This document shows positions 1 to 64,000 of a stretch of DNA of 64,000 nt, one piece after another. The position numbers were made by a program, and so were the translations under genes. Each line of letters begins with the position of its first letter. The stretch's first letter is position 1. Where the stretch lies: assembly GCA_030428205.1 (NCBI GenBank), contig JAUIBK010000009.1, forward strand, positions 1-64,000, in the 5' to 3' direction. The notes under the pieces were generated by a model. The model searched no databases. It was not told the origin of the DNA and was given only the letters and a program-made list of their open reading frames with translations. Origin of the DNA: a bacterium. GTDB lineage: Bacteria; Bdellovibrionota_C; UBA2361; RFPC01.

Positions 1-69
1 GAGGTACGCGAGGTACGCGAAGAAAGAGAAGCTTCGCGTACCTCGCGTACCTCGCGTACTTCGCGTTAT
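1..69. repeat. 9-nt-unit hairpin, copy A (left edge cut by window)
   Basis: Left arm 1-22 and right arm 32-53 are perfect reverse complements (22 bp) around a 9-nt loop. The right side goes on with another unit and ends in GCGTTATAA, like copies B (32850-32912) and C (61881-61941). The arms consist of 9-nt units of the type CTTCGCGTA/CCTCGCGTA. The right side shows four units; the left is cut by the window start. It lies past the 3' end of the DUF1111 gene, so it could act as that gene's terminator. Confidence 0.85.
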
Positions 70-135
70 AATTTATTAATGAGAAGCTTATAGAACATCT
101 CCCTGGCCAATAGCTGGGGAGGTGAGCAAGAGGTT

Positions 136-1473
136 CTAGAGTGATTTGAGAAACTTTATGAGCGCTTTTCTATCTGCTTTTGAAAGATTCTTAAAGGCAT
201 CTTGCGCCGCTTCGGCCTCGCCACCATGCCAGAGAATCGCTTCTTCAATTGTACGTGCGCGACCATCGTGGAGGTAGTTTTGTTTTACATGCGATACCGT
301 TTCAAAAAAACCAATTCCCCACAGAGGAGTCGTTTTCCATTCTCGGCCCGATGCGGAGAATTCAGCGCGCTCGTCGGCGAGACCATCTCCCATATCGTGC
401 ATAAGGAGATCGGTGAAAGGGTGAATAGTTTGTCCGTCAAGCTCAGGGTTTTCCGAGTCTTCCGTTGTTACAGTCATTTTGTGGCAGTCGTCACAGCCGA
501 GAGTTTGGAAGAGTTCTTTTCCGCGGATGACTTTTAGATTGTCTTGGTTGCGAGCGATAGGAACTCCAGCAAGAGCTTGATAGATGACAAGCTTCTCGAA
601 GTTTTCTTCGCTTGTTTCGATCTCTTCTCCCTCGACCGTAAAGAGAGGGTTGGTAACCCCCATATCAAAGAATGATGCAGCTCCAGTCTGTTGAGCGAGT
701 GTCGGATTACTTGCTTTAAAACCAAAGCGTCCAAGTCCAAGCCCTCCGTTGACCCTATCAGGAGTATACTGGGGAACGCCGGAGATACCGTCGTTGTTTG
801 AGTCTTCTGGGTCGCTCCAAGAGAGAATGACATGCTCAGGAATTGCTTCTAGCAGGCCCAATCCGTTTAATCCGGGGGTCATACGGAGTGATGATATAAT
901 TTCACTTCTTGCATACCCCTTGATGCGGAAGGTGAGGAGAGGACGACGAAGCCGATACTTTGTTCCATCAGGATATGTGCCCTTTAGTCCAGCGCTAGTC
1001 CAGCGGAGTCGGAGTCGGTGCTTTTTCTTGATGTTTCTATTTGTGTTGTGGCGTTGGAGCTGCTCTCCAATGCCTGGGACATTTATGGGGGCTCCGCTGT
1101 CTTGAAGTCCTCGTAGGCTGACTTTTACCACCATGCCGTCTTTACGTTTTTGTCCGCGTGTAAGCCGTACGCGACCTTTGCCGTTTTGCACGTGACACCC
1201 TGCACACCCTTTATGTGCAAAGCGCCTCCCTTTCTTTCCTTCAACCTTTACGCCGAGTCCTGACTTTTTTGTGTGGATGCGGTGGAAATCTTGAAATCCT
1301 TCGAGTTGTTTAATGCGCCTGATTTCGTCATCGACATTTGGCGCTGCAACTTGGAGCCCGTTATGGCCGGTGATTGTTGTCGTTAGATCCCCACCGAGTT
1401 GAGTGAGATCTTGGGCAGAGAGGTGAAGTGGAACGAGAAGGAAGAGGATAAAGAGTTTGAGTAAATTACTCAT
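136..1473 (-). CDS. Di-haem oxidoreductase-like protein (DUF1111)
   Basis: This 445-residue exported protein has a signal peptide (residues 1-20, cut after LSA) and two c-type haem sites: CAGCH at 90-94 and CDDCH at 327-331. Between them lies an acidic Asp/Asn-rich loop at about 221-232 that may bind calcium. The layout is that of the DUF1111 'thiol oxidoreductase' or putative di-haem peroxidase family. Known members are periplasmic and often sit near imelysin-type iron-uptake genes, but none is present here. The stretch around 140-160 is unusually rich in Lys and Arg. The ATG at 1473 has AGAGG about ten bases upstream. The substrate is unknown. The family call is firm; the function is not. 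Confidence 0.85.
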   Translation of the reverse strand: MSNLLKLFILFLLVPLHLSAQDLTQLGGDLTTTITGHNGLQVAAPNVDDEIRRIKQLEGFQDFHRIHTKKSGLGVKVEGKKGRRFAHKGCAGCHVQNGKGRVRLTRGQKRKDGMVVKVSLRGLQDSGAPINVPGIGEQLQRHNTNRNIKKKHRLRLRWTSAGLKGTYPDGTKYRLRRPLLTFRIKGYARSEIISSLRMTPGLNGLGLLEAIPEHVILSWSDPEDSNNDGISGVPQYTPDRVNGGLGLGRFGFKASNPTLAQQTGAASFFDMGVTNPLFTVEGEEIETSEENFEKLVIYQALAGVPIARNQDNLKVIRGKELFQTLGCDDCHKMTVTTEDSENPELDGQTIHPFTDLLMHDMGDGLADERAEFSASGREWKTTPLWGIGFFETVSHVKQNYLHDGRARTIEEAILWHGGEAEAAQDAFKNLSKADRKALIKFLKSL

Positions 1474-1588
1474 GATTTTGCGCCTCTAGAGCACTTATTC
1501 ACAACAAAGCCTATCTTACACCCTTATCAGAAATTAGGAAAGTTCTGCTCCATGAGAGAAACTACCAAATTTGGGCTTAGGAGTAGGC

Positions 1589-2539
1589 CTATAGCCTCAA
1601 GGCCTCTTCAATTGGGCACTGTGAACTCGCGGGGACGTTTTCTGGAGCAGTCAGCTCAAGAAAGATAGCCTGAAAGAGGTACGTTGCATTTAAATGACGG
1701 CGTTCGATGCCGTTTTGAGCAAGGAGTGCGTGTTCAAGGAGCCTTGCCCATTTTGTGGCCTGCCCGGGGCTTTCGAGTTCTCCGAGTTTTTGTCGAGCAA
1801 GAATACGCATAAAGTGCACCGAGCGTATTGCTCGCTCTTTTTCCTTGCCGAGTTTTTTGGCGAGATCTACGGCGAGAGCGCGATCTCCAAGTGAAATTTG
1901 AAGTAAGCTTCTGCGCATCTGTTGCCACTCTTCGATATGATCGCTTAACCGAAAAACATTTTCGAGCGAGCCATCAGCTATGAGTGAAAGCACTGCCATA
2001 TGCTCAGCTGGAAAATCATCTTTTTTTTGTTCGAGCACAGCGTGAAGCTCTTTTTCGGAGAGAGAGTGAAAAGCCCAGATCTGACACCGCGAGAGGATGG
2101 TTTTGAGGAGATTGTTGGGGTGTGAAGTAACGAGGATAAAATACGTTCCTGGTCGAGGTTCTTCGAGGGATTTTAAGAGTGCGTTGAGAGCTTGCGCATT
2201 GAGGTAGTGTACATTGTTGAGAATAACGACTCGGTTGGGGCCCGCGTATGACTTTAAGTGGAGTGAGTGGAGAAGACTACGAACTCCTTCTGTGGAAGCT
2301 TTCTCTGTATCTTGGCAGTCAATTAAAAAGAAATCGGGATGATTGCCTGCGTCGGTAATTTTCTCGATCTGACTCCGTTGTGTTTCAGTTGATAGAATTG
2401 AGATGGCAAGCTCTCGGGCAACGAGCGATTTTCCGATTCCACTTGGGCCGCTAAAGAGGAGGGCGTGAGGAAGTTGACCGTGCTCGAACTGTCGACGGAG
2501 AGCTTTGCGCTGTTGATCATGGCCGATAAGATTTTCCAT
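1589..2539 (-). CDS. holB: DNA polymerase III delta' subunit
   Basis: This 316-residue AAA+ protein of the clamp-loader family is expected to be the delta' stator of the replicative clamp loader. Visible marks are a Walker A-like GPSGIGKS (31-38), the block ALNALLKSLEEPRPGTYFIL and the SRC motif (LSRCQ) that supplies the arginine finger. An intact P-loop is unusual for delta' but common in HolB annotations outside enterobacteria. The Cys zinc module of DnaX is absent, which argues against DnaX. No clear Shine-Dalgarno sequence precedes the ATG. The neighbours are not replication genes; the gene lies 80 nt past a small secreted-protein gene. Confidence 0.85.
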   Translation of the reverse strand: MENLIGHDQQRKALRRQFEHGQLPHALLFSGPSGIGKSLVARELAISILSTETQRSQIEKITDAGNHPDFFLIDCQDTEKASTEGVRSLLHSLHLKSYAGPNRVVILNNVHYLNAQALNALLKSLEEPRPGTYFILVTSHPNNLLKTILSRCQIWAFHSLSEKELHAVLEQKKDDFPAEHMAVLSLIADGSLENVFRLSDHIEEWQQMRRSLLQISLGDRALAVDLAKKLGKEKERAIRSVHFMRILARQKLGELESPGQATKWARLLEHALLAQNGIERRHLNATYLFQAIFLELTAPENVPASSQCPIEEALRL

Positions 2540-2563
2540 TTGTAGGAGATACTACTGGAAGGT

Positions 2564-2591
2564 GAGTGAGAAAACAAAATATATCTCACTC
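2564..2591 (-). terminator. Possible terminator hairpin after the 130-residue protein gene
   Basis: GAGTGAGA at 2564-2571 pairs perfectly with TCTCACTC at 2584-2591 across a 12-nt loop. On the minus strand it lies 28 bases after the stop of the 2620-3012 gene. The loop is T-rich on that strand, but there is no T-run after the stem, so a role in termination is only possible. Confidence 0.35.
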
Positions 2592-2619
2592 GAGAGGGGG
2601 GTGAGATCTCCTGTTAGGA

Positions 2620-3012
2620 TTAGTCTAAGGGGGTAATAGCTTCAGGTTCTAATTCTGAGATCTCGCTTGAAGAGCTTCGGGCATACGGAGTATCAGAGAC
2701 GAGAATTTTTTCAGCGATCTTCTGACCCTTTAGAATAGATCCTCGAACCGTTCCGACTTTCCCAGGAGCAAGATGTCCAATGATGAGAGCGTCTTTTCCG
2801 ACAATAAAGTCTTCTCCGTTGACTTGATACAGGGTCTCTTGTCCGCTCTTGATAGTTCCTGTCATGCTAAAGCGAGGGCCATTTGCGAGGAGGCCATTAC
2901 GAATCTGCTGTATCTGTGATTTAATAGGCTCTTTCTGTTGTGATAAGCTTGGTAGTGGAAAGCAGAGTATGCTGAAGAGGAACAAGAGCTTAAAGAGAGA
3001 TTGGATTTTCAT
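2620..3012 (-). CDS. Small secreted protein, DUF5666-like pattern
   Basis: This 130-residue protein has a signal peptide (residues 1-24, hydrophobic core LFLFSILCFPLPSL). After it comes a short all-beta-looking segment with alternating GTIKSG, VNGEDFIV, IIGHLAPGKVGTV and ILKGQKIAEKI elements. That spacing resembles the small beta-barrel DUF5666 domain, but the match is by eye only. The C-terminal 25 residues are Ser- and Glu-rich. The start lies three bases after the pilY1-like stop, so the gene is probably the last member of the minor-pilin operon and could assist the pilus tip. No function is known. Confidence 0.6.
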   Translation of the reverse strand: MKIQSLFKLLFLFSILCFPLPSLSQQKEPIKSQIQQIRNGLLANGPRFSMTGTIKSGQETLYQVNGEDFIVGKDALIIGHLAPGKVGTVRGSILKGQKIAEKILVSDTPYARSSSSEISELEPEAITPLD

Positions 3013-3015
3013 AGT

Positions 3016-6000
3016 TTATCGAGCCTCCGTTTCTTCATGGAAAGTTAAGACCTTTACTGGCTGGTTATATAAGGTAATAGGTGTGGTAAAAGGAGTTTCT
3101 TCTGTTGTCTCTTCCTCTTCTGGGTCATCGTCATCGTCATCATCCCCATCGCAGGTTCCTTGAAAATCGCCATGCGCTTCGTGAGCAGGCCATGCATTCG
3201 CAGATACTTGGATGGTATGAGCGTTCGCCGGATTGCCTGGAGGAATGTGACAGATTGTTATCTTATTATTGTCATCATCATCGGGGCATGCTCCTTGTGT
3301 ATCACCAGCATCTAGATAGCTTTGAAGTTGAGATTCAGGAACGAGGAGAGTTTCACGTGTTTCGGGATCCCCTAGCCCATTTGGATAGTGGCAGATCTCA
3401 ACTTGTGACTCCTCTTCATCCTCATCGTCCTCGTTTTCTATTTCAACAGTAGCTATGTAAGCTGCTTGAATAACAATTTCTCCATCTTGATAGAGGGCAG
3501 AGGGGGGACCAGGAACCCCGTTAGCACCCAGAGAAGAAGCGATGGGATACAGGGCACCAGTAGAATCGTGGTATATGTCATCAAGAGAAACCTCTCCATC
3601 GTAGACGTATGGATAGGCAGCGTCTTCATCGTACTCTTCGACATATGTGTCGAGCACTGGAAGAATGAGTCCGTCGTTGTAGAGTTCCTCGACCTCTGCG
3701 CTAGTCACGCTACCGTTATCGTTTGGATCCGGGATTCCACCATTAAAAAATGGATCTCCTGCATCGAGGATATAGTCGATGACACTTGCCCCGGCTGCTC
3801 GAAAATTCACTCCTTGAATGAATCCGTGTCCTCCAACACTACAAGCATCTTGATTTGGAAGGAACGTTGAAAAAATTATATTCCCCCGGACATTAATGGG
3901 GGAGTGAGTAACCATACCTGCCGGCTTGATATAGTGGCTATCAGCAAGTTGTATGTCTGTTAAGAGAGAGATGTAAAAGCCCTGCTTGTTGTCGTTTGAG
4001 TGAAAGACTCCTTCGCCATTATCTTCGGGATTGAATGATGAAAACGATTCATTCTCTAAGTTTGATTTGGTGAGATTGCTTACTCTTCCAGCATATGAGT
4101 CGTTTGAGATGTCTACAGGATCGTAAAGGACAATAATGTCCTGTGAGGTAGTTCCTACGGTCGTTACATCTGCGTTGGTATCGTATCGCCCTGTTCCAAA
4201 CGCAACAGCAACCGCATATTGGTGTTGCTCAGGTCCGCTGGACTCCTCGCTATCGAATATGGGGTTTTCAACGAGGACCAAAGCGGCTCCTGCTGTTATA
4301 GGTTGGGAGGTTGAGCCGTCGTAGAGCTTTTCCACCGTCCAAGATGCTGGTTGGCCATCAAGGAGGATTCGATAGAGATCGCCGCTTTCTGACCCCACAT
4401 ATGCACGATCGACGTTGAGGTCGAGGTCGTTTTGAGCTACAGCGATTTTTGTAAGCCGAGTGCCCGCCGATTCAGAAGCTGATAGTGAGACTTCCGTCGG
4501 GGTAGGAACGCTACCACTTTGTATGTCATAAAGAAGAATGCTTGTTCCATGAGTGGCTTTCCCTTCGCCGGTTCCTATTGCGATGCGCCAATCAAAGTTT
4601 GCTGGGGAGATGTCTGTTGAGCCTCCTCCACTTACGATAACTACTGGTGAATTCCAACTTTCGCCGATAGTACTCTCTGGTGACACTTCAAAGAGGAGTG
4701 ACGGATTATCTCGATCAGTGATATCGAGCACAATCCAAGTGCTGCCTCCTTCAGCAAGTCCGACCATGGCAATAGTTTTCCATGTCCCATTGAAATAGAC
4801 ATCTTCTATGGAGATTTGACCGTTAACATAGTAGCGATGGTATTCGTTGTCATACGTTGGTCGAGCGAGAACCTCAAGGTGTTTGAGCAGTGTACTTGGT
4901 ATGTACGCCCAAAGCTCTTCTCCAGTTTCTGCATCAAAAGCATGTAGCATGCCGTCGTTTGCTCCAACGAGAAGAAGGTGAGGCTCATCTTCGAGGCTTT
5001 GAATGAAATTGGTATAACCGGTCATTAATTGATAGCGACCATTTCGCTGTCCAACATACCTGGGACGTGAGTAGACAATATCTCCAAGTCTATCAACGTT
5101 ACCATCGGCGTCTGCGTCCCTGGTGCGCATATTCTCAAAATCATTGCCGTGTATGTATTGGATAAGTGTTTCTGCAGACGAAGGGTTGTGATAGTTCGAG
5201 ATAGCATCGGCGAGCAGGTTTGAGTTGAGTGTATGATCATCATAAAGCTCAAAGAGAAAAGGGCGGAGCGTAGAAGCATTTGCAACGGAAAAGGAGATGG
5301 TTTGGTTTGTTTCTCCGTCACCATCTGCGTCATAGCCAGCAAATATTGTACGTGGAGAGGTGCTCAAGTCTCGTTCTTCGAGAATCTCACCAATACTAAA
5401 TTGTTTCACAAGGTTTCCGTTTACGCTGTAGTATTTATCGATATCCCCTGTCCAGTGTGCAGCTTCAAAGCGGGGGCGATAAACTTGACCGAATTCACCG
5501 AAAACTTCTGCTACAGCTACTCCTGCAGCTCCTACAGCTGTAGTCACAAGATTACTGACAATATTTTGTAAGGCTTCGGAAATTTCGTCAGAAGTATCGG
5601 CTCGAAGAGACTCTCCAGATCCTCCGTTAGCAGCAAAATCATCAAGGAGAGAGAAATCGAGGCCTAGCCCTACCGCGTAAGAGCGGATGTTTTGCATACC
5701 ATCAATGCTTGTCGCAAAATCGTTGTTGTATGCGTAGTATGAAGCATCGTCGAGAAAGTTAGCGCAAGTTTGGCTTGAGCAGTTCTTATTTCGATTGGAG
5801 CCATCTTCGTTGTCATTGTCGAAGTCGTAAATCCAGGTGCCCTTGACTTTATTATGGCTCTCACTCGAGGGAAGTCCATCGGTCAATAGGACGACAAAGC
5901 CGGAATCACACTCGTTTTCTATAGGAGAGTCGTAGTTGCAATTGTTGCAATATGGATCACGATCGCTTTCCCCAGCAAAATATCGAAGAACTTCGATGTA

Positions 6001-7113
6001 AGTATTTGCAAGTGGGGTGCCACCATAGGAGGCTAAGCCTTGAAGTTTTGTAATGAGAGTAGCGGAGTCTGTCCCAATCTCTGCGCGAATTTTAGGTTCG
6101 TCACCCTGTTGTGCATCTCCTTCTGGAGTCCACATTTGGTCGCCATAGCTTCCACTATTGTGAACTCCTGGATTATAGGTGCTACCATTGAGAGTTGATA
6201 TTCCAAAGGCAACAGAAGGGTTGTCAGTAATGAGGGCTTCAACTACCTCCTTAATAACTTCCATGCGGCTCATGCCTGGGAGATTAGCAAGTTGGGCGGC
6301 AGATGCTTCATAAAAGATCCAGCGAAGGTATTCAATGCGATACCATCCTTGTGAAAGGAAAACTTCTTTTCCATTGAAGACAACAGTTCCTCCAGTAGTG
6401 ACGAAGGCAGTTGTATTCACAGTGACCGGATCGCCGTCTTCATCGAATTTTGGCCAAATTCCATGCCAATCTCGGCCAAGTCTCACGTAGTCGTTTTTTC
6501 GGTAATCAGCATAGAGAAACTCGTTTCCATTAGTATCTTCAACGTAGCTGCCTCCGTCTGTTGCTAAATGAGCGAGTTGAAAAACGTTTGAGCCTTTGAT
6601 TGATGCATTCCCGTAGAGCTGAAAAACTCCGATGCCTTTGTATGCAGAGGGACTTCCTCCAGGACAGTATACAGAAGATCCGGAGGAGTTTGTGCATCGA
6701 GCTGCTTTTATCAGACGAGCATTGGAAGAGTTTGAAAGAGAACTTCCAGAATAGACATTTCCTCCTGAATTATACCAGAGTCCCCAGTTCATTTCGAACA
6801 GAACAGGAGTGAGAGTTTTGTTTGTCGCTGGAGCCCCCGATCCGGATTCGAGTCGAAAGAAAACAGAGGGAATAGTATTTCCAGAATCGGTGGCAGTAGC
6901 TCCCTCTGCATTAAAATCAGGATGCTCCATTACAGCATTCATCGAGCCAGAATCATCGAGGAGAAGCATTACTTTTGCATCACTTGTCTGATTGACGACA
7001 ACTGGGATGTCTTGCGCCTGAGCAGAAATTGAGAGTAGAGCAAGAAGAAAAAAAGATAATAGAACAACGCTCGCTCTCACAAGATGAGCGGGGGCAACAA
7101 CAAATTGTTTCAT
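3016..7113 (-). CDS. pilY1: PilY1-like type IV pilus tip protein with CHxPPGN tail
   Basis: This 1365-residue exported protein has a signal peptide (1-34) and a von Willebrand A domain whose MIDAS motif DDSGS is at 53-57. The second half is a PilC/PilY1-type beta-propeller with the conserved stretch VGANDGMLHAFDAETGEELW. Several Asp-rich loops, such as DADADGNVD, look like calcium sites. Known PilY1 proteins sit at the pilus tip with minor pilins and drive pilus assembly, adhesion and surface sensing. The C-terminal ~100 residues are an addition: two Cys/His units (ICHYPNG and ICHIPPGNP, each ending in a GAC or GTC) followed by poly-Asp/Glu linkers. It follows the PilX-like gene by 14 nt, in the operon order expected for PilV-W-X-Y1. 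Confidence 0.92.
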   Translation of the reverse strand: MKQFVVAPAHLVRASVVLLSFFLLALLSISAQAQDIPVVVNQTSDAKVMLLLDDSGSMNAVMEHPDFNAEGATATDSGNTIPSVFFRLESGSGAPATNKTLTPVLFEMNWGLWYNSGGNVYSGSSLSNSSNARLIKAARCTNSSGSSVYCPGGSPSAYKGIGVFQLYGNASIKGSNVFQLAHLATDGGSYVEDTNGNEFLYADYRKNDYVRLGRDWHGIWPKFDEDGDPVTVNTTAFVTTGGTVVFNGKEVFLSQGWYRIEYLRWIFYEASAAQLANLPGMSRMEVIKEVVEALITDNPSVAFGISTLNGSTYNPGVHNSGSYGDQMWTPEGDAQQGDEPKIRAEIGTDSATLITKLQGLASYGGTPLANTYIEVLRYFAGESDRDPYCNNCNYDSPIENECDSGFVVLLTDGLPSSESHNKVKGTWIYDFDNDNEDGSNRNKNCSSQTCANFLDDASYYAYNNDFATSIDGMQNIRSYAVGLGLDFSLLDDFAANGGSGESLRADTSDEISEALQNIVSNLVTTAVGAAGVAVAEVFGEFGQVYRPRFEAAHWTGDIDKYYSVNGNLVKQFSIGEILEERDLSTSPRTIFAGYDADGDGETNQTISFSVANASTLRPFLFELYDDHTLNSNLLADAISNYHNPSSAETLIQYIHGNDFENMRTRDADADGNVDRLGDIVYSRPRYVGQRNGRYQLMTGYTNFIQSLEDEPHLLLVGANDGMLHAFDAETGEELWAYIPSTLLKHLEVLARPTYDNEYHRYYVNGQISIEDVYFNGTWKTIAMVGLAEGGSTWIVLDITDRDNPSLLFEVSPESTIGESWNSPVVIVSGGGSTDISPANFDWRIAIGTGEGKATHGTSILLYDIQSGSVPTPTEVSLSASESAGTRLTKIAVAQNDLDLNVDRAYVGSESGDLYRILLDGQPASWTVEKLYDGSTSQPITAGAALVLVENPIFDSEESSGPEQHQYAVAVAFGTGRYDTNADVTTVGTTSQDIIVLYDPVDISNDSYAGRVSNLTKSNLENESFSSFNPEDNGEGVFHSNDNKQGFYISLLTDIQLADSHYIKPAGMVTHSPINVRGNIIFSTFLPNQDACSVGGHGFIQGVNFRAAGASVIDYILDAGDPFFNGGIPDPNDNGSVTSAEVEELYNDGLILPVLDTYVEEYDEDAAYPYVYDGEVSLDDIYHDSTGALYPIASSLGANGVPGPPSALYQDGEIVIQAAYIATVEIENEDDEDEEESQVEICHYPNGLGDPETRETLLVPESQLQSYLDAGDTQGACPDDDDNNKITICHIPPGNPANAHTIQVSANAWPAHEAHGDFQGTCDGDDDDDDDPEEEETTEETPFTTPITLYNQPVKVLTFHEETEAR

Positions 7114-7127
7114 AGCATATATAATCC

Positions 7128-7802
7128 TTAAGTGCCTGGTACCTCAACAACATATATGACCGTAGAGGTTCCCCTACGGCCCTTGAGTGAATTGGAAGAA
7201 ACTCCCGTCACTCGAAAACGGATACTATTAGCGCTTTCTCCTACTCCTCCGTCATTACTGAGACTCCCTCCCAAGGAGTCTTCGCTAATAAGAACTTCAT
7301 CAAGTCGCTCGACCTGTGACCAAGCGGATTGCCCATTAAGGGTGATATCTGCTACTGGGGGAGTACTTACGTCGAGTTGCTGAGTTATAGAGTAGGCTAC
7401 ATCAACCTCTTCGCCGTCAGCAGAAATCGGTCCTAGGTTTTTCAGCAAACCGCCACCTGTAGGATACATTTCTCTGTGGCATCCAAGCCCGGAGCAGGGA
7501 GGAATCCCATTATATGCGGCATAGGTAACTGGTGAGTATTCGTCGTACCCATCTGGCTCGTCGGCGAGAGGGTCCATCTCACGCCAAAGCTCTGGATTCG
7601 CTGCCATTTGTCTCATTATTTCATGAACAGCGCCTTCTGAGGAGTGGAAATTATCTTCTATGTAATTCGTTTGTACCATGGTGCGTTGGGTTGAGATGGA
7701 AATAGAAGAGAGAAGTCCGCCCATAGAAGCAATAAAAAGCACGAGGAAGAGCGCTGCAGGAAGAGCCAAACCAAGGTCATTTTGTCTATTTGCAAAGCTC
7801 AT
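7128..7802 (-). CDS. PilX-like minor pilin
   Basis: This 224-residue protein begins with a short leader ending in Gly (MSFANRQNDLG), then a hydrophobic helix LALPAALFLVLFIASMGGLL. This is the arrangement of PilX/GspK-type minor pilins, which lack the strict Phe-Glu start. The helix continues into the amphipathic segment SISISTQRTMVQTNYIEDNFHSSE typical of PilX N termini (ALxxxxTxExxxAxN). The two Cys at CSGLGC may form a disulphide. It is in tandem with PilW-like (5-nt gap) and PilY1-like genes. It probably primes the pilus tip. Confidence 0.8.
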   Translation of the reverse strand: MSFANRQNDLGLALPAALFLVLFIASMGGLLSSISISTQRTMVQTNYIEDNFHSSEGAVHEIMRQMAANPELWREMDPLADEPDGYDEYSPVTYAAYNGIPPCSGLGCHREMYPTGGGLLKNLGPISADGEEVDVAYSITQQLDVSTPPVADITLNGQSAWSQVERLDEVLISEDSLGGSLSNDGGVGESANSIRFRVTGVSSNSLKGRRGTSTVIYVVEVPGT

Positions 7803-7806
7803 TCTA

Positions 7807-8445
7807 CTACCTTACAGCCACATCTGTAGAAATAATTTGCGTAATCTCTTCACCACTGTTTGCTGTAATAGTGGTCCCGAGACTAACACGAAGTAAATTG
7901 TTGGTAATGCTAAAAATTGGTTCTTCTGCTCCGTCGCCATCGCTATCAACGGGAACAACATTTGCTGCAAGAATGAGAGCGTTATCCTCATCTGTTGGAT
8001 CGTCGGCAGGAAGCGTGCAGTTTACAGGATATGACACAGGAATCGCCCCACGTTTGAGGACCTGCTCGTCGGCATCGTACGAGTAGCCAACATAGTAAGA
8101 AGAGTAGCCATTCGTTCCGTCTGGATCGTCAAATGTGACGATAAAGCGCAGTGTAGAATTACTTGCTGTCGTGGAGCCTTGGCATGCTGAAAGGCTACTA
8201 TCGATACCAGGAAGATAGGGAGAGGTAACAGAGCTCATTTGGTATTCACTTGTGAGGAGAGCCACCGCATTCTGAACCTCCTGAGCCGCATGTGATGCTC
8301 GATGCTCTAACCCAATACGACGCATATTTACTTCTAGGTACGTTGCAATGCCGAGAGAGAGAATGCTAAAGAGTGTGAGCCCAACCATAAGCTCAGCGAT
8401 AGTAAATCCAGTCTCGTTATATGTTTCGGTCAGGTTGTAGTCCAT
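7807..8445 (-). CDS. PilW-like minor pilin
   Basis: This 212-residue protein has a prepilin leader MDYNLTETYNETG, a cleavage site before FTIAE (Phe+1, Glu+5) and a hydrophobic helix FTIAELMVGLTLFSILSLGI. This is the class III signal cut by PilD. After the helix the protein looks like PilW/GspJ in length, with one disulphide-capable Cys pair. It belongs to the tight FimT-PilV-PilW-PilX-PilY1 series and is transcribed with it (gaps of 4-5 nt). Confidence 0.82.
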   Translation of the reverse strand: MDYNLTETYNETGFTIAELMVGLTLFSILSLGIATYLEVNMRRIGLEHRASHAAQEVQNAVALLTSEYQMSSVTSPYLPGIDSSLSACQGSTTASNSTLRFIVTFDDPDGTNGYSSYYVGYSYDADEQVLKRGAIPVSYPVNCTLPADDPTDEDNALILAANVVPVDSDGDGAEEPIFSITNNLLRVSLGTTITANSGEEITQIISTDVAVR

Positions 8446-8450
8446 GTCTC

Positions 8451-8897
8451 CTAGGTTGTTTGGGCTATTACCGTTTCATAAACCGTATCTCGTTCTCCAA
8501 GTCTTATACCTCCCCGTTGGGTAGCTGCGACATTGATTCGAACTGCTTCGGGAGGGGTCTCTTCGCGAGAGCGAATTGCCGTAAAGGTAAGCGTAAATGT
8601 GGATCGTGATGCTTCGTGTGTAAAGCTTATCTGAGCTTGTTCGCCATCGGAAATGGTCGTGTAGCTTTCGTTAAACACATCGAGTGCAGAATTGAAATCC
8701 GTTCTATACTGATCAAGAACAAGTCGTATCTGTGGAACAAGAGAGCTGTGGTTTCGAGCGCTTTGATTTTTCTCATATGATGAGACAAACAGGCCGGTTG
8801 AGCCCATGACAGCAATTGAAACAAGTGAAATGGCCACGAGATTTTCGATGATAGTTGCGCCAAGTTCGTTTTGATGGATCCGTCGAATTGTTCTCAT
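8451..8897 (-). CDS. PilV-like minor pilin
   Basis: This 148-residue protein has the leader MRTIRRIHQNELG and then ATIIENLVAISLVSIAVMG. The +1 residue is Ala instead of Phe, but Glu+5 (ATIIE) is kept, as in PilV/GspI proteins. Its ATG overlaps the stop of the upstream FimT-like gene by four bases (ATGA), showing translational coupling. It likely contributes to the tip complex with the PilW- and PilX-like proteins. Confidence 0.8.
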   Translation of the reverse strand: MRTIRRIHQNELGATIIENLVAISLVSIAVMGSTGLFVSSYEKNQSARNHSSLVPQIRLVLDQYRTDFNSALDVFNESYTTISDGEQAQISFTHEASRSTFTLTFTAIRSREETPPEAVRINVAATQRGGIRLGERDTVYETVIAQTT

Positions 8898-9337
8898 AAG
8901 CTAATATATCCATTGGTATTAATTGTTAGAGAATAATTCACGCTTCCGTTTTCGATGCGGATTGTAACTGTATCAGTAGCGAGATCTGGAAGAAGACCTA
9001 ATCCATTAAAAACGACATCCGTATAGTTTTCATTCCATTCGCTGTTCTCTCCAAGTGTTAAGGTTCCATCAGTAGAACCATCGTCACCAATATCCCAGGT
9101 TGCACTACCGGTTTCGAATTCAACCCGAACGGATGTCCTGAGCCGTATCGCTTCACGGCGAAGTTCGCCAAGGGTACGTGCGAGAATTCGTGTGTCTTCA
9201 CTGACTTGCATTTGCGATTTAAAGAGGCTCATGCTCGGTAGTGCTAGGCCAATCGATACGGAGATGATGAGCATGACAACTATCAGCTCCATCATGGAGA
9301 ATCCAGATTCATTACATTGAGAAGAGAAAGGATTCAT
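8894..9337 (-). CDS. FimT/GspH-like pseudopilin
   Basis: From the ATG at 9337 this is a 147-residue protein with leader MNPFSSQCNESG and mature start FSMMELIVVMLIISVSIGL, with Glu+5. I chose this start because GGAG lies 11 bases upstream and the leader has a typical length; an in-frame ATG at 9385 would add 16 residues. The globular part with RRxAIRLRTSV and GNGLxL-like segments fits the FimT/GspH family. It is the first gene of the operon that ends with pilY1. Some FimT proteins bind DNA during uptake, but nothing here shows that. Confidence 0.8.
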   Translation of the reverse strand: MNPFSSQCNESGFSMMELIVVMLIISVSIGLALPSMSLFKSQMQVSEDTRILARTLGELRREAIRLRTSVRVEFETGSATWDIGDDGSTDGTLTLGENSEWNENYTDVVFNGLGLLPDLATDTVTIRIENGSVNYSLTINTNGYISL

Positions 9338-9507
9338 TACGAGCGATGCTCCACGCAGCCATAATTTATTTGACCAGTTTGTCATCTAGTATTTCGATCG
9401 AAATGCGTAAAAGATTGAGTGTCTTACGTCACAAAAATAGGAATGGATGCTGTTTTTTTCTGTGTATTTTTCGTAGGAATTCAGATTGAATGCTTAAAAT
9501 CAGGGGG

Positions 9508-10491
9508 TTATCGAACAGAGGCGATATCTTGTATATCGAGCATTCCTATAGGGGAATTGCTGTCATCGACTACGATGAGCTGATCGATGGAGTGCTCTGT
9601 CATGATCTTTTGTGCGCTCTGAATGAGTGCGTGGGGAGCAATAGATTTAGGGCTCTGCCCCATATGCTTCCTTATCTCTTGGTGAAGAAAGTTTGGTTCT
9701 TTTGCTAAGCATCTCCTGAGATCGCCGTCAGTAAAGATTCCGACGAGTTTTTTATCGTCATCGACAACAATAGCAGCACCGGGGCGACCAGGTGTAGAAG
9801 AAACGGCGTGGAGAACTTCACGTGCGTGCATGTCAGCAGTCACAAGACAAAGATTGTCTCCAGTACGCATGATCTCTTCAACGGTAAGTAGTGCCCTACC
9901 GAGGCTTCCGCCGGGGTGAAACTCAGCAAATTGTTCTTTTGTGAAATTTTGTTGAACCTGCACGGCCATTGCTAGTGCATCGCCAAGCGCAAGCATCGCT
10001 GTAGTCGATGTCGTTGGAGCAAGCCCAAGAGGATCTGCTTCTTTCCAATCGCCAATTTGAAGAATAACATCGCTATGTTTTCCAAGGGAGGAGTCGGGTT
10101 TTGCTGTCATAGAGATGATGTGACACCCTCTGCGCTTTATGTGGGGAAGGAGTCGAATGATTTCTTCGGTCTCACCAGAATTAGATAAGATTAGAGCGAT
10201 ATCCGACTCGGTGAATCTGCCCAAGTCTCCGTGAACCGCCTCAGCGGGGTGAAGAAAGAAAGAGGGAACGCCTGTACTAGCAAAAGTGGCTGAGAGCTTT
10301 TGTCCGATAAACCCAGCTTTTCCCATGCCGGTGATCACCAAACGACCAGAGCCTTGGATGCTAAGTATCTCTTTTGTGGCCTCGAGAAAAGAATCTCCGA
10401 TGTGATCGCATAGCCCACTTACTGCTTGTGCTTCAAGCGCGAGGATCTCCTTGGCGAGAGCTATTGGGTCAGAGTGGTCTTTGATCGACAT
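9508..10491 (-). CDS. kdsD: Arabinose-5-phosphate isomerase (KpsF/GutQ family)
   Basis: This 327-residue enzyme interconverts ribulose-5-phosphate and arabinose-5-phosphate, the first step towards Kdo for LPS. It has an N-terminal SIS domain with GMGKAGFIGQK, the family signature HPAEAVHGDLGRF and SNSGETEE, followed by two CBS domains (DADMHAREV and GQSPKSIAPH regions). I set the start at the ATG at 10491 (MSIKDHSDP), which fits the family. An open frame reaches 10605, but its extra 38 residues are encoded partly by the arm of a hairpin repeat. Later Kdo genes are absent here; lptB lies at 39366. Confidence 0.88.
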   Translation of the reverse strand: MSIKDHSDPIALAKEILALEAQAVSGLCDHIGDSFLEATKEILSIQGSGRLVITGMGKAGFIGQKLSATFASTGVPSFFLHPAEAVHGDLGRFTESDIALILSNSGETEEIIRLLPHIKRRGCHIISMTAKPDSSLGKHSDVILQIGDWKEADPLGLAPTTSTTAMLALGDALAMAVQVQQNFTKEQFAEFHPGGSLGRALLTVEEIMRTGDNLCLVTADMHAREVLHAVSSTPGRPGAAIVVDDDKKLVGIFTDGDLRRCLAKEPNFLHQEIRKHMGQSPKSIAPHALIQSAQKIMTEHSIDQLIVVDDSNSPIGMLDIQDIASVR

Positions 10492-10557
10492 GAGGGGATT
10501 ATGGGGGAATGGCATTAAGAAGGCAATTTCTTCTGGGAGGGGTATGTTCAAGGTTGA

Positions 10558-10701
10558 GGCGGAGGTTGATGCCAAGAATAAGGCCAAGGCCAAGATAGAA
10601 GCCAAGGCTGAAGCTGAGGCGAAGGAACAGAATTCCTGGCCTTCTTCTTCGCCTATGCCTTAGTCTCTACCTTGGCCTTATTCTTGGCATCAACCTCCGC
10701 C
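10558..10701. repeat. Long hairpin with 32-bp perfect arms upstream of kdsD
   Basis: Bases 10558-10589 and 10670-10701 are perfect reverse complements over 32 bp. The arms contain GGAGGTTGATGCCAAG. The 80-nt interior holds further partly pairing low-complexity units such as GCCAAGGCTGAAGCTGAGGC, a period near 6. It sits between the 5' end of kdsD and the 3' end of the small membrane protein gene, so it may end the upstream transcript or shape the kdsD leader. Confidence 0.9.
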
Positions 10702-10744
10702 AGATTTGACATTTTAAATAGGTGCTCAGTAGTGAGATCGCAAT

Positions 10745-11023
10745 TTACTGCGGCGGCACGATCATAGATCTTGATACAAGAGATGACAGGAGAAGTACTG
10801 CCACAAAAGAAAAATAAAGAAATCCTCTGCTTTCTCTCCGTCGGTATCCAATCACCCCTCCCATGATCACAAATGGTACAATCAGCACAAGATTGTACCC
10901 AGAAGGAAGCGCGAGGGGCAAAGCAATCAGAAGACCGATGAGTGCACCGAGAACAACAGATGCGAAGGTTCGAAAGGTGTGAAATGCGTTGTCTCCAATA
11001 GGAGAGTTTGATTCGGTGTTCAT
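10745..11023 (-). CDS. Small two-helix membrane protein
   Basis: This 92-residue protein has two or three hydrophobic segments (ASVVLGALIGLLIALPLAL, LVLIVPFVIMGGVIGY and FLYFSFVAVLLLSSLV) and a short polar N terminus. I set the start at the ATG 11023, which overlaps the TraB-like stop as ATGA and implies coupled translation. An upstream frame to 11125 lies inside the preceding gene. I do not recognise a family. Being coupled to a membrane TraB protein, it may work with it. Confidence 0.6.
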   Translation of the reverse strand: MNTESNSPIGDNAFHTFRTFASVVLGALIGLLIALPLALPSGYNLVLIVPFVIMGGVIGYRRRESRGFLYFSFVAVLLLSSLVSRSMIVPPQ

Positions 11024-12189
11024 AGCAGAGAGCTTACACGTTCGAGTCCAATAAAGGTACCGATTGTACCTAAAAGGTTTGTGAGCGCGATTACAAGCAA
11101 AATCTTGGTTACCCGGTTCGTCCAAAAACCTTTCATGGTGGCAACGTCTTCTGCGACAGATTCCAGATCGCCTACCCGTGGCTTACGGATAATCGCCTCT
11201 ACGAGACCAGCCACCCATCCGCCTGCAATAAAAGGGTTTAGCGAGGTAAATGGGCTTGCTAAAAAAGCAGCTAAAATCGTGAGTGGATGACCAAGAGCTA
11301 TGAGAGAGCCGAGTGCTCCAAGTCCGCCGTTCCAGAGAAACCAGGTGGCTGCCATCTCGTAACTTTTTTCTACGCCAGAGTTTGTAAAGCCATAGATAAA
11401 CATTCCAACGACAAGGCAGGGAATGAGCCACGCTAAAAGCTTTGTAAACTTCCTTGGCTTTGGAAGTTTGTCGAGCTTTTCAAGGTCAATCTCTTTCGCA
11501 AACCACGATTTAATACCAGGCACGTGCCCAGCGCCAACAATTGCAACAACAGTGTTGCCGGGTGCAGCTTTAATTTTACCAGCAAGATATTGGTCCCTCT
11601 CGTCGATGAGCGCGGTGCGGACTCCAGGAAGCGCCTCAGAGAACTCTTTCATGAGCTCTTCAAGGGCATCACTCTGCTTGAGTCGTTCAATCTCTTCTTC
11701 GTCAATCTCCTGAGAGCTAAAGAGACCAAAAACCATACTCATGAGAAGTTTCAGCATGCCGAACATGCCAAGCGAAGACCATGTGCGCTTGAGTGTTGTG
11801 CGGATATCTCTATCGGCAAGCACGGTCTTGCTTCCAATATCATCAGCTACTTGAATGGCGCGCATCATCTCTGCGCCAGGTTTTATCTTGAGCTGATCGC
11901 CGAGTTTCTTTTGAAATCCAGCAAGCATGAGTTGAGCAAGAAGAACGTACGATTTTCCTCCGCGTATCACGCTTACAATATCCATCTCCTTCCATCGATC
12001 AGGATTCTTGAGTGAGGTGAAACGAGCGTCGCAAAGCTCAACGGCAACGGAGTCTGGGCACTGTTCGCGGATGACCTCTTCTGCTAAGTCGGCGCTTACT
12101 TCGCTCACATGGGCGGTGCCCACGATATAGATGGAACGGCCGTCGTACTGGATGAGATCGACGTTATCTTTAATGGTTTCAATATTCAC
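11020..12189 (-). CDS. TraB/PrgY-family membrane protein
   Basis: This 389-residue protein has the TraB signature GTAHVS near residue 25 and ELCDAR near 52, plus GAGHVPGI. Four hydrophobic segments occupy the C-terminal third. The family (TraB/PrgY/GumN) is thought to contain metalloprotease-like domains; enterococcal members shut down pheromone activity, but bacterial chromosomal copies have no set role. The start is GTG at 12189 with no strong ribosome-binding site. It is divergent from the glycosyltransferase gene at 12307 and coupled to a small membrane protein downstream. Confidence 0.82.
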   Translation of the reverse strand: MNIETIKDNVDLIQYDGRSIYIVGTAHVSEVSADLAEEVIREQCPDSVAVELCDARFTSLKNPDRWKEMDIVSVIRGGKSYVLLAQLMLAGFQKKLGDQLKIKPGAEMMRAIQVADDIGSKTVLADRDIRTTLKRTWSSLGMFGMLKLLMSMVFGLFSSQEIDEEEIERLKQSDALEELMKEFSEALPGVRTALIDERDQYLAGKIKAAPGNTVVAIVGAGHVPGIKSWFAKEIDLEKLDKLPKPRKFTKLLAWLIPCLVVGMFIYGFTNSGVEKSYEMAATWFLWNGGLGALGSLIALGHPLTILAAFLASPFTSLNPFIAGGWVAGLVEAIIRKPRVGDLESVAEDVATMKGFWTNRVTKILLVIALTNLLGTIGTFIGLERVSSLL

Positions 12190-12306
12190 GCTAGGTATAC
12201 TCTCGTAAGGCGATAAGGAAAAATAGAGTTTCTTATGAGTTAGAGCAAGAGGGCAGGGGGTAAGTCCTTAATATCGTGTCACTTGGGTGGAGAGTTTTTT
12301 CTGTGT

Positions 12307-13842
12307 ATGGTGTCTCTTATGCAGCCTTCAAAGAGCTCTCTATCTACCCAACTCGGCGCTGTGCTTGTGTTTGGCCTTCTTCTCGCTTGGTTCGGATGGG
12401 TCTCACTCGAGCGTCTTGCCTCTGGAGATGAGGGGTTTTACCTCTACGCTGCATCACTTCTTACCAGGGGAAAGCTTCTCTATACAGACTTCTTTTATCC
12501 ACAAGCCCCGCTTCTTCCCTATCTCTATACGCTCCCTTTTCTCGTTGGTGGGGAGAGTTGGCAGAGTGCAAGGCTTTTCTCGGCGATCTTTCCTGCGATA
12601 TCTGGTGGGATTCTTTACCTCCTCCTGGTCCCTTCGATTGGTAGGTTTGGCTCTTTTGTCGGGGTGCTTTTTTTTGCCACTTCTGTGTTTGTCTTTCCAT
12701 GGTTCCCAACAGCTCAAACCTATGGACCGTCTATTGCTTTTCTTCTTGCCAGTTACTTTTATATCTCAAGAGAGCGTTTGACTCCTCGAACACTATTTTT
12801 GAGTGGGCTCTTCTTAGGACTTACCGTAGGCGTGCGGATTTTTTTTGTTGGGCTATTGCCCTTATTCCTGTGCTATCTTTGGGTGCGACGACAAGATTTT
12901 TATGGGACAGTGCGAACAGTATTTGTTTTTTTCTTCTGTGGTTTTGTCCTTTCACTTCTTCCGCATATTTACTTTTTTCTCCTCGATCCAGAGGCCTATT
13001 GGTTTAATAATCTAGGATACCACCTCGGTCGATCTGGCCGGTCTTTTTCTGAGAGCCTTGAACACAAGCTCAAAGTGCTCCAAGTGCTCTCTGGTCTGCG
13101 AGAATCTCAAAAGTTTGAAGGTTATCAGTTTGCTCTTTTTCTCTGGGGATTTGTCGGAGTGGGGCTTTTCTCACTCTTACAAAGGAAGTCCCCAATTTTT
13201 TCCTTTTATGTAGCGTGTGGACTTTGTGTTCTTCATTTTCTGCCTGAGCCTACTTACGTACAGTATTTTTCGACCATTTTTCCGTTTTTGATTCTCGCCG
13301 TATTTCAAAGCTGTCATGGAATCTCTAGAGCAGCGCCTCTCGTGTTTGTTCCAGCAATTCTTCTCGTATTCGTCTTTTCCCTGAACCATTTTCAGGACAA
13401 TCTCGTTCGATATACCGAGACGGGGCAAGGAGTGCTTGGTATTCCGAGTGAAAAACTAGCGGAGGAACGCACACTTGCTTTCTTAGAAAATGTGTCACGA
13501 GATCTCAACTCATTAGTTGCAGCAGGAACTCCTGTTGCAACACTTTGGCCTGGATACTTGATTGGAACTCATCTTGAGGCTACACCAGGATTTGAAAATC
13601 ACTTCACCTTTCGTGCGGGAAATCAGTTAGGAGAAGAGGCGCGTAGAAAATATCATGTGCTGCGCCTCGATGAAGTGCTCTCGATGGTGAGCAAAAAGCA
13701 GGTCTCTTCTGTGCTTGGTTGGAAGCGGGATTTCCGTGGGCCTCTTGTGCGTGAACTCAATAAGAATGGGTATGAAGTCCGTCATGCGTGGGGAACGGTA
13801 CAATTGCGAGAACAGAGCAAGCAACCGCCAAACGAGCAATAA
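12307..13842 (+). CDS. GT-C fold membrane glycosyltransferase-like protein
   Basis: This is a 511-residue polytopic protein with about ten hydrophobic segments. The first periplasmic loop after TM1 carries SGDEGFYLYAA, and the DE pair is the usual catalytic acidic site of GT39/ArnT-like enzymes that use polyprenyl-phosphate sugars. Aromatic residues crowd the membrane segments, and the C-terminal ~120 residues form a soluble domain. The ATG at 12307 has GGAG upstream; an in-frame TTG lies at 12283 and an ATG at 12319. No sugar-donor or acceptor gene is adjacent, so the target (lipid A, O-antigen or protein) is unknown. Confidence 0.75.
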   Translation: MVSLMQPSKSSLSTQLGAVLVFGLLLAWFGWVSLERLASGDEGFYLYAASLLTRGKLLYTDFFYPQAPLLPYLYTLPFLVGGESWQSARLFSAIFPAISGGILYLLLVPSIGRFGSFVGVLFFATSVFVFPWFPTAQTYGPSIAFLLASYFYISRERLTPRTLFLSGLFLGLTVGVRIFFVGLLPLFLCYLWVRRQDFYGTVRTVFVFFFCGFVLSLLPHIYFFLLDPEAYWFNNLGYHLGRSGRSFSESLEHKLKVLQVLSGLRESQKFEGYQFALFLWGFVGVGLFSLLQRKSPIFSFYVACGLCVLHFLPEPTYVQYFSTIFPFLILAVFQSCHGISRAAPLVFVPAILLVFVFSLNHFQDNLVRYTETGQGVLGIPSEKLAEERTLAFLENVSRDLNSLVAAGTPVATLWPGYLIGTHLEATPGFENHFTFRAGNQLGEEARRKYHVLRLDEVLSMVSKKQVSSVLGWKRDFRGPLVRELNKNGYEVRHAWGTVQLREQSKQPPNEQ

Positions 13843-13977
13843 CTCTCTTCTACGAAAAACTACCACTTTTTCTCTCCAGATTACTTACTTAGCTCTAGAA
13901 TGTTGAGCTTGGGCATATTTACGACGTTACGTTCTTTACGGATGAATTATCCTTCAATAAACAAGGAGTAAGTAGTT

Positions 13978-14163
13978 ATGAATATTGATGGAGCCGCACC
14001 ATTAGCTGCGTCACAGGCTGTTACTGAAGCTAAGCCAGCTGAAAAAGCCGATGATAAACCAAAAGAAGAAACCCAAGCAGCTGCACAAGATGATGCTGTT
14101 AAGGTAGAGATTTCTGCGGAATCGCAGAGAGCGCTCGAAGCTTCAGAAAAGTCAGAAGCATAG
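13978..14163 (+). CDS. 61-residue Ala/Glu-rich protein
   Basis: A very acidic, Ala-, Lys- and Glu-rich small protein, probably disordered with a helical tail. The end VKVEISAESQRALEASE resembles the 'V-x-I-S-x-E-A' tail seen in FlgM and other small flagellum-linked proteins, but this is a short pattern. A clear AAGGAG lies nine bases before the ATG, which supports expression. It has no visible partner; the next gene is a transporter. Function unknown. Confidence 0.6.
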   Translation: MNIDGAAPLAASQAVTEAKPAEKADDKPKEETQAAAQDDAVKVEISAESQRALEASEKSEA

Positions 14164-14182
14164 ATATCAAATTCATAGGGTG

Positions 14183-14198
14183 TGCACGTTAACGTGCA
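14183..14198. promoter_or_regulatory. 16-bp perfect palindrome
   Basis: TGCACGTTAACGTGCA is its own reverse complement. It lies 20 bases after the stop of the 61-residue protein gene and about 52 bases before the transporter ATG. It could be an operator for a dimeric regulator, or a short stem acting as a weak terminator; there is no T-run after it. Confidence 0.4.
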
Positions 14199-14249
14199 GT
14201 CTTGAGTTTCTGTAGGGCACTTTAACCAGTTGTATGGTAAAGGTGTCCT

Positions 14250-15113
14250 ATGGGTGTCTTCTTTAGTATTCTTGCCGGGCTCTTATCTGCCTCCAAGGAT
14301 CTTGCAAGTAAACGAATATCGCTTTCCATTAGTGGAGTGCTCTCTGCCTTTGGATCGTTTCTCTTTGCGCTCCCGTATTACCTTGTCCTTTTAGGCTTTC
14401 TCTATCTTTTTGGGTTAGAGGACTTCACCTATTCGAGTCAGTTTATCTCTTTTGTCTTCCTCCGTGCTATCTCTGATATGGGAGCGGAGTGGTGTAAGAT
14501 GGAGGCTATTGGAAGGGCCGATGTATCATTTATTGCTCCTTTTCTAGGGCTAGCTCCACTCTTTCTCCTTTTCGTTTCGCCGGTTCTTACTGGTGATGTG
14601 ATATCTCTCTCAGGGATGGGGGCAGTGCTTGTCGTTATCTTCGGAACTCTTGTCATTCTCACTAAAAAAGGGAGCTTCTCTCACGTACTTGAACACAAAC
14701 ATGCACTGCTCTTCGCGCTTGGATCTTCACTCTGTTTTACCTTTAATAGCTGCTTTGATCGGCTCGCTGTGCAAGAAGCAAGTCCTGTGCTTTCAGGATT
14801 TGCGATGACTTTTCTTGCTGCACTCTTTCTCTTGCCCTTTGCGGTGCGCAGAGGAAACCTTTTGAGCATGCGGTTTGAAGGAGCATATAAACCTCTTTGG
14901 TTACGTGGCCTTTTCGAAGTTCTCTTTATGATTTCAAAGCTCACCGCCCTTCAGTATCTTCCGGTGCAGTACGTTGCTGCTCTCACAAGAAGCTCGCTTG
15001 TATTTACCGTTGTGGGAGCAAAAGTCCTCTATGGAGAGGGTGAATTTAAACGGCGTCTTCTAGGAAGTTTTCTTATTCTCATTGGGGTGATCGGGATTAT
15101 TCTTCTGGGGTAG
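14250..15113 (+). CDS. DMT-superfamily (EamA-type) transporter
   Basis: A 287-residue integral membrane protein with about ten hydrophobic segments in two halves, as in EamA/DMT permeases: the second half begins near HALLFALGSSLCFTFNS, with the repeat-like end LLGSFLILIGVIGIILLG. The family exports or exchanges small metabolites, and the substrate cannot be read from sequence. Start at ATG 14250 with AAAGGTG five bases upstream. It is the last gene before the 15114-15346 gap and the Tad-like locus. Confidence 0.8.
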   Translation: MGVFFSILAGLLSASKDLASKRISLSISGVLSAFGSFLFALPYYLVLLGFLYLFGLEDFTYSSQFISFVFLRAISDMGAEWCKMEAIGRADVSFIAPFLGLAPLFLLFVSPVLTGDVISLSGMGAVLVVIFGTLVILTKKGSFSHVLEHKHALLFALGSSLCFTFNSCFDRLAVQEASPVLSGFAMTFLAALFLLPFAVRRGNLLSMRFEGAYKPLWLRGLFEVLFMISKLTALQYLPVQYVAALTRSSLVFTVVGAKVLYGEGEFKRRLLGSFLILIGVIGIILLG

Positions 15114-15118
15114 TAGGC

Positions 15119-15134
15119 TGGAATGTATATTGCA
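15119..15134 (+). promoter_or_regulatory. Candidate sigma-54 promoter before the Tad-like locus
   Basis: TGGAATGTATATTGCA matches the sigma-54 (-24/-12) consensus TGGCACG-N4-TTGCW at ten of twelve fixed positions, with the required GG-N10-GC spacing. It lies 213 bases before the tadE-like start. RpoN is encoded at 40409-41878 in this window. The rest of the gap (15135-15346) holds a short CATCCA/TGGATG stem at 15260-15284 and nothing else I recognise. Confidence 0.45.
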
Positions 15135-15346
15135 ATCTCATAAGGCGTGCGATGCCCTACTCGAAGCTTAATTGTTTCAGGGGTTTAGTCGGAGTTTTTT
15201 TCCTGAAGCATCTAGTCCTCTATTGCTGATAGGGGGGTGATACGGAGCGATCTGACTTTCATCCATTTGGGGGGCCTTTGGATGATGCAGCAGTCAGTTA
15301 GCCTTACATTTATCACAACGGGTGAGTCAGGGGGAGATAGTACCCT

Positions 15347-15982
15347 ATGCGAAGCGAATCTGGCTCAGTGTATGTTGAGTTTTCTATAGTTGTTCCACTC
15401 TTTCTCTTGCTCACTGCGGGTATCTACGCAGCTACTCTCTTGCTAGGAAACATGGCTATTCTTGTACCTACTTCTTATGAGGCATTGCATGCTGGAGCTG
15501 GGAGAGTTGGCGCTGACGGCGAAAGTGCTATGGACGGGGTTTCTCATCTTTTTGTCACGATTCTTGGTGATGGGCTTGAAGGGTATACGTTTGCCCCATC
15601 CTATAACACTCGAGAACAAGAAACAGCGAATGGAACACTCGAAGTTCCTGTCGTGGAAGTAGAGCTCATGAGTGGTGTTGCAAATGCGCCGACTTTCGCT
15701 ACGCTCGGTCTTGATCTAACGTTGGTAGGTCCACACGTGGGCCGAGATCTCTCTTTGGCAACCGAATCCTTTCAGACGCTCAATGGCCCCTATGATTGTG
15801 ATGGTATGGTGTGTTCTGGAGTAACATGCCCTTCGTCTCCTTGTGGTTCAAAAATCTTCATAGATCCAGCCTCTATCGTATCCATTGATGACATGTTTGA
15901 TTCGCACGTTATCGGGAATGTCTTTGATGGAAGTGACTTAGCTGCTTTTGGCAACGGTCGTCCTGATCAGGATAGTAAGTGA
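15347..15982 (+). CDS. TadE-like pilus assembly protein
   Basis: This 211-residue protein starts SESGSVYVEFSIVVPLFLLLTAGIY, the hallmark of TadE-family pseudopilins (Glu in 'VEFS', hydrophobic helix at residues 9-30). The remainder is an exported domain with two Cys clusters near the end (CDGMVCSGVTCPSSPC) that may form disulphides. GGGGGAG lies upstream of ATG 15347. It leads a run of three same-strand genes for Tad-type anchored proteins, but no tadA/B/C motor genes are in the window. Confidence 0.75.
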   Translation: MRSESGSVYVEFSIVVPLFLLLTAGIYAATLLLGNMAILVPTSYEALHAGAGRVGADGESAMDGVSHLFVTILGDGLEGYTFAPSYNTREQETANGTLEVPVVEVELMSGVANAPTFATLGLDLTLVGPHVGRDLSLATESFQTLNGPYDCDGMVCSGVTCPSSPCGSKIFIDPASIVSIDDMFDSHVIGNVFDGSDLAAFGNGRPDQDSK

Positions 15983-16101
15983 TTTTTTAGTGAGTGCAGA
16001 CAGTACGTTCTTTCCAGTATAGTTTGTGTGATAGGGTAGTTACTACTCGTTGGTGAGGTGTAGCTTGAGCCTTGGGGGGCCATGCTACTATTGGAGGTTG
16101 A

Positions 16102-18585
16102 ATGCGTCGTTATAACTTACAACTTTTTTCTCAAAGAAGGACACGCCAACATACTGGAGCTGCGTATGTTGAGGCCGCTGTTGTTCTTCCACTTCTTTTT
16201 CTTCTGATCTTCTTTGTTATTGATCTTGGGCGCTATGCCTATTCCTATATTTTTCTTCTTCGAGCCGCGCATGTTGGGGCTGACGTTTTTTCGAAATCAA
16301 TCGTAGAGACAAATACTTTTGACTGTAACTCTAACCAGACCGAGTGCGAGCAGTATGAGCTTTTCTTTCAACGTGCGGCTCAGCGTGCTATTGAAGCAGC
16401 TAGTGCCGTAGCGCGTCAGTCTGGTGCGGAAAATGGCACACGACTCATACCGTTTACTCATTATCAAGATAGCCAATCAGGAGCACTTCCATCTGGGCAG
16501 GTTACTTACGATGTGGCGGTGCTGCGTCCTGGAGAGCGTGTTAAACGGTCAGACCAAACAGTTTTTAATCACCCTACCCGTCCTTATGGTGAAATTGTTG
16601 ATACGGATGCTGGCTGGCCTGCTCCAGGACAATCCTGGCTGACCGTTCTTGAAACACATCCTGTAGCTGTTCATCTTGAAGCGAAGTTTGATCCGATCCT
16701 TCCGTTTTTTTCGAACATAACCATATCAGCCACGCAGATGGCGTATCGTCGAACTGGAAAGTTTGTTGAAGGAGCTCCTCCCGTGCCTGTTGATATCTGT
16801 GGTGATGGCGTTATAGGTGGCGGGGAAGAGTGCGACGCTCCAGATCTTCCTGGCACTCAGTGTACCTCCTGTTCCTCTGGCTGTTTATGTGTTTTCTGTG
16901 GAAATAATCGTGTTGATCAAGGAGAAGAGTGTGAAACGCACTCAGATTGCTCAGCTTATGGTCCAGGCGCTCAGTGTGATGGTTGTCAATGTAGTTGGTG
17001 TGGTGATGGCGAGGTTCAAGGAGGTGAGCAGTGTGATGATGGCAACATGAATGACGGAGATGGCTGCTCTTCTGCTTGTGTAACAGAGAATGAATGTGGA
17101 AATGGAATTCATGAGCCGGATAACGGTGAGCAGTGTGATGATGGAAACGATCAGAACAACGATGGCTGTAGCGCTTCTTGTCAGAGAGAGGGCTGTGGTG
17201 ATTCTATCGTACAAGATGGCGAAGAATGTGATGACGGAAACAACGAGCCTACCGATGGATGTGATCAGTGCGAACTTGTTGTGTGTGGAAATAATCGAAT
17301 AGATTTTGGAGAAGAGTGCGACACGAATCAACTTGATGGTCCTAACTGTGATAGCTGTAATTCAAATTGTACCTGTGCTGACTGTGGAGATGGAGCTCAC
17401 GAGCAGAGTGAAGAGTGCGACGATGGGAATAATCAGTCGGGAGATGGTTGTTCTGCCCAATGTGAGGATGAGTTTTGTGGCGATGGTACTGTACAAACTC
17501 AAGCCGGAGAAGAGTGCGATGACCACAATCAAAACAATAATGATGGATGTAGCTCTAGCTGTCAGGTAGAAGAGTGTGGTGATGGATTTTGGCAAGAGCC
17601 TCTCGGTGAGGAGTGTGACGATGGAAATGAGTATGGGTGCGATGGGTGTAGTTCCGACTGCAAACTGGAAGCATGTGGCAACGGGGTAATTGATTGTGGT
17701 GAAGAGTGCGATGATGGAAATCAGATTCCCGGAGATGGTTGCGATGCAGAATGTAACATAGAGTCGGATTTTTGCGGCAATGGTGTCCCAGAACCTGGAG
17801 AAGACTGTGATGATGGCAACCTCAATAATTGCGATGGGTGTAGCTCTGATTGCAAGGTGGAGGTTTGTGGAAACGATATCCAAGAGTGCCTCGAACAGTG
17901 TGATGATGGAAATAATAATTCTGGAGACGGTTGTTCTGCAACATGTATGAATGAGTTTTGCGGAGATGGGGTCCTTCAGCCCGGAGAAGACTGCGATGAT
18001 GGTAATGAATCATCTCAAGATGGTTGTTCCGCAGAGTGCTTCATTGAGTCTTGTGGTGATAATATCTTGCAAAGTGGCGGCACGATGCAAGAGCAGTGTG
18101 ATGATGGAAACAATGAGCCCGGTGATGGCTGTTCCGCAGAGTGTATAACCGAAGATGTCTGTGGTAATGGCATCCTGGAAGATGGAGAGGACTGTGATGA
18201 CGGAAATAACCAGAGCAATGATGGCTGTTCTGCCTCATGCTTAGAAGAAGTATGTGGTGATGGCATTACACAGAGCAACCTCAACGAAGACTGCGATGAT
18301 GGTAACAATGAAGATAACGACGGTTGTTCTGCTACTTGTATCCTAGAGATTTGCGGTGATGGTATTGTACAAAGTGCCTTAGGAGAGGACTGCGATCCTC
18401 CAGGTGCAGCTTGTGGAGGAACTTTCGAGTGTAATACTGAGTGTGTCTGTGAAGACCCATGTCCTTCGGAGTGTAATGACTACAATATTCCGTTCAATTG
18501 TGGAAATGGCGTTCAGTCCCCATTTGATTTTTGTACTTACTGTGCTGCTTGTGCTGGGTGTGTCTGTACTGGAGGAACGGGTTAG
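16102..18585 (+). CDS. TadE anchor fused to about 17 DUF4215 Cys-rich repeats
   Basis: An 827-residue protein with two parts. Residues 16-45 are a TadE-type start (TGAAYVEAAVVLPLLFLLIF) and a membrane helix, and residues up to about 230 form a TadE-like domain. From residue ~233 to the end run about 17 tandem units of the form CGxGxxxxGEECDDGNxxxGDGCSxxC, the DUF4215 pattern known from Myxococcota and other surface proteins. The many Cys would form disulphides in a stiff stalk, and the Asp/Asn-rich CDDGN loops may bind Ca2+. The ATG at 16102 has GGAGG upstream, and the stop is 10 nt before the next gene. This fusion is unusual. The repeat pattern is seen directly; the function is inferred. 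Confidence 0.8.
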   Translation: MRRYNLQLFSQRRTRQHTGAAYVEAAVVLPLLFLLIFFVIDLGRYAYSYIFLLRAAHVGADVFSKSIVETNTFDCNSNQTECEQYELFFQRAAQRAIEAASAVARQSGAENGTRLIPFTHYQDSQSGALPSGQVTYDVAVLRPGERVKRSDQTVFNHPTRPYGEIVDTDAGWPAPGQSWLTVLETHPVAVHLEAKFDPILPFFSNITISATQMAYRRTGKFVEGAPPVPVDICGDGVIGGGEECDAPDLPGTQCTSCSSGCLCVFCGNNRVDQGEECETHSDCSAYGPGAQCDGCQCSWCGDGEVQGGEQCDDGNMNDGDGCSSACVTENECGNGIHEPDNGEQCDDGNDQNNDGCSASCQREGCGDSIVQDGEECDDGNNEPTDGCDQCELVVCGNNRIDFGEECDTNQLDGPNCDSCNSNCTCADCGDGAHEQSEECDDGNNQSGDGCSAQCEDEFCGDGTVQTQAGEECDDHNQNNNDGCSSSCQVEECGDGFWQEPLGEECDDGNEYGCDGCSSDCKLEACGNGVIDCGEECDDGNQIPGDGCDAECNIESDFCGNGVPEPGEDCDDGNLNNCDGCSSDCKVEVCGNDIQECLEQCDDGNNNSGDGCSATCMNEFCGDGVLQPGEDCDDGNESSQDGCSAECFIESCGDNILQSGGTMQEQCDDGNNEPGDGCSAECITEDVCGNGILEDGEDCDDGNNQSNDGCSASCLEEVCGDGITQSNLNEDCDDGNNEDNDGCSATCILEICGDGIVQSALGEDCDPPGAACGGTFECNTECVCEDPCPSECNDYNIPFNCGNGVQSPFDFCTYCAACAGCVCTGGTG

Positions 18586-18595
18586 GTTGTCAGAT

Positions 18596-20953
18596 ATGAA
18601 GAAAAATTTTCCTTATCATCACACTGAATCAGGGGTTGTTCTTGTGCTTGTGGCCATTTCCTCGGTCGTTCTCCTTGGTATCCTAGCGCTTGCTGTCGGG
18701 TTGACGTTTGTCAGTACTCAAGACCAACGCATGACAACGGTAACAAATGTAGGCGCACTTGCTGCAATGGACTACTATGTGAGTAATCCTGATTCAGACG
18801 AAGAACTCCGTCGCAGAGGAGCGGTGCATCGTGCCAATTTTATTATTAATCAAAATAAACTTCTTGGTGTTTCTGAAGGTACTGGGTATCTCGGGATTTC
18901 GAACAACCCAGGCGAAGCCGGTGTCGTTCGATTTGGGAAATACTATCGAAGTGATCCTGGAGATGGTCAGGCGGATAGTTGTAGCAATGTTTTCCCATGT
19001 TTTCTCGAGGCTCAAGCAAATGAAGCTGCAAGTGCTCTATTGGTAGACCATCGCAATCAGCCAACGAATCCACTGATTGCTCCTTTTGCGTCTCTTCTTG
19101 GAAGTAATGAGTTTACCCTTCGCTCACAAACAGCAACAACACTTGTGAATACTTGTATGGCGCACCTTTTAGATGTTTCATTTTCTACTGTGAGTGGAAC
19201 ACATAAGCCTTATCCTTCGTTAGGGGGAGGGTGTGGCTCTTCCGCTTGTTGCGACTCTTCCTATGGTGCTTGTGATCCACCTGCTGATCTTACCTATACA
19301 CCACAGTTAAACGCTACTGATGCGTATCTCATCCAAACTCCAACAGCCCCCAATTCAACTGCCACGCATCAAATTTCAACCGCAAGTGTTTTTGCTTTTA
19401 ATGGAGGGAAGCTTCTCAATAATCAATCATCACTTCTTGACGGCTTTAAAACGGATTATGACAACATACAAGATGCTCCAGACATAAACTACTGGGTCAA
19501 TATGCCTAATGAGCGTACAGGAACACTCCCTGCGAATGCGTTTGCAAAGTCTGACTTCGTGCACCGTCGCGTAAATGGGGCAATCAACCACCCCAATCTT
19601 CCTCGATATATGCTTGTGAATCTTAATAAGGACTACCGACCATCTCCTCTTTCTGAGTTTATGCTCGCAGCCAATGTTACTCTACGCATACTTGAGAACC
19701 TGCCTGCAGAGTCTAATAAAGGGATGTTTCGGGCATTTACTGGGGATGTATTTGGACGCTCGTATCCAGGTAATGGTCTCACAAACAATCTCTCTTTTCT
19801 GACTCAAATTACGAACATGAATATTATTGGTGATGTCACAGGCGCCTATGTGGCAGGTGCTGGGAGGTTGTCACCTGGAAGCGCCCAGTACCCAAATCTT
19901 TTTGACTATGGGTTTTTCCCAGCACAGTCATCTCCACCAAATTCTGCCGAAGCTAAAGATCTTGTTGCGGCAAATATTGGTAAGGCTGTTTTTGATGCGG
20001 CGCAGGTCTTGGCAAATAATTGCCAAACTGATGGTCGTCGAATGGTGATCCTTTATACCGATATGATTCCTACGTGTCGCTTTGTTCCACCAGATGATGG
20101 AACTCCTGGGAATACTCCTGAGGTTGCACCGAGTTGTGAACTCGAAGGGACGCCACCGAGCGCCTGGAATAACTATAAGATCTCCGAATTTTATATCTTA
20201 CATGAGCTTATTCCACTTCTCCAAGAGCAGGGCGTGTCTGTTTCTGTGGTACTCGATGGGCCTAGTGTGCAACCTCGTTTTCGTAACGTTGTGAATCCTT
20301 CACTGAGCAGTAGCGAGAAGTCTGCATGCTTGTCTGGGGCGAATCAGGATCCAAGCTGCTACCTTACGTTCTCTCAAGCTTTTAACGAGGGATATGAGGG
20401 GCTCCTCTTGCCAACAGGAGACGTAACAAGTCCTGACTCGATTCAAATCAATCTCTGTCAGGAAGGGGCTGAAGGGCCATTCTTTAGTTGTGGTCACCCA
20501 AATGATCATGAAGCGGAGTTTAATGCTGTTAATAATAATACAGGGAGCTCTTTTCGCCGTTCTCTTCCTCTTGCCTATGACTTGTCGGTAAAAACAGGGG
20601 GCCTCTTTTGCCCACTTATGGATGTGCGGAATAAGGCAAATCCTTCTCAATTTTATGTTGATCATGATGGAGATTGTGAAGGTGTTCCTCTCAATGAGTG
20701 TTGCACAGGTATTTATGAAGGCGCTGCTGGATTTGAGGGGCTTACTCCGTGTGTATACGATAATGCCAAGCGTGATCCTGGGACTTCAGAGACTCCAAAT
20801 CCTGGGCAAGTGTTACAACGCCACTCAGTTGAATTCTTACCGAAAGCTAAGCAAGCTGCTACTTGTGCTAGGAAAATTGCTATTAGCAATCCGTACATCC
20901 AAGAGATGCCACTTCAGATCTGTACCACGGCGGGTGGTTGTGCCGGGCCTTAA
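18596..20953 (+). CDS. TadG-like exported protein
   Basis: From the ATG at 18596 this is a 785-residue protein. Residues 10-37 (TESGVVLVLVAISSVVLLGI...) are a Tad_N-type anchor starting with Glu. A helical stretch then leads into a long exported part rich in Asn, Pro and Cys pairs. The segment RRMVILYTDMIPTC could belong to a vWA-like fold, but a MIDAS motif is not seen, so that is open. It follows the DUF4215 gene by 10 nt and belongs to the same unit. TadG proteins anchor or cap Tad/Flp pili in other bacteria. Confidence 0.65.
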   Translation: MKKNFPYHHTESGVVLVLVAISSVVLLGILALAVGLTFVSTQDQRMTTVTNVGALAAMDYYVSNPDSDEELRRRGAVHRANFIINQNKLLGVSEGTGYLGISNNPGEAGVVRFGKYYRSDPGDGQADSCSNVFPCFLEAQANEAASALLVDHRNQPTNPLIAPFASLLGSNEFTLRSQTATTLVNTCMAHLLDVSFSTVSGTHKPYPSLGGGCGSSACCDSSYGACDPPADLTYTPQLNATDAYLIQTPTAPNSTATHQISTASVFAFNGGKLLNNQSSLLDGFKTDYDNIQDAPDINYWVNMPNERTGTLPANAFAKSDFVHRRVNGAINHPNLPRYMLVNLNKDYRPSPLSEFMLAANVTLRILENLPAESNKGMFRAFTGDVFGRSYPGNGLTNNLSFLTQITNMNIIGDVTGAYVAGAGRLSPGSAQYPNLFDYGFFPAQSSPPNSAEAKDLVAANIGKAVFDAAQVLANNCQTDGRRMVILYTDMIPTCRFVPPDDGTPGNTPEVAPSCELEGTPPSAWNNYKISEFYILHELIPLLQEQGVSVSVVLDGPSVQPRFRNVVNPSLSSSEKSACLSGANQDPSCYLTFSQAFNEGYEGLLLPTGDVTSPDSIQINLCQEGAEGPFFSCGHPNDHEAEFNAVNNNTGSSFRRSLPLAYDLSVKTGGLFCPLMDVRNKANPSQFYVDHDGDCEGVPLNECCTGIYEGAAGFEGLTPCVYDNAKRDPGTSETPNPGQVLQRHSVEFLPKAKQAATCARKIAISNPYIQEMPLQICTTAGGCAGP

Positions 20954-20982
20954 CCTCGAGTTATAGCTAATCTCATTCCATT

Positions 20983-21055
20983 CCTGCTCTTGCTCTTTAT
21001 CTTGCTCATGCTCTAACTCACTTAGAGCATGAGCAAGATAAAGAGCAAGAGCAGG
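20983..21055. terminator. 33-bp perfect hairpin between two convergent genes
   Basis: Bases 20983-21015 and 21023-21055 are perfect reverse complements (33 bp) around a 7-nt loop. The arm is made of units such as GCTCTT, TTGCTC and ATGCTC, a period of about six. It fills most of the gap between tadG-like (+) and the VirD4-like ATPase (-), so both transcripts run into it. There is no long T-run. Confidence 0.85.
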
Positions 21056-21084
21056 AGGAGGCTAGCCGGGGAGGAGTTCTGTGA

Positions 21085-23322
21085 TTACGCCGCAGATTCC
21101 CAAATACTCAAAATCTCCGTCACATTTTCCAATGGAAGTGAGTAGCTTGCACGTGAGGCCTCAACGCACTCTTTAGCAAAGTTTTGCTCTGGGTAGTCAA
21201 CATCGAGCGTTCTACCAGAAAAAGCATCTTGGGTTTCACCATTGATTGACATCTTGATATAGAAATCACGGATATCAAGATTGATAAGATCGTTTGCACC
21301 GAAACGGGGCTCGAATTCATGGGCGAGAAAGCCTGCGTCATCTGCGCCCACTCGAAACGCCAAAAGTGCTCCAATGTTACCAAAGAGGGTTTTTCTAACA
21401 TCTTCTGGGAGTTGTCCAAGGAACTGATTCGCTACGGTAAGATTGAGGCCATACTTTCGTGCTTCACTCAATATTTCATCAAAAGAGCTCGTGGCAAAGG
21501 TGTGAAACTCATCAACATAGAAATAGAAATCTTCTCGTTGCTCAATTGGAATATCGGCGCGAGACATGGCGGCTTGGTATATCTTTGCTACGACCATTGA
21601 GCCTAAAAGTGCTGCGTTATCATCACCAAGAATACCTTTAGAGACTTTCATCAAAAGAATTTTCTTCTCGTCCATAATTTGGCGAAAATCAAAACGATTA
21701 ATCGGCTGGCCAATGATGTTTCGAATCATATTGGTCGCAACAAATTGACCAACTTTGTTGATAAGCGGTGCGATCACCTCGGAGTCATATTGATCTGCCC
21801 AGGTCGCGTATTCCTGCATCCAGAAATTCTTTACGACGTTATCTTGAACGTTCTCTACGATAACGGCACGGTAGTTTGGATCGACGAGCATCTTACGAAT
21901 CGAGAGAAGAGTTGCGCCGGGGGTACTCAGCAAAGCGATAATTGAGTAGCGTAGGACATGCTCCATCCGGTCTGACCAGTTTGAGGAGAATACCTTCTTG
22001 AAGATCTCAAGAAATCCAATCGTCACTCGCATTTTGAGCTCATCTGGAACCTGTACAAGCGGATTGAAGCTCGGGGGAAATTGTAAATCTGATGGATCAA
22101 AGAGTACGACGTCGTTAATACGGTGCTTTGGAATAAGCTTTAATATATCATCGACTAAGTCGCCGTGAGGATCGAGAATAGCGCAGCCATGCCCGGCATC
22201 GATGTCGTTCTTTGCGAGCAGTTGTATGAGTTTTGATTTTCCCGTTCCTGATTTTCCGATCACATACATGTGACGTGCGCGGTCTTCGCGCTTGATGCCA
22301 AAAGGAACAACTTTTTCGCGGTAGTCTGTTTTTCCAAAAAAGCAGATATTCTCATCTTCCACTTCACAGGGAAGAAGTTTTGGTGGGCTACCTTTTTTGG
22401 AAAGAAGCGTTGCTAGGTTCTTTCCTTCACCGACCCCTGGAGGGTGCCAGAGGGCAGAGAGTTCGTTAGGAGTGAGTCTCCACCCTTTCGTAAGATCGCG
22501 ATCTTGAAACTTCTTCATCCCCTTCTCGCCGTATTGAATTTTTCCCAATACGAGGCGATTTAAATCAATGGTATTTACTTCTGTATACCCACCAAAGATA
22601 GCTTGAATATATTCTTCGGCCTTCTTGTGAGACTTCATCATTGAATAGACCTTGTCTGAGGCCGCTCCATTTGTTTGAGCGCCAGGTAATATGGCAGCTA
22701 TGCGCATGTTCATACGGAACATAGGGCGGTGACATTTCTCAGTAATTTTCTCTACGATCTCTTTGCGTACACCGCGCTTAAACCAGTATTTTGCATGAAA
22801 GTGGTGCAGACTAGCATCGGTGATGATCCGTTGCCGAAGATCAAAGTGGTGCTTAGCTGTATCACGAACCGGTTTTGCTACGAGCTGAACAATGAATTTT
22901 CCTTCGTGCGGAAAGCGGGTCAGCACACTTAAGATCGGTGTCATTGAATCGATTTGAAAACGGTTCTGGCCTTTGATTGGGTAGATATCATTTGCGCCTA
23001 GGCGAACTTCGGCAGTAGCAATTTCGGAGTTTTCGTCGTAGTCGTAGGTGAAATCAGGTATCTCCCGGATCTCAGCACGAGGAAGGATGGCATAAAGCTC
23101 ACCGCAGATGATATCAATTGTAGGGCCAGCGGCGGTAAAGCAAAGGGCAGTCGTTTGTCGTGTCGTGTAGAGTTCAAACGCAAAGATCTCATTGAGAGCA
23201 TCTTGAAGCTCGTTGAGTGTTTGCTCAAAGATAGAGCCTTTCGTAATTTTAAACCCAGTCTCAACAATAGCGTCGGTCTGTGTATACGCTTCGCGAGGGA
23301 TGAGTACGGCGAAAGTCTTCAT
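21085..23322 (-). CDS. VirD4/TraG-like ATPase with an orphan context
   Basis: A 745-residue protein from ATG 23322; an in-frame start at 23391 would lie in a structured leader. After an N-terminal domain of ~340 residues comes a HerA/TraG-type ATPase: Walker A GKSGTGKS at about 349-356, a LDPHGDL motif and Walker B FYVDEFHTF near residue 600. Relatives are type IV secretion coupling proteins, but I see no relaxase, pilus ATPase or mating-pair genes. Similar N-domain plus ATPase proteins occur as singletons in diverse bacteria with unknown roles. It is convergent with the Tad-like locus, sharing a 33-bp hairpin. Confidence 0.75.
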   Translation of the reverse strand: MKTFAVLIPREAYTQTDAIVETGFKITKGSIFEQTLNELQDALNEIFAFELYTTRQTTALCFTAAGPTIDIICGELYAILPRAEIREIPDFTYDYDENSEIATAEVRLGANDIYPIKGQNRFQIDSMTPILSVLTRFPHEGKFIVQLVAKPVRDTAKHHFDLRQRIITDASLHHFHAKYWFKRGVRKEIVEKITEKCHRPMFRMNMRIAAILPGAQTNGAASDKVYSMMKSHKKAEEYIQAIFGGYTEVNTIDLNRLVLGKIQYGEKGMKKFQDRDLTKGWRLTPNELSALWHPPGVGEGKNLATLLSKKGSPPKLLPCEVEDENICFFGKTDYREKVVPFGIKREDRARHMYVIGKSGTGKSKLIQLLAKNDIDAGHGCAILDPHGDLVDDILKLIPKHRINDVVLFDPSDLQFPPSFNPLVQVPDELKMRVTIGFLEIFKKVFSSNWSDRMEHVLRYSIIALLSTPGATLLSIRKMLVDPNYRAVIVENVQDNVVKNFWMQEYATWADQYDSEVIAPLINKVGQFVATNMIRNIIGQPINRFDFRQIMDEKKILLMKVSKGILGDDNAALLGSMVVAKIYQAAMSRADIPIEQREDFYFYVDEFHTFATSSFDEILSEARKYGLNLTVANQFLGQLPEDVRKTLFGNIGALLAFRVGADDAGFLAHEFEPRFGANDLINLDIRDFYIKMSINGETQDAFSGRTLDVDYPEQNFAKECVEASRASYSLPLENVTEILSIWESAA

Positions 23323-23340
23323 ACATTCTACTTTAGATAT

Positions 23341-23407
23341 CCAGGAGCAATGATCGGCTAACACGCTGAATTTCATGAGAAAATTCAGCATCAGAGCCCG
23401 CTCCTGG
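23341..23407 (-). promoter_or_regulatory. Structured 5' leader before the VirD4-like ATPase
   Basis: Two nested inverted repeats lie just upstream of the start. The outer CCAGGAGC (23341-23348) pairs with GCTCCTGG (23400-23407). The inner GCTGAATTT (23365-23373) pairs with AAATTCAGC (23381-23389) around a 7-nt loop. An AT-rich promoter-like stretch lies directly beyond at about 23408-23440. Transcribed on the minus strand, this would be a stable leader hairpin 18 nt before the ATG. Confidence 0.45.
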
Positions 23408-23534
23408 TCTAACTATACTATATTATTCGAACTTTATCTTGAGTTTTTCATACTTGCGTAGCAATGCATCTGACTACCGTACAGGAAGTTAGGTTTAGAT
23501 TGAGAGCCCCCCTGCTATTCTGAAGTAAAGATGT

Positions 23535-23607
23535 TAACCGCAAAGGCGCTAAGACGCTAAGGTTGACCTCTGTCAAACATCTTTGCGTCTTAGCGCCTTT
23601 GCGGTTA
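23535..23607. repeat. TAACCGCAAAG hairpin, copy 1
   Basis: A 27-bp inverted repeat (23535-23561 and 23581-23607) with one mismatch and a 19-nt loop. The arms hold the units AAGGCGCT, AAGACGCT and AAGG. It lies in the 393-base stretch 23323-23715, which otherwise contains only the ATPase leader hairpin, an AT-rich region at 23408-23440 and no gene I can support. It is downstream of the methyltransferase gene's 3' end. Confidence 0.85.
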
Positions 23608-23715
23608 GATATTTCCGGCTGTAAATCAGCCACAGAACATCGAATAGAAGCGATCCCTAAAACGAACCAAATCAACCTCCCTCTCTCTGAGTCTCTGCGG
23701 GTAGACCATACAGGG

Positions 23716-25461
23716 CTAAATCGCAGACTCTGAAAGGCATAAGTTCAACTTCCGAATCTGATCTGGAGAAAGTTCGTAGGCTTGATACACAAGCGCATTC
23801 ACTTCGTGTTCTTTCTGTTCTCTCAGGTTCTCGTTCTTAAAAGGTGTCAGCAATTCTTTGGCCCCTTGAGAGAGTCCAGAAACAGAGGCGTCGAAAGTCT
23901 TTGGTAGCGGTAGTGTCTGTAGGTCGCGGTTGACGATCTTTGGAAACAGTTTACGCTGAGATTTTCTCCCTCGAAAAGCAAGCACAAAAGAGGCTAGTGG
24001 TGAGTTGAGAATAGCGAGCAGCGCGAGGAGCTCTTGTTCTGTCGTTTTTTCTTGGGGAAGTATGTGGAGGATCGATTTGTTGTAGAGGTATGTTTTCTTC
24101 GTATAGGTTGCAACGAGAACGTGAGGAGTGGCTCTGGTGATCTCACGTAAGATAATCCGTGGGCCTGTAAATCGTTCTCGTGTTTGTGGCTCAGCGAGAA
24201 ATGGACCGTACCGTAAGTAATCACCACTCCAGCAAAGAGTATATCGGCCAACATCTTTCCCTTGAAGATAGGGATAGTAGTCATCTCCGAGCTTCTCGCG
24301 TGAATGATATATGTGCTTCTTTACGTCTTCTTTTGATTGTGGAGGAGTGCCCTTTCCTGTCGCATACGCTTGGAGTGCAATCATGGGGCGAAAATCAAAG
24401 TTTTCAAGTGGTGCGGAGCTGTTTTGAATGTGTTCAAAGAGATCGGTAACATTCGAATTCCAATGAGTTGGGATGAGGCACTCGGGGTCGCGGGTGCAGA
24501 GATCGTATCTGATGCGTTGCGTTGTTTTCCTTTTCCAGGAGCTTGTTGGTGTGCGAGTAAGCAAAAACGACTCGCTCTTTTGAGGCTTTCCAGAAACAAA
24601 CAGTACAACAGCTTCAACTTGGGGGTCATCAAAGAGAGCGGCCTCAAAGATAACAAGATGTTCAAGAAGATTGTTTTCACAAAGTAGTTTTCGTATTTTT
24701 TTACCGCTTCGTATTCCAAGCCAGGCGTTTGGTATAAGAAAAGCAAGATGGCCTTTGGGCTTAAGAAGTTTGAGTGATTGCGCAAGAAAGAGGATATATT
24801 TATTGATTTTTCCAACGCGCACATCCTCGTAGTGCACTTTAAGCCAGGTGTTTTCAAATGGGGACAGTTGCTCTCCTCTTGAGAGTCCATATGGAGGGTT
24901 CCCCAAGATAAGATCGAATCCTCCTCCGTCTTTGCGTAAAAGATCTGAAAAAGCCTGTTTCCAACGAAATGAGCTGTGTTGTGAAAGATCAAGGTTCCAA
25001 TCAGATTGCGACCAGTCGAGAAGGCTATCACCAGTGCGAATGTTGTTTGCAAGGGGAAGGTGTGTCGGAGGAGAAAGCTTTTTCTCTTGTGTCCAATTGG
25101 CGAGTTCTATCCGGAGACACTTCTTTGTGAGCTCAACTGCCTTGGGATCTCTATCGACACCAAAGATGCACGTAGTAAGTAGGTGTTCGGCTTCTTGCGT
25201 TGTTTGTGGTTGGATATGAGTGAGCAGTGCTCGTAGAGTTGTCACCAGGAATATTCCTCCGCCACAACTTGGATCAAGGACGGTAGGTGGGAGAGCTCGA
25301 TTAAGGTTGATTTTCTCAAGACACTCACGTGTCATCTCGGCAGCAACGCTTTCGGGAGTGTAGAAAACTCCCCCTTTCTTTCTCTCTACGAGTGAGAGGC
25401 CGCTTTTGTAGCTTTTCCCAAGATATTCAATATGAGAGAGGGAGGGAGAAGTACTTTTCAT
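23716..25461 (-). CDS. Solitary class I N6-adenine DNA methyltransferase
   Basis: A 581-residue protein with the gamma-type (X-I-IV) motif order: GVFYTPESVAAEM (motif X), VLDPSCGGGIFLV (motif I, SAM binding) and NPPYG (motif IV, catalytic), followed by a TaqI/Eco57I-like target-recognition C terminus including the LGDDYYPYLQGKDVGRY region. No restriction endonuclease or specificity subunit is next to it, so it is either a standalone epigenetic enzyme or a remnant. A bifunctional restriction-methylation enzyme would usually be larger, with an N-terminal nuclease. Start ATG 25461. Confidence 0.82.
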   Translation of the reverse strand: MKSTSPSLSHIEYLGKSYKSGLSLVERKKGGVFYTPESVAAEMTRECLEKINLNRALPPTVLDPSCGGGIFLVTTLRALLTHIQPQTTQEAEHLLTTCIFGVDRDPKAVELTKKCLRIELANWTQEKKLSPPTHLPLANNIRTGDSLLDWSQSDWNLDLSQHSSFRWKQAFSDLLRKDGGGFDLILGNPPYGLSRGEQLSPFENTWLKVHYEDVRVGKINKYILFLAQSLKLLKPKGHLAFLIPNAWLGIRSGKKIRKLLCENNLLEHLVIFEAALFDDPQVEAVVLFVSGKPQKSESFLLTRTPTSSWKRKTTQRIRYDLCTRDPECLIPTHWNSNVTDLFEHIQNSSAPLENFDFRPMIALQAYATGKGTPPQSKEDVKKHIYHSREKLGDDYYPYLQGKDVGRYTLCWSGDYLRYGPFLAEPQTRERFTGPRIILREITRATPHVLVATYTKKTYLYNKSILHILPQEKTTEQELLALLAILNSPLASFVLAFRGRKSQRKLFPKIVNRDLQTLPLPKTFDASVSGLSQGAKELLTPFKNENLREQKEHEVNALVYQAYELSPDQIRKLNLCLSESAI

Positions 25462-25529
25462 CTGTCCATAGTATGCAGTAGAGTATCTGATAGAGTGTAG
25501 GGTAGCAGTCGGTTATAGAGATCATAAGA

Positions 25530-27356
25530 ATGAACCAATTAGTAAATGTATACAAACGATTTTCTTTGCGGATGCTCACGGTGTCTCAGTGTTGTTTGCT
25601 GAGTGCTTGCTCCGTAAGTCATCAAGCTGGTGCACCGAGCCAAATTGATGTCGAAGTACGTAATGCCCCACGTGTGGCTATCGACGATGCTTTAGCGAAG
25701 CGTTCTCAAGGGCTTCATCACTTTCTCGCTGGCCGTTTTTCTCTGACAGGCGAAGATTTTCCGGCGGCGCTGGACCACTTTCAACAAGCAAGCAAGCTTC
25801 TCGATGATCCAGATCCAGAACTCAACGGCCTCCTTAGTGAGCTTTATGTTCGATCGGGGGAATTGCCCAAAGCCCGCCGTGAAATTGAAAAAGCCCTCGA
25901 GGGGCGTCCTGACCACGTACCTTTTTTGCTCCTCTACGCAGGTATTCTCGAATCGTCCGGGAGTGAGGACGAAGCTGTTCCGGTGTATCAGAAGCTCCTC
26001 CAACGCGACAAGGTGTTGCCTGATGCGTATCTTTTGCTTGCTAATCTTTACGGTTCTCAAGGAAAGCCCGAAAAAAGCGTAGAAGTGCTCGAAGAGCTTC
26101 GCGAGCGTGACGGAACAAATCGTGTTGCGTTGATGTACCTTGGGCGTTTCTATGAGCGGGTTGGAAAGCTGACGGAAGCAGAGAGTACCTTTCGAGGGGT
26201 GCTTCAGTCGCCTCAGCATGAAGCACTTATTGCTCCTGATCTTATACGTGTACTTCTCAAACAGCAAAAATTTGCTGATGTGAAAGCTGTTTGTGAAAGG
26301 CTGCTACGAACCGATCCGGAGCATACCCTTGCTCGGAGGATTTTAAGCGAGCTTGCTCTTGGAGAAAAGCGATACGATGATGCCTTAGAGCACCTTCACG
26401 CAGTGCAAGAGAGTGGTGATGCTTCCACCGAAGTACGCTTTAAGGTCGCGCTCATTGAGATCGAGAAGCAGAACTATCAAGCTGCACTAAGAGAGCTCAA
26501 TCTCGTATTGGCGACTGACCCGGCACACTCTCAGGCTCGTTATTATCTCGCTTCGATTTATGCTGGTTCAGGAAGGAGAAAAGAAGCGGTTGCTGAGTTG
26601 CTCAAAATCACCCCTGAGCAAGAGATGTATGTGAAATCAAGAACCTTTCAGGCGTTTCTCTTGCGCCAAGAGGGAGACTTAGAAGGCGCTGCAAAAGCAA
26701 TGCGAGAAGTTCTTGCTGTGCGAGAAGGAGATCTTCAAGCGATTGGTTATCTGGTTTTGATTCTTCGAGATGATAAGAAGCTTAAAGAGGCAAAAGAGCT
26801 ACTTGTTGATACACTTGAGCGCGAAACAGAAAACGACAGGCTCCACTTTCAACTTGGTGTTGTCCTTCATGATTTAGGTGAGCTGAAGCGTTCCTATGAA
26901 GTCATGGAAAAGGTTCTTAAGCTTAACCCAAGGCATTCTGATGCCTTGAACTTTGTGGCTTACGCTCTTGCTGAGAAGGGCGATGATCTGGATCGGGCTG
27001 AAACACTTATTCGCCGGGCGCTCTCGGTGCGTGCAAATGATGGGTATTATCTCGATACGCTCGGTTGGATTTTGTATCAGAAAGGGGATTTCGACGAAGC
27101 TGTTCAGACCCTAGAAAAAGCAGTCGCGCTTACGGGAGACGATCTTGTGATTATTGAGCATTACGGTGACGCGCTCCGTGCGAAAGGTGACGCTCGACGT
27201 GCACTTGAAGTGTACCGTGATGGGCTTGAGCGTGCTGAGCTTGCTCGTTCGTCCGATGAGCAGAGTCAAGCGTACGATCGCTTAGAAGGGAAGTTTCGCT
27301 CCGTAAGCGCCGAATACCCAGAGTTTCGAATCGAACATCCTGAGGGTGTGAGGTGA
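25530..27356 (+). CDS. TPR lipoprotein
   Basis: A 608-residue protein with a lipoprotein signal peptide ending in the lipobox LLSAC (Cys ~28), then tandem TPR units from about residue 55 to 580. These include pairs such as AIKxALEGRPDHVPFLLLYAGIL and SDALNFVAYALAEKGDDLDRA. The TPR superhelix indicates a scaffold at the outer membrane or periplasm. It ends on the GTGA start of the next gene, so the pair is coupled. Similar TPR lipoproteins with a C-terminal 'LNxxGYxLAxxG' segment are common in delta-proteobacterial-type genomes, sometimes in export systems. Confidence 0.8.
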   Translation: MNQLVNVYKRFSLRMLTVSQCCLLSACSVSHQAGAPSQIDVEVRNAPRVAIDDALAKRSQGLHHFLAGRFSLTGEDFPAALDHFQQASKLLDDPDPELNGLLSELYVRSGELPKARREIEKALEGRPDHVPFLLLYAGILESSGSEDEAVPVYQKLLQRDKVLPDAYLLLANLYGSQGKPEKSVEVLEELRERDGTNRVALMYLGRFYERVGKLTEAESTFRGVLQSPQHEALIAPDLIRVLLKQQKFADVKAVCERLLRTDPEHTLARRILSELALGEKRYDDALEHLHAVQESGDASTEVRFKVALIEIEKQNYQAALRELNLVLATDPAHSQARYYLASIYAGSGRRKEAVAELLKITPEQEMYVKSRTFQAFLLRQEGDLEGAAKAMREVLAVREGDLQAIGYLVLILRDDKKLKEAKELLVDTLERETENDRLHFQLGVVLHDLGELKRSYEVMEKVLKLNPRHSDALNFVAYALAEKGDDLDRAETLIRRALSVRANDGYYLDTLGWILYQKGDFDEAVQTLEKAVALTGDDLVIIEHYGDALRAKGDARRALEVYRDGLERAELARSSDEQSQAYDRLEGKFRSVSAEYPEFRIEHPEGVR

Positions 27357-28171
27357 TCGCTATTTTTCGATTTGTTTTTTTTCTCTTTTTCCTTCTTTCA
27401 GGGTGTACACAGATCCATGAAAGCGTCTTGCACGATTTTGATGGACAGGTTGCCAGTCAAGAGGACCAAGAACACGTCCTTCAGCTCCTTGAGGAGAGAC
27501 GAGAACTTGTTTCGTATTATCGTGCGCTCACTCGAGCTCGTTTTCTCCAAAAAGAAGATTCAGAATCTTTTCGTTACGCATTTGTTTATTCGGTTCCTGA
27601 AAGAGCGCTACGGATAGAAGCACTCCCAGTACATGGAGCGATGAGCTTAAGCCTCTTTACGACGTATCAGGGGCAGTTCACTTTCCTCATCCCCTCAGAG
27701 AAGAAGTATTACCGCGGAGAATTAACCCCTCAACGGTTAAAGCAGTTTTTTGGAATTATGGCGTCAGAGCGAGATCTTATGCATCTCCTTATTGGGGCTC
27801 TTCCCTCTGAGATGATTACGTACCCCTCTCGTGGTGTTGAGCTTATCAAAAGAAAAGAGGATCTTCTCTTGCGAGATAGTTGGGGGCGGTTTTCTGCTCT
27901 GCTTGATATTAAGAATGGGACCCTCAAAGTACTTGAAGTCAGAGATCGCTTTCGAGATCAGATTGTCTTACGTGTGCACTACCCAGCCTACAAAGAGCAG
28001 GATGGGGCTCTGTTGCCTGCAAAAATAATCTTCGAGCTTCCGCATGAGGACGTGAAGCTCTCCTTAGATGTCCAGCAGATAAAGCTGCCAGAGGGTTCTT
28101 TGCCGACCAGCCTCTTCTCAATTCCACTTCCTGGAGGGTATGAAGACATAGAGCTGAGGAAGCGTTCCTAA
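27353..28171 (+). CDS. LolB-like/DUF4292-type lipoprotein
   Basis: A 272-residue protein with GTG start at 27353 overlapping the preceding stop (GTGA). A signal peptide ends at LLSGC (lipobox). The rest has the alternating beta pattern of the LolB/LppX-like fold: FRYAFVYSVPERALRIEAL, TYQGQFTFLIPSEKKYYRGE and a C-terminal LSLDVQQIKLPEGSLPTSLFSIPLPGGY. These features resemble DUF4292 proteins thought to be outer-membrane lipoproteins. It forms a two-gene unit with the TPR lipoprotein and may be its partner. I am sure of a lipoprotein, less so of the fold. Confidence 0.65.
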   Translation: MIAIFRFVFFLFFLLSGCTQIHESVLHDFDGQVASQEDQEHVLQLLEERRELVSYYRALTRARFLQKEDSESFRYAFVYSVPERALRIEALPVHGAMSLSLFTTYQGQFTFLIPSEKKYYRGELTPQRLKQFFGIMASERDLMHLLIGALPSEMITYPSRGVELIKRKEDLLLRDSWGRFSALLDIKNGTLKVLEVRDRFRDQIVLRVHYPAYKEQDGALLPAKIIFELPHEDVKLSLDVQQIKLPEGSLPTSLFSIPLPGGYEDIELRKRS

Positions 28172-28200
28172 TGTAGCATTTTCACTGCTTTTTTCTGTGG

Positions 28201-28288
28201 CCATTTTCTTGAACTTTTTGCTCCGTGGCGAAGAGCTCGGTGCAACGCCAAAGAGTGGAGCCACGGAGCAAAAAGTTCAAGAAAATGG
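28201..28288. repeat. 29-bp-arm hairpin, copy 1
   Basis: Bases 28201-28229 and 28260-28288 are perfect 29-bp reverse complements around a 30-nt loop. It is paired with the copy at 51262-51349: the arms differ at one position (G in this copy, T in the other) and the change is compensated in the other arm. Right of the arm the sequence continues GTTCAACCTC here and GTTCGAACCTC in the other copy. It separates the convergent LolB-like lipoprotein gene and ABC permease gene. Confidence 0.9.
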
Positions 28289-28300
28289 TTGTTCAACCTC

Positions 28301-30010
28301 TTATGTAGCGCCCACTCTTCCCTGCAGCAACTTTCTTTGACCAAGGTAGAGCGAGAGATAGGCGGCAAAAAAGTTAAGAGATACGGTAATAAACGCACAG
28401 ACGCCAATCACCCCATACCAGACGGGTGAAGGAATGTCGTGTCCAAGTGAGCGCAATGTCCGAAAGAAGATCATAACAGCAATGGGGAGTATGCTCACCA
28501 TAATGAAGCACGAGCTGAGCAGGAGGTAGAGAAAATTTCCAAAGCTTGTTGTGAGTTGTGCACTGTGGTCCCAGTCAAAGTGAGAGAAGTATGCTCCCAT
28601 ACCAATTGCCATGGCAACAACACCATACGAGAGTATCCAACTGCATAACGCATGCACATAGACAATATGAATATCAGCCTGAATAGCGAGCGCTCCCGAG
28701 GTGAAGATGACAGAAGAGATTGTGCCGATAGGAATAAACCAAAACCAAAACTTCGCTTTCATGAGCTTCAAGAGAGAGTTGGGAGAAGATTGAAGCATCC
28801 AAAAGGCTTGCCCTTCAAGAGAGACAGAGGGAAAGACAAAGCGAGCACACACAGCTGTAATCACAAAGGAGCCCATAATAAGATTGGCGATCACGAGAAA
28901 CGCCTGCCACCATCTATTTTCAGGGATCGTAGGGTCTCCTGTAATGTAGGAAGATTGAAAATTGTAGAGATAGATGAAACATAACCCTAGCAGGAGCACG
29001 AGCTGCACTGCTTGGGTCATATCTCGACTAAACACCTTGTACTCTTTTCCAAAAATGGCTCTATACGGAGCTGGTATCCACTGTTTGAGTGTCCAGAAAC
29101 GGTGGCGTGCTTTTCTTGCGTTAATTCGAATTCCCAAACTATGAGCTTGAGATTTGGCATAAGCTGAACGGTAAAGTTGATGGACGATCAAAAACGCTGC
29201 GCTCATGCTGGCAACGGTGGTCAGAGAAAGGAGTAGTATATAGAGCGTGATTGGTCGAGAAGATGGCTCAAGGAGTTCTCCGAGGCTCTCTGAGATCCAA
29301 AAGCTTGGGAGCCACGTTAAGTTTACTGATGAACTGAGAGAAGTATATCGCAGGAGCTCTTGAATCTCTCGAGGATCAGAGACAGCGTTGGAATCGCTAT
29401 GAAAGAAGAAGAAAAATGCTCCTAGTGCGATCATCAATGCGAGAAGAAACAGGTCTCTTGTGCGGTGAACAGGAACAAGATGAGCAAAAAGGGTAACAGC
29501 AATGAAAGCGAGTGCTGTGGGAATACAAAAGAGAGGAACGAGTAAAGTTGAGCCTATGATGTAATACCAGAGAGAGGTCCCATAAAAATTTCCAAAGGCA
29601 ATCAGCATTGGTATGCCAAAGACAAGCAGCATCCAGGCTGAGCTACAAAGTACATGAAAGAATTTTCCTAAAAAGAATCGCCCTGTTCGAATCGGGGAAG
29701 CAAGAAGAAACTCAAGATCTTTGCCGAGAAAGAGTGTTCCGAGAGTTGATATTGCACCAGAGAAAAAAAGCAGCCCGAGCAGAAAGAGAAACATGATGCT
29801 TAGGGGGGTGGTTGGAGACACGTAGAGCACGTCATGTTTTTCTTTGAGAGCAAGGAGAGTTGAAAGAGTACCCTGATACGTTGCTACCATCAGGAGCATC
29901 GTGAGCAAAAAGAGAAAGAAGTCGCGCGCAAAGAGAGTCTTTCTGTCTTCTCCGCTCCTCCACCTGTTTTTAAACTGCCAAACAACTGGCTTATACAGGG
30001 TGGGAATCAT
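28301..30010 (-). CDS. ABC-2-type exporter permease
   Basis: A 569-residue membrane protein with about 12-14 hydrophobic segments and cytoplasmic loops of 30-60 residues, typical of large ABC-2 permeases (two half-permeases fused). The N-terminal cytoplasmic part is PTLYKPVVWQFKNRWR. GGAGG five bases before ATG 30010 gives a good start, and the gene overlaps the ATPase gene by 20 nt. It probably works with the adjacent ATPase as an exporter of unknown substrate. Confidence 0.78.
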   Translation of the reverse strand: MIPTLYKPVVWQFKNRWRSGEDRKTLFARDFFLFLLTMLLMVATYQGTLSTLLALKEKHDVLYVSPTTPLSIMFLFLLGLLFFSGAISTLGTLFLGKDLEFLLASPIRTGRFFLGKFFHVLCSSAWMLLVFGIPMLIAFGNFYGTSLWYYIIGSTLLVPLFCIPTALAFIAVTLFAHLVPVHRTRDLFLLALMIALGAFFFFFHSDSNAVSDPREIQELLRYTSLSSSVNLTWLPSFWISESLGELLEPSSRPITLYILLLSLTTVASMSAAFLIVHQLYRSAYAKSQAHSLGIRINARKARHRFWTLKQWIPAPYRAIFGKEYKVFSRDMTQAVQLVLLLGLCFIYLYNFQSSYITGDPTIPENRWWQAFLVIANLIMGSFVITAVCARFVFPSVSLEGQAFWMLQSSPNSLLKLMKAKFWFWFIPIGTISSVIFTSGALAIQADIHIVYVHALCSWILSYGVVAMAIGMGAYFSHFDWDHSAQLTTSFGNFLYLLLSSCFIMVSILPIAVMIFFRTLRSLGHDIPSPVWYGVIGVCAFITVSLNFFAAYLSLYLGQRKLLQGRVGAT

Positions 30011-30776
30011 CGATCCTCCTCTCTGTATGAACTGTATTTGAGGTCAGTTTCAAGAAAATTTTCTCGAGATCGCTCGCTTCGGTGTCCCCGGAGTGAGCGT
30101 GGAGCTCTGCTACAGTACCGGTGGTAAGAATCTCTCCGTGGTCAATAATGGCGACTCGATCAGCAACTTCTTCAGCTACATTGAGAGAGTGAGTCGAGAG
30201 TAGAATCGCCATGCCGTGTTCGTGGGCATATCTCTTCATGGAGTCTTTGAGAAGCTTTGCGCCGTGAGGATCGAGTCCGACCATCGGCTCATCAATAACA
30301 AGCACTTTGGGATTGTGAATAAGTGCTGCAACAGTAGCGAGTCGTTGCCGCATTCCGTGAGAGTAGCTCTCAACGAGTTCATCTTGCCACTCTGTGAGGC
30401 CGTACTCAGCAACAAGTTGATCCATGCGATCTTCGAGCTCGTCATTTGGAACATTATAGAGGTCACCGACGAAGTATAAAAACTCTCGAGCAGTTAGTTT
30501 TGTATAAATATATGGACGATCAGGAATATAGCCAGTAATCGCTTTTGCTTTCTCAGGTTCTTGCTCGATGTCGTACCCTCCAACAAGAACTTTTCCTTCT
30601 GTTGGACGGAGCACTCCACAGATCATACGTAAAGTCGTCGTCTTGCCTGCACCATTTACGCCGAGGAAGCCCTGGATTTCACCAGCCTGAACTTCAAGCG
30701 AGACGTCTTTTACGGCAAAGAAATCACCGTAGCGTCTTGTTACTTGTTGCAGTTGAATCATAGTTTGGTTGTCCAT
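29991..30776 (-). CDS. ABC transporter ATPase
   Basis: A 261-residue ATPase with Walker A GVNGAGKT, the signature YSHGMRQRL (in place of the classic LSGGQ), Walker B VLVIDEPMVGLD and the switch His in LSTHSL. This is the CcmA/NatA-like class that pairs with ABC-2 permeases. ATG 30776 has GGAG seven bases upstream. It overlaps both neighbours, so the three genes 28301-31483 are one operon. Confidence 0.88.
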   Translation of the reverse strand: MDNQTMIQLQQVTRRYGDFFAVKDVSLEVQAGEIQGFLGVNGAGKTTTLRMICGVLRPTEGKVLVGGYDIEQEPEKAKAITGYIPDRPYIYTKLTAREFLYFVGDLYNVPNDELEDRMDQLVAEYGLTEWQDELVESYSHGMRQRLATVAALIHNPKVLVIDEPMVGLDPHGAKLLKDSMKRYAHEHGMAILLSTHSLNVAEEVADRVAIIDHGEILTTGTVAELHAHSGDTEASDLEKIFLKLTSNTVHTERRIDDSHPV

Positions 30777-31483
30777 CTCTGTGCTCCGTTTTCACTGTGA
30801 AGAAACGCTCTCAAAAGCGTCTCAAATGAAGGTGTTTGAGAATTCTGTTTTTGAGCATGACATGCTTGCTCGTCCTGAGAAAGGACTATGGTTGTTGATG
30901 AGAGTTTGTTTTCAGTCAAGGCAAGCCACTGCCTCAGTTTTGAATCTGACGAACTTGCTACGTGTGTAAGATCGAGCAGAAACTTCTCGCGCTGTATTTT
31001 TTTAAGAGATATCGGACCGGAAAGAGTCAGAGCATCGGTGAGAGCTCTTTGCCTATCATACGTTAACGTTGTCAGAGATATTGGATGGACTGATTTCGTT
31101 TTCATTTCAAACGAGGAATCGTTATCTTTGAGTTCGAATGTGCTATTGAGCAGTTGCCCGAGATCGTTGAAGTGTGCTTCAAGAGAGAGTGAAGAACCGA
31201 AGTGTTCTTCTCCTAAGAGTTTTCCGTTCAGCACGAGCTTCATCGGCTCAGTTTCCATCAGTGTTTGAGAAAACTCGGCGATACACTCTTGATCGACAAT
31301 CACAAATGTAGAGCTTTGCCCTAGGTGAAGTGGGAGATCGAATACAAGCTGTGAATGTGTTGCTTGCTGAAGCGCAGGAATACAAGTTCCTATTCCCGCC
31401 AGAGAGAGGATAAAAAGAATAAGAGCGAGTTTGACTTCGCTGACTCCAAGCTCTCTTCTTATGTGCTGTTTTGGAAGAAGCAT
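30758..31483 (-). CDS. Single-pass membrane protein of the ABC exporter operon
   Basis: A 241-residue protein: a polar N terminus (MLLPKQHIRREL), one hydrophobic segment KLALILFILSLAGIGTCIPAL (likely anchor) and a ~180-residue extracytoplasmic domain rich in Ser, Leu and Gln with a single Cys near the end. It overlaps the ATPase gene by 19 nt. I set the start at ATG 31483; a TTG start at 31525 is possible. I recognise no family; it may be the accessory or substrate-binding part of the exporter. Confidence 0.55.
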   Translation of the reverse strand: MLLPKQHIRRELGVSEVKLALILFILSLAGIGTCIPALQQATHSQLVFDLPLHLGQSSTFVIVDQECIAEFSQTLMETEPMKLVLNGKLLGEEHFGSSLSLEAHFNDLGQLLNSTFELKDNDSSFEMKTKSVHPISLTTLTYDRQRALTDALTLSGPISLKKIQREKFLLDLTHVASSSDSKLRQWLALTENKLSSTTIVLSQDEQACHAQKQNSQTPSFETLLRAFLHSENGAQRWTTKL

Positions 31484-31609
31484 CTCGTACTCTATCTCAA
31501 CTGCCCTCTGGCTGTATTTTTTCAAATGGATAAATGGCCTTGGCCTCTGTTAAGATGATTGGAGTAAGCGAGAAATTGCATAATTTTTTCAATACGATGG
31601 AGAGAAAGA

Positions 31610-32713
31610 GTGAAAAAAGCTCTCTGGCTTGAGGTTGTTGGCGAATCCCCGGCGCTCTCCTCGCCTGAGCTCCTTGAGAAGGCGTGTGGATTTGTTGAAT
31701 CTCACGATATTTCAGAGGTTTATCTCCAGGTCGCTCGCAGTGGGAAATGTTGGTACGACACCAAGGTTGCTGACCAAACCCCGTTCTCCCAGGTGCAAGC
31801 TGTTCATCCAGCGTTTTGTCCTGTCTCTCAGTTTCTCGCATGGGCAAGCAAACGTGATGTTAAAGTCCATGCTTGGATCAATGTGTTTAACCTCGGTGAA
31901 GACTATTCGCGTGAGACGTTTGAGCAGTTCTCTTCTGGTAGTTTGCAGCAAGATAATAGGGGCAAGAGCGTAGCCAGCTATCTCGATAGAGCTGATAGCA
32001 CCTACGCTCTCGATGCCCCAGGTGTCTGGCTTGATCCGGCAAGTTCTCAAGTTCGCTCCTATGTTCACTCGCTTGTTGAAGAGCTCGTTGAGAAGTTTCC
32101 TGCGCTTTCAGGAGTACACCTTGATTTCTTTCGATATCCCTATCTCTTGCCTATTCGCCCTTCAAGTGGGGTTTCTGTGGGATATGACTTTGGATATTCA
32201 CCAGAAGCTGTTGAGTCGTTCTTAAATGAACATCCTGGTGTGCTCATACAAGACAAGAACGGGTGCTTTCAGCTGCAATCTTATAGTGGAGCTATTCGTT
32301 GGGATAGCTGGAGGAGAGAGCTCTTACGCGGTTATCTCAAAGATGTACGGGGCTTGCTCGGAGAGAAACAACAACTGACCGTAGCGGTTATCCCCTGGTC
32401 AGATAGGGCTTATCTTAGCTCATACCAGGATTGGAGAGGATGGCTGAGTCAAGGTGATGTCGATGGGGTACACCTTATGTCGTATACCTTAGATACAACA
32501 ATGTTTCGTTATCTCTTGAGGCAAGCTGTTGCATTTCAGAGTAAAAATGCAAAGGTTTTTGCTGGTATTGGAGCGTATCTTTTTTCTTCTGTTGAAGAAT
32601 TTTATAAGCAGTTAGCTATTGCTGAAGAGGAAGGAGTAAGTGGAGTTACCCTTTTTTCGTATCGTAACTTAGTGAAGAAGAAATGGGCGTTGCCTAAGGC
32701 TAGTGCACTGTAA
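31610..32713 (+). CDS. GHL10-type glycoside hydrolase-like protein
   Basis: A 367-residue cytoplasmic-looking protein (no signal peptide) that follows a TIM-barrel pattern of the GHL10/DUF187 family: DISEVYLQVA, VHAWINVF, GVHLDFFRYP and DGVHLMSYT. These family members are related to glycoside hydrolases with a catalytic pair still debated. Start GTG 31610 with GGAG nine bases upstream. The last ten bases form the left arm of a short inverted repeat, so the C terminus overlaps that repeat. Confidence 0.72.
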   Translation: MKKALWLEVVGESPALSSPELLEKACGFVESHDISEVYLQVARSGKCWYDTKVADQTPFSQVQAVHPAFCPVSQFLAWASKRDVKVHAWINVFNLGEDYSRETFEQFSSGSLQQDNRGKSVASYLDRADSTYALDAPGVWLDPASSQVRSYVHSLVEELVEKFPALSGVHLDFFRYPYLLPIRPSSGVSVGYDFGYSPEAVESFLNEHPGVLIQDKNGCFQLQSYSGAIRWDSWRRELLRGYLKDVRGLLGEKQQLTVAVIPWSDRAYLSSYQDWRGWLSQGDVDGVHLMSYTLDTTMFRYLLRQAVAFQSKNAKVFAGIGAYLFSSVEEFYKQLAIAEEEGVSGVTLFSYRNLVKKKWALPKASAL

Positions 32714-32759
32714 ACTATGTTTTTGTGCATATGAATTTTGGTGGCATAACAGTGCACTA
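32701..32759. repeat. Short inverted repeat overlapping the GHL10 stop
   Basis: TAGTGCACTG at 32701-32710 and CAGTGCACTA at 32750-32759 are perfect 10-bp reverse complements, with a 39-nt loop. The left arm is the end of the GHL10 reading frame. The loop contains TGTTTTTGTG. It may fold as a terminator with the next elements: short CCTCC/GGAGG stems follow at 32774-32793. Confidence 0.45.
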
Positions 32760-32849
32760 GAAAACTGTATCTTCCCTCCGGGGGGGGCGGAGGTGCCCTC
32801 CATCCTGAGGGACAATTTCATGGAATGTGAAGACATCACGGGTGAAAGT

Positions 32850-32912
32850 TTATAACGCGAAGTACGCGAAGATCTCTCCCTCTTCGCGTACTTCGCGCCC
32901 TTCGCGTTATAA
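32850..32912. repeat. 9-nt-unit hairpin, copy B
   Basis: Left arm TTATAACGCGAAGTACGCGAAGA (32850-32872, two units) pairs with a right arm at 32881-32912 that holds three units; the extra unit is 9 nt (CCCTTCGCG). The loop is short. It lies in the gap between the convergent GHL10 (+) and 62-residue (-) genes. Copies A (1-69) and C (61881-61941) share the TTATAACGCG edge. Confidence 0.88.
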
Positions 32913-32928
32913 CCGAAAAAGAAAAATC

Positions 32929-33117
32929 TTAGTTGATTGACAGATCGTCAATCTCGATTTCATTCCGATAAAGGATGCTCTCTAGGGTACGTGAAGCGAG
33001 TTCGTAGCTCTCGTCTTCGTTGTTACCTGATTCAAGAGCAATTTGAGTAACAATCTCAACGAGCTCACCAACAGTTGTTTCAATTGTTGTTACCGCTTTT
33101 TCTAACTGCTTATCCAT
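32929..33117 (-). CDS. Small helical protein (62 residues)
   Basis: MDKQLEKAVTTIETTVG... is a 62-residue, acidic, all-helical-looking protein without Cys or membrane segment. ATG 33117 has AAGGAT eight bases upstream; an in-frame alternative at 33144 lacks one. No family recognised. It has its own short gap to the next gene (trmB side) and is flanked by two hairpins. Confidence 0.5.
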   Translation of the reverse strand: MDKQLEKAVTTIETTVGELVEIVTQIALESGNNEDESYELASRTLESILYRNEIEIDDLSIN

Positions 33118-33528
33118 GGGATACATCCTTTTGAAAAAAACCAAAAAATCCTAAACAAAAAAAACCAACCTATTGCCCAATGGCCCACAGTGTCGATTTC
33201 AGCATTATGATGGATAATGACCAAAATCGAATGTAATAAGTTTGTACCATCAGCGCTTGAGCTTATGGCCGCTCTCCACTCAGGTGCTGGTAGAGCCAAT
33301 GCTCGAGTTGAATGGTGAGTGATATGAGAGAGTTATCCAGTGAGCTCACACCTCTTACTTCTGAGTATATCATAATTTTAGGGATGTGGGGGCTCTGACG
33401 ATTATGGGGCTTAGTGGTAAACCTGCATTGCTGCTGGTCTAACCGCCAAGACGCTAAGGCGCGAAGAAACTAAGCCCTAGGAATCTTTGCGGTTAAATCC
33501 AACAGAAAGAAGAACGGACCTTAGCCTT
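33118..33528. other. 411-nt gap with no supported gene
   Basis: Between the 62-residue gene and trmB. It contains the copy-2 TAACCGC hairpin (33439-33494), a poly-A rich start (33125-33165) and a possible 33-residue plus-strand frame (33217-33318). I see no tRNA or terminator with a T-run in it. Confidence 0.5.
33439..33494. repeat. TAACCGC hairpin, copy 2
   Basis: The element starts TAACCGCCAAGACGC (33439) and ends CTTTGCGGTTA (33484-33494). Ten of the outer 11 bp pair and the middle is unequal: the left side carries extra units (AAGGCGCGAAG, AAACTAAG) that the right side lacks. It resembles copy 1 (23535-23607) with much of the right arm missing. Confidence 0.7.
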
Positions 33529-34215
33529 CTAAAGAACCCTTTGCGATCTTTCTCCGCCCCGCAATGCCTTCAAGTAATAGATAGGCAACCCCTGAGAGAG
33601 GAAGAGGCTTTCGAATTCTGTTGTGATATTTGCATCTATGAATGGGCTCTCGTGGAGGTGTTCGGTGTGTTCGATCACTTCAAAGTGGGGGAGTCGCTCT
33701 ACAAGTTCTACTGTCGAGCGAAAGTATTCTTGATGATCCGTCTTATAAGAAAGAAAACCTTCGGGAGATAGATACTGATAGAGAAGAGAGAGGTACTCTT
33801 CGTTCATTATGCGATGTTTCTTCCAGCCTTTCTTTCCCCAAGGATCTGGAAAGTTGATATAGCATCCAGAAGCTTTGAGCTCGCCGAGAATGCCAGGAAG
33901 CATGCGAGCGTCTCCTCTGACTATGGTCAGGTTGCTGAGTCCTTGTAGTTCTGCTTTTTCTGCGGTGCGAAAGACGCGCTTATAGCGCAGCTCAAAACCG
34001 AGGTAGAAAATATCGGGATTACGTTCGGCAAGAGAAATAAGATGACCACCAGAGCCAGAGCCTATCTCAAGAATAAGTGATGAGTGTTGGGAAATTCTTT
34101 CGCGAAGCGTCTGAAGTGCAGCGTCCTCAAACGCATCATCTCTTTGAGGGAGTATGTAGGAAGGCTTGGTTGTAACCAAGTCCATATAAGGATTACGCCA
34201 TTTTTTAAACTTCAT
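33529..34215 (-). CDS. trmB: tRNA (guanine-N7)-methyltransferase
   Basis: A 228-residue SAM-dependent enzyme that forms m7G46 in tRNA. Motifs: LEIGSGSGGHL (SAM site), YLGFELRYKR and FPDPWGKKGWKKHR with the family-typical DPWxKKxHxKRR. Length fits the family. Start ATG 34215. Confidence 0.92.
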   Translation of the reverse strand: MKFKKWRNPYMDLVTTKPSYILPQRDDAFEDAALQTLRERISQHSSLILEIGSGSGGHLISLAERNPDIFYLGFELRYKRVFRTAEKAELQGLSNLTIVRGDARMLPGILGELKASGCYINFPDPWGKKGWKKHRIMNEEYLSLLYQYLSPEGFLSYKTDHQEYFRSTVELVERLPHFEVIEHTEHLHESPFIDANITTEFESLFLSQGLPIYYLKALRGGERSQRVL

Positions 34216-34256
34216 GAGGACGTGAGCTTACCTTCGTTATAAGAGATCATCAAGTA

Positions 34257-37200
34257 TTAGGCCGCAGAAGCGAGCTGCTCTTGTGAATCAATATACTGCT
34301 CAGGCGCTTTATACGATAGTTTACGCTCCTCCTTAGGCTTGGTCATTTCTTGTAGCCTTTGAATAAGGGCTTCAGAGCGTTCTGAAGAAAGATATGGCGC
34401 CTCCGCGGTAGGATTGGCATTGTGCAGTTTTTGACGCGTGCGTTCCATTTCTATGAATTCATTGACGTGTGTCTCAAATACATCGTTACTTGGATCTAGG
34501 CCATACATCGCATTGTAGGCTTCAGGAATATCGGCAATTTGTGCTTCGGCAATGACTTCAAGATAGACAATCATATTATGGTATTCAGCATCATCAAAGT
34601 CAGCCTCGGGAGTTGTGATGAGAGCTTCAAACGCCTGTGCTCCGCGAATATTCATTCGATCAAAACCAAATGATTCTGCATATTGTGCACGTAGTTCTCG
34701 GTTGAGTTCTTGGTAGCTTTCAGTTGCATGAATTGCTTCTTTGAGATCTCCGCTATAAGCCGTTGTCATGATAAGTGCTTGATGCTCAACGGCAATTTCA
34801 TGGCTGCTAAGAATGGCTGCAAGAGGTGGATCTTCTCCGAACGCTTCTAATGTTTTTTTCTTATACGTCGTTGTGTCTGTAACGCCCTGTTGTTCACCTC
34901 TTGAAAGCACATGATAGACAAATGCAGCTTCTTGCTCTCTAAGTTCGCGTAGATCAATCTCATTTCCAGATGCATTGGAGAGATCTTTAGCTTTTGAGTA
35001 CATCACCAGTTTGAGCGTTTCTGCTGCAAGCAAAGGATCGTTTCCATCGAGGTGATCAATGGCAGCCATTACTTGTTTTCCTCTAATCCCCAACTCGCTA
35101 GAGCTGCCTTGGTAATCGAGTGAAAGTGCAAATTGTTTTTGAGCTTTAATGAGGTTGTGCTTGAGTGAGCCTGCTTCAGGAAAATAGTGTTCAAAGGAAG
35201 CTTCTATATATTTTGCCTCCTCGGGTGTCGTGAGCGCGAGAGTCTGAACAGTATCTCCGAGTGTCTCAATCCCCTCATCGATACCTTGCTTAATCTCGAC
35301 AGCTTTTGAGAAATAGAGGAGCTCTGGCGCGTTTGCTTGTAAGAAGGTGCGAAGCTCTGAGCCGTGTCGCTCTTGATAGATGTCTCGTATGAATTCTGCA
35401 GCCCGTTTTTGTTCTTCGAGCGAACGTTGAGTGCCTTCTGTGGTTGTAGTATATGCTGCCTCAAGAATTTCTCTTACTCGCTTTTTTTGTTCTTCAAGTG
35501 GGAGCCCTTGGTCGTTTGTTATTATGGCATGAAGTTCTTCTGTCCGTTGCCAACCATTGAGCCCTAAATCAGACGAGCTATGAAATTGTCTACTATCTGA
35601 AGTCTCAAGTGTGCGCTCAAGTGCCCGCATCCCTTCTTCGCCAAATTGATTTTTGAGCATCGTTTTATAGATACGGAGTTCTTCGTCACTTGCTCCTCTT
35701 AATTCTTCTAGAAGTGCGGAAGGATCTTCATTTAACTGCTCTGCGAAGACTCTCTTGAGGTCTTCAATAGGGCTTGGAAGAGCTTCAATTTTTTTGCGTA
35801 GTTCTTCTGCTTCGAGAGAATCCTCAGGGAGAACTCCGGTGCTCGCATTTGTGCTTACTATAAGGTCGGCTATATCGCTATTATAGATAATCTGTGGTGA
35901 GAGCTGATCGATGATGTTGTCTGAGCCGAACTGATACAGGCGTACGAGCCGAGTGTTATTTTCGTGATCGACTCCTTCGATAATTCCTTCGCCAAGATCG
36001 ATGTCACGCCCCATGAGTTTGTCGTATGCTTCTATTGTGGCTTTTGCCTGATCGCGAGTAAGAAGAGAAAGCTTGGCATGAAAGACTTTTTCTAGGCGTT
36101 GTTGTGCTGTAAGACCATCGTTCCCCTTCTCCTGTGAGTGTTGCTCTCCTTCTGCAGGCTTATAAAAAACTTGATGAGTTTTTGCTCGCATGAGGAGCTC
36201 TTGAGCGACAAGTTCTGGATTAAAGGCTTTTGTTGTTGCTTCTAAGACAAATGTGCCGACCTCTTTAGAATCATCGTACCTACGTCGTACAAGTGCTTCA
36301 TAATTCGCAGGAGAGCCTTCAGGAACAACGTATGTAACTTCTTTTATTTTGGGTTTTCCATCGACGAGAACGAGTTCGCCGTTCTCATCCTTCTCATGAA
36401 TTTCAACAGGTTCTGTTTTTAATTTTTCTTCAATTTCACTTAGAACCTTCTTCCTATCTTCGTCAGAAAGAGTCATTAAGAGTTCTTGGGATCTACTTAA
36501 AGAGAGTTCGTCTTGCTCAGCTCGTTTCGTTATCTCGTCTATCGTTTTCGGATCGGTTACGATGCCTTCGGTAGTAAGAGCTGCAATGACTTCCTCGGCC
36601 CGTTGAGCCACCTGCTCTTCGTTTGTTAGGCTTGTGTGCTCTTTGGGAAGAGCTTTGATTCCTTTTTTTTCGTCGATGAGCTTATCAAGGTTTTTAGAAT
36701 GAAAAGTTTCGTTGGTTCGCTTGATTAGGTCTTCTTCACCTACGAGCTTAGCAATTTGTGCAATCTGGTCGTTTGCAGGATTGTCTTTGTCTCGTCGAAG
36801 CCCAAGAAGGTTTCGTTCAAGTGCGCGATAGTCTTCTCTATTGAGCCTATGCATGCCGTCATTGGCGAGTCCGCCTGCAAACACACCCATATAAATAGGG
36901 GCTTGACCTTTTGCAAAGCTCCCCTTGAGTGGAATGCCATCATCGGTCACCTTGAGAGTCATTCGTGTACTTATGAACGCAAAGAGCCCTGCTACTCCCG
37001 CTGTTGTGAGATTGTGCCCAAGGCTGTTCCCGGGTTGAATTGCTTGAAGATTTTCGGCAATTAACTTTGCCGCAAGCTCCTGACGTGGTTTAGTAAAACC
37101 ATCGAAGAGTCCAGTTGCAAGTTTTGCTTCTGTTTCAACATCTTCTTTGCTGAGAGTGCCTGAGGCAAAGAGTTCTTTGAAGTCTCCTCTGTCGTAGAAG

Positions 37201-37949
37201 GCATCATTCGTAAGTTTTTGTTCAATGTATTCTCTAACCGAGTATGTTTCTGTTTCTCCGGATTTATTTGTATGCTTGAGCTCTTCTTCAAAAAGTTGTT
37301 TAAACGTAATTTCGGTCATGCGCGCCAAAGCTGGCGATGCTCCATTTAACTGTAGATACATCTCATCGATAGCAGTCGCACGAGTTTCGTAATCTGAAAT
37401 ATTTTCAATGCTATCGTGAATTTTTACAGAGCGAATAGTAGCTTCAAGCTGCATACGCTTGATCTCTTCAATCAGCTTTATGGTGTCAGCTTTTCCGTCT
37501 TGGATATCAGGTTCAACTTTTTTGAGCTCCTCGATGAGCATTACCATATCTTCGTCAGAGAGCTCGCCTTCGTAGCCTGCTTCAAGAAGGAGTTTTGAGA
37601 GCTCAGCATACTTGTCTTCCTGATCGAGAGAGGCCTCTATAACTTCTGAGCCACCATAAATTGTGTTTTGTGTGATTCGTGCGGTGTCCCATGGGCCACC
37701 TGCAGAGAGAAGAGATACGTCAGTTGAGCTAAACGCACTGGGCGCTTGTGCGCCAATACCAGAGGTGCGTTGGAGGGCAAATAATTCACTGTTTGCTGTT
37801 TGAGCAGCCTCATAGCTACCAGAGGAATCCTGCCCCCCGGCATAAATCATGTCTTCATAACCAGAGAGATGAGATTCTGCACTCTCGGCGTCAGCTATTT
37901 GGTGATCATCAGCAGGACGATTGTTGTGGTCGAAATCTTGTGGAGCCAT
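34257..37949 (-). CDS. Giant helical repeat protein, annexin-like segments suspected
   Basis: A 1230-residue, mostly helical, acidic protein with no signal peptide and at most one or two hydrophobic stretches (TTAGVAGLFAFISTRM near 310-330). Segments such as IEAYDKLMGRDIDLGEGI (about 640), plus ALIMTTAYSGDLKEAI and EAYNAMYGLDPSNDVFE near the C terminus, recall the annexin-repeat end ('IxxxYxxxYGxDLxxxI'). The classic calcium-binding GxGTD loops are not visible. The first 110 residues are disordered and rich in Ser, Gln and Asp. No family is firm. It is alone between trmB and a glycine-zipper lipoprotein gene. Confidence 0.6.
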   Translation of the reverse strand: MAPQDFDHNNRPADDHQIADAESAESHLSGYEDMIYAGGQDSSGSYEAAQTANSELFALQRTSGIGAQAPSAFSSTDVSLLSAGGPWDTARITQNTIYGGSEVIEASLDQEDKYAELSKLLLEAGYEGELSDEDMVMLIEELKKVEPDIQDGKADTIKLIEEIKRMQLEATIRSVKIHDSIENISDYETRATAIDEMYLQLNGASPALARMTEITFKQLFEEELKHTNKSGETETYSVREYIEQKLTNDAFYDRGDFKELFASGTLSKEDVETEAKLATGLFDGFTKPRQELAAKLIAENLQAIQPGNSLGHNLTTAGVAGLFAFISTRMTLKVTDDGIPLKGSFAKGQAPIYMGVFAGGLANDGMHRLNREDYRALERNLLGLRRDKDNPANDQIAQIAKLVGEEDLIKRTNETFHSKNLDKLIDEKKGIKALPKEHTSLTNEEQVAQRAEEVIAALTTEGIVTDPKTIDEITKRAEQDELSLSRSQELLMTLSDEDRKKVLSEIEEKLKTEPVEIHEKDENGELVLVDGKPKIKEVTYVVPEGSPANYEALVRRRYDDSKEVGTFVLEATTKAFNPELVAQELLMRAKTHQVFYKPAEGEQHSQEKGNDGLTAQQRLEKVFHAKLSLLTRDQAKATIEAYDKLMGRDIDLGEGIIEGVDHENNTRLVRLYQFGSDNIIDQLSPQIIYNSDIADLIVSTNASTGVLPEDSLEAEELRKKIEALPSPIEDLKRVFAEQLNEDPSALLEELRGASDEELRIYKTMLKNQFGEEGMRALERTLETSDSRQFHSSSDLGLNGWQRTEELHAIITNDQGLPLEEQKKRVREILEAAYTTTTEGTQRSLEEQKRAAEFIRDIYQERHGSELRTFLQANAPELLYFSKAVEIKQGIDEGIETLGDTVQTLALTTPEEAKYIEASFEHYFPEAGSLKHNLIKAQKQFALSLDYQGSSSELGIRGKQVMAAIDHLDGNDPLLAAETLKLVMYSKAKDLSNASGNEIDLRELREQEAAFVYHVLSRGEQQGVTDTTTYKKKTLEAFGEDPPLAAILSSHEIAVEHQALIMTTAYSGDLKEAIHATESYQELNRELRAQYAESFGFDRMNIRGAQAFEALITTPEADFDDAEYHNMIVYLEVIAEAQIADIPEAYNAMYGLDPSNDVFETHVNEFIEMERTRQKLHNANPTAEAPYLSSERSEALIQRLQEMTKPKEERKLSYKAPEQYIDSQEQLASAA

Positions 37950-37999
37950 CCGTAGGAGAAACCTTTAATAAAAATGAGCCAGCTTGTGAGTTGAGGCTT

Positions 38000-38052
38000 G
38001 TCCCCTCTCCGCAAAGAAGACAAATGTCATAACTCTCTATTGTTATGGGGAC
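38000..38052. other. Nested small inverted repeats in the divergent gap
   Basis: GTCCC (38000-38004) pairs with GGGAC (38048-38052), and CATAAC (38028-38033) pairs with GTTATG (38042-38047), in the ~280-nt gap between the giant helical gene and the glycine-zipper lipoprotein. It could be a regulatory stem or operator. Nothing else is recognised in the gap. Confidence 0.3.
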
Positions 38053-38230
38053 AGGGAGTCTCGCGTGCGGTAGATGGGAAGTGTGAATATTCTTTTTTAT
38101 TGCAGAAAAACAGTGGGTTAGAAGGGCGGCTGCAAGAAATTACCAGAATATTGCTTGAAACATGCGTATTTATGGTTTCTGTATGCATAACGTCAGTGTG
38201 GATTGCTCCACTTTTGATGAAGGTTTTTCT

Positions 38231-38671
38231 ATGTCCTACCTGAAAAGTATTCTCTTCTCGCTTTGTCTCTTCTCTTTTTGTTCGTGCACTCAGCTGCTGA
38301 GCGGGGTTGACCAAGCCCAGAATACAGCACTTGGTGCTGTTGGTGGCGCAGCGCTTGGTGCGGGCGTCAGTGCTGTTATTGGTGCGACCTCTTCAACGAT
38401 TGATACAGGAGCTACTATGCTGGTGGGAACAGTTGCTGGACTCGGTATCGGAGCAGCTGTTGGAGCGTACTACACAGAGATGGAAGAAGAATCTGAGCGT
38501 GAAGAAAATCAAGCGCTGATTGAAGCAAATCGCGCAGTCATTCTTGAGCAAGAAGAAGAAATTCAATCTCTTCGTCATTCAATTACTGAAGAAACGTATC
38601 AGCTTGAACCTGATACGGCGTTGTCTGAGGAGCTCTATATCGGCCCCACCTTGGGAAATCCATATCGATAA
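38231..38671 (+). CDS. Glycine-zipper lipoprotein
   Basis: A 146-residue protein with a lipoprotein signal (core SILFSLCLFSFCSC; lipobox FCSC). A Gly/Ala-rich stretch with GxxxG-like spacing follows (GAVGGAALGAGVSAVIGATS, then VGTVAGLGIGAAVG). The C-terminal half is a charged coiled coil. Glycine-zipper lipoproteins sit in the outer membrane, as in the OmpA-like/SlyB group. GAAGG lies before ATG 38231. A longer frame from 38162 is unlikely as it would put a signal peptide in the middle. Confidence 0.7.
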   Translation: MSYLKSILFSLCLFSFCSCTQLLSGVDQAQNTALGAVGGAALGAGVSAVIGATSSTIDTGATMLVGTVAGLGIGAAVGAYYTEMEEESEREENQALIEANRAVILEQEEEIQSLRHSITEETYQLEPDTALSEELYIGPTLGNPYR

Positions 38672-38697
38672 ATCTTCCCCACAACCCGTCTATATCT

Positions 38698-38783
38698 ACT
38701 CTTAATCTTGACCCTAATCTTGACCTTGACCTAAATACCAAGCCGGGCTCAGTTGTGCCTAGGTCAAGGTCAGGATTAAGAGT
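38698..38783. repeat. TTGACC-unit hairpin with unequal arms
   Basis: The left arm begins ACTCTTAATCTTGACCCTA at 38698 and continues with 6-nt TTGACC-type units. The right arm 38760-38783 (TAGGTCAAGGTCAGGATTAAGAGT reversed) pairs with it but lacks one 12-nt stretch (TTGACCCTAATC, two 6-nt units). It lies between the convergent glycine-zipper (+) and macro-domain (-) genes, and its last bases overlap the macro-domain stop. Confidence 0.85.
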
Positions 38784-39294
38784 CTCGCTGTGCAAAGTAG
38801 ATGTCTTTTGCTTTGGTATAGTCACTTTCTGAGAAGTACACGCAGGTCACTGCAATATCCTTAGCGAAGTCCGTACAACATTGATCTATGGTACGAAACG
38901 CAATCTCTGTTGCTCGTTCAAAGGGAAAGGCATATACCCCAGTACTAATCGCGGGAAAAGCAACACTGCTTATTCCAAGTTCTTGGCCAATTCGCATGCA
39001 TTTTCGGTAGCAACTTTCAAGTAGATCATCTTCGTTGTTGCCTCCCCCCTCCCAGACGGGGCCAACAGTATGGATGATCCATTTGCAGGCGAGATCGTAG
39101 CTTTGAGTGTGTTTTGCTTCTCCAGTACCACAACCTCCAAGACTTCGGCACTCTTTGAGTAACTGCGGGCCAGCTGCTCGGTGAATTGCCCCGTCAACTC
39201 CGCCGCCGCCAAGAAGGCTACGATTGGCTGCGTTGACAATGGCATCTCCTGGGAATGTTGTTATATCACCTTGGAGGAGTGAAATATGGGTCAT
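38776..39294 (-). CDS. Macro-domain ADP-ribose hydrolase (YmdB-like)
   Basis: A 172-residue macro-domain protein with DAIVNAANRSLLGGGGVDGAIHRAAG (ADP-ribose site), GEAKHTQSYDLACKWIIHTVGPVW and AFPAISTGVYAFPF. The family hydrolyses O-acetyl-ADP-ribose or mono-ADP-ribosyl groups and can affect RNase III. The C-terminal residues overlap a hairpin repeat. It is divergent from lptB. Confidence 0.88.
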   Translation of the reverse strand: MTHISLLQGDITTFPGDAIVNAANRSLLGGGGVDGAIHRAAGPQLLKECRSLGGCGTGEAKHTQSYDLACKWIIHTVGPVWEGGGNNEDDLLESCYRKCMRIGQELGISSVAFPAISTGVYAFPFERATEIAFRTIDQCCTDFAKDIAVTCVYFSESDYTKAKDIYFAQRDS

Positions 39295-39365
39295 AAGTCT
39301 TTTCTCGTGCTCTGGCTGCTTGAACGTTCATAGAGTATACTCCCTGCGAACTCAAGGTAATTTTT

Positions 39366-40097
39366 ATGAATACACATACTTTAGAAGCTCGCGACCTCGT
39401 TAAAACATACTCTGGCCGGCGGGTAGTAAATGAAGTTTCGCTTTCAGTACAAGCTGGAGAAATTGTCGGTTTGCTTGGTCCCAATGGAGCAGGGAAGACA
39501 ACGAGTTTTTATATGTGTGTTGGACTTGTCTCGCCCACCTCAGGCGCTGTCCTACTTGATGGAAAAGATATAACGCTTCAGCCTGTCTTTAAGCGGGCTC
39601 GGGAAGGGATTGGATACCTTCCGCAAGAACCCTCTGTTTTTCGTAAACTGACTGTGAGAGAAAACATTCTTGCGATTCTTGAGACAATGAATTTCCCTTC
39701 CAAGAAAGCTCAGGAACAGAGGCTCGACGAGCTGCTTGAAGAGCTTGGGATCACTGAGAGAGCGAATACGGTTGCAAGTGCGCTGTCAGGAGGAGAGCGA
39801 CGCAGGGTTGAAATTAGCCGTGCGCTAGCTCGTTCTCCATATTTCATATTACTTGACGAGCCTTTCGCAGGTGTTGATCCTATCGCTGTTCGCGATATTC
39901 AAGAGATCATAGCGAGTCTAAAAAACAAAGGAATAGGGGTTCTCATTACGGATCACAATGTTCGTGAAACTCTGGGAATCTGCGATCGCGGGTATATCCT
40001 TGTCGATGGAAAGGTGATGGAAGAAGGAGACCCTCAGCATATTGCCTCGAGTGAGAATGCTCGGCGGTACTATTTGGGCGAGGATTTTGCTCTTTAG
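39366..40097 (+). CDS. lptB: LPS export ABC transporter ATPase
   Basis: A 243-residue ATPase closely matching LptB: Walker A GPNGAGKTT, Q-loop GYLPQEPSVFRKL, signature LSGGERRRVEISRAL, Walker B FILLDEPFAGVDP and switch His in ITDHNV. It energises LPS transport with LptFGC, none of which is in this window. It precedes rpoN in the usual order. Start ATG 39366. Confidence 0.95.
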   Translation: MNTHTLEARDLVKTYSGRRVVNEVSLSVQAGEIVGLLGPNGAGKTTSFYMCVGLVSPTSGAVLLDGKDITLQPVFKRAREGIGYLPQEPSVFRKLTVRENILAILETMNFPSKKAQEQRLDELLEELGITERANTVASALSGGERRRVEISRALARSPYFILLDEPFAGVDPIAVRDIQEIIASLKNKGIGVLITDHNVRETLGICDRGYILVDGKVMEEGDPQHIASSENARRYYLGEDFAL

Positions 40098-40125
40098 CCT
40101 CACCGCTCTCTGTGCCTTATGATAA

Positions 40126-40183
40126 AGTCCCAGTCCAAATCCCGCTGTCCTAGTCCGGGGGATTTGGAGAATGGACTGGGAGT
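40126..40183. repeat. AGTCC-unit hairpin between lptB and rpoN
   Basis: AGTCCCAGTCCAAATCCC (40126-40143) partly pairs with a right arm ending in GGACTGGGAGT (40173-40183) and containing GGGGGATTTGG. The pairing has a 7-nt insertion (AGAAT-type) in the right arm. Units AGTCC and AATCC recur. The upstream gene is lptB and the next gene rpoN starts 225 nt later. Confidence 0.65.
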
Positions 40184-40332
40184 CTTCTTTGGGGGGATTT
40201 GCCTTCGATAGGGAAAACGGCGAGTAGCGTTTTGTTGGCTAACCTGCTTATATTTAACAGTTTTTTCTCTTGCGCATCTTTTTTGCATACTCCCTGCCCA
40301 AATAACATCCAAAGAAGTGTTAGTATAGAACT

Positions 40333-40358
40333 ATGCCATTGTTGGCATGGTGTTTGTA
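40333..40358 (+). promoter_or_regulatory. Inverted repeat and near-sigma-54 site before rpoN
   Basis: ATGCCA-N4-TGGCAT (40333-40348) is a perfect 6+6 inverted repeat 60 bases before the rpoN ATG. Overlapping it, TGGCATG-N4-TTGTA (40343-40358) fits the sigma-54 consensus except C/T changes, including the important GC (here GT). An autoregulated rpoN promoter is possible but unproven. Confidence 0.3.
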
Positions 40359-40408
40359 TGGGGCGCTGTTTTGGTCGCCTCAGGTTATTTTTCACAGTCG
40401 GTTTTTTT

Positions 40409-41878
40409 ATGGCTCTTGAAGCAAAGCTTGTTCAGAAACTGAGTCAATCCCTGTTGATGACCCCTCAACTTCAACAGGCGATTAAGCTTCTCCAATTAGG
40501 GCGGCTCGAATATATCGAAGCTATACAAAATGAGCTTCTTGAGAATCCTGTTCTGGAAGAGCTTCGAGAAGATGATAGCGAAAGTAAACCCGCCCCTGAT
40601 CAACAATCCTCATCGAGTGCTGACGAATCTCCAAAAGAAAAAAAGGAAGCTGCGGAACAAGATCCTGGACTTTCTAAAGATACCAATGATTCTCCTGTCG
40701 ATTGGGAGAGCTACCTCGAAAATTTCACAGACTATAGTGGTGCATCAACCCCCAAGGGTTTTGTTGATCATAGCGAACGCCCTTCATTGGAAGCTACGTT
40801 AACAAAAGAACAAACACTCCGTGAGTATCTTGTCTCTCAGCTTCGTATGTCTGATGTTGAGGAAGCTGACTATATTATTGCTATTACGGTTTTAGGAAAT
40901 TTAGATCGCAATGGTTATCTCTGTTGCGAATATCAGGAAATTGCTGATCAAACAGGCAAGCCTCTTGAAGATGTTGAGCGTGTTGTTTCTCTTATGCGTG
41001 AGCTCGATCCACCAGGAGTGTGTGCGCGAAATCTTGGAGAATGTCTCTTATTTCAGCTTGATCTCATGGGAAAAGCTGATGGGCTTGAGGCTCGCATTGT
41101 CTCTACGCATCTCGATAAGCTTGAAAAGCGCAAGTACGATGCTATTGCCAAAGAAGAAGATGTTGCCGTAGAGAAAGTCTACGAGGCAGTCAAAGCTATT
41201 CAGGCTCTTGAGCCTCGACCTGGTCGTCCATTTGCGGATGAGGATACCCGGTACGTTACTCCTGATATCTATGTATATAAAGATGGTGGCGAGTATATTA
41301 TTTCTCTTAATGAAGACGGCATGCCCAAGCTTCGTGTCAGCCCTTACTATCTTGATATTCTCAAAAATTCAGATGACGCCAACGGAGAAAACCGTGCGTA
41401 TCTTAATGAGCGACTGAAATCTGCCTCTTGGCTCATCAAAAGTATTCATCAACGTCAGCAGACTATTTATAAGGTTACCGAGAGTATCGTAAAGTACCAA
41501 CGCGATTTTCTTGATCACGGTATTGAAAAGCTACGACCTCTTGTACTTAAAGATGTTGCTGATGATATCGGTATGCACGAGTCCACGGTAAGTCGGGTGA
41601 CAACCAATAAGTATGTGCACACTCCGCAAGGTGTCTTTGAATTGAAGTTCTTCTTTAGCACGGCTATAAAGACGTCAGATGGAGACGTATCTTCTTCGAG
41701 TATCAAGGAGAAGATTAAGCACTTTATTGCTGAGGAAGACCCCAAGAAGCCGATTAGCGATCAAAAGATAGTCGATCTGCTTGCGGCAGATGATATTAAA
41801 ATTGCCCGTCGTACAGTTGCAAAGTATCGAGAAAGCCTCGGTATTCTCTCATCCTCGAAGCGCAAGAAACTATTCTAA
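40409..41878 (+). CDS. rpoN: RNA polymerase sigma-54 factor
   Basis: A 489-residue sigma-54. The N-terminal region I is LSQSLLMTPQLQQAIKLLQ; an acidic linker follows (residues ~60-110). The C-terminal RpoN box is ARRTVAKYRESL, and the HTH lies before it. ATG 40409 is the start that gives the typical N terminus (MALEAKL); the frame is open upstream but would add a nonsense leader. Directs transcription at -24/-12 promoters with AAA+ activators, none of which is visible here. Followed by hpf and rapZ. Confidence 0.95.
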   Translation: MALEAKLVQKLSQSLLMTPQLQQAIKLLQLGRLEYIEAIQNELLENPVLEELREDDSESKPAPDQQSSSSADESPKEKKEAAEQDPGLSKDTNDSPVDWESYLENFTDYSGASTPKGFVDHSERPSLEATLTKEQTLREYLVSQLRMSDVEEADYIIAITVLGNLDRNGYLCCEYQEIADQTGKPLEDVERVVSLMRELDPPGVCARNLGECLLFQLDLMGKADGLEARIVSTHLDKLEKRKYDAIAKEEDVAVEKVYEAVKAIQALEPRPGRPFADEDTRYVTPDIYVYKDGGEYIISLNEDGMPKLRVSPYYLDILKNSDDANGENRAYLNERLKSASWLIKSIHQRQQTIYKVTESIVKYQRDFLDHGIEKLRPLVLKDVADDIGMHESTVSRVTTNKYVHTPQGVFELKFFFSTAIKTSDGDVSSSSIKEKIKHFIAEEDPKKPISDQKIVDLLAADDIKIARRTVAKYRESLGILSSSKRKKLF

Positions 41879-41988
41879 GCTCGGCATAATAAAACAGCGT
41901 TTTCGCTCGGTTCACTGTGGAAATATTCGGCAATCCGGCTTATCTTTAGTGTTCGATCACCCTGCTTGAGAAAAGGAGAAGAGAAACA

Positions 41989-42300
41989 ATGGTCCAATCA
42001 CGAGTCGTTAACGTGAATATTACCTTCCGTAATACAGAATCAACTGAGCCAATCAAAAATTACGCTACCGAAAAAGTTACGAGCTGTCTCAAGAAGTATA
42101 TCCACCACGATACGGAAACTCACCTTGTATTGAGTGTAGAAAAAAACCGCCACATCGCGGAGATTAACTTTAATGTCGATGGTGCAGATTTTTCATGTAG
42201 TGAAGAAAGCGCCAATCTCTACGCCTCAATTGACGCACTTGTTGGTTCGCTCTCTAACCAGCTTCGTAAACATAAAGATAAGTTCACAAGTCACCATTGA
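41989..42300 (+). CDS. hpf: Ribosome hibernation promoting factor (short form)
   Basis: A 103-residue HPF/YfiA-type protein (MVQSRVVNVNITFRNTEST...), starting at ATG 41989 with AAGGAG ten bases upstream. Pattern: VNVNITFRN, YATEKVTSCLKKYI, AEINFNVDG, ALVGSLSNQLRKHKDK. It lacks the C-terminal dimerisation domain of long HPF. Follows rpoN as in many Gram-negatives, and the next gene starts on its stop (TTGA). Confidence 0.92.
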   Translation: MVQSRVVNVNITFRNTESTEPIKNYATEKVTSCLKKYIHHDTETHLVLSVEKNRHIAEINFNVDGADFSCSEESANLYASIDALVGSLSNQLRKHKDKFTSHH

Positions 42301-43196
42301 GCTCAGACCTGTCAGAGATAAAAACACTTGTTCTTGTTGTTGGCCTTTCTGGTGCTGGAAAGTCGACAGCAAGTCGTGCTTTGTCTGACTTCGGATTTCA
42401 TTCGATTGACAATTTGCCCATGGGGCTTTTTGATGAGTTTTTGAGCTTTGCGTCGAAATCTCCCAAAAATTTAGAGCATACATGTCTTTTGCTTGACATA
42501 GGTTCGCAAGACGAAGCCAGCGATTTTCTCAGTCGTATCGAGCAGCTTTCGTCTGAAAATACAGATGTTCGCGTGATTTTCCTCGACTCTGATACGGATG
42601 CTATCGTGCGTCGGTATTCAGAAACAAGACGCCCACACCCGACATTTGAGAGTGGCACGGATTCTACTTTGGCTGCGACTATTCAACGAGAGAGGAGTCG
42701 TCTGCAACCTATCAAAGAGAAGGCTCATCTTGTGATCGATACGAGCCGCACAACAGTGCATGATCTCAAACGTGTGTTGCGCGAGGCGATCGATACCTTT
42801 CAAGTCCAAACAACTCATCAGCTGCGAGTGAACTTCCTCTCGTTTGGCTTTAAATACGGAGCTCCTCGAGATTGTGACCTCCTGGTTGATGTTCGGTTTC
42901 TCTCAAATCCTTACTTTGTCGAGGAACTTCGACCGCTCACTGGGATGGACGCTTCTGTATCGAACTATGTACTTTCGAGTGAAGTTGCCCAGCAATTCCT
43001 TGAATATTACTGTGAGCTTTTACATTTTCTTCTCCCACAGTATGCATATGAAGGGAAATCATATTTAAATATTGGTATTGGATGTACGGGGGGGAAACAC
43101 CGCTCTGTTGCTCTTGCGGTAGAATTATCTTCTCGGATGGAGTCTATTCACGAAAATTTTCTATTTAGCACTACGCACAGAGACGCTTATCGGTAG
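42297..43196 (+). CDS. rapZ: RNase adapter / nucleotide-binding protein RapZ
   Basis: A 299-residue P-loop protein with GLSGAGKST (Walker A) and LVDVRFLSNPYFVEELRPLTG, SFGFKYGAPRD, and GCTGGKHRSVALA, the YvcJ/RapZ signature. In enterobacteria it steers RNase E to GlmZ and senses GlcN6P. Start is TTG at 42297, overlapping the hpf stop. The usual ptsN and hprK between rpoN and rapZ are missing here. Confidence 0.92.
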   Translation: MSSDLSEIKTLVLVVGLSGAGKSTASRALSDFGFHSIDNLPMGLFDEFLSFASKSPKNLEHTCLLLDIGSQDEASDFLSRIEQLSSENTDVRVIFLDSDTDAIVRRYSETRRPHPTFESGTDSTLAATIQRERSRLQPIKEKAHLVIDTSRTTVHDLKRVLREAIDTFQVQTTHQLRVNFLSFGFKYGAPRDCDLLVDVRFLSNPYFVEELRPLTGMDASVSNYVLSSEVAQQFLEYYCELLHFLLPQYAYEGKSYLNIGIGCTGGKHRSVALAVELSSRMESIHENFLFSTTHRDAYR

Positions 43197-43342
43197 GAGC
43201 ACCGCCTGAGGAACATTTACTTGACCTTCAGTAAGAATCCCTGTAATACATGGAAAATTTCGCCTTTTCTTGTTGTGCTTCAATTTGCCAACATTAAGTG
43301 GAAGATTCACCCATTCTTTTCTTTACTTAAGGGACAATCGCC

Positions 43343-44527
43343 GTGGTTCAAACTAATGTAAGAGATTTCGTATTTACTTCTGAGTCTGTATCGGAAGGAC
43401 ACCCTGATAAGGTCTGTGATCAGATCAGTGACTCTATTCTTGATGCGCTCCTTCAAGGAGATACGAAGAGTCGAGTTGCTTGTGAGACGTTAGTGAAAAA
43501 TGGCGTTGTGGTTCTTGCTGGAGAGATTACCTCTGAACAAGAGATCTCTTATGAAGAGGTAGCTCGTGATGCTATCCGTCGAATTGGATACACAGATCCT
43601 GCTCTTGGTTTTGATGCAGATACTTGCGAAATCCTAACTTTTATTAATCAGCAGTCCCCTGACATTAGTATGGGAGTCAATGAAGGTGAGGGAACCTTCA
43701 AAGAGCAAGGAGCTGGAGACCAGGGCCTTATGTTTGGGTTCGCTTGTAATGAAACTCCCGAGCTCATGCCTTTGCCAATTGCTCTTTCACACCGACTTGT
43801 TGAAGAGCTCGCTAAGCAGCGAAAGGAAGGAGTGGTGGACTACCTCCGTCCTGACTCTAAAGCGCAAGTTTCAGTGCGTTACGAAGATGACAAGCCGGTC
43901 TCTGTGGATACGATAGTACTTTCTACTCAGCACGCAGAAGGGTTAGATCTCAAAGAGTTAGAGTCATTCATTAAAGAGAGTGTTGTTTCGAAAGTGATTC
44001 CACAGGAGCTTGTGAACGACAAGACACGCTACTTTATTAATCCAACTGGCCACTTTGTTATTGGTGGACCTGTTGGTGATGCTGGTCTCACAGGAAGGAA
44101 GATTATCGTTGATACGTATGGTGGATATAGTCGCCACGGTGGCGGTGCGTTCTCCGGCAAAGATCCTTCAAAAGTAGATCGTTCAGCTGCGTATGCTGGT
44201 CGCTATATTGCCAAAAATATTGTTGCTGCTGGTGTTGCTGATAAGTGTGAAGTTCAGGTCGCCTACGCTATTGGTGTTGCTGAGCCGGTCTCTGTTTTTG
44301 TTGACACCTTTGGTACAGGTAAAGTTTGCGAGCGAGAGATTGGTAAAGTTGTTCAAGAAATCTTCTCACTTACACCTAGAGGTATTATAGAATCTTTAGG
44401 GCTCCTGAAGCCTATCTATCAACCAACAGCTGCTTATGGGCATTTTGGTCGTACACCGACAAATGATGGTCACTTTTCCTGGGAGAAAGATGATAAAGCA
44501 GAGCAGTTGCAGAAAGCGTTGCTTTAA
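43343..44527 (+). CDS. metK: S-adenosylmethionine synthetase
   Basis: A 394-residue Met[19 protein letters not shown] near the start, [15 protein letters not shown], and [23 protein letters not shown]. Makes SAM from Met and ATP. GTG start at 43343. The 146-nt leader (43197-43342) has no SAM-riboswitch pattern I can confirm, only a short CTGAGG/CCTTCAG stem. Gap to the convergent helicase gene is 43 nt. Confidence 0.95.
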
Positions 44528-44570
44528 GTGTTTCTGTTGCTTGAGTTAGATATACGGCTATAGCTGAGCC

Positions 44571-46739
44571 CTATTCCCTTCGCCCACGCTTACCGTTCGG
44601 ATAGATGTTTGTAGCTCTCTTGCGAGAGCCTCTTTTCTTTGCCTTTGCCACGGAGTCAGCGAGGTCACGCTTGAGTTGCGGGGTGGCGTGTTTCATAAGC
44701 CACTTTGGATCTATTGCTGTCGCCATAAGCACAAGAGGAAGAGTTTTGGTGTCGTCATGCTCACGTAGAACGACGAGGTCAAAGGCTTTGCCGACAATAA
44801 GACTAGAGTCTTGGACCACGGAGCTTCGAGAGAGTTTTCTGTCTCCACGTGAATGAAGCCCCTTCCACATACTGTCTTGTCCTTTGGAGCCGACTTTGCG
44901 GAACACTGAATCTGACATTCCTGTCCAGATACATTCAAGCATCTTTTGACGCATTGTCGGTGATGGAGCCTGCTTGAGCTCTTCCGGACGGGGGCCGATC
45001 TCGAGTCTGCGGTCGAGTAAGCGTCTCATCTCCTCTGCGCGACGAAAGGACTTTGCGTCCACCCCCATAGCTTCAAGGGTTTTTTCCCCTCGGTGTTGTG
45101 CAGCGCGGTAGACACGTAGTTGAGCGATATGGTCGGAGTCGTGCTCTCCTTTGCAGTAACGGCCCCATTTTTTTTGTTTGTCGGAAATGGTGATTCCCTC
45201 AGCCTCAATAATTGCTGCAATATCAATCATGTTCTCGAGAAGTCCGGGGTATTTCACATCAAGCTCAACCGCTTTGACTAGCATCTTGCCTGTGCGCACA
45301 TCAACCGGCAGGGCTGCTACTTTGGCTCCTTCTTCGGTCAGGTGCCCGCGTGGTCCAATAAGATTAAGGTGGTAGAGGGCTCTTTTGGCGAGTTCGATGT
45401 GCTCTTGAGGGGGGGGATCGATAAAGGGAAGCTGTTCAATATCTTCTCCGCCTGAGAGAAGGGCTAGAGTGAGTTTTTCGAGAGGACCACGGCAGAGTTC
45501 AGGCTTTGGATAGTCTTCGAGCAGCTCAAGAGGAACTTGGCCGTGGTAGATGTATTTCCCCGGTCCACATCTGCCACACCGTCCCATACGTTGGCGTACG
45601 TTGAACTTTGAGATTGGATGAATGCTAAGTGTCTCGATACCATCAATGAGCTCTACCGAGCGCTCAAGGCCTGAATCAATAACGGTATCGATATCAGAAA
45701 TAGTGATGCTTGTCTCAGCAATATTAGTGCTGGGAATCGCCTTGGGGCGATCGTATTTTTTAAAAGCAAGATTTTGTTCGTCAGATGTGAGTTGAGAGTG
45801 CAGTGGAATGACTTCAAGATCGACATCTTCATCGTCGAGTTGTGATTCTAAAGAGTAGATCTCAGATTTACCCGGAAGGAACACAAGGGTGTTTTTGCCA
45901 TCGAGAGCTTCGTCGACTACATCGTCTTCGATGGATGAGCCTGGAGAGACTTGAGTAATAGGGTAAGTGCGTCCTTGGGCTTCAATAATCGGCGCTCCCC
46001 ATCTCTCTGAGAGGTGTTCTGCATTAATCGTTGCAGACATAATAACGAGTTTGGGAGGTTTGGGACCTTTTCCTTCGTAAAATGCGTTAAGTCTCTTTTC
46101 GTGAAGCGCGACAAGTGCGTCCATCCACTGGTTTCGCTCATGATACTCATCGATGATGAGGACATCGTTTTCCGAAGCTCGGTGTAAAAAGCGGTGAAAT
46201 TCGTAGCCATCGGTAGAAACAACGAGGCGTGAGTCTAAACCAACAGAATCTTCTAGAGCATGACGGTAGCCAACCTCTTTTCCGAGAGGCTCACCTCTTT
46301 CCTCTGAGATTCTTGAGGCCGACGCGCTGGCGGCTAACCTCCGTGGTTGGGTCATGATAACCGAGTAGCCTTCGTCGATCAGAAATTGTGGAATCTGTGT
46401 TGTTTTGCCTGCGCCAGTTTCTGCTGTCACAATGACTCGATCGCAGAGATCAATTGCTCGAAGAAATTCACCTTTGATTTGTTCAATGGGGAGTTTCTCA
46501 GTTTGTCTATCAGGAGATCTTTTCTGCTCTAGCCATGGTGCGTTCTCTACGTCGAGTGAAGTGTTGTGACGCGGTCTAAACGCATCTCGGGCAGGCTGTG
46601 ACCGTCTCCAGTGAGACTTCGAGGGAGTTGACTCTGAATGTCTTGGCTGTGATGAGGGATGAACTCGATTAGGGTGGTATACGCCTCGGCGATTTCGAAA
46701 TAAGTTTGCGCGCCCCTGAGGTGATGCCATACTCGACAT
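44571..46739 (-). CDS. DExH-box RNA/DNA helicase (HrpA/HrpB-like)
   Basis: A 722-residue helicase from ATG 46739, which has GGGAG ten bases upstream; a GTG at 46778 would add 13 residues. Motifs: ETGAGKTT (I), TQPRRLAA (Ia), DEYHER (II, where most relatives have DEAH), MSATIN (III), TNIAETSITI (V), QRMGRCGRCGPG (VI). A C-terminal helicase-associated and OB domain follow. The first ~75 residues are Arg-, Ser- and His-rich and likely disordered. It is probably an RNA helicase for ribosome biogenesis or mRNA decay. The DEYH motif is a variant. Confidence 0.82.
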   Translation of the reverse strand: MSSMASPQGRANLFRNRRGVYHPNRVHPSSQPRHSESTPSKSHWRRSQPARDAFRPRHNTSLDVENAPWLEQKRSPDRQTEKLPIEQIKGEFLRAIDLCDRVIVTAETGAGKTTQIPQFLIDEGYSVIMTQPRRLAASASASRISEERGEPLGKEVGYRHALEDSVGLDSRLVVSTDGYEFHRFLHRASENDVLIIDEYHERNQWMDALVALHEKRLNAFYEGKGPKPPKLVIMSATINAEHLSERWGAPIIEAQGRTYPITQVSPGSSIEDDVVDEALDGKNTLVFLPGKSEIYSLESQLDDEDVDLEVIPLHSQLTSDEQNLAFKKYDRPKAIPSTNIAETSITISDIDTVIDSGLERSVELIDGIETLSIHPISKFNVRQRMGRCGRCGPGKYIYHGQVPLELLEDYPKPELCRGPLEKLTLALLSGGEDIEQLPFIDPPPQEHIELAKRALYHLNLIGPRGHLTEEGAKVAALPVDVRTGKMLVKAVELDVKYPGLLENMIDIAAIIEAEGITISDKQKKWGRYCKGEHDSDHIAQLRVYRAAQHRGEKTLEAMGVDAKSFRRAEEMRRLLDRRLEIGPRPEELKQAPSPTMRQKMLECIWTGMSDSVFRKVGSKGQDSMWKGLHSRGDRKLSRSSVVQDSSLIVGKAFDLVVLREHDDTKTLPLVLMATAIDPKWLMKHATPQLKRDLADSVAKAKKRGSRKRATNIYPNGKRGRRE

Positions 46740-46982
46740 AGACAAAGAACTCCCTGATACATCAATTTGGGATTTCACACGAGGAGATGGGGCCGCACGT
46801 ATGAATTCTCCAGCTTCAGGCCTATTGTATGGCGACTACGGTCAATTACAAAGAACTTTTGTGTTTATAATATGTCAGCGAATATTAAGAAAGCTTGTCC
46901 GCAAATCCCTTATCAGGTAAACCGTTCCATGGGATCGAGCGTCTTATAGAGTGTCACCTATCTGCTATGATGGAGAGTTCCT

Positions 46983-47369
46983 ATGCATCTTATATACCCC
47001 CCGCAAATGAAAATGCCTCGCCTGATGAACATCGGTACTTCTGGTGGAAAGACCCTGAGCGGGGCTTATCGCTTTCTGGCGGGGGGTATACACAAGCTAT
47101 TTATTCTCACCATTCTTCTCTTCTTGAACTCTCCGGCCAACGCTCAGGTACAAAAGCGGAAAAAATTTTGCCAACATAATCCAACTTCTATTCTCTGCAC
47201 TTCTCGACTCGATGAGCGAGACCAACGTGTTGCAGATACAAAAGAGGAGTGCCGTCTCCGTCCTAATACCGAAAAATGCAAAAATATCGCCACTCGAAAG
47301 AAGATCAAAGATGAGCGGCTTACGTTTTGTGAGTCTAATCCTGCTGCTTGTGCAGGTCGGAGGAGGTGA
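46983..47369 (+). CDS. Small secreted Cys-containing protein
   Basis: A 128-residue protein. The N-terminal 35 residues are polar with Lys/Arg, then a signal-peptide-like core LFILTILLFLNSPANAQ ends in ANA. The mature part (about 75 residues) has FCQHNPTSILC, CRLRPNTEKC and FCESNPAACAG: paired Cys about 9-10 apart. ATG 46983 has GGAG seven bases upstream. A TATAAT-like box lies at 46866-46871. No family recognised. Three similar Cys pairs suggest a small repeat fold. Confidence 0.55.
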   Translation: MHLIYPPQMKMPRLMNIGTSGGKTLSGAYRFLAGGIHKLFILTILLFLNSPANAQVQKRKKFCQHNPTSILCTSRLDERDQRVADTKEECRLRPNTEKCKNIATRKKIKDERLTFCESNPAACAGRRR

Positions 47370-47466
47370 AAGTGCGTATTGATGTCTAAGACACTCTCTC
47401 ACAGAGATGGTTTGCAGTGAAGTTTTCTCATCAAATTTCCGTGGTGGGGCTCTGGGACGTCATGAT

Positions 47467-47510
47467 TTAACCGCAAAGGTGCGAAGACACAAAGAGCCTC
47501 TCTTTGTGTC
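47467..47510. repeat. TTAACCGCAAAG hairpin, copy 3 (partial)
   Basis: Starts TTAACCGCAAAGGTGCGAAG at 47467. GACACAAAGAG (47486-47496) pairs with CTCTTTGTGTC (47500-47510) over 11 bp with a 3-nt loop. The outer part of the right arm is absent. It lies in the convergent gap between the 46983 gene and the HAD gene. Compare copies at 23535 and 33439. Confidence 0.65.
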
Positions 47511-47527
47511 CTTAGACACATCCAGTA

Positions 47528-48364
47528 CTACCACCCAAAAAGCTCTTGTACCGCATGCAGCACACCGCCCTCGGAAACGGAGCGAGTAACAAAATCCGCT
47601 TCATTTTTTACATGTTCTTTTGCGTTTCCCATTGCTATTCCAATGGCAGCAAGTTGTAAAAAGGGGATATCTGATTCGGCATCACCAAAAGCAATTGTTT
47701 TCTCCTGAGCAGAGTGGGTGTGCTTTAGAAGGTGTGAAAAAGCCTGGTGGCGTGAACCTTCTTTGCTTGTGACGCTGACAAATGTGATATGAGGGTGTGC
47801 GGCTCCATATGCGATGCCCAAGCTAAGGTGAGGGAAGGTTGCTTCGAACAGGTCTAGTTCTTTTTGGGTGATGGGGAATGGATACGCAAGTTGTACTTTG
47901 TAAATCCTGCCGCGGTGTTTTTCTTCCACAAGTCTAAGCTCTTCAAAGAGCGGAGCACATCCCATGTATTCTTCGTGAATTGTGGCAAGCTCGTGGGGCT
48001 CGGGAGTGAAGTACCCATCAATGGTGTAGAGCTCAGTGTACCAGTTGTGTTCCTGGCTAAGTGAAAGGCAGCTTTGAATATCCTCTGTAGAAAGTGGGGC
48101 AGCCTCTAGAGGACAGGAAGATCCTGGGCATATGATAACACTTCCTGAAAAAAACATAGAGGGACCAGTAATGCCAAGAGTCCCCGCGAGGGACGTTGCT
48201 GCAAACGAGGGACGCCCCGAAGCAAGAGCAATCTGCACGCCGTGCTCTTGTAGAAGGGCAACGGCCTCCTTTGCTCCAGGACCGAGCTTGTGATCTGAGT
48301 CTACGAGTGTTCCGTCGATATCAAAACAGGCAAGCTCGGGGAGAAAGGATGCTTTAGAGGGCAC
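47528..48364 (-). CDS. HAD-superfamily (Cof-type) phosphatase
   Basis: A 278-residue HAD hydrolase with FDIDGTLVDSDHKL (motif I, Asp nucleophile), ALASGRP (motif II) and FGDAESDIPFL (motif IV). The long cap (residues 80-180) fits type C2 Cof-like sugar phosphatases. GTG start at 48364 overlaps the valS stop by 11 nt, so it is probably coexpressed with valS. Substrate unknown. Confidence 0.85.
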   Translation of the reverse strand: MPSKASFLPELACFDIDGTLVDSDHKLGPGAKEAVALLQEHGVQIALASGRPSFAATSLAGTLGITGPSMFFSGSVIICPGSSCPLEAAPLSTEDIQSCLSLSQEHNWYTELYTIDGYFTPEPHELATIHEEYMGCAPLFEELRLVEEKHRGRIYKVQLAYPFPITQKELDLFEATFPHLSLGIAYGAAHPHITFVSVTSKEGSRHQAFSHLLKHTHSAQEKTIAFGDAESDIPFLQLAAIGIAMGNAKEHVKNEADFVTRSVSEGGVLHAVQELFGW

Positions 48365-51161
48365 GGAGCTCCTCGAGTGCGTGTAAGACCTTTTCCTTTT
48401 GTCGTTGTACTTCAGTCAGAGCGTCCTTTTCAGCTTGCACGACCTGCTCAGGAGCGCGTGAAGTAAATTTCTCGTTGTGAAGCTTTGATTCGATCTGAGC
48501 AAGGCGCTTGTCGAGTTTTTCGAGAGCTTTTTCGTTTCGAGAGAGTTCTGCTTCTACATCAAGATGCTCAGCAACGTTAAGATAGATCTCAGCTCCAGGA
48601 ATAACCGTCACACTCATCTTCTCAGGTTTTTCAGAGACAAGCGTGAGTGATTTTAGGCCAGAGGCGCGCGAGATGATCTTTTCTCCACTCACAATAGTCT
48701 TGCCGATCTCTTCTTCCATCGGGAAGATAAAAGCTTCAAGCTCGAGTTTTGGGCTTAGATTTGCGCCAACTCGCATATTCCTCAGCGATCGTACGACATC
48801 TCTGTACGTTTCAAAGTGAGTGTCGAGCTCTTCGTTGAAACGGCCGTGATCGACAGGAAATGGAGCTTGGGCACAAAGAGTGTCTGAAGATATTTCTTCG
48901 CTCATAAGCTCTCCTGCTGATAGCTTGGGCAAGAGGTGTCCCCAGAGCTCTTCGGTGATAAAAGGCATCGCAGGATGGAGAAGACGTAAGACGCTACTGA
49001 GGACTTCGCCGAGTGTCATCTGTACTCGACGGATATCATTCTTGCTCCCCGTTTTGAGGCGCTCTTTGGTAAGCTCGAGGTACCAATCACAAACATCATC
49101 CCAGAAGAAGTGGTAGACAGCCTCAAAACCAACATTAAAGCGGTAGGTGTCGAGTGCCTCGCGTAGTTGCGCTGTGCATCGATCGAGTCTTCCAAGTATC
49201 CACTCATCTTCAATTTGAGCGTCCGCGAGCCCTTCAGAAGTTGGAGGCACTTCTTCGAAGTTCTGCATAACAAAACGAGAGGCGTTCCAGAGTTTGTCAG
49301 TGAAACGTTTTCCAATCTCTTCGAATCTCTTTAGGCTAATTTGCACCTGTTGAGCTTCGGAGTTGAGGGTCAACAGCGAAAAGCGTAAGGCGTCTGCACC
49401 AACTCCCTTAAAGCCGTCAGGAAACATTTTATGGAGCCGTTTGAGCATCGTTTCCATGTTGTGAGGACGAGCTTCGTTAATAGGGCCTTCAAGCTCTTCG
49501 GTTGTGGCACCATCGATTACATGTAGAGGATCTATTCCGTTCCCCTTTGACTTAGACATCGTTTCGCCATCTTCGTCGCAGATGGTGGGGTGAAAATAGA
49601 CGTGATGAAAGGGTACGTCATCCATATGGAAAAGTCCTGTCATCGCCATGCGTGCTACCCAGAGGTAGATGATGTCTTTGGCTGTAGAAAGAAGGTTTGT
49701 TGGGTAGTAGCGATTGAGATCAGCTGCGTCCATTTCTGGCCAACCGAGTGTAGAGTACGGCCAAAGAGCAGAACTAAACCAGGTATCAAGTACGTCTGTT
49801 TCTTGTTCCCAAGCATCTGGGTTTTCAAGAACTTGGCTTGGTGTGTCAATACCAACAGCAATCTCACCGGTTTCTTTGTGATACCAAGCAGGAATGCGGT
49901 GCCCCCACCATATCTGTCTTGAGATACACCAGTCGCGTGTATTCTCAAGCCAATCTCGGTACACTCGGTCCCACCGGTGAGGGGAGATTTCTATGCGGCC
50001 TTCTTCGGATGCTTTGAGAGCAAGGTCTGCAAGGGGGCGCATCTTTACAAACCACTGATCGCTTAAGCGGTATTCAATGATTGCCTTTGAGCGCTCACTT
50101 CTTCCAACTGGGGTCATGCGGTCTTCGATTTTTTCAAGAAGTCCAAGAGCATCCATAGCAGAAACAATTTTATCTCTGGCTTCAAAACGGTCGAGACCTC
50201 GAAACTCCTCAGGTGCCTCATCGTTTATGCTGGCGTCTTCGTTCATGATGTTGATCTGATCGAGATCGTGACGTAGGCCAATTTGAAAGTCGTTGAGATC
50301 GTGGGCCGGGGTGACCTTGAGGCATCCAGTTCCAAATGATGCGTCAACGTAGTCATCAGCAATGATTGGAATTTTCCTTCCAACAAGTGGAAGGGTAACG
50401 GTTTTCCCAATCAGGTTGGTGTACCGCTCATCTTTCGGGTTTACAGCAACGGCGCTATCTCCAAGCATCGTTTCGGGACGAGTAGTCGCAATAATGACAT
50501 GCTCTTCGCTGTCAGTAATTGGATAGCGAAAGTGCCAGAGATGGCCAGGCTCTCCCCCTTCTTTGGTATGTACCTCATCATTTGAGAGGGCGGTGCGATC
50601 AATTGGGCACCAGTTAACGATATATTTTCCACGGTAGACGAGTCCTTTCTCGTAGAGCCTGGCAAAAGCGACCTTAACCGCGTGCGAGAGCCCCTCGTCC
50701 ATAGTAAAGCGAGTGCGGCTCCAATCACATGAAGCCCCAAGGCGACGGAGCTGGCGTAGGATTTGATTTCCGTATTTTTCCTTCCACTCCCAAATCCGTT
50801 CAATCATTTTCTCGCGTCCGAGATCACGATAATTAATCCCTTCAGCATCAAGGTGCTTTTTGACAACACTCTGTGTCGAGATTCCAGCGTGGTCCGTTCC
50901 GGGGACCCAAAGCGCGTCATAACCGTCCATTCTTTTGTAACGGATAAGGACATCTTGAATAGAGTTGTTCAGTGCATGCCCCATGTGGAGCCGACCAGTT
51001 ACGTTGGGTGGGGGGATGACGATACTGTAAGGCTTTTTCTTTGAGGTATTATCTCCGACAAACACCCCACGCTTTTCCCACATCTCATAGATTTTCTTTT
51101 CAATCTCTTGAGGCTCGTAGTGTTTGGCATCAAGGCTTAAAAATGGTCCGCATTCTTTCAT
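48354..51161 (-). CDS. valS: Valyl-tRNA synthetase
   Basis: A 935-residue class I synthetase. HIGH-type motif PPPNVTGRLHMGHAL, KMSKS-type TMSKSKGNGID, CP1 editing domain and a C-terminal coiled coil (KRLAQIESKLHNEKFTS). Full length. Upstream is a 215-nt gap with the copy-2 29-bp-arm hairpin (51262-51349). Confidence 0.97.
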   Translation of the reverse strand: MKECGPFLSLDAKHYEPQEIEKKIYEMWEKRGVFVGDNTSKKKPYSIVIPPPNVTGRLHMGHALNNSIQDVLIRYKRMDGYDALWVPGTDHAGISTQSVVKKHLDAEGINYRDLGREKMIERIWEWKEKYGNQILRQLRRLGASCDWSRTRFTMDEGLSHAVKVAFARLYEKGLVYRGKYIVNWCPIDRTALSNDEVHTKEGGEPGHLWHFRYPITDSEEHVIIATTRPETMLGDSAVAVNPKDERYTNLIGKTVTLPLVGRKIPIIADDYVDASFGTGCLKVTPAHDLNDFQIGLRHDLDQINIMNEDASINDEAPEEFRGLDRFEARDKIVSAMDALGLLEKIEDRMTPVGRSERSKAIIEYRLSDQWFVKMRPLADLALKASEEGRIEISPHRWDRVYRDWLENTRDWCISRQIWWGHRIPAWYHKETGEIAVGIDTPSQVLENPDAWEQETDVLDTWFSSALWPYSTLGWPEMDAADLNRYYPTNLLSTAKDIIYLWVARMAMTGLFHMDDVPFHHVYFHPTICDEDGETMSKSKGNGIDPLHVIDGATTEELEGPINEARPHNMETMLKRLHKMFPDGFKGVGADALRFSLLTLNSEAQQVQISLKRFEEIGKRFTDKLWNASRFVMQNFEEVPPTSEGLADAQIEDEWILGRLDRCTAQLREALDTYRFNVGFEAVYHFFWDDVCDWYLELTKERLKTGSKNDIRRVQMTLGEVLSSVLRLLHPAMPFITEELWGHLLPKLSAGELMSEEISSDTLCAQAPFPVDHGRFNEELDTHFETYRDVVRSLRNMRVGANLSPKLELEAFIFPMEEEIGKTIVSGEKIISRASGLKSLTLVSEKPEKMSVTVIPGAEIYLNVAEHLDVEAELSRNEKALEKLDKRLAQIESKLHNEKFTSRAPEQVVQAEKDALTEVQRQKEKVLHALEELRAL

Positions 51162-51261
51162 TGGTGTATCCGTTGATAGTGAGTAGTCACCCCTTAAGGA
51201 GCAAGTAAATCATATGTTTAGGCGGATTCCAACTGCTGGGGGAAGCATACTCCTTCCGTTA

Positions 51262-51349
51262 CCATTTTCTTGAACTTTTTTCTCCGTGGCATAGTTTCTG
51301 GGTATTTCACCAGGCTCTACGCCACGGAGAAAAAAGTTCAAGAAAATGG
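51262..51349. repeat. 29-bp-arm hairpin, copy 2
   Basis: Perfect 29-bp arms at 51262-51290 and 51321-51349 around a 30-nt loop. The arm differs from the copy at 28201 by one compensated base pair. The loop differs in sequence but not length, and both are followed by GTTC[G/-]AACCTC. It lies between the metallophosphoesterase 3' end and the valS 5' end. Confidence 0.92.
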
Positions 51350-51377
51350 CTGTTCGAACCTCATTTGTGGGGGGGGC

Positions 51378-52091
51378 TTAAGACGGAAGCTCAAACTCCG
51401 TAAAATTATGCCGCATCCCCCGAATCATGGAGCCCGTATTATGAAAGGTATACCCCTCATGCTTGAGCGCCGAGAATGGTGAGTGGGTATGCCCAAAGAA
51501 GATGTGTTGGATTCCGTCGAGCACTTCACTTTCGTGAGTCTCAAAATATTCAAGAACTCGCTCACAAGAGCGCCGTGGAGGATTAAGGAAGTAGGCAAGT
51601 TTATGAAGCCTCGTTTTCACTAATCCCGCGTAAAGCATATGCCTATTTTTCGGCAAGATCTCAGCGTGCTCAAAGTTCGAGCGGTATGTTTCAAGTGAGC
51701 CGGCTTGCGGGCTCCGTACGTGAATGATGTCACCGTGTAAGAAGAGGTGGTCAGCGAGCTTGACGTAGTGAGGATACCAGGTGAAGTGGGGATACATCTC
51801 TTCTAGCTCAGGGAGTCTTTCTACGAAACTTCTCAGAGAGTCGTGGTTTCCAAGCACGTAATGAAACTCACAACTTCTGTTTTCTTCAAGGAGTTGGGTA
51901 CAAAAAGAAAAAGCTTGTTCGACAGTTTCAGCAATGGAGGGAAGAGTTGTCCAACGAAAATCAAAGATATCACCGTTGAGGACACAGACGTCGTACTGGC
52001 TTAGTTTTGTTCTGTATTCCTCAAAATCAATTCTTGCAGATGAGCGGCTCGAAAAGAGGTGAAGATCGGAGATAACAAGTCCATTTGGCAT
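51378..52091 (-). CDS. Calcineurin-like metallophosphoesterase (LpxH-like)
   Basis: A 237-residue protein from ATG 52091 (MPNGLVISDLHL). Motifs DLHL, GDIFD, GNHD, HGD and GHTH, the order of metallophosphoesterases with two metal ions. The DxHL rather than DxH start is shared with LpxH and relatives, and the length fits LpxH. A TTG start at 52136 (longer by 15) is possible. Whether it is LpxH or a general phosphodiesterase is open. Confidence 0.72.
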   Translation of the reverse strand: MPNGLVISDLHLFSSRSSARIDFEEYRTKLSQYDVCVLNGDIFDFRWTTLPSIAETVEQAFSFCTQLLEENRSCEFHYVLGNHDSLRSFVERLPELEEMYPHFTWYPHYVKLADHLFLHGDIIHVRSPQAGSLETYRSNFEHAEILPKNRHMLYAGLVKTRLHKLAYFLNPPRRSCERVLEYFETHESEVLDGIQHIFFGHTHSPFSALKHEGYTFHNTGSMIRGMRHNFTEFELPS

Positions 52092-52285
52092 GCGCAATGT
52101 ATGGCGTGATCGACGTATGTTGTCAAATAGTCTCAATATTTTCAGAAGAGAGAGATTTGATGGAGATTGCTCATGTTAAGTAACGCCGCTCTCAAGCTAG
52201 TAATAACTAGTTATAGAACAGCGAGAGTTTGGTACGAACTCCACGATATTTCAAATTTCATAGGTTTTTCACAGGTTTATTATAC

Positions 52286-52780
52286 ATGAATCATAAGTCT
52301 CCCCTGCTCGGGAATGCGGTTTCCGATATCATCAATCAACATCAATTGAATGCCAATAATCTTTCCCAAAAGAGGCATAAAGCTCCTAAAAAAGGAAACA
52401 TGAAACGAGAGCTGGAACTTGCCCTAACGGTGCTACTCGTAGATCTCGCCTCAAGCGATCAGAATTTTGACCAAGTTGAATATCATGTCATGACTGCTGG
52501 ATTAAATCGGCTTTTTGGTACAGGAAAGACGGAGGTGTCAGCTCTCGTCAACCAAGCTCAAACAATTTTAAAAAATCTCCGTGGTGTCAGTAAGTATGCA
52601 GAGGTTCTTAAGACAAACCTCTCCCTTGAGCAGCGCAAAGTTATTCTTGAAGTGATTGATGACGTCATTCACGCTGACGGGGAAGTAGATGGATTTGAAA
52701 CGTACCTGAGACATAAGTTCGCCGATCTGATTGGGGTCTCTCTTGAGCCACACCAAGACCCTAATGAGAAACACGAATAA
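52286..52780 (+). CDS. TerB-like protein
   Basis: A 164-residue protein with a polar N-terminal extension and a helical TerB domain (ELALTVLLVDLASSDQNFDQVEYHVMTAGLNRLFG ... EVIDDVIHADGEVDGFE). Two acidic helix-turn-helix repeats (DQNFDQVE and DGEVDGFE) match the tellurite-resistance TerB metal-binding pattern. ATG 52286. It is followed by a terminator-like hairpin, so it is probably a single-gene unit. Confidence 0.75.
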   Translation: MNHKSPLLGNAVSDIINQHQLNANNLSQKRHKAPKKGNMKRELELALTVLLVDLASSDQNFDQVEYHVMTAGLNRLFGTGKTEVSALVNQAQTILKNLRGVSKYAEVLKTNLSLEQRKVILEVIDDVIHADGEVDGFETYLRHKFADLIGVSLEPHQDPNEKHE

Positions 52781-52794
52781 AGTCTCTCTCTTGC

Positions 52795-52862
52795 GCCTGG
52801 GGTTAAGAAGCGGTACTACCTATCCCCTCTCCAAGTCGGTTCTCAGCCCCAGGCTTTTTTTT
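52795..52862 (+). terminator. Rho-independent terminator with a long loop
   Basis: GCCTGGGG (52795-52802) pairs with CCCCAGGC (52847-52854), followed by TTTTTTTT. The loop of 44 nt is long, so the structure may hold an extra small stem. It lies 15 nt past the terB-like stop. Confidence 0.75.
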
Positions 52863-52869
52863 CCCTCCG

Positions 52870-53026
52870 TCTCTTAATCCTGCTCTTTCTCCTTTTCCTT
52901 ATCCTCCTCTTGCACTTGCACCAAAATCCTTATCTCTCCTTATTTTCCATGGATATAGGAGCAAGAGTTAGGTGCAGGTGCAAGAAAAGGATGAGGATGA
53001 TGAGGAGGAGAAAGAAAAGGGAGAGA
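52870..53026. repeat. Long imperfect hairpin of purine/pyrimidine units
   Basis: Left arm 52870-52922 (pyrimidine-rich: TCTCTTAATCCTGCTCTTTC...) and right arm 52971-53026 (GGTGCAGGTGCAAG... to GAGAGA) are mutually complementary with gaps. Inner loop about 48 nt. The gap 52781-53281 (501 nt) holds this, the terB terminator and a short CTCC/GGAG stem at 53193-53205 near flagellin. A frame at 52910-53188 crossing this arm is probably not a gene. Confidence 0.6.
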
Positions 53027-53281
53027 ATCGCGGCCCCCTACGAAATCTTCGTAATCCCACTCATTCCAAAACATTTCCGCCCCCATCTCTACAGCTACCC
53101 GCTATCTTGCCGATTCTGTAATCAAGAGCTCGCAGGCTCAGATAAGGAGAAAAAGGATAGCTTTGCCTACATTGTTGAACTGACTTGATATCCTCCTAAT
53201 TGGAGAGATCAAGAATTTACGGAAGAACGCTTTCTCTTGCCCAACTATGAAAGAGAAAGAGAGCGACAATGAGGTTGTGTA

Positions 53282-54061
53282 ATGAGTAGTATCGACTCCA
53301 AATTTATTCTCTCATCGATTAATAAGAGCACCAAGAGTGTAAAGAGCGCTTTTACTAAGCTAGCGTCTGGAAAGCGTATTAATAAAGCAAGTGATGATGC
53401 CGCTGGGCTAGCTATTGCTGATGCTCTCAAGTCTGACGCGGCAGTTTATCAACAAGCATCTAGAAATACGAGTGACGGACAATCTCTTGCTGCGATTAAA
53501 GAAGGAGCGCTCACTCAAGCAGGAGATATCGAGATTCGGAAACGAGAGCTTGCCACACAGGCAGCAAACGGAACGTTGAGTGACGAGCAAAGAGCGTCTC
53601 TTAATCAAGAGTATCAAGCACTTTCACAAGAGCAGCAACGTATTGTTGCCACCACTGAATTTAATGGTCGGAATGTGTTTCAAGGTGAAACCTCAATTGA
53701 AGTAGATAGCGGAACGCAGATAACGATAGAAGGAAGCGAGCTTTCGTTTGTCGATAGTCCAGGAGACATCTCAACGCAAGCTGGGGCTTTAAGTGCGGTA
53801 GATCAATCAGAGGGTAATATACAATCTTTTGCACAACAGAAAGGACGGATTGGAGCCGAAACAGCTCGGCTGGAAGTAGCTGGAAGAAGGGCTGAAGATA
53901 GTGCCGTGGAAAACTTGGCCGCTGAGAGCCGTATTCGTGATGCAGATGTTGCAACTGAAGTTGCAAATCTCACTGCAGGAAAGATACTACAACAGGCTGG
54001 TCTCGCTGTTCAGGCTCAAGCCAACCAAACCGCAACAAATGTCTTAAACCTTCTCAAGTAA
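53282..54061 (+). CDS. Minimal flagellin
   Basis: A 259-residue flagellin with the conserved D0/D1 ends: N-terminal KLASGKRINKASDDAAGLAIADAL and C-terminal SRIRDADVATEVANLTAGKILQQAG...NVLNLLK. The central D2/D3 domain is almost absent, so it is a short flagellin. GAGG seven bases before ATG 53282. Directly followed by a partner-like gene 16 nt later. No other flagellar structural genes are in this window; a FliA-like sigma factor is at 57981. Confidence 0.92.
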   Translation: MSSIDSKFILSSINKSTKSVKSAFTKLASGKRINKASDDAAGLAIADALKSDAAVYQQASRNTSDGQSLAAIKEGALTQAGDIEIRKRELATQAANGTLSDEQRASLNQEYQALSQEQQRIVATTEFNGRNVFQGETSIEVDSGTQITIEGSELSFVDSPGDISTQAGALSAVDQSEGNIQSFAQQKGRIGAETARLEVAGRRAEDSAVENLAAESRIRDADVATEVANLTAGKILQQAGLAVQAQANQTATNVLNLLK

Positions 54062-54077
54062 TATATAGGAGGAGATC

Positions 54078-54824
54078 ATGAAGATCGGTTCCCCCCTTGC
54101 CACCCCGTTTCTTTCAAATCTATCCTCTGCCACTAAAGCAGATAGATCTGAAACGAAAGTTCGGATTGAAGGACAGGATAACGACATTCTTGATGTAACT
54201 CGCAGTTCACAAAGTGAGGGCGCAAGCCTTTCTGCTAGTAAAGCAAAGAGCTCTGCAGAGGTCGCGGATGAAGCTACAAAAGCAATTTACGATATCCGAC
54301 AAGAACAGCTTGCTTTGGCAAAGCAAGCCAACGATATTAACGACGAGGAAACGCGGGCAACGTATCAAGCCGAAATAGATAATCTTCAAACGGAAGTTAA
54401 TCGTATCTCCGCCGAGGAAGATGGAGCAGGAAATAATGTGCTCGATGAACTTTCACTTGAAGTCTCCGAGGATACACAGCTTGTCCTCTCTGATCGCTCT
54501 TCGCTTGCGAGCGATCCCGGTATCGATGTGTCAACTATCTCTGGTGCCAGCAGTGCCGTTGCTACTCTGACGGATGCTGTTGACTCCGCACAGAGCGCAA
54601 GAACAGCAACATCTGCTACGAAGGATAAGGCTGAAGCTAAGCTTGAAGAAATTGTCGCAAGAGAAGCTGAAGCTCGGCTTGGAGATTCAAGTAAGATTCA
54701 AGACGAACAAGAAGCTGAGAAAGTTGCTAAAGATATCGCCACGCAGGTAGTGAACAAAGCTCAAGAAGATGCTGTTGTTTCGAATCTTGTCTCTGGACAG
54801 GTGGAGTCGCTTTTAAGCGGATAA
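54078..54824 (+). CDS. Degenerate flagellin-like partner protein
   Basis: A 248-residue protein 16 nt after the flagellin gene with GGAGG before ATG 54078. Its middle follows the flagellin pattern: IRQEQLALAKQANDINDEET and NRISAEEDGAGNNVLDELSLEV align with the flagellin's RELATQAANGTLSDEQ and QRIVATTEFNGRNVFQGETSIEV. The C-terminal end NLVSGQVESLL echoes NVLNLL. The strictly conserved N-terminal D0 motif is replaced by other sequence. It may be a secondary flagellin, a hook-junction-like protein or a remnant. It overlaps the convergent GNAT gene by 12 nt. Confidence 0.6.
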   Translation: MKIGSPLATPFLSNLSSATKADRSETKVRIEGQDNDILDVTRSSQSEGASLSASKAKSSAEVADEATKAIYDIRQEQLALAKQANDINDEETRATYQAEIDNLQTEVNRISAEEDGAGNNVLDELSLEVSEDTQLVLSDRSSLASDPGIDVSTISGASSAVATLTDAVDSAQSARTATSATKDKAEAKLEEIVAREAEARLGDSSKIQDEQEAEKVAKDIATQVVNKAQEDAVVSNLVSGQVESLLSG

Positions 54825-55328
54825 CCGCTGATGCTGCGCCCACCACCTTTGGTCAGCCAGTACCACAGAATTTTTTACATGCTCATCGTGATAGGTCCAG
54901 TAAGCTGCGCGAAGTTCGTCGCGTTGACTCTCGCTGACTAATGAAAATCCGTGTTTCTCATAAAAACGTATGGCCCAGTCCATAGCAGCCAGGCAGCCGA
55001 CGAGTACTGGTTTTGTGCTTGTCTTAAGGTGGTGAGAAAGGAGCAAGGATCCACACCCCTTTCGTTGGTGTTCGGGAAGGACGTAGGAGTGGCGAATGAG
55101 AACAACATCATCTTTGTCTTGCACCCCCATAACAGCAATCAGCTCGCCTTTTTCTTCAATCCCAAAGAAGTGTACGCCATTGGCAAGTTCGTTTTTGAGG
55201 TAGTCCTCTGGCATATACGGCTCTCTCCAGAGAGTGTCAGGGATAGTGCCGTGGTACTTTTCAGCTGCACTATTGATAATAGTATAGATATTCGAAAAGT
55301 CGCTTTGATCGCATTCTCGTATATTCAT
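54813..55328 (-). CDS. GNAT acetyltransferase 1
   Basis: A 171-residue GNAT protein: motif A HSYVLPEHQRKGCGSLLLSHHL (Q/RxxGxG/A loop), motif B VGCLAAMDWAIRFYEKHGF. Start overlaps the upstream stop by four bases (ATGA), so it is coupled to the 566-residue gene. Substrate unknown. Confidence 0.82.
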   Translation of the reverse strand: MNIRECDQSDFSNIYTIINSAAEKYHGTIPDTLWREPYMPEDYLKNELANGVHFFGIEEKGELIAVMGVQDKDDVVLIRHSYVLPEHQRKGCGSLLLSHHLKTSTKPVLVGCLAAMDWAIRFYEKHGFSLVSESQRDELRAAYWTYHDEHVKNSVVLADQRWWAQHQRLSA

Positions 55329-57025
55329 CCTACGCTCTTTGTCCTTATCAATGGTTTATCCGAAGAGGGGGTGGTGCTAATGGGAAGGGCGTGTAGTCCA
55401 ACACACCGCTTTAAAACTTGTAAGTATTCAGTGTCGTGCAGCAGACGTGCGATGACTCTCTGAAGGAGTTGGGTATCGCCCTTAAGGGTGAGCCAGCCGT
55501 CACGGATAAGCATCTCAGCCGCTTGTTTGCGTTGAGGTTGTGCGGCGAGGCTTTGAGAGTGAAATAAGATGGTTGGTTTAAGCGCATAACTCACGTCTGG
55601 TGGATCCACTGCCTCGCAGTAATTAAAGAGAATATTAAAGGTGTAGTGTGGGAATCCTATGATAGCTCGAAGCTCGGGATCTCCCTCAGAGAGCAGCCAG
55701 GTAACATCGTCTGGTTCCATATGCACGGCTTCATATTTTCTATCGGCCAGTGCGCCTTCACGAACCATGTCATCAAAATAAAAACTCTCGGTCGCTGGAA
55801 TATCTTGCATAAAAAGGTACCGTTCGAACGTTTGCTTGGCCGATGCGTATTTTTTGGGGCGTATGACACGGTGGCTCTGTTTGGGCATTAGGAGAAACGG
55901 AGTATAGGCCTGTAACTTTGCATGGAGGATTGTTGAAGCAGTTGCCACGGTGAGAGAAAAGAGCTCAGGACTTTCTTCTGAAAAATTTTGGTCAACCATT
56001 CGCTGCGCAAGTGAGACTGAGTGTGGATAGCGGTAATCGATTTCGATAGGAAGTTTTCGAAAGTCTCTTAAGTACGTGAGGATAGCGAGTGTTCCAGCAT
56101 GTGCTGGTGACACGGCAATCCGTAAGGGGGTGGTTTCCGAAATAACAGCGCCAGAGGCTGAAAGCGAAGGGTGAAGAGCGAGGCGGTCTGAGCTGAGTGA
56201 TGGCGGTTTGAGTTCTAAGAGAGTGCGAACTTCCTTCCCGGCAAGTGCCTGAACGGAAGGATTGTTCACCATATCTGCAATCTCTTTGGTATACACGTAG
56301 CGCGTAAAGATGTTTGTTTTACGTAGTGCGCCTCGAACCTCCCGCATGTAGTGGTGGAATATAATATTCCACGTTTTTGGCTGGCAAAAAGGAGAAGGGA
56401 GTCGAGAGGTTTCTGTAAGAGTCGAGCTAACACTTTGAGCTAAATCACCAGGCTCGGAGAAGCCAGCTAAAGTAGAGTGCGCAGGTTCCGTAGGGGCAGA
56501 GATCTTCCCTCGTCCCTTCCACCCTTTTACAAGTTTGTGGGCAAGTTGTTGAAGGTCCTCTCGGTGCGTGAGCTCTTTTTTGTCGAGTATAATTTGTACG
56601 TCTGTTGGGGCAAGAAAGCGTGTATTGAGCCCAAGGCCGACATCGCCTCCTCGTTTTCGCTCAGGATTAAATCGGGTGATAATTCGCCGAATGGTTGGTG
56701 TGCCCTGAGAGTTGGTGCCAAACATCTCAAGCAGCCAGATCGGTTGTTTGCTTATGGCGTAATCAAGTGAAGCGGCAGGAGTTCCCCCATCACCTCGGTA
56801 GACAAAGCCGTCTCGCGAAGTGCCTGAGTGGAGTTTTGCGTATACAAAAAAGAGAGTAAGAGCTTGTACTGCGGAAGTCCACTGGAATGATCCTTGTGCG
56901 TCGCTACTTGAGTTTTTCCCTCGGACTGAGCGAATACACTCCTTGGTGAGCGGACACTCAAACTCTGTGAGGTGTAAACTGAGTGATGGCTCAGAAGAGA
57001 ATATGAGTCTAAGAGTTGTTGTCAT
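55325..57025 (-). CDS. Unknown 566-residue protein between two GNATs
   Basis: No family recognised. The middle part IAVSPAHAGTLAILTYLRDF, plus IEIDYRYPHSVSLAQRMVDQ and TVATASTILHAKL, has the alternating pattern of a periplasmic-binding-protein-like (PBP2) fold, but without a signal peptide. The N-terminal ~180 residues and the PSLSLHLTEFECPL start differ from this fold. It overlaps GNAT 1 by 4 nt and GNAT 2 by 17 nt, so it is part of a tightly coupled three-gene cassette. It could be a regulator-like substrate sensor or an amino-acid/peptide handler, but I cannot say. Confidence 0.55.
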   Translation of the reverse strand: MTTTLRLIFSSEPSLSLHLTEFECPLTKECIRSVRGKNSSSDAQGSFQWTSAVQALTLFFVYAKLHSGTSRDGFVYRGDGGTPAASLDYAISKQPIWLLEMFGTNSQGTPTIRRIITRFNPERKRGGDVGLGLNTRFLAPTDVQIILDKKELTHREDLQQLAHKLVKGWKGRGKISAPTEPAHSTLAGFSEPGDLAQSVSSTLTETSRLPSPFCQPKTWNIIFHHYMREVRGALRKTNIFTRYVYTKEIADMVNNPSVQALAGKEVRTLLELKPPSLSSDRLALHPSLSASGAVISETTPLRIAVSPAHAGTLAILTYLRDFRKLPIEIDYRYPHSVSLAQRMVDQNFSEESPELFSLTVATASTILHAKLQAYTPFLLMPKQSHRVIRPKKYASAKQTFERYLFMQDIPATESFYFDDMVREGALADRKYEAVHMEPDDVTWLLSEGDPELRAIIGFPHYTFNILFNYCEAVDPPDVSYALKPTILFHSQSLAAQPQRKQAAEMLIRDGWLTLKGDTQLLQRVIARLLHDTEYLQVLKRCVGLHALPISTTPSSDKPLIRTKSVG

Positions 57026-57773
57026 CGCTCTTATCCTCTCTTGGCTTGCGTAATCTCTCGTGTCTTAGTGCGAGGTCGTGGCCAAGTGATGCACTTCCTG
57101 GTGCAAGGTAAACAAGCTGACTTTTGCAGGGACCAACTCCTTCTCTCGTTCCGTGATCGAATGTGCCAAGGCGTTCAAAACCGAGCCTCTTACACAGCTC
57201 GGCAGATGCTTTATTGTAGACTGGTTCAAGGAGAGTAGTTGTAAATGCTCCCCAAGTAGGATGCTTGAGAAAGAATGCTTGAATGAGGACTCCCGCTACC
57301 CCTTGCTTTCTCCTATCGAGTGTTACGGCAATTTTTCCAGGCAGACAGAGGTTGTCTCCTTGATAAAGCCCTGCCTTTTCGGGTGAGTCAAAGGTGATCT
57401 TATCGAAGTATTCTGTAAGGAGGCGTTTTACATGTGGGTGAGAGGGGCTCAGTACGATCAAATACCCGCTGAGTTCGCCACCTTGCCGAGCAACGAGAAA
57501 CTCCGCGTGGGGATCTTGTTGAAAAGATCTGTACTGCTCAATGGAGGTACCGGGCAGAAAGAAGCCCATCTCTTCAGAGTGGCCGTGTGTTATGCAGAGA
57601 TCTTCTTCGAGAGCGTAGCACGCTTCGACGTCTTGAGCCGTTGCGCTCCGTACAGAGTATACCTGGCGCTGGGCAGCAGGAAGTGGCGCATCAAAGTTTG
57701 GTTGATGCTCCTCCTGGTTACTTCGATGTTGATCGTGCCTTTGCTCGTGCATACGTTTCAAACATAGGGGCAT
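57009..57773 (-). CDS. GNAT acetyltransferase 2
   Basis: A 254-residue protein. The first ~35 residues are polar (HEQRHDQHRSNQEEH), followed by a GNAT domain with LDRRKQGVAGVLIQAFF (motif A) and VYNKASAELCKRLGFERLG (motif B). Start ATG 57773; no clear ribosome-binding site, and an in-frame ATG at 57752 exists. Leads the three-gene cassette. Confidence 0.78.
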   Translation of the reverse strand: MPLCLKRMHEQRHDQHRSNQEEHQPNFDAPLPAAQRQVYSVRSATAQDVEACYALEEDLCITHGHSEEMGFFLPGTSIEQYRSFQQDPHAEFLVARQGGELSGYLIVLSPSHPHVKRLLTEYFDKITFDSPEKAGLYQGDNLCLPGKIAVTLDRRKQGVAGVLIQAFFLKHPTWGAFTTTLLEPVYNKASAELCKRLGFERLGTFDHGTREGVGPCKSQLVYLAPGSASLGHDLALRHERLRKPREDKSDDNNS

Positions 57774-57980
57774 GTTGATTTACGCCTGGTCCATAATACC
57801 GAAACCTCAATTCTAAAGATACTTTGCGCTCCTTTTGAGTCTCTTGAGACGCCGGAACCCTATAAAAGACTGAGTAATACTAGCTATTTGAACAATCTGA
57901 ATCCTTATCAGGAAACTCTTTTGGGGAATTTCTGAGAAGTTGCTCTCATCCAAGAAACTTTGTGTCCATAAGGTAGGGAG

Positions 57981-58721
57981 ATGAGTTCAACGTATAAACG
58001 ACAACGTCGTTATTTTCGAGAGGGCCTAAGACGAGCCGGTGGAGCTGCTCAGTGCCGGCGTCCCTCGAATGTTATTGATTTCCCTAAAAAAGAACAGAAA
58101 ATTCCTCCCGAGCCATCTCGTGATGATATTACTACCTATATGCCACTTGTTGAGGTGCTAGCTCGACGCATTCTCAATAAAGGATATTTCTCGCGAGCTC
58201 TGCTTGAGGACCTTGTGTCTGTTGGACGTGTTGTACTTTGTGAGTCTTTTCAGCGGTATAAAGAGCTCTCAGATGAGCACTTTCACAAAAGCGTGATTGT
58301 AAGGGTGCGAGGTGAGATGATCGATTATCTCAGGCGCCCAGACCACCGTTTTTCACGCTTTGCCCTCCGCGTGCGAGTTGATTTTTCTACGTCACCCTGT
58401 GGAACCCAAGAGGCGGACAGGAACGAGGAGTCTCTTGGAAGATATGTTGAGCCTGCGCTTCGGACAATGCAGACACCTGAAAGGTGCTGCACAAGAAAAG
58501 AGCTCTACTCTCACTTACACAAAGCTATCACTGGGCTTCCCTCAGAAGAGCGTGGAGTCATAGAACGTGTGTATTTTCAGGAAGCTGCGGCTACTGAGGG
58601 AACCGCCTTAAAACGCTCTCATGCCTCAAAGATAAAGCGACGAGCTCTCAAAAAGATAAAGCGTTCTCTTGATAGCCGTTTTACTCGTGAAGATGCCTGG
58701 CTACACCTTGTTCAGGATTAA
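57981..58721 (+). CDS. FliA-like sigma factor
   Basis: A 246-residue sigma-70-family protein. Region 2 is DITTYMPLVEVLARRIL...LLEDLVSVGRVVLCESFQRY...VRGEMIDYLRRPDH, and region 4 is ITGLPSEERGVIERVYFQEAA...SHASKIKRRALKKIKRSL. The HTH is about five residues shorter than in FliA, so recognition of -35 may differ. Region 3 is short. The start at ATG 57981 is preceded by AAGG. It most resembles FliA (sigma-28) or WhiG types. With flagellin in the same window, a flagellar role is likely but not shown. Confidence 0.72.
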   Translation: MSSTYKRQRRYFREGLRRAGGAAQCRRPSNVIDFPKKEQKIPPEPSRDDITTYMPLVEVLARRILNKGYFSRALLEDLVSVGRVVLCESFQRYKELSDEHFHKSVIVRVRGEMIDYLRRPDHRFSRFALRVRVDFSTSPCGTQEADRNEESLGRYVEPALRTMQTPERCCTRKELYSHLHKAITGLPSEERGVIERVYFQEAAATEGTALKRSHASKIKRRALKKIKRSLDSRFTREDAWLHLVQD

Positions 58722-58791
58722 TCCTGCCTATTTTTTCATCTTTGATTATTTTTTTGGAAACATTTGTGATCTGCGCCCGTAGGTGAGCCAT

Positions 58792-59028
58792 ATGATACGA
58801 AATGAAGTCAGCCCCTCTCATTCTCTCTATGACCTTCTCCTCGATGCAATTACTGAGGATTACTCAGAAGAAGAGCTCCAGTCCTCAGCACGGATACGGT
58901 CTGAGATTCAATCGCTCTACGGTGTTTCGCGTAGCGAGTACGAGTATCTTATTCAAGCAGCCTCGGAAATTCGCTCTGTGCGAACCAATGTTGAGCCTGA
59001 TTGGAAGCCCTTGCTGACAGTGCATTAG
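58792..59028 (+). CDS. Small acidic protein (78 residues)
   Basis: A 78-residue protein (MIRNEVSPSHSLYDLLLDAITEDYSEEEL...) with mainly helical pattern and no signal. ATG 58792 with AGGTGA eight bases upstream; GTG 58783 is an in-frame alternative. The stop abuts the stop of the convergent pilA. No family recognised. Its place behind the sigma factor makes an anti-sigma role conceivable, but there is no sequence evidence for it. Confidence 0.5.
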   Translation: MIRNEVSPSHSLYDLLLDAITEDYSEEELQSSARIRSEIQSLYGVSRSEYEYLIQAASEIRSVRTNVEPDWKPLLTVH

Positions 59029-59400
59029 TTAAGTGCAGCCAAGAAATCCTTCTTGCGAGCTGTTCCATTGGCAAGTTGCAGGGAGCTGGGGGTGGTCTGT
59101 TTGCATGGTGAACCCTGTGGCCGTTGCTGTAATTGTGAGGGTGATACCCGGTGAGAGGGAGTTTACGCCAGGAAGCAGGCTGACACATGCTTGATTCGAA
59201 CAAGATTTATAGACTTGATGATCTACAAAATATGCCTCTTGAGCTGTAGCAAAGTGCCTCAGATCGCTCTGCGCTCGAGCAAGGAACCCCTTATTTTTAT
59301 AACTGTTTATTTGAGGGATGGCGATAGCAGCCAAGATTCCTAGTATCCCAATGACCACTAGGAGCTCAATCAGGCTGAATCCTCTATCCTTGCGCTTCAT
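59029..59400 (-). CDS. pilA: Type IV major pilin
   Basis: A 123-residue prepilin: leader MKRKDRG, cut before FSLIELLVVIGILGILAAIAIPQINSY (Phe+1, Glu+5). The following FLARAQSDLRHFATAQEAYFVDHQVY resembles PilA of Geobacter and other delta-type lineages, and two C-terminal Cys form a disulphide-capable loop. ATG 59400 chosen because the leader is canonical; upstream in-frame starts give long leaders. Divergent from the second minor-pilin operon (110-nt shared gap 59401-59510). Confidence 0.88.
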   Translation of the reverse strand: MKRKDRGFSLIELLVVIGILGILAAIAIPQINSYKNKGFLARAQSDLRHFATAQEAYFVDHQVYKSCSNQACVSLLPGVNSLSPGITLTITATATGFTMQTDHPQLPATCQWNSSQEGFLGCT

Positions 59401-59510
59401 AATTGCTTTTTTATTGTGTTTCCCTACGGGTTCTATCGGCATGTCCTCTCTTGAGGTGAAGTTTTTCTTTTTGCTGAGCAACTTTCCGGATTTATCTTCG
59501 ATTGAAGAGT

Positions 59511-59936
59511 ATGAAGAGAGTTCGTTTTAAAAATACCCATGGCAACTCGCTGTTCGAATTTGTTGTTCTACTCTTCGTTTCGAGTTTGATCGTGGCTTCC
59601 TCTGTTCCGCTTTGGGGGCAGAGCCTCGTAAGAGCTCAGATACGATTGGAATCAAAAGATCTGCAAGCAACCCTTACACAAGCGCGACTGCTTGCTCTAC
59701 AAGGAGGCGAGCCTGTAACGATTGTTCTGACGAGATCGAGCTACCGAATTGAACATGCCCAGGTGTTTCAGACTTATACGTTACCAGACGGGTATTCTCT
59801 TCTGTCGCCGAGTGAGCAAATAGTTTTCTTTCCTACGGGCGTAACTACTCCCAGAGCACTAGAGGTGCTTTTTCAAGGATTGTCGTGTCGAATCATCATC
59901 AGTTTGTACGGGCGGGTAAGGGATGTGTGCTCGTAG
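59511..59936 (+). CDS. FimT/GspH-like minor pilin (second operon)
   Basis: A 141-residue protein with leader MKRVRFKNTHG and helix NSLFEFVVLLFVSSLIVASS; Glu+5 is present (NSLFE) but the +1 residue is Asn, not Phe. A TTG at 59502 is possible. The mature part is short and beta-rich, like FimT/GspH. First gene of a four-gene run whose members overlap. Confidence 0.65.
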   Translation: MKRVRFKNTHGNSLFEFVVLLFVSSLIVASSVPLWGQSLVRAQIRLESKDLQATLTQARLLALQGGEPVTIVLTRSSYRIEHAQVFQTYTLPDGYSLLSPSEQIVFFPTGVTTPRALEVLFQGLSCRIIISLYGRVRDVCS

Positions 59937-60178
59937 GAGAGAGAGGATTTGCTCTCCTTGATGTTCTTGTCTCGCTTACCATGTTGTCTCTTATATCACT
60001 CGTAGTTTTGCGTGGGGCTCTTCTTCAATTGAAGAATATCCAGCGTATGAAATTAGAGTATAGAACTTTGAGTGAAGAGAGTGCGATAGCTTCTTTTGAT
60101 GAGCAGAGTGGCTACTGGTTATATGTCTCGCACAGTGAAAACGCGCCACGTTATACTCTTGTGGGGCCCCATGAGTAG
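59927..60178 (+). CDS. PilV/GspI-like minor pilin (83 residues)
   Basis: GTG 59927 gives leader MLVGERG (GTG coding Met) before FALLDVLVSLTMLSLISLVVL: Phe+1 and Asp+5 instead of Glu+5. Starts inside the previous gene by 10 nt, with GGGAT nearby. Short globular part. A GTG at 59885 is possible, but lies deep in the preceding gene. Confidence 0.55.
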   Translation: MLVGERGFALLDVLVSLTMLSLISLVVLRGALLQLKNIQRMKLEYRTLSEESAIASFDEQSGYWLYVSHSENAPRYTLVGPHE

Positions 60179-61022
60179 CTCTCTACTTGAATATCTTATT
60201 GCGTTGTGTCTTACGAGTTTTTTGAGTTGGCTTATCTTTCAACCATTTGCAGTGCTCAAAAGAATAGATGAGCAAATAGCAACAGAACAACAGATCATTG
60301 AAGGAGGTCTTCTTCTTCGAGAGCACCTTCAGTATGGCTTGATGAACTACGATACTCATCGACTCGACATCTCACCTCGTGTTCATCCGCGTGGTAGTAT
60401 TCGATTTCCTAGCGGTAAATCTCTTGAGCTCTCGGATTCTACTGAGGTAGATAGTGAGGCGGTGCCCGTTTCTTATCTGATCTTGAACTTTTCTCGTGTA
60501 TTACGAGTGCATCAGACTACCAAAAATGAAGAGCAGGTACTCGTTTATGCATGTGGCATAGGAGATGATAGTCCAGCTGAGCAGTTTTATTTTCTCTCGC
60601 TTTCAGTTGATGGGATCGGTGTTGTTGCTGGTGTGAGGCAAGAACCGGTAGCTTCAAGGTGTTCAAGCTACCTTCTCAGGGAGGTGCCTTCACTTGTTGT
60701 GCCCCTACGGAGCTCAGCATTACTCTACATGAGAGCCCTGATTCCAATTACCTTTGAGCGAACGCTCTATCAAGATAGCTCTGGTCAGCTAAGGCTGGTC
60801 TCGACTCGAGGCGGTGAAGTCGTAGAGAATCAGCCGCTCGGTCATTACCCCTTTCGTTTGGAGTGGGAGAAAAAGCCACTATCGGTAGATGGTATTTCGA
60901 TGTTTCATCTGCGTGTATTTGGTGGCGCTGATAGTGCTCCCTACACCTTTAGCGCGGAGCATACTCTCTCTCGAGTCTCTTCCCTTCATTTTCTGACTTA
61001 CCTTTTCGGAGAGAGGTCATGA
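60171..61022 (+). CDS. PilW/GspJ-like minor pilin
   Basis: A 283-residue protein from ATG 60171: MSS then SLLEYLIALCLTSFLSWLIF; the site before SLLEY is atypical (no Gly), Glu+4. The rest fits PilW/GspJ in length and beta pattern. Start overlaps the previous stop by 8 nt. Confidence 0.6.
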   Translation: MSSSLLEYLIALCLTSFLSWLIFQPFAVLKRIDEQIATEQQIIEGGLLLREHLQYGLMNYDTHRLDISPRVHPRGSIRFPSGKSLELSDSTEVDSEAVPVSYLILNFSRVLRVHQTTKNEEQVLVYACGIGDDSPAEQFYFLSLSVDGIGVVAGVRQEPVASRCSSYLLREVPSLVVPLRSSALLYMRALIPITFERTLYQDSSGQLRLVSTRGGEVVENQPLGHYPFRLEWEKKPLSVDGISMFHLRVFGGADSAPYTFSAEHTLSRVSSLHFLTYLFGERS

Positions 61023-61774
61023 GAAGTGAACAAGGGATTATGGTGCTCTTTGTCTTGTTGATGATAGTGCTCGCAAGTTTTCTATTGGCTCAGGTGTATA
61101 ACACTTCGTTGAGTGCTACATCTAACGTCCAGCAGGCAAGTCATTATAAACGTGCTCGATCGAAAGTTGTAAGTAAGCTCCTTCGTTCTTCTCAATTAAG
61201 AGGAGTGGGGCAGCGCGTTGGTAAAGCTCAGGTCCAACTACAACTGCATACGGCTAAGTCCACTGAGGAACTTCCTATCTTGATGCTCTCTTCCCTTTTT
61301 GAGCAGGCTCGGACTTGTCCTGGGGAGGTGTTTGGAGAGGAAGAATTTTTGGGCACTTCGTTTCGTTCAAGCTTTACGTGTACGGATTCGTTTGGTGGGG
61401 CTGTGTCGGGCAACCTACAAGCTCAGCAGGTTTCAGCAGAGTTGCGAAATAATGCCTTCGTTGCTGCATTAGGGTATATCGCTTTGGCGCAGTATGAGCC
61501 TCTTTCTCAAGAGGTCATGCTTCTTGCTGGAGGTGACCTGTCTATTGATTCACTTGTTTGTGTTTCAGAGGAGCAACGTATTCGACTTGTCTCTCTGTCG
61601 GGGTCTGTCGTTGTGCGAAATATCTCAGGTTGTGGGGTGCTTGGGGTGAGTGCTGTTCAAGACGTGTATGTGCTTGGTGGTGGGTATCGAGAGATTGTGC
61701 CATTCGAATCATCGCTAGAGACTTTTGTTTTAGGTTTGAGCCCAGATCCACGGGTAAGCTGGATAACCGGTTAA
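61019..61774 (+). CDS. PilX/GspK-like protein (last gene of second operon)
   Basis: A 251-residue protein starting MRSEQGIMVLFVLLMIVLASFLLAQ, a short leader ending in Gly and a hydrophobic helix of the PilX type. Start overlaps the previous stop as ATGA. Unlike the first operon no PilY1 follows, so this set may serve a second pilus or pseudopilus. Confidence 0.6.
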   Translation: MRSEQGIMVLFVLLMIVLASFLLAQVYNTSLSATSNVQQASHYKRARSKVVSKLLRSSQLRGVGQRVGKAQVQLQLHTAKSTEELPILMLSSLFEQARTCPGEVFGEEEFLGTSFRSSFTCTDSFGGAVSGNLQAQQVSAELRNNAFVAALGYIALAQYEPLSQEVMLLAGGDLSIDSLVCVSEEQRIRLVSLSGSVVVRNISGCGVLGVSAVQDVYVLGGGYREIVPFESSLETFVLGLSPDPRVSWITG

Positions 61775-61880
61775 GAAGAGAAAACAGTATGAAACCCATA
61801 AGATGAGGTCTGTTAAACACAGGAGCTCTATCTCGGAATGAAGCTAATCCTTCTTGATCTGACTCCGCCTGGTTACAAAT

Positions 61881-61941
61881 TTATAACGCGAAGTACGCGA
61901 AGGGAGAGATCTTCGCGTACCTCGCGTACTTCGCGTTATAA
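61881..61941. repeat. 9-nt-unit hairpin, copy C
   Basis: Left arm TTATAACGCGAAGTACGCGAAG (61881-61902), right arm from 61911 (CTTCGCGTACCTCGCG...) to TTATAA at 61941. The right arm has three 9-nt units, the left two, so one unit is extra. It lies in the convergent gap between the PilX-like gene (+) and hslU (-), 61775-62056. Confidence 0.9.
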
Positions 61942-62056
61942 AATTTCACTTGCGATATCTGCAAGTTCTCTGAGATTGCCCCTTGTCCGTGGATCTCGGT
62001 ATAGACATAGATTAAAGATGACTACAAGTTGAACCGTATCTATGAATGTTTATGGT

Positions 62057-63484
62057 TTAAAGAATATATTTTGAAAGATCTGAGTCTTGCACAATCTCAG
62101 AGAGTCTTTCATTCACGTATGCAGCATCAATAGTAATGCTTTCACCCGAGCGTGTATTTGCAGAGAACGAAAGCTCCTCGAGGAGTTTTTCAAGTATGGT
62201 AGCAAGCCTTCTTGCCCCGATATTTTCTGTGCGTGAATTCACTTCGCTTGTAAGTTCTGCAATTCTTCGAAGGGCATCGTCAGCAAAAGCCAAGGTGACT
62301 CCCTCTGTGGCCAGGAGTTCCACATACTGCTTGGTAAGCGCATTTTTTGGTTCTGTGAGAATTCGGTAAAAATGCTCAGCGGAGAGGCTTTGCAGCTCAA
62401 CACGGATTGGAAAGCGGCCTTGAAATTCAGGCATAAGGTCTGATGGTTTCGAGATATGAAACGCGCCTGATGCGATAAAGAGTATGTGTTCTGTGCTAAT
62501 TGAGCCGTACTTTGTTGAGACAGTGCTCCCTTCTACAAGAGGAAGGAGATCCCGCTGTACGCCTTCGCGTGACACATCAGGACCTTTTCCGCCCCCATCT
62601 TTTCCGCAAACCTTGTCAATCTCATCAAGAAAAACAATCCCATTTTGGGAGGCTCGCTCGAGCGCAAGCTCTGAGACTTTGTCGTTGTCGATCAGAGACT
62701 CTTGCACTTCTTCGATGATAATTTCACGCGCTTTTCGAATGGGAAGTCGCCGTTGCTCTTTTTGTTGAGGAACCATGTTGCTAAACATGTCTTTGATTTG
62801 GCCCTCGATCTCAGAGAAGCCCTGGGGGCCGAGCACTTGCATGTGAGTATGGGTCTGTTTGGTAACCTCAAGCTCTACTTCACGGTCTTCAAACTTTCCG
62901 TCGCGAAGAAGGTTTCGTAGTTTCTCCCGAGTCGAGTTTGAAGAGGGAGCAGCTTCTTTATGTGCTAATCCTTCATCGTCTTGTAAGAAGACGGCGTCTT
63001 CTTCGTCCAAAGTTGGTCGTGAGCCAGGAAGAAGGAGGTCTAAAATCCGCTCTTCTGCCTCGCTTTGTGCCTCAAGGCTTACACGCTCTCGTTCTTCTTC
63101 GCGAACGAGTTGAACAGCGGTTTCGACGAGATCTCGAATAATTGATTCTACGTCTCGCCCCACATATCCCACTTCAGTAAACTTTGAGGCTTCGACTTTT
63201 ACAAATGGTGCCTTGGCGAGTTTCGCAAGGCGACGGGATATCTCTGTTTTTCCTACGCCAGTGGGTCCGATCATGAGAATGTTCTTCGGTGTAATCTCAT
63301 TTCGAAACTCATCGCTTACATGCATTCGCCGCCAACGGTTACGAAGAGCGATAGCCACTGCACGCTTAGCGTCATTTTGCGAGATAATATACTGATCAAG
63401 AGCTTCGACGACTTCAGCAGGCGTGAGATTGTCATCGTTGTTCGTCGGCTGAGGTGATATCTCTTCTTTTGTTACAGCACTCAT
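62057..63484 (-). CDS. hslU: HslU ATPase subunit
   Basis: A 475-residue Clp/Hsp100 AAA+ ATPase with GPTGVGKTEISRRLA (Walker A), the I-domain (residues ~115-240, AQSEAEERILDLLLPG), and GIVFLDEIDKVCG (Walker B). C-terminal LSKYIL is the HslV-docking tail. It unfolds substrates for HslV. Start ATG 63484, 12 nt after the hslV stop. Confidence 0.96.
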   Translation of the reverse strand: MSAVTKEEISPQPTNNDDNLTPAEVVEALDQYIISQNDAKRAVAIALRNRWRRMHVSDEFRNEITPKNILMIGPTGVGKTEISRRLAKLAKAPFVKVEASKFTEVGYVGRDVESIIRDLVETAVQLVREEERERVSLEAQSEAEERILDLLLPGSRPTLDEEDAVFLQDDEGLAHKEAAPSSNSTREKLRNLLRDGKFEDREVELEVTKQTHTHMQVLGPQGFSEIEGQIKDMFSNMVPQQKEQRRLPIRKAREIIIEEVQESLIDNDKVSELALERASQNGIVFLDEIDKVCGKDGGGKGPDVSREGVQRDLLPLVEGSTVSTKYGSISTEHILFIASGAFHISKPSDLMPEFQGRFPIRVELQSLSAEHFYRILTEPKNALTKQYVELLATEGVTLAFADDALRRIAELTSEVNSRTENIGARRLATILEKLLEELSFSANTRSGESITIDAAYVNERLSEIVQDSDLSKYIL

Positions 63485-63496
63485 GCGTTACTGGTC

Positions 63497-64000
63497 CTAT
63501 AAAACTTCTATAGTTATGTTGTCGTTGGTAAAGGGGCAGATCTCAGCGGCAATTTTAAGTGAGTTTTCAGCGATGCTCTTTGCCGTGAGCTCAGGATTGT
63601 CTGAACGCAAGAGACCTCTGGCTGCCGCAAGAGCAAAGTTTCCCCCTGAGCCAATTGCGACAACGCCGTCGTCAGGCTCAATCACATCACCACCACCAGA
63701 GACAAGGTAGAGGTGCTCCTTGTCGCCGACAAGAAGCATCGCCTCAAGGCGACGGAGTGCTCTGTCCATTCTCCAGTCTTTGGCAAGTTCCACGGCCGCA
63801 CGTCCGAGCTGGCCACCAAATTCGTTGAGTTTGCCTTCGAAGCGCTCAAAAAGGGTAAAGGAGTCAGCGGCGGAACCAGCAAAACCGGCAAGGACGCTCC
63901 CGTTTTGAAGTGAGCGTATCTTCGTCGCTCCGTGTTTCATGATAGTATTGTTAAAGGTCACCTGCCCGTCGCCAGCGAAGGCGAGCTCTCCTTTATAGGA
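63497..64000 (-). CDS. hslV: HslV protease subunit, N terminus beyond the window
   Basis: The reading frame is open to the window edge: [13 protein letters not shown] precedes [17 protein letters not shown], as in HslV (threonine protease, Ntn fold). About 167 residues are visible; the N-terminal catalytic Thr and first ~8 residues are outside. Features: [23 protein letters not shown] and [16 protein letters not shown]. An internal GTG at 63961 is not the start. Confidence 0.95.

Follow-up and report, generated by a model that had tools for sequence, protein, structure and literature searches.

The adjacent genes flaX (53282..54061, + strand) and flaY (54078..54824, + strand), located in the 64,000-nucleotide stretch of DNA analysed here (called the window), encode a minimal flagellin-like protein and a paralogue of it that retains the D1 region only. 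This anatomy, that is, a D1-only flagellin paralogue conserved beside FlaX in an operon with a terB-like gene and minor pilins, is well supported and we consider it close to certain. The function is a more tentative matter. The reading that we favour, although we would place it somewhat short of an even chance, is that the two proteins constitute a non-filament flagellin pair that leaves the cell through the flagellar type III apparatus and acts at the surface, next to the tip of a pilus. The window belongs to a draft genome of 3.76 Mb from an uncultured bacterial phylum, called G000 below, in which about 15 further full flagellins, two FliD genes (G000:C67) and FliS are encoded apart from flaX and flaY.

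FlaX has 259 amino acids and contains the D0 and D1 regions without D2/D3, as seen from its matches to both Pfam Flagellin_N (E 2e-31) and Flagellin_C (E 3.6e-14) and from its position in the tree discussed below. FlaY has 248 amino acids and has lost both D0 signatures. Its match to Flagellin_N begins only at profile position 56, with an E value of 1.7e-5 and a score of 25.3 bits that is slightly under the cut-off of 26.6 bits. The flaX stop and the flaY start are separated by 16 nt, and the gap contains a ribosome-binding site, GGAGGAG. The original prediction had described a minimal flagellin followed, at this short distance, by a degenerate flagellin-like protein, and both reading frames and their tight linkage are confirmed here. 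An option that was considered and rejected is a FlaX-FlaY fusion made by stop-codon readthrough; the two genes are in frame in two relatives (G003 and G005), but the pair in the window is out of frame.

The relationship of FlaY to flagellins becomes clear when its orthologues are used together. Their profile matches the solved flagellins 6b5b (E 9.8e-13) and 9hpz (E 1.2e-9, profile positions 35-252), and with hhalign the profile aligns to that of FlaX (E 1.5e-14) better than to that of the filament flagellins (E 4.7e-10). Judged from its sequence, FlaY is thus a true flagellin homologue, beyond chance. To locate the similarity, segments of FlaY and FlaX were compared to filament flagellins, with z given relative to shuffled sequence, for the eight FlaY orthologues. 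The central D1 hairpin is kept (residues 45-125), and the ND1 segment has z values of 7-14 in all eight orthologues, which bears out the flagellin-like centre proposed originally for the downstream protein. CD1 shows a weak similarity, with z of about 0-4. Both FlaX and FlaY thus possess the D1 helical hairpin (ND1a/ND1b, CD1) of a flagellin. The N-terminal D0 and export-signal region, on the other hand, is not recognisable in FlaY, with z below 2 in seven of the eight orthologues; the exception is G005, with 6.3 for the first 45 residues and 2.6 for the aligned segment. The proposed loss of the N-terminal D0 was therefore correct but incomplete, since the C-terminal D0 signature has gone as well (seven orthologues have z of about 0-2 and one has 4.2). 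At the C-D0 position, the helix length alone is kept, and a residual likeness to FlaX, rather than to filament flagellins, can be observed there (z up to 5.9).

An AlphaFold2 model of FlaY, built from a three-row alignment, has helices at residues 40-86, 90-124, 154-201 and 210-247, corresponding to the order ND1a-ND1b-CD1-CD0. The mean pLDDT is 58, with values of ~81-94 in the blocks of the ND1 hairpin (residues 61-110), 76-90 at residues 141-180, and below 50 at residues 1-48 and 202-248. In a Foldseek comparison of this model with the PDB, the best 25 matches are all flagellins; the best E value is 2.7e-3 and none is below 0.001, so that the assignment of the fold rests on match rank and sequence jointly. 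On this basis, the nearest fold to the predicted structure is flagellin, as the original prediction would have it, and not an unrelated one. Both the FlaY profile and Foldseek also match the cell-surface flagellin homologues 2zbi, 3k8v and 3k8w, which display the flagellin fold at the surface and which we take to be surface polysaccharide receptors. Those constructs were trimmed experimentally (N20C20 etc.), whereas FlaY has lost its D0 sequence by evolution.

Several other identities were considered for the two proteins. A FliD-like cap, which had been one of the original suggestions, is disfavoured, since no FliD family (FliD_N/FliD_C) is found among the Pfam matches of FlaY and the genome has two full, ordinary FliD caps elsewhere. 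FlgL/HAP3 (TIGR02550) was rejected too; FlaX matches it weakly, with 83.3 bits against a cut-off of 127.2, and FlaY has no match. Comparison of FlaY with PHROGs gave no match, and that with a viral structure library no meaningful one.

Intact FlaY is found in eight genomes of three families, namely in the six that make up family f1, one of f8 (G012) and one of f13 (G018). Of the 46 genomes of the phylum, the remaining 38 show no FlaY match at E 1e-15. A search of 97 genomes, including distant ones, gave weak matches alone beyond the FlaY set, and those inspected are ordinary flagellins, while a contig search with the three-row FlaY alignment found two relatives and no others. In seven of the eight genomes FlaY adjoins the 3' side of FlaX, so the pair is conserved in relatives, as had been proposed for checking. 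The spacing varies from a 4-nt overlap (G004) through 6 nt (G003 and G005), 11 nt (G001), 15 nt (G018) and the 16 nt of the window to 43 nt (G012). In the remaining genome, G002, flaY is on a separate contig from the operon, with flaX still behind terB; a 131-codon reading frame (L109:5933-6328) without Pfam or FlaY match occupies the usual slot of flaY right after flaX.

The phylogenetic tree places FlaY in one clade (support 100/99) that branches among the FlaX sequences, the deeper branching of which is weakly resolved. The filament-type flagellins form a clade of their own (97/98), two odd rows excepted, and FlaX is separate from this main clade. FlaY has long branches, and its identity to the orthologues is 27-36%, except for 19% to G018. 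The branch lengths show no obvious co-acceleration of FlaX and FlaY, with G004 and G018 running opposite ways. 

FlaX itself varies among the relatives. Near-complete D0/D1 regions are present in G000, G007, G008, G011, G012 and G018, and the protein decays at one or the other end in G003, G005, G004 and family f11. The N-terminal D0 and export-signal region is retained in most genomes and lost in G004, where the N-terminal half is gone (N45 z -1.3) and C-D0 is still recognisable (C46 z 12.6). The C-terminal D0 signature is likewise retained in most genomes and weak in part of f11. For three f11 pairs the dN/dS ratio is 0.06-0.18, with dS partly saturated, and by this measure FlaX evolves under purifying selection in these pairs.

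We now turn to the genes surrounding the pair. On the grounds of gene order and orthology, FlaX, with or without FlaY, is assigned to an operon that is conserved throughout the order and composed of terB, flaX, (flaY) and four GspH/I/J/K-like minor (pseudo)pilins. This context lies outside the two-gene segment covered by the original prediction and was not seen there. The first gene is terB-like (PF05099; 52286..52780, +), with a Pfam TerB match of E 1.9e-13 and orthologues that precede flaX in other genomes of the order; its start codon is uncertain and could be TTG at 52229 or ATG at 52286. P1 (59502..59936, +) is a GspH/FimT-like minor (pseudo)pilin with a weak Pfam GspH match (E 4.5e-5). 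Its orthologue is directly 3' of flaX or flaY in the relatives, and in the window inserted genes intervene after flaY. P2 (59885..60178, +) is a short prepilin-like reading frame at the GspI/PilV position with a prepilin-like hydrophobic N-region, matched in relatives by place and length. P3 (60096..61022, +; orthologue HMM 361.6 bits) and P4 (61019..61774, +; 262.3 bits) occupy the GspJ/PilW and GspK/PilX positions, respectively; neither has a convincing Pfam match, and they are named from position and mutual orthology only.

In the relatives, flaX has a TerB-domain gene on one side and, on the other, prepilin-like genes ordered GspH-I-J-K (FimT-PilV-PilW-PilX). The arrangement terB-flaX-P1-P3, with P4 where the contig extends, is found in f1 (G000, G001, G003, G004, G005), f3 (G007), f4 (G008), f8 (G012), f13 (G018) and eight f11 genomes (G015, G019, G020, G021, G022, G023, G025, G026). 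G002 has these genes too, with insertions among them. In two flagellated genomes, G017 and G027, terB-P1-P3 occurs and flaX is missing from its usual position; G017 has a FlaX-like gene elsewhere. The literature searched contains no flagellin-like/minor-pilin operon and no TerB-pilus-flagellin link.

A weak candidate for a sigma-28-like box, TACA-N15-GCCGATTC (53090..53116, +; 9/12 matches in a consensus scan), is located 5' of flaX. In the set of flaX upstream regions the scan gives 8.84 compared to 7.86 (sd 0.13) for shuffles, and in the terB control 8.50 compared to 8.12 (sd 0.17). However, the upstream regions of the filament flagellin genes do not score above shuffles, and no regulatory conclusion is therefore drawn from these boxes.

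Some further observations concern the surroundings and the other flagellins. Between flaY and the pilins, the window encodes a FliA/WhiG-like sigma factor (57981-58721; 67 bits against a cut-off of 189.6), which the loci examined in relatives do not have at the corresponding position. A second group of minor-pilin genes, at 3016-9385, includes one for a PilY1 protein of 1365 aa (PF05567) and more prepilin-like reading frames. In G000 a minor-pilin set of the PilY1 type thus accompanies one of the FlaX type, at a distance of about 45-50 kb. A reading frame at 16102-18585, beside TadE-like ones, is rich in Cys-rich 'CGDG..QCDDGN' repeats. Seven flagellin reading frames of about 620-650 aa occur on G000 contigs, including L007 and L009, and in the two that were inspected the variable region contains inserted FG-GAP-like 'DFNGDGIDDI' repeats. 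On L020 (G073), a flagellin has an insert that, judged by eye, resembles a von Willebrand A domain ('DIVWIIDNSGSMGG').

As to a connection with the flagellum, one relative (G014) keeps terB-P1-P3-P4 but lacks flaX, and neither a Flagellin_N match nor an FlhA of the flagellar class is present in it; this is a single case, in a genome of 91% completeness. The composition of the proteins is also of relevance. Flagellar axial proteins are poor in cysteine, and 19 FlaX (5156 aa) and 8 FlaY (2056 aa) contain neither Cys nor Trp in 7212 residues, compared to 1.57% Cys in the long reading frames of the window. The naive chance of a Cys-free FlaY, 8e-15, ignores ancestry and composition and is not to be taken literally. 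The absence of Cys and Trp fits what is expected for exported flagellar proteins, although ancestry and a coiled-coil composition can explain part of it. Likewise free of Cys is a reading frame of 1230 aa at 34257-37949, which has no Pfam match and is possibly secreted. Export of FlaY is uncertain, because the protein has lost the part that corresponds to the known flagellin export signal. The minor pilins would use another route, that is, Sec and prepilin peptidase, and the co-location may mean co-expression only.

In the mechanism that we favour, FlaY would have been born by duplication inside the FlaX lineage and then cut down to the D1 hairpin bundle, with loss of both D0 ends needed to polymerise, such that probably neither protein is still an ordinary filament subunit. 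The two genes adjoin each other in an operon that also encodes a TerB-domain protein and the minor pilins that would form a pilus tip, and their products would leave the cell via the flagellar type III apparatus. FlaY would bind FlaX through D1, and it may be the dedicated binding partner named among the original suggestions; an AlphaFold2 model of the G003 FlaX-FlaY fusion, with G005 as second row, has a pTM of 0.37, too low to tell anything about such binding. Outside the cell, the pair may serve in surface contact as an adhesive or as part of the matrix, without forming a filament, and would be deployed along with the pilus tip. Counted against this mechanism are the location of flaY away from the operon in G002 and the many FlaX genomes without FlaY.

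There are precedents for parts of this proposal. FlaE and FlaF of Vibrio vulnificus are reported to be flagellin-homologous proteins exported through the flagellar channel and kept out of filaments, with FlaE co-transcribed with the flagellin gene flaD and a non-motility role in the biofilm matrix and exopolysaccharide binding (PMC6692518). Like them, FlaX and FlaY are flagellin homologues in a genome with other, filament-type flagellins; the link of FlaX and FlaY to a terB/minor-pilin operon and the double D0 loss of FlaY are not described for the Vibrio proteins in the literature searched. Vibrio offers a precedent for export, while export and role of FlaX and FlaY are putative. FlaC of Campylobacter jejuni is small, without central domain, secreted and without motility role according to the reports on it (PMC4863622, PMC5466977), and in the literature searched no D1-only partner gene or pilin operon is mentioned for it. 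Its anatomy is the same minimal one as in FlaX, and its termini, homologous to FlaA/FlaB (PMC8306008), are retained, whereas those of FlaY are not.

There are several alternatives to this mechanism. D0 builds the core of the filament, and polymerisation depends critically on the termini (PMC8306008). A place for FlaY among the filament subunits is therefore unlikely, and the same applies to the G004 FlaX. The originally suggested minor flagellin is for this reason disfavoured for FlaY, and the original interpretation as a whole is partly supported. One could instead envisage FlaX as a minor filament flagellin, for example of a basal or junction segment, and FlaY as a partner attached to the filament, which would bind D1 on its outer side or end growth. 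The near-complete FlaX of the genomes listed above and the mild enrichment of sigma-28-like boxes would agree with this, but the decay of FlaX ends in several lineages, the roughly 15 further flagellins and the two FliD caps already encoded, and the linkage to pilins instead of flagellar genes make it quite improbable.

A scenario without secretion, which we also regard as unlikely, has FlaX (via C-D0) and FlaY acting as a cytoplasmic decoy or sensor that binds regulators or chaperones of flagellin (FliS or, if encoded, FliW), by which flagellin export would be tuned against pilus expression. C-D0 is the chaperone-binding part of flagellins, and its persistence in the ruined G004 FlaX, the presence of FliS, the missing export-signal region of FlaY and the TerB-domain gene opening the operon are all in line with such a role. 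However, FlaY has itself lost the C-D0 signature, the lack of Cys and Trp is a better fit to exported proteins, and most FlaX keep the N-D0 and DDAAGLAI region, which a cytoplasmic decoy does not need. Export by another machinery was considered as well. In all 29 genomes of the order, the FHIPEP export gates usually fall into three classes per genome (about 860, 550-600 and 430 bits), which suggests two non-flagellar type III systems beside the flagellum. That FlaX and FlaY are substrates or needle/tip parts of one of these is very unlikely, as both non-flagellar gates are kept in G014, which has neither FlaX nor flagellum, and no linkage to those loci was seen. Finally, FlaY could be a decaying duplicate, a functionless evolutionary leftover, with which its low identity, long branches and lost D0 ends would be compatible. 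This we find barely credible, and a pseudogene was rejected: the reading frame is intact at 247-284 codons in eight genomes of three families, without frameshift, its ND1 segment is conserved, and it stays directly 3' of flaX in seven of them.

A more far-reaching form of the favoured mechanism, to which we assign a low probability, is a two-protein extracellular flagellin device in which one subunit consists of nothing but the D1 bundle. The flagellum would export this device, which would work with the minor-pilin tip and thereby couple both appendages. In the literature searched, there is no flagellin homologue that is fixed in a minor-pilin operon across families and has a partner lacking both D0 ends, and non-filament flagellins are so far known from a few pathogens. 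If the proposal is true, the operon would functionally couple the flagellum and the type IV pilus in surface contact, and the pair would give a natural test of the D1 domain alone and of a direct flagellum-pilus link. The gradient from FlaX alone, through FlaX with FlaY, to the G004 FlaX losing its N-terminus shows stages of a flagellin quitting the filament.
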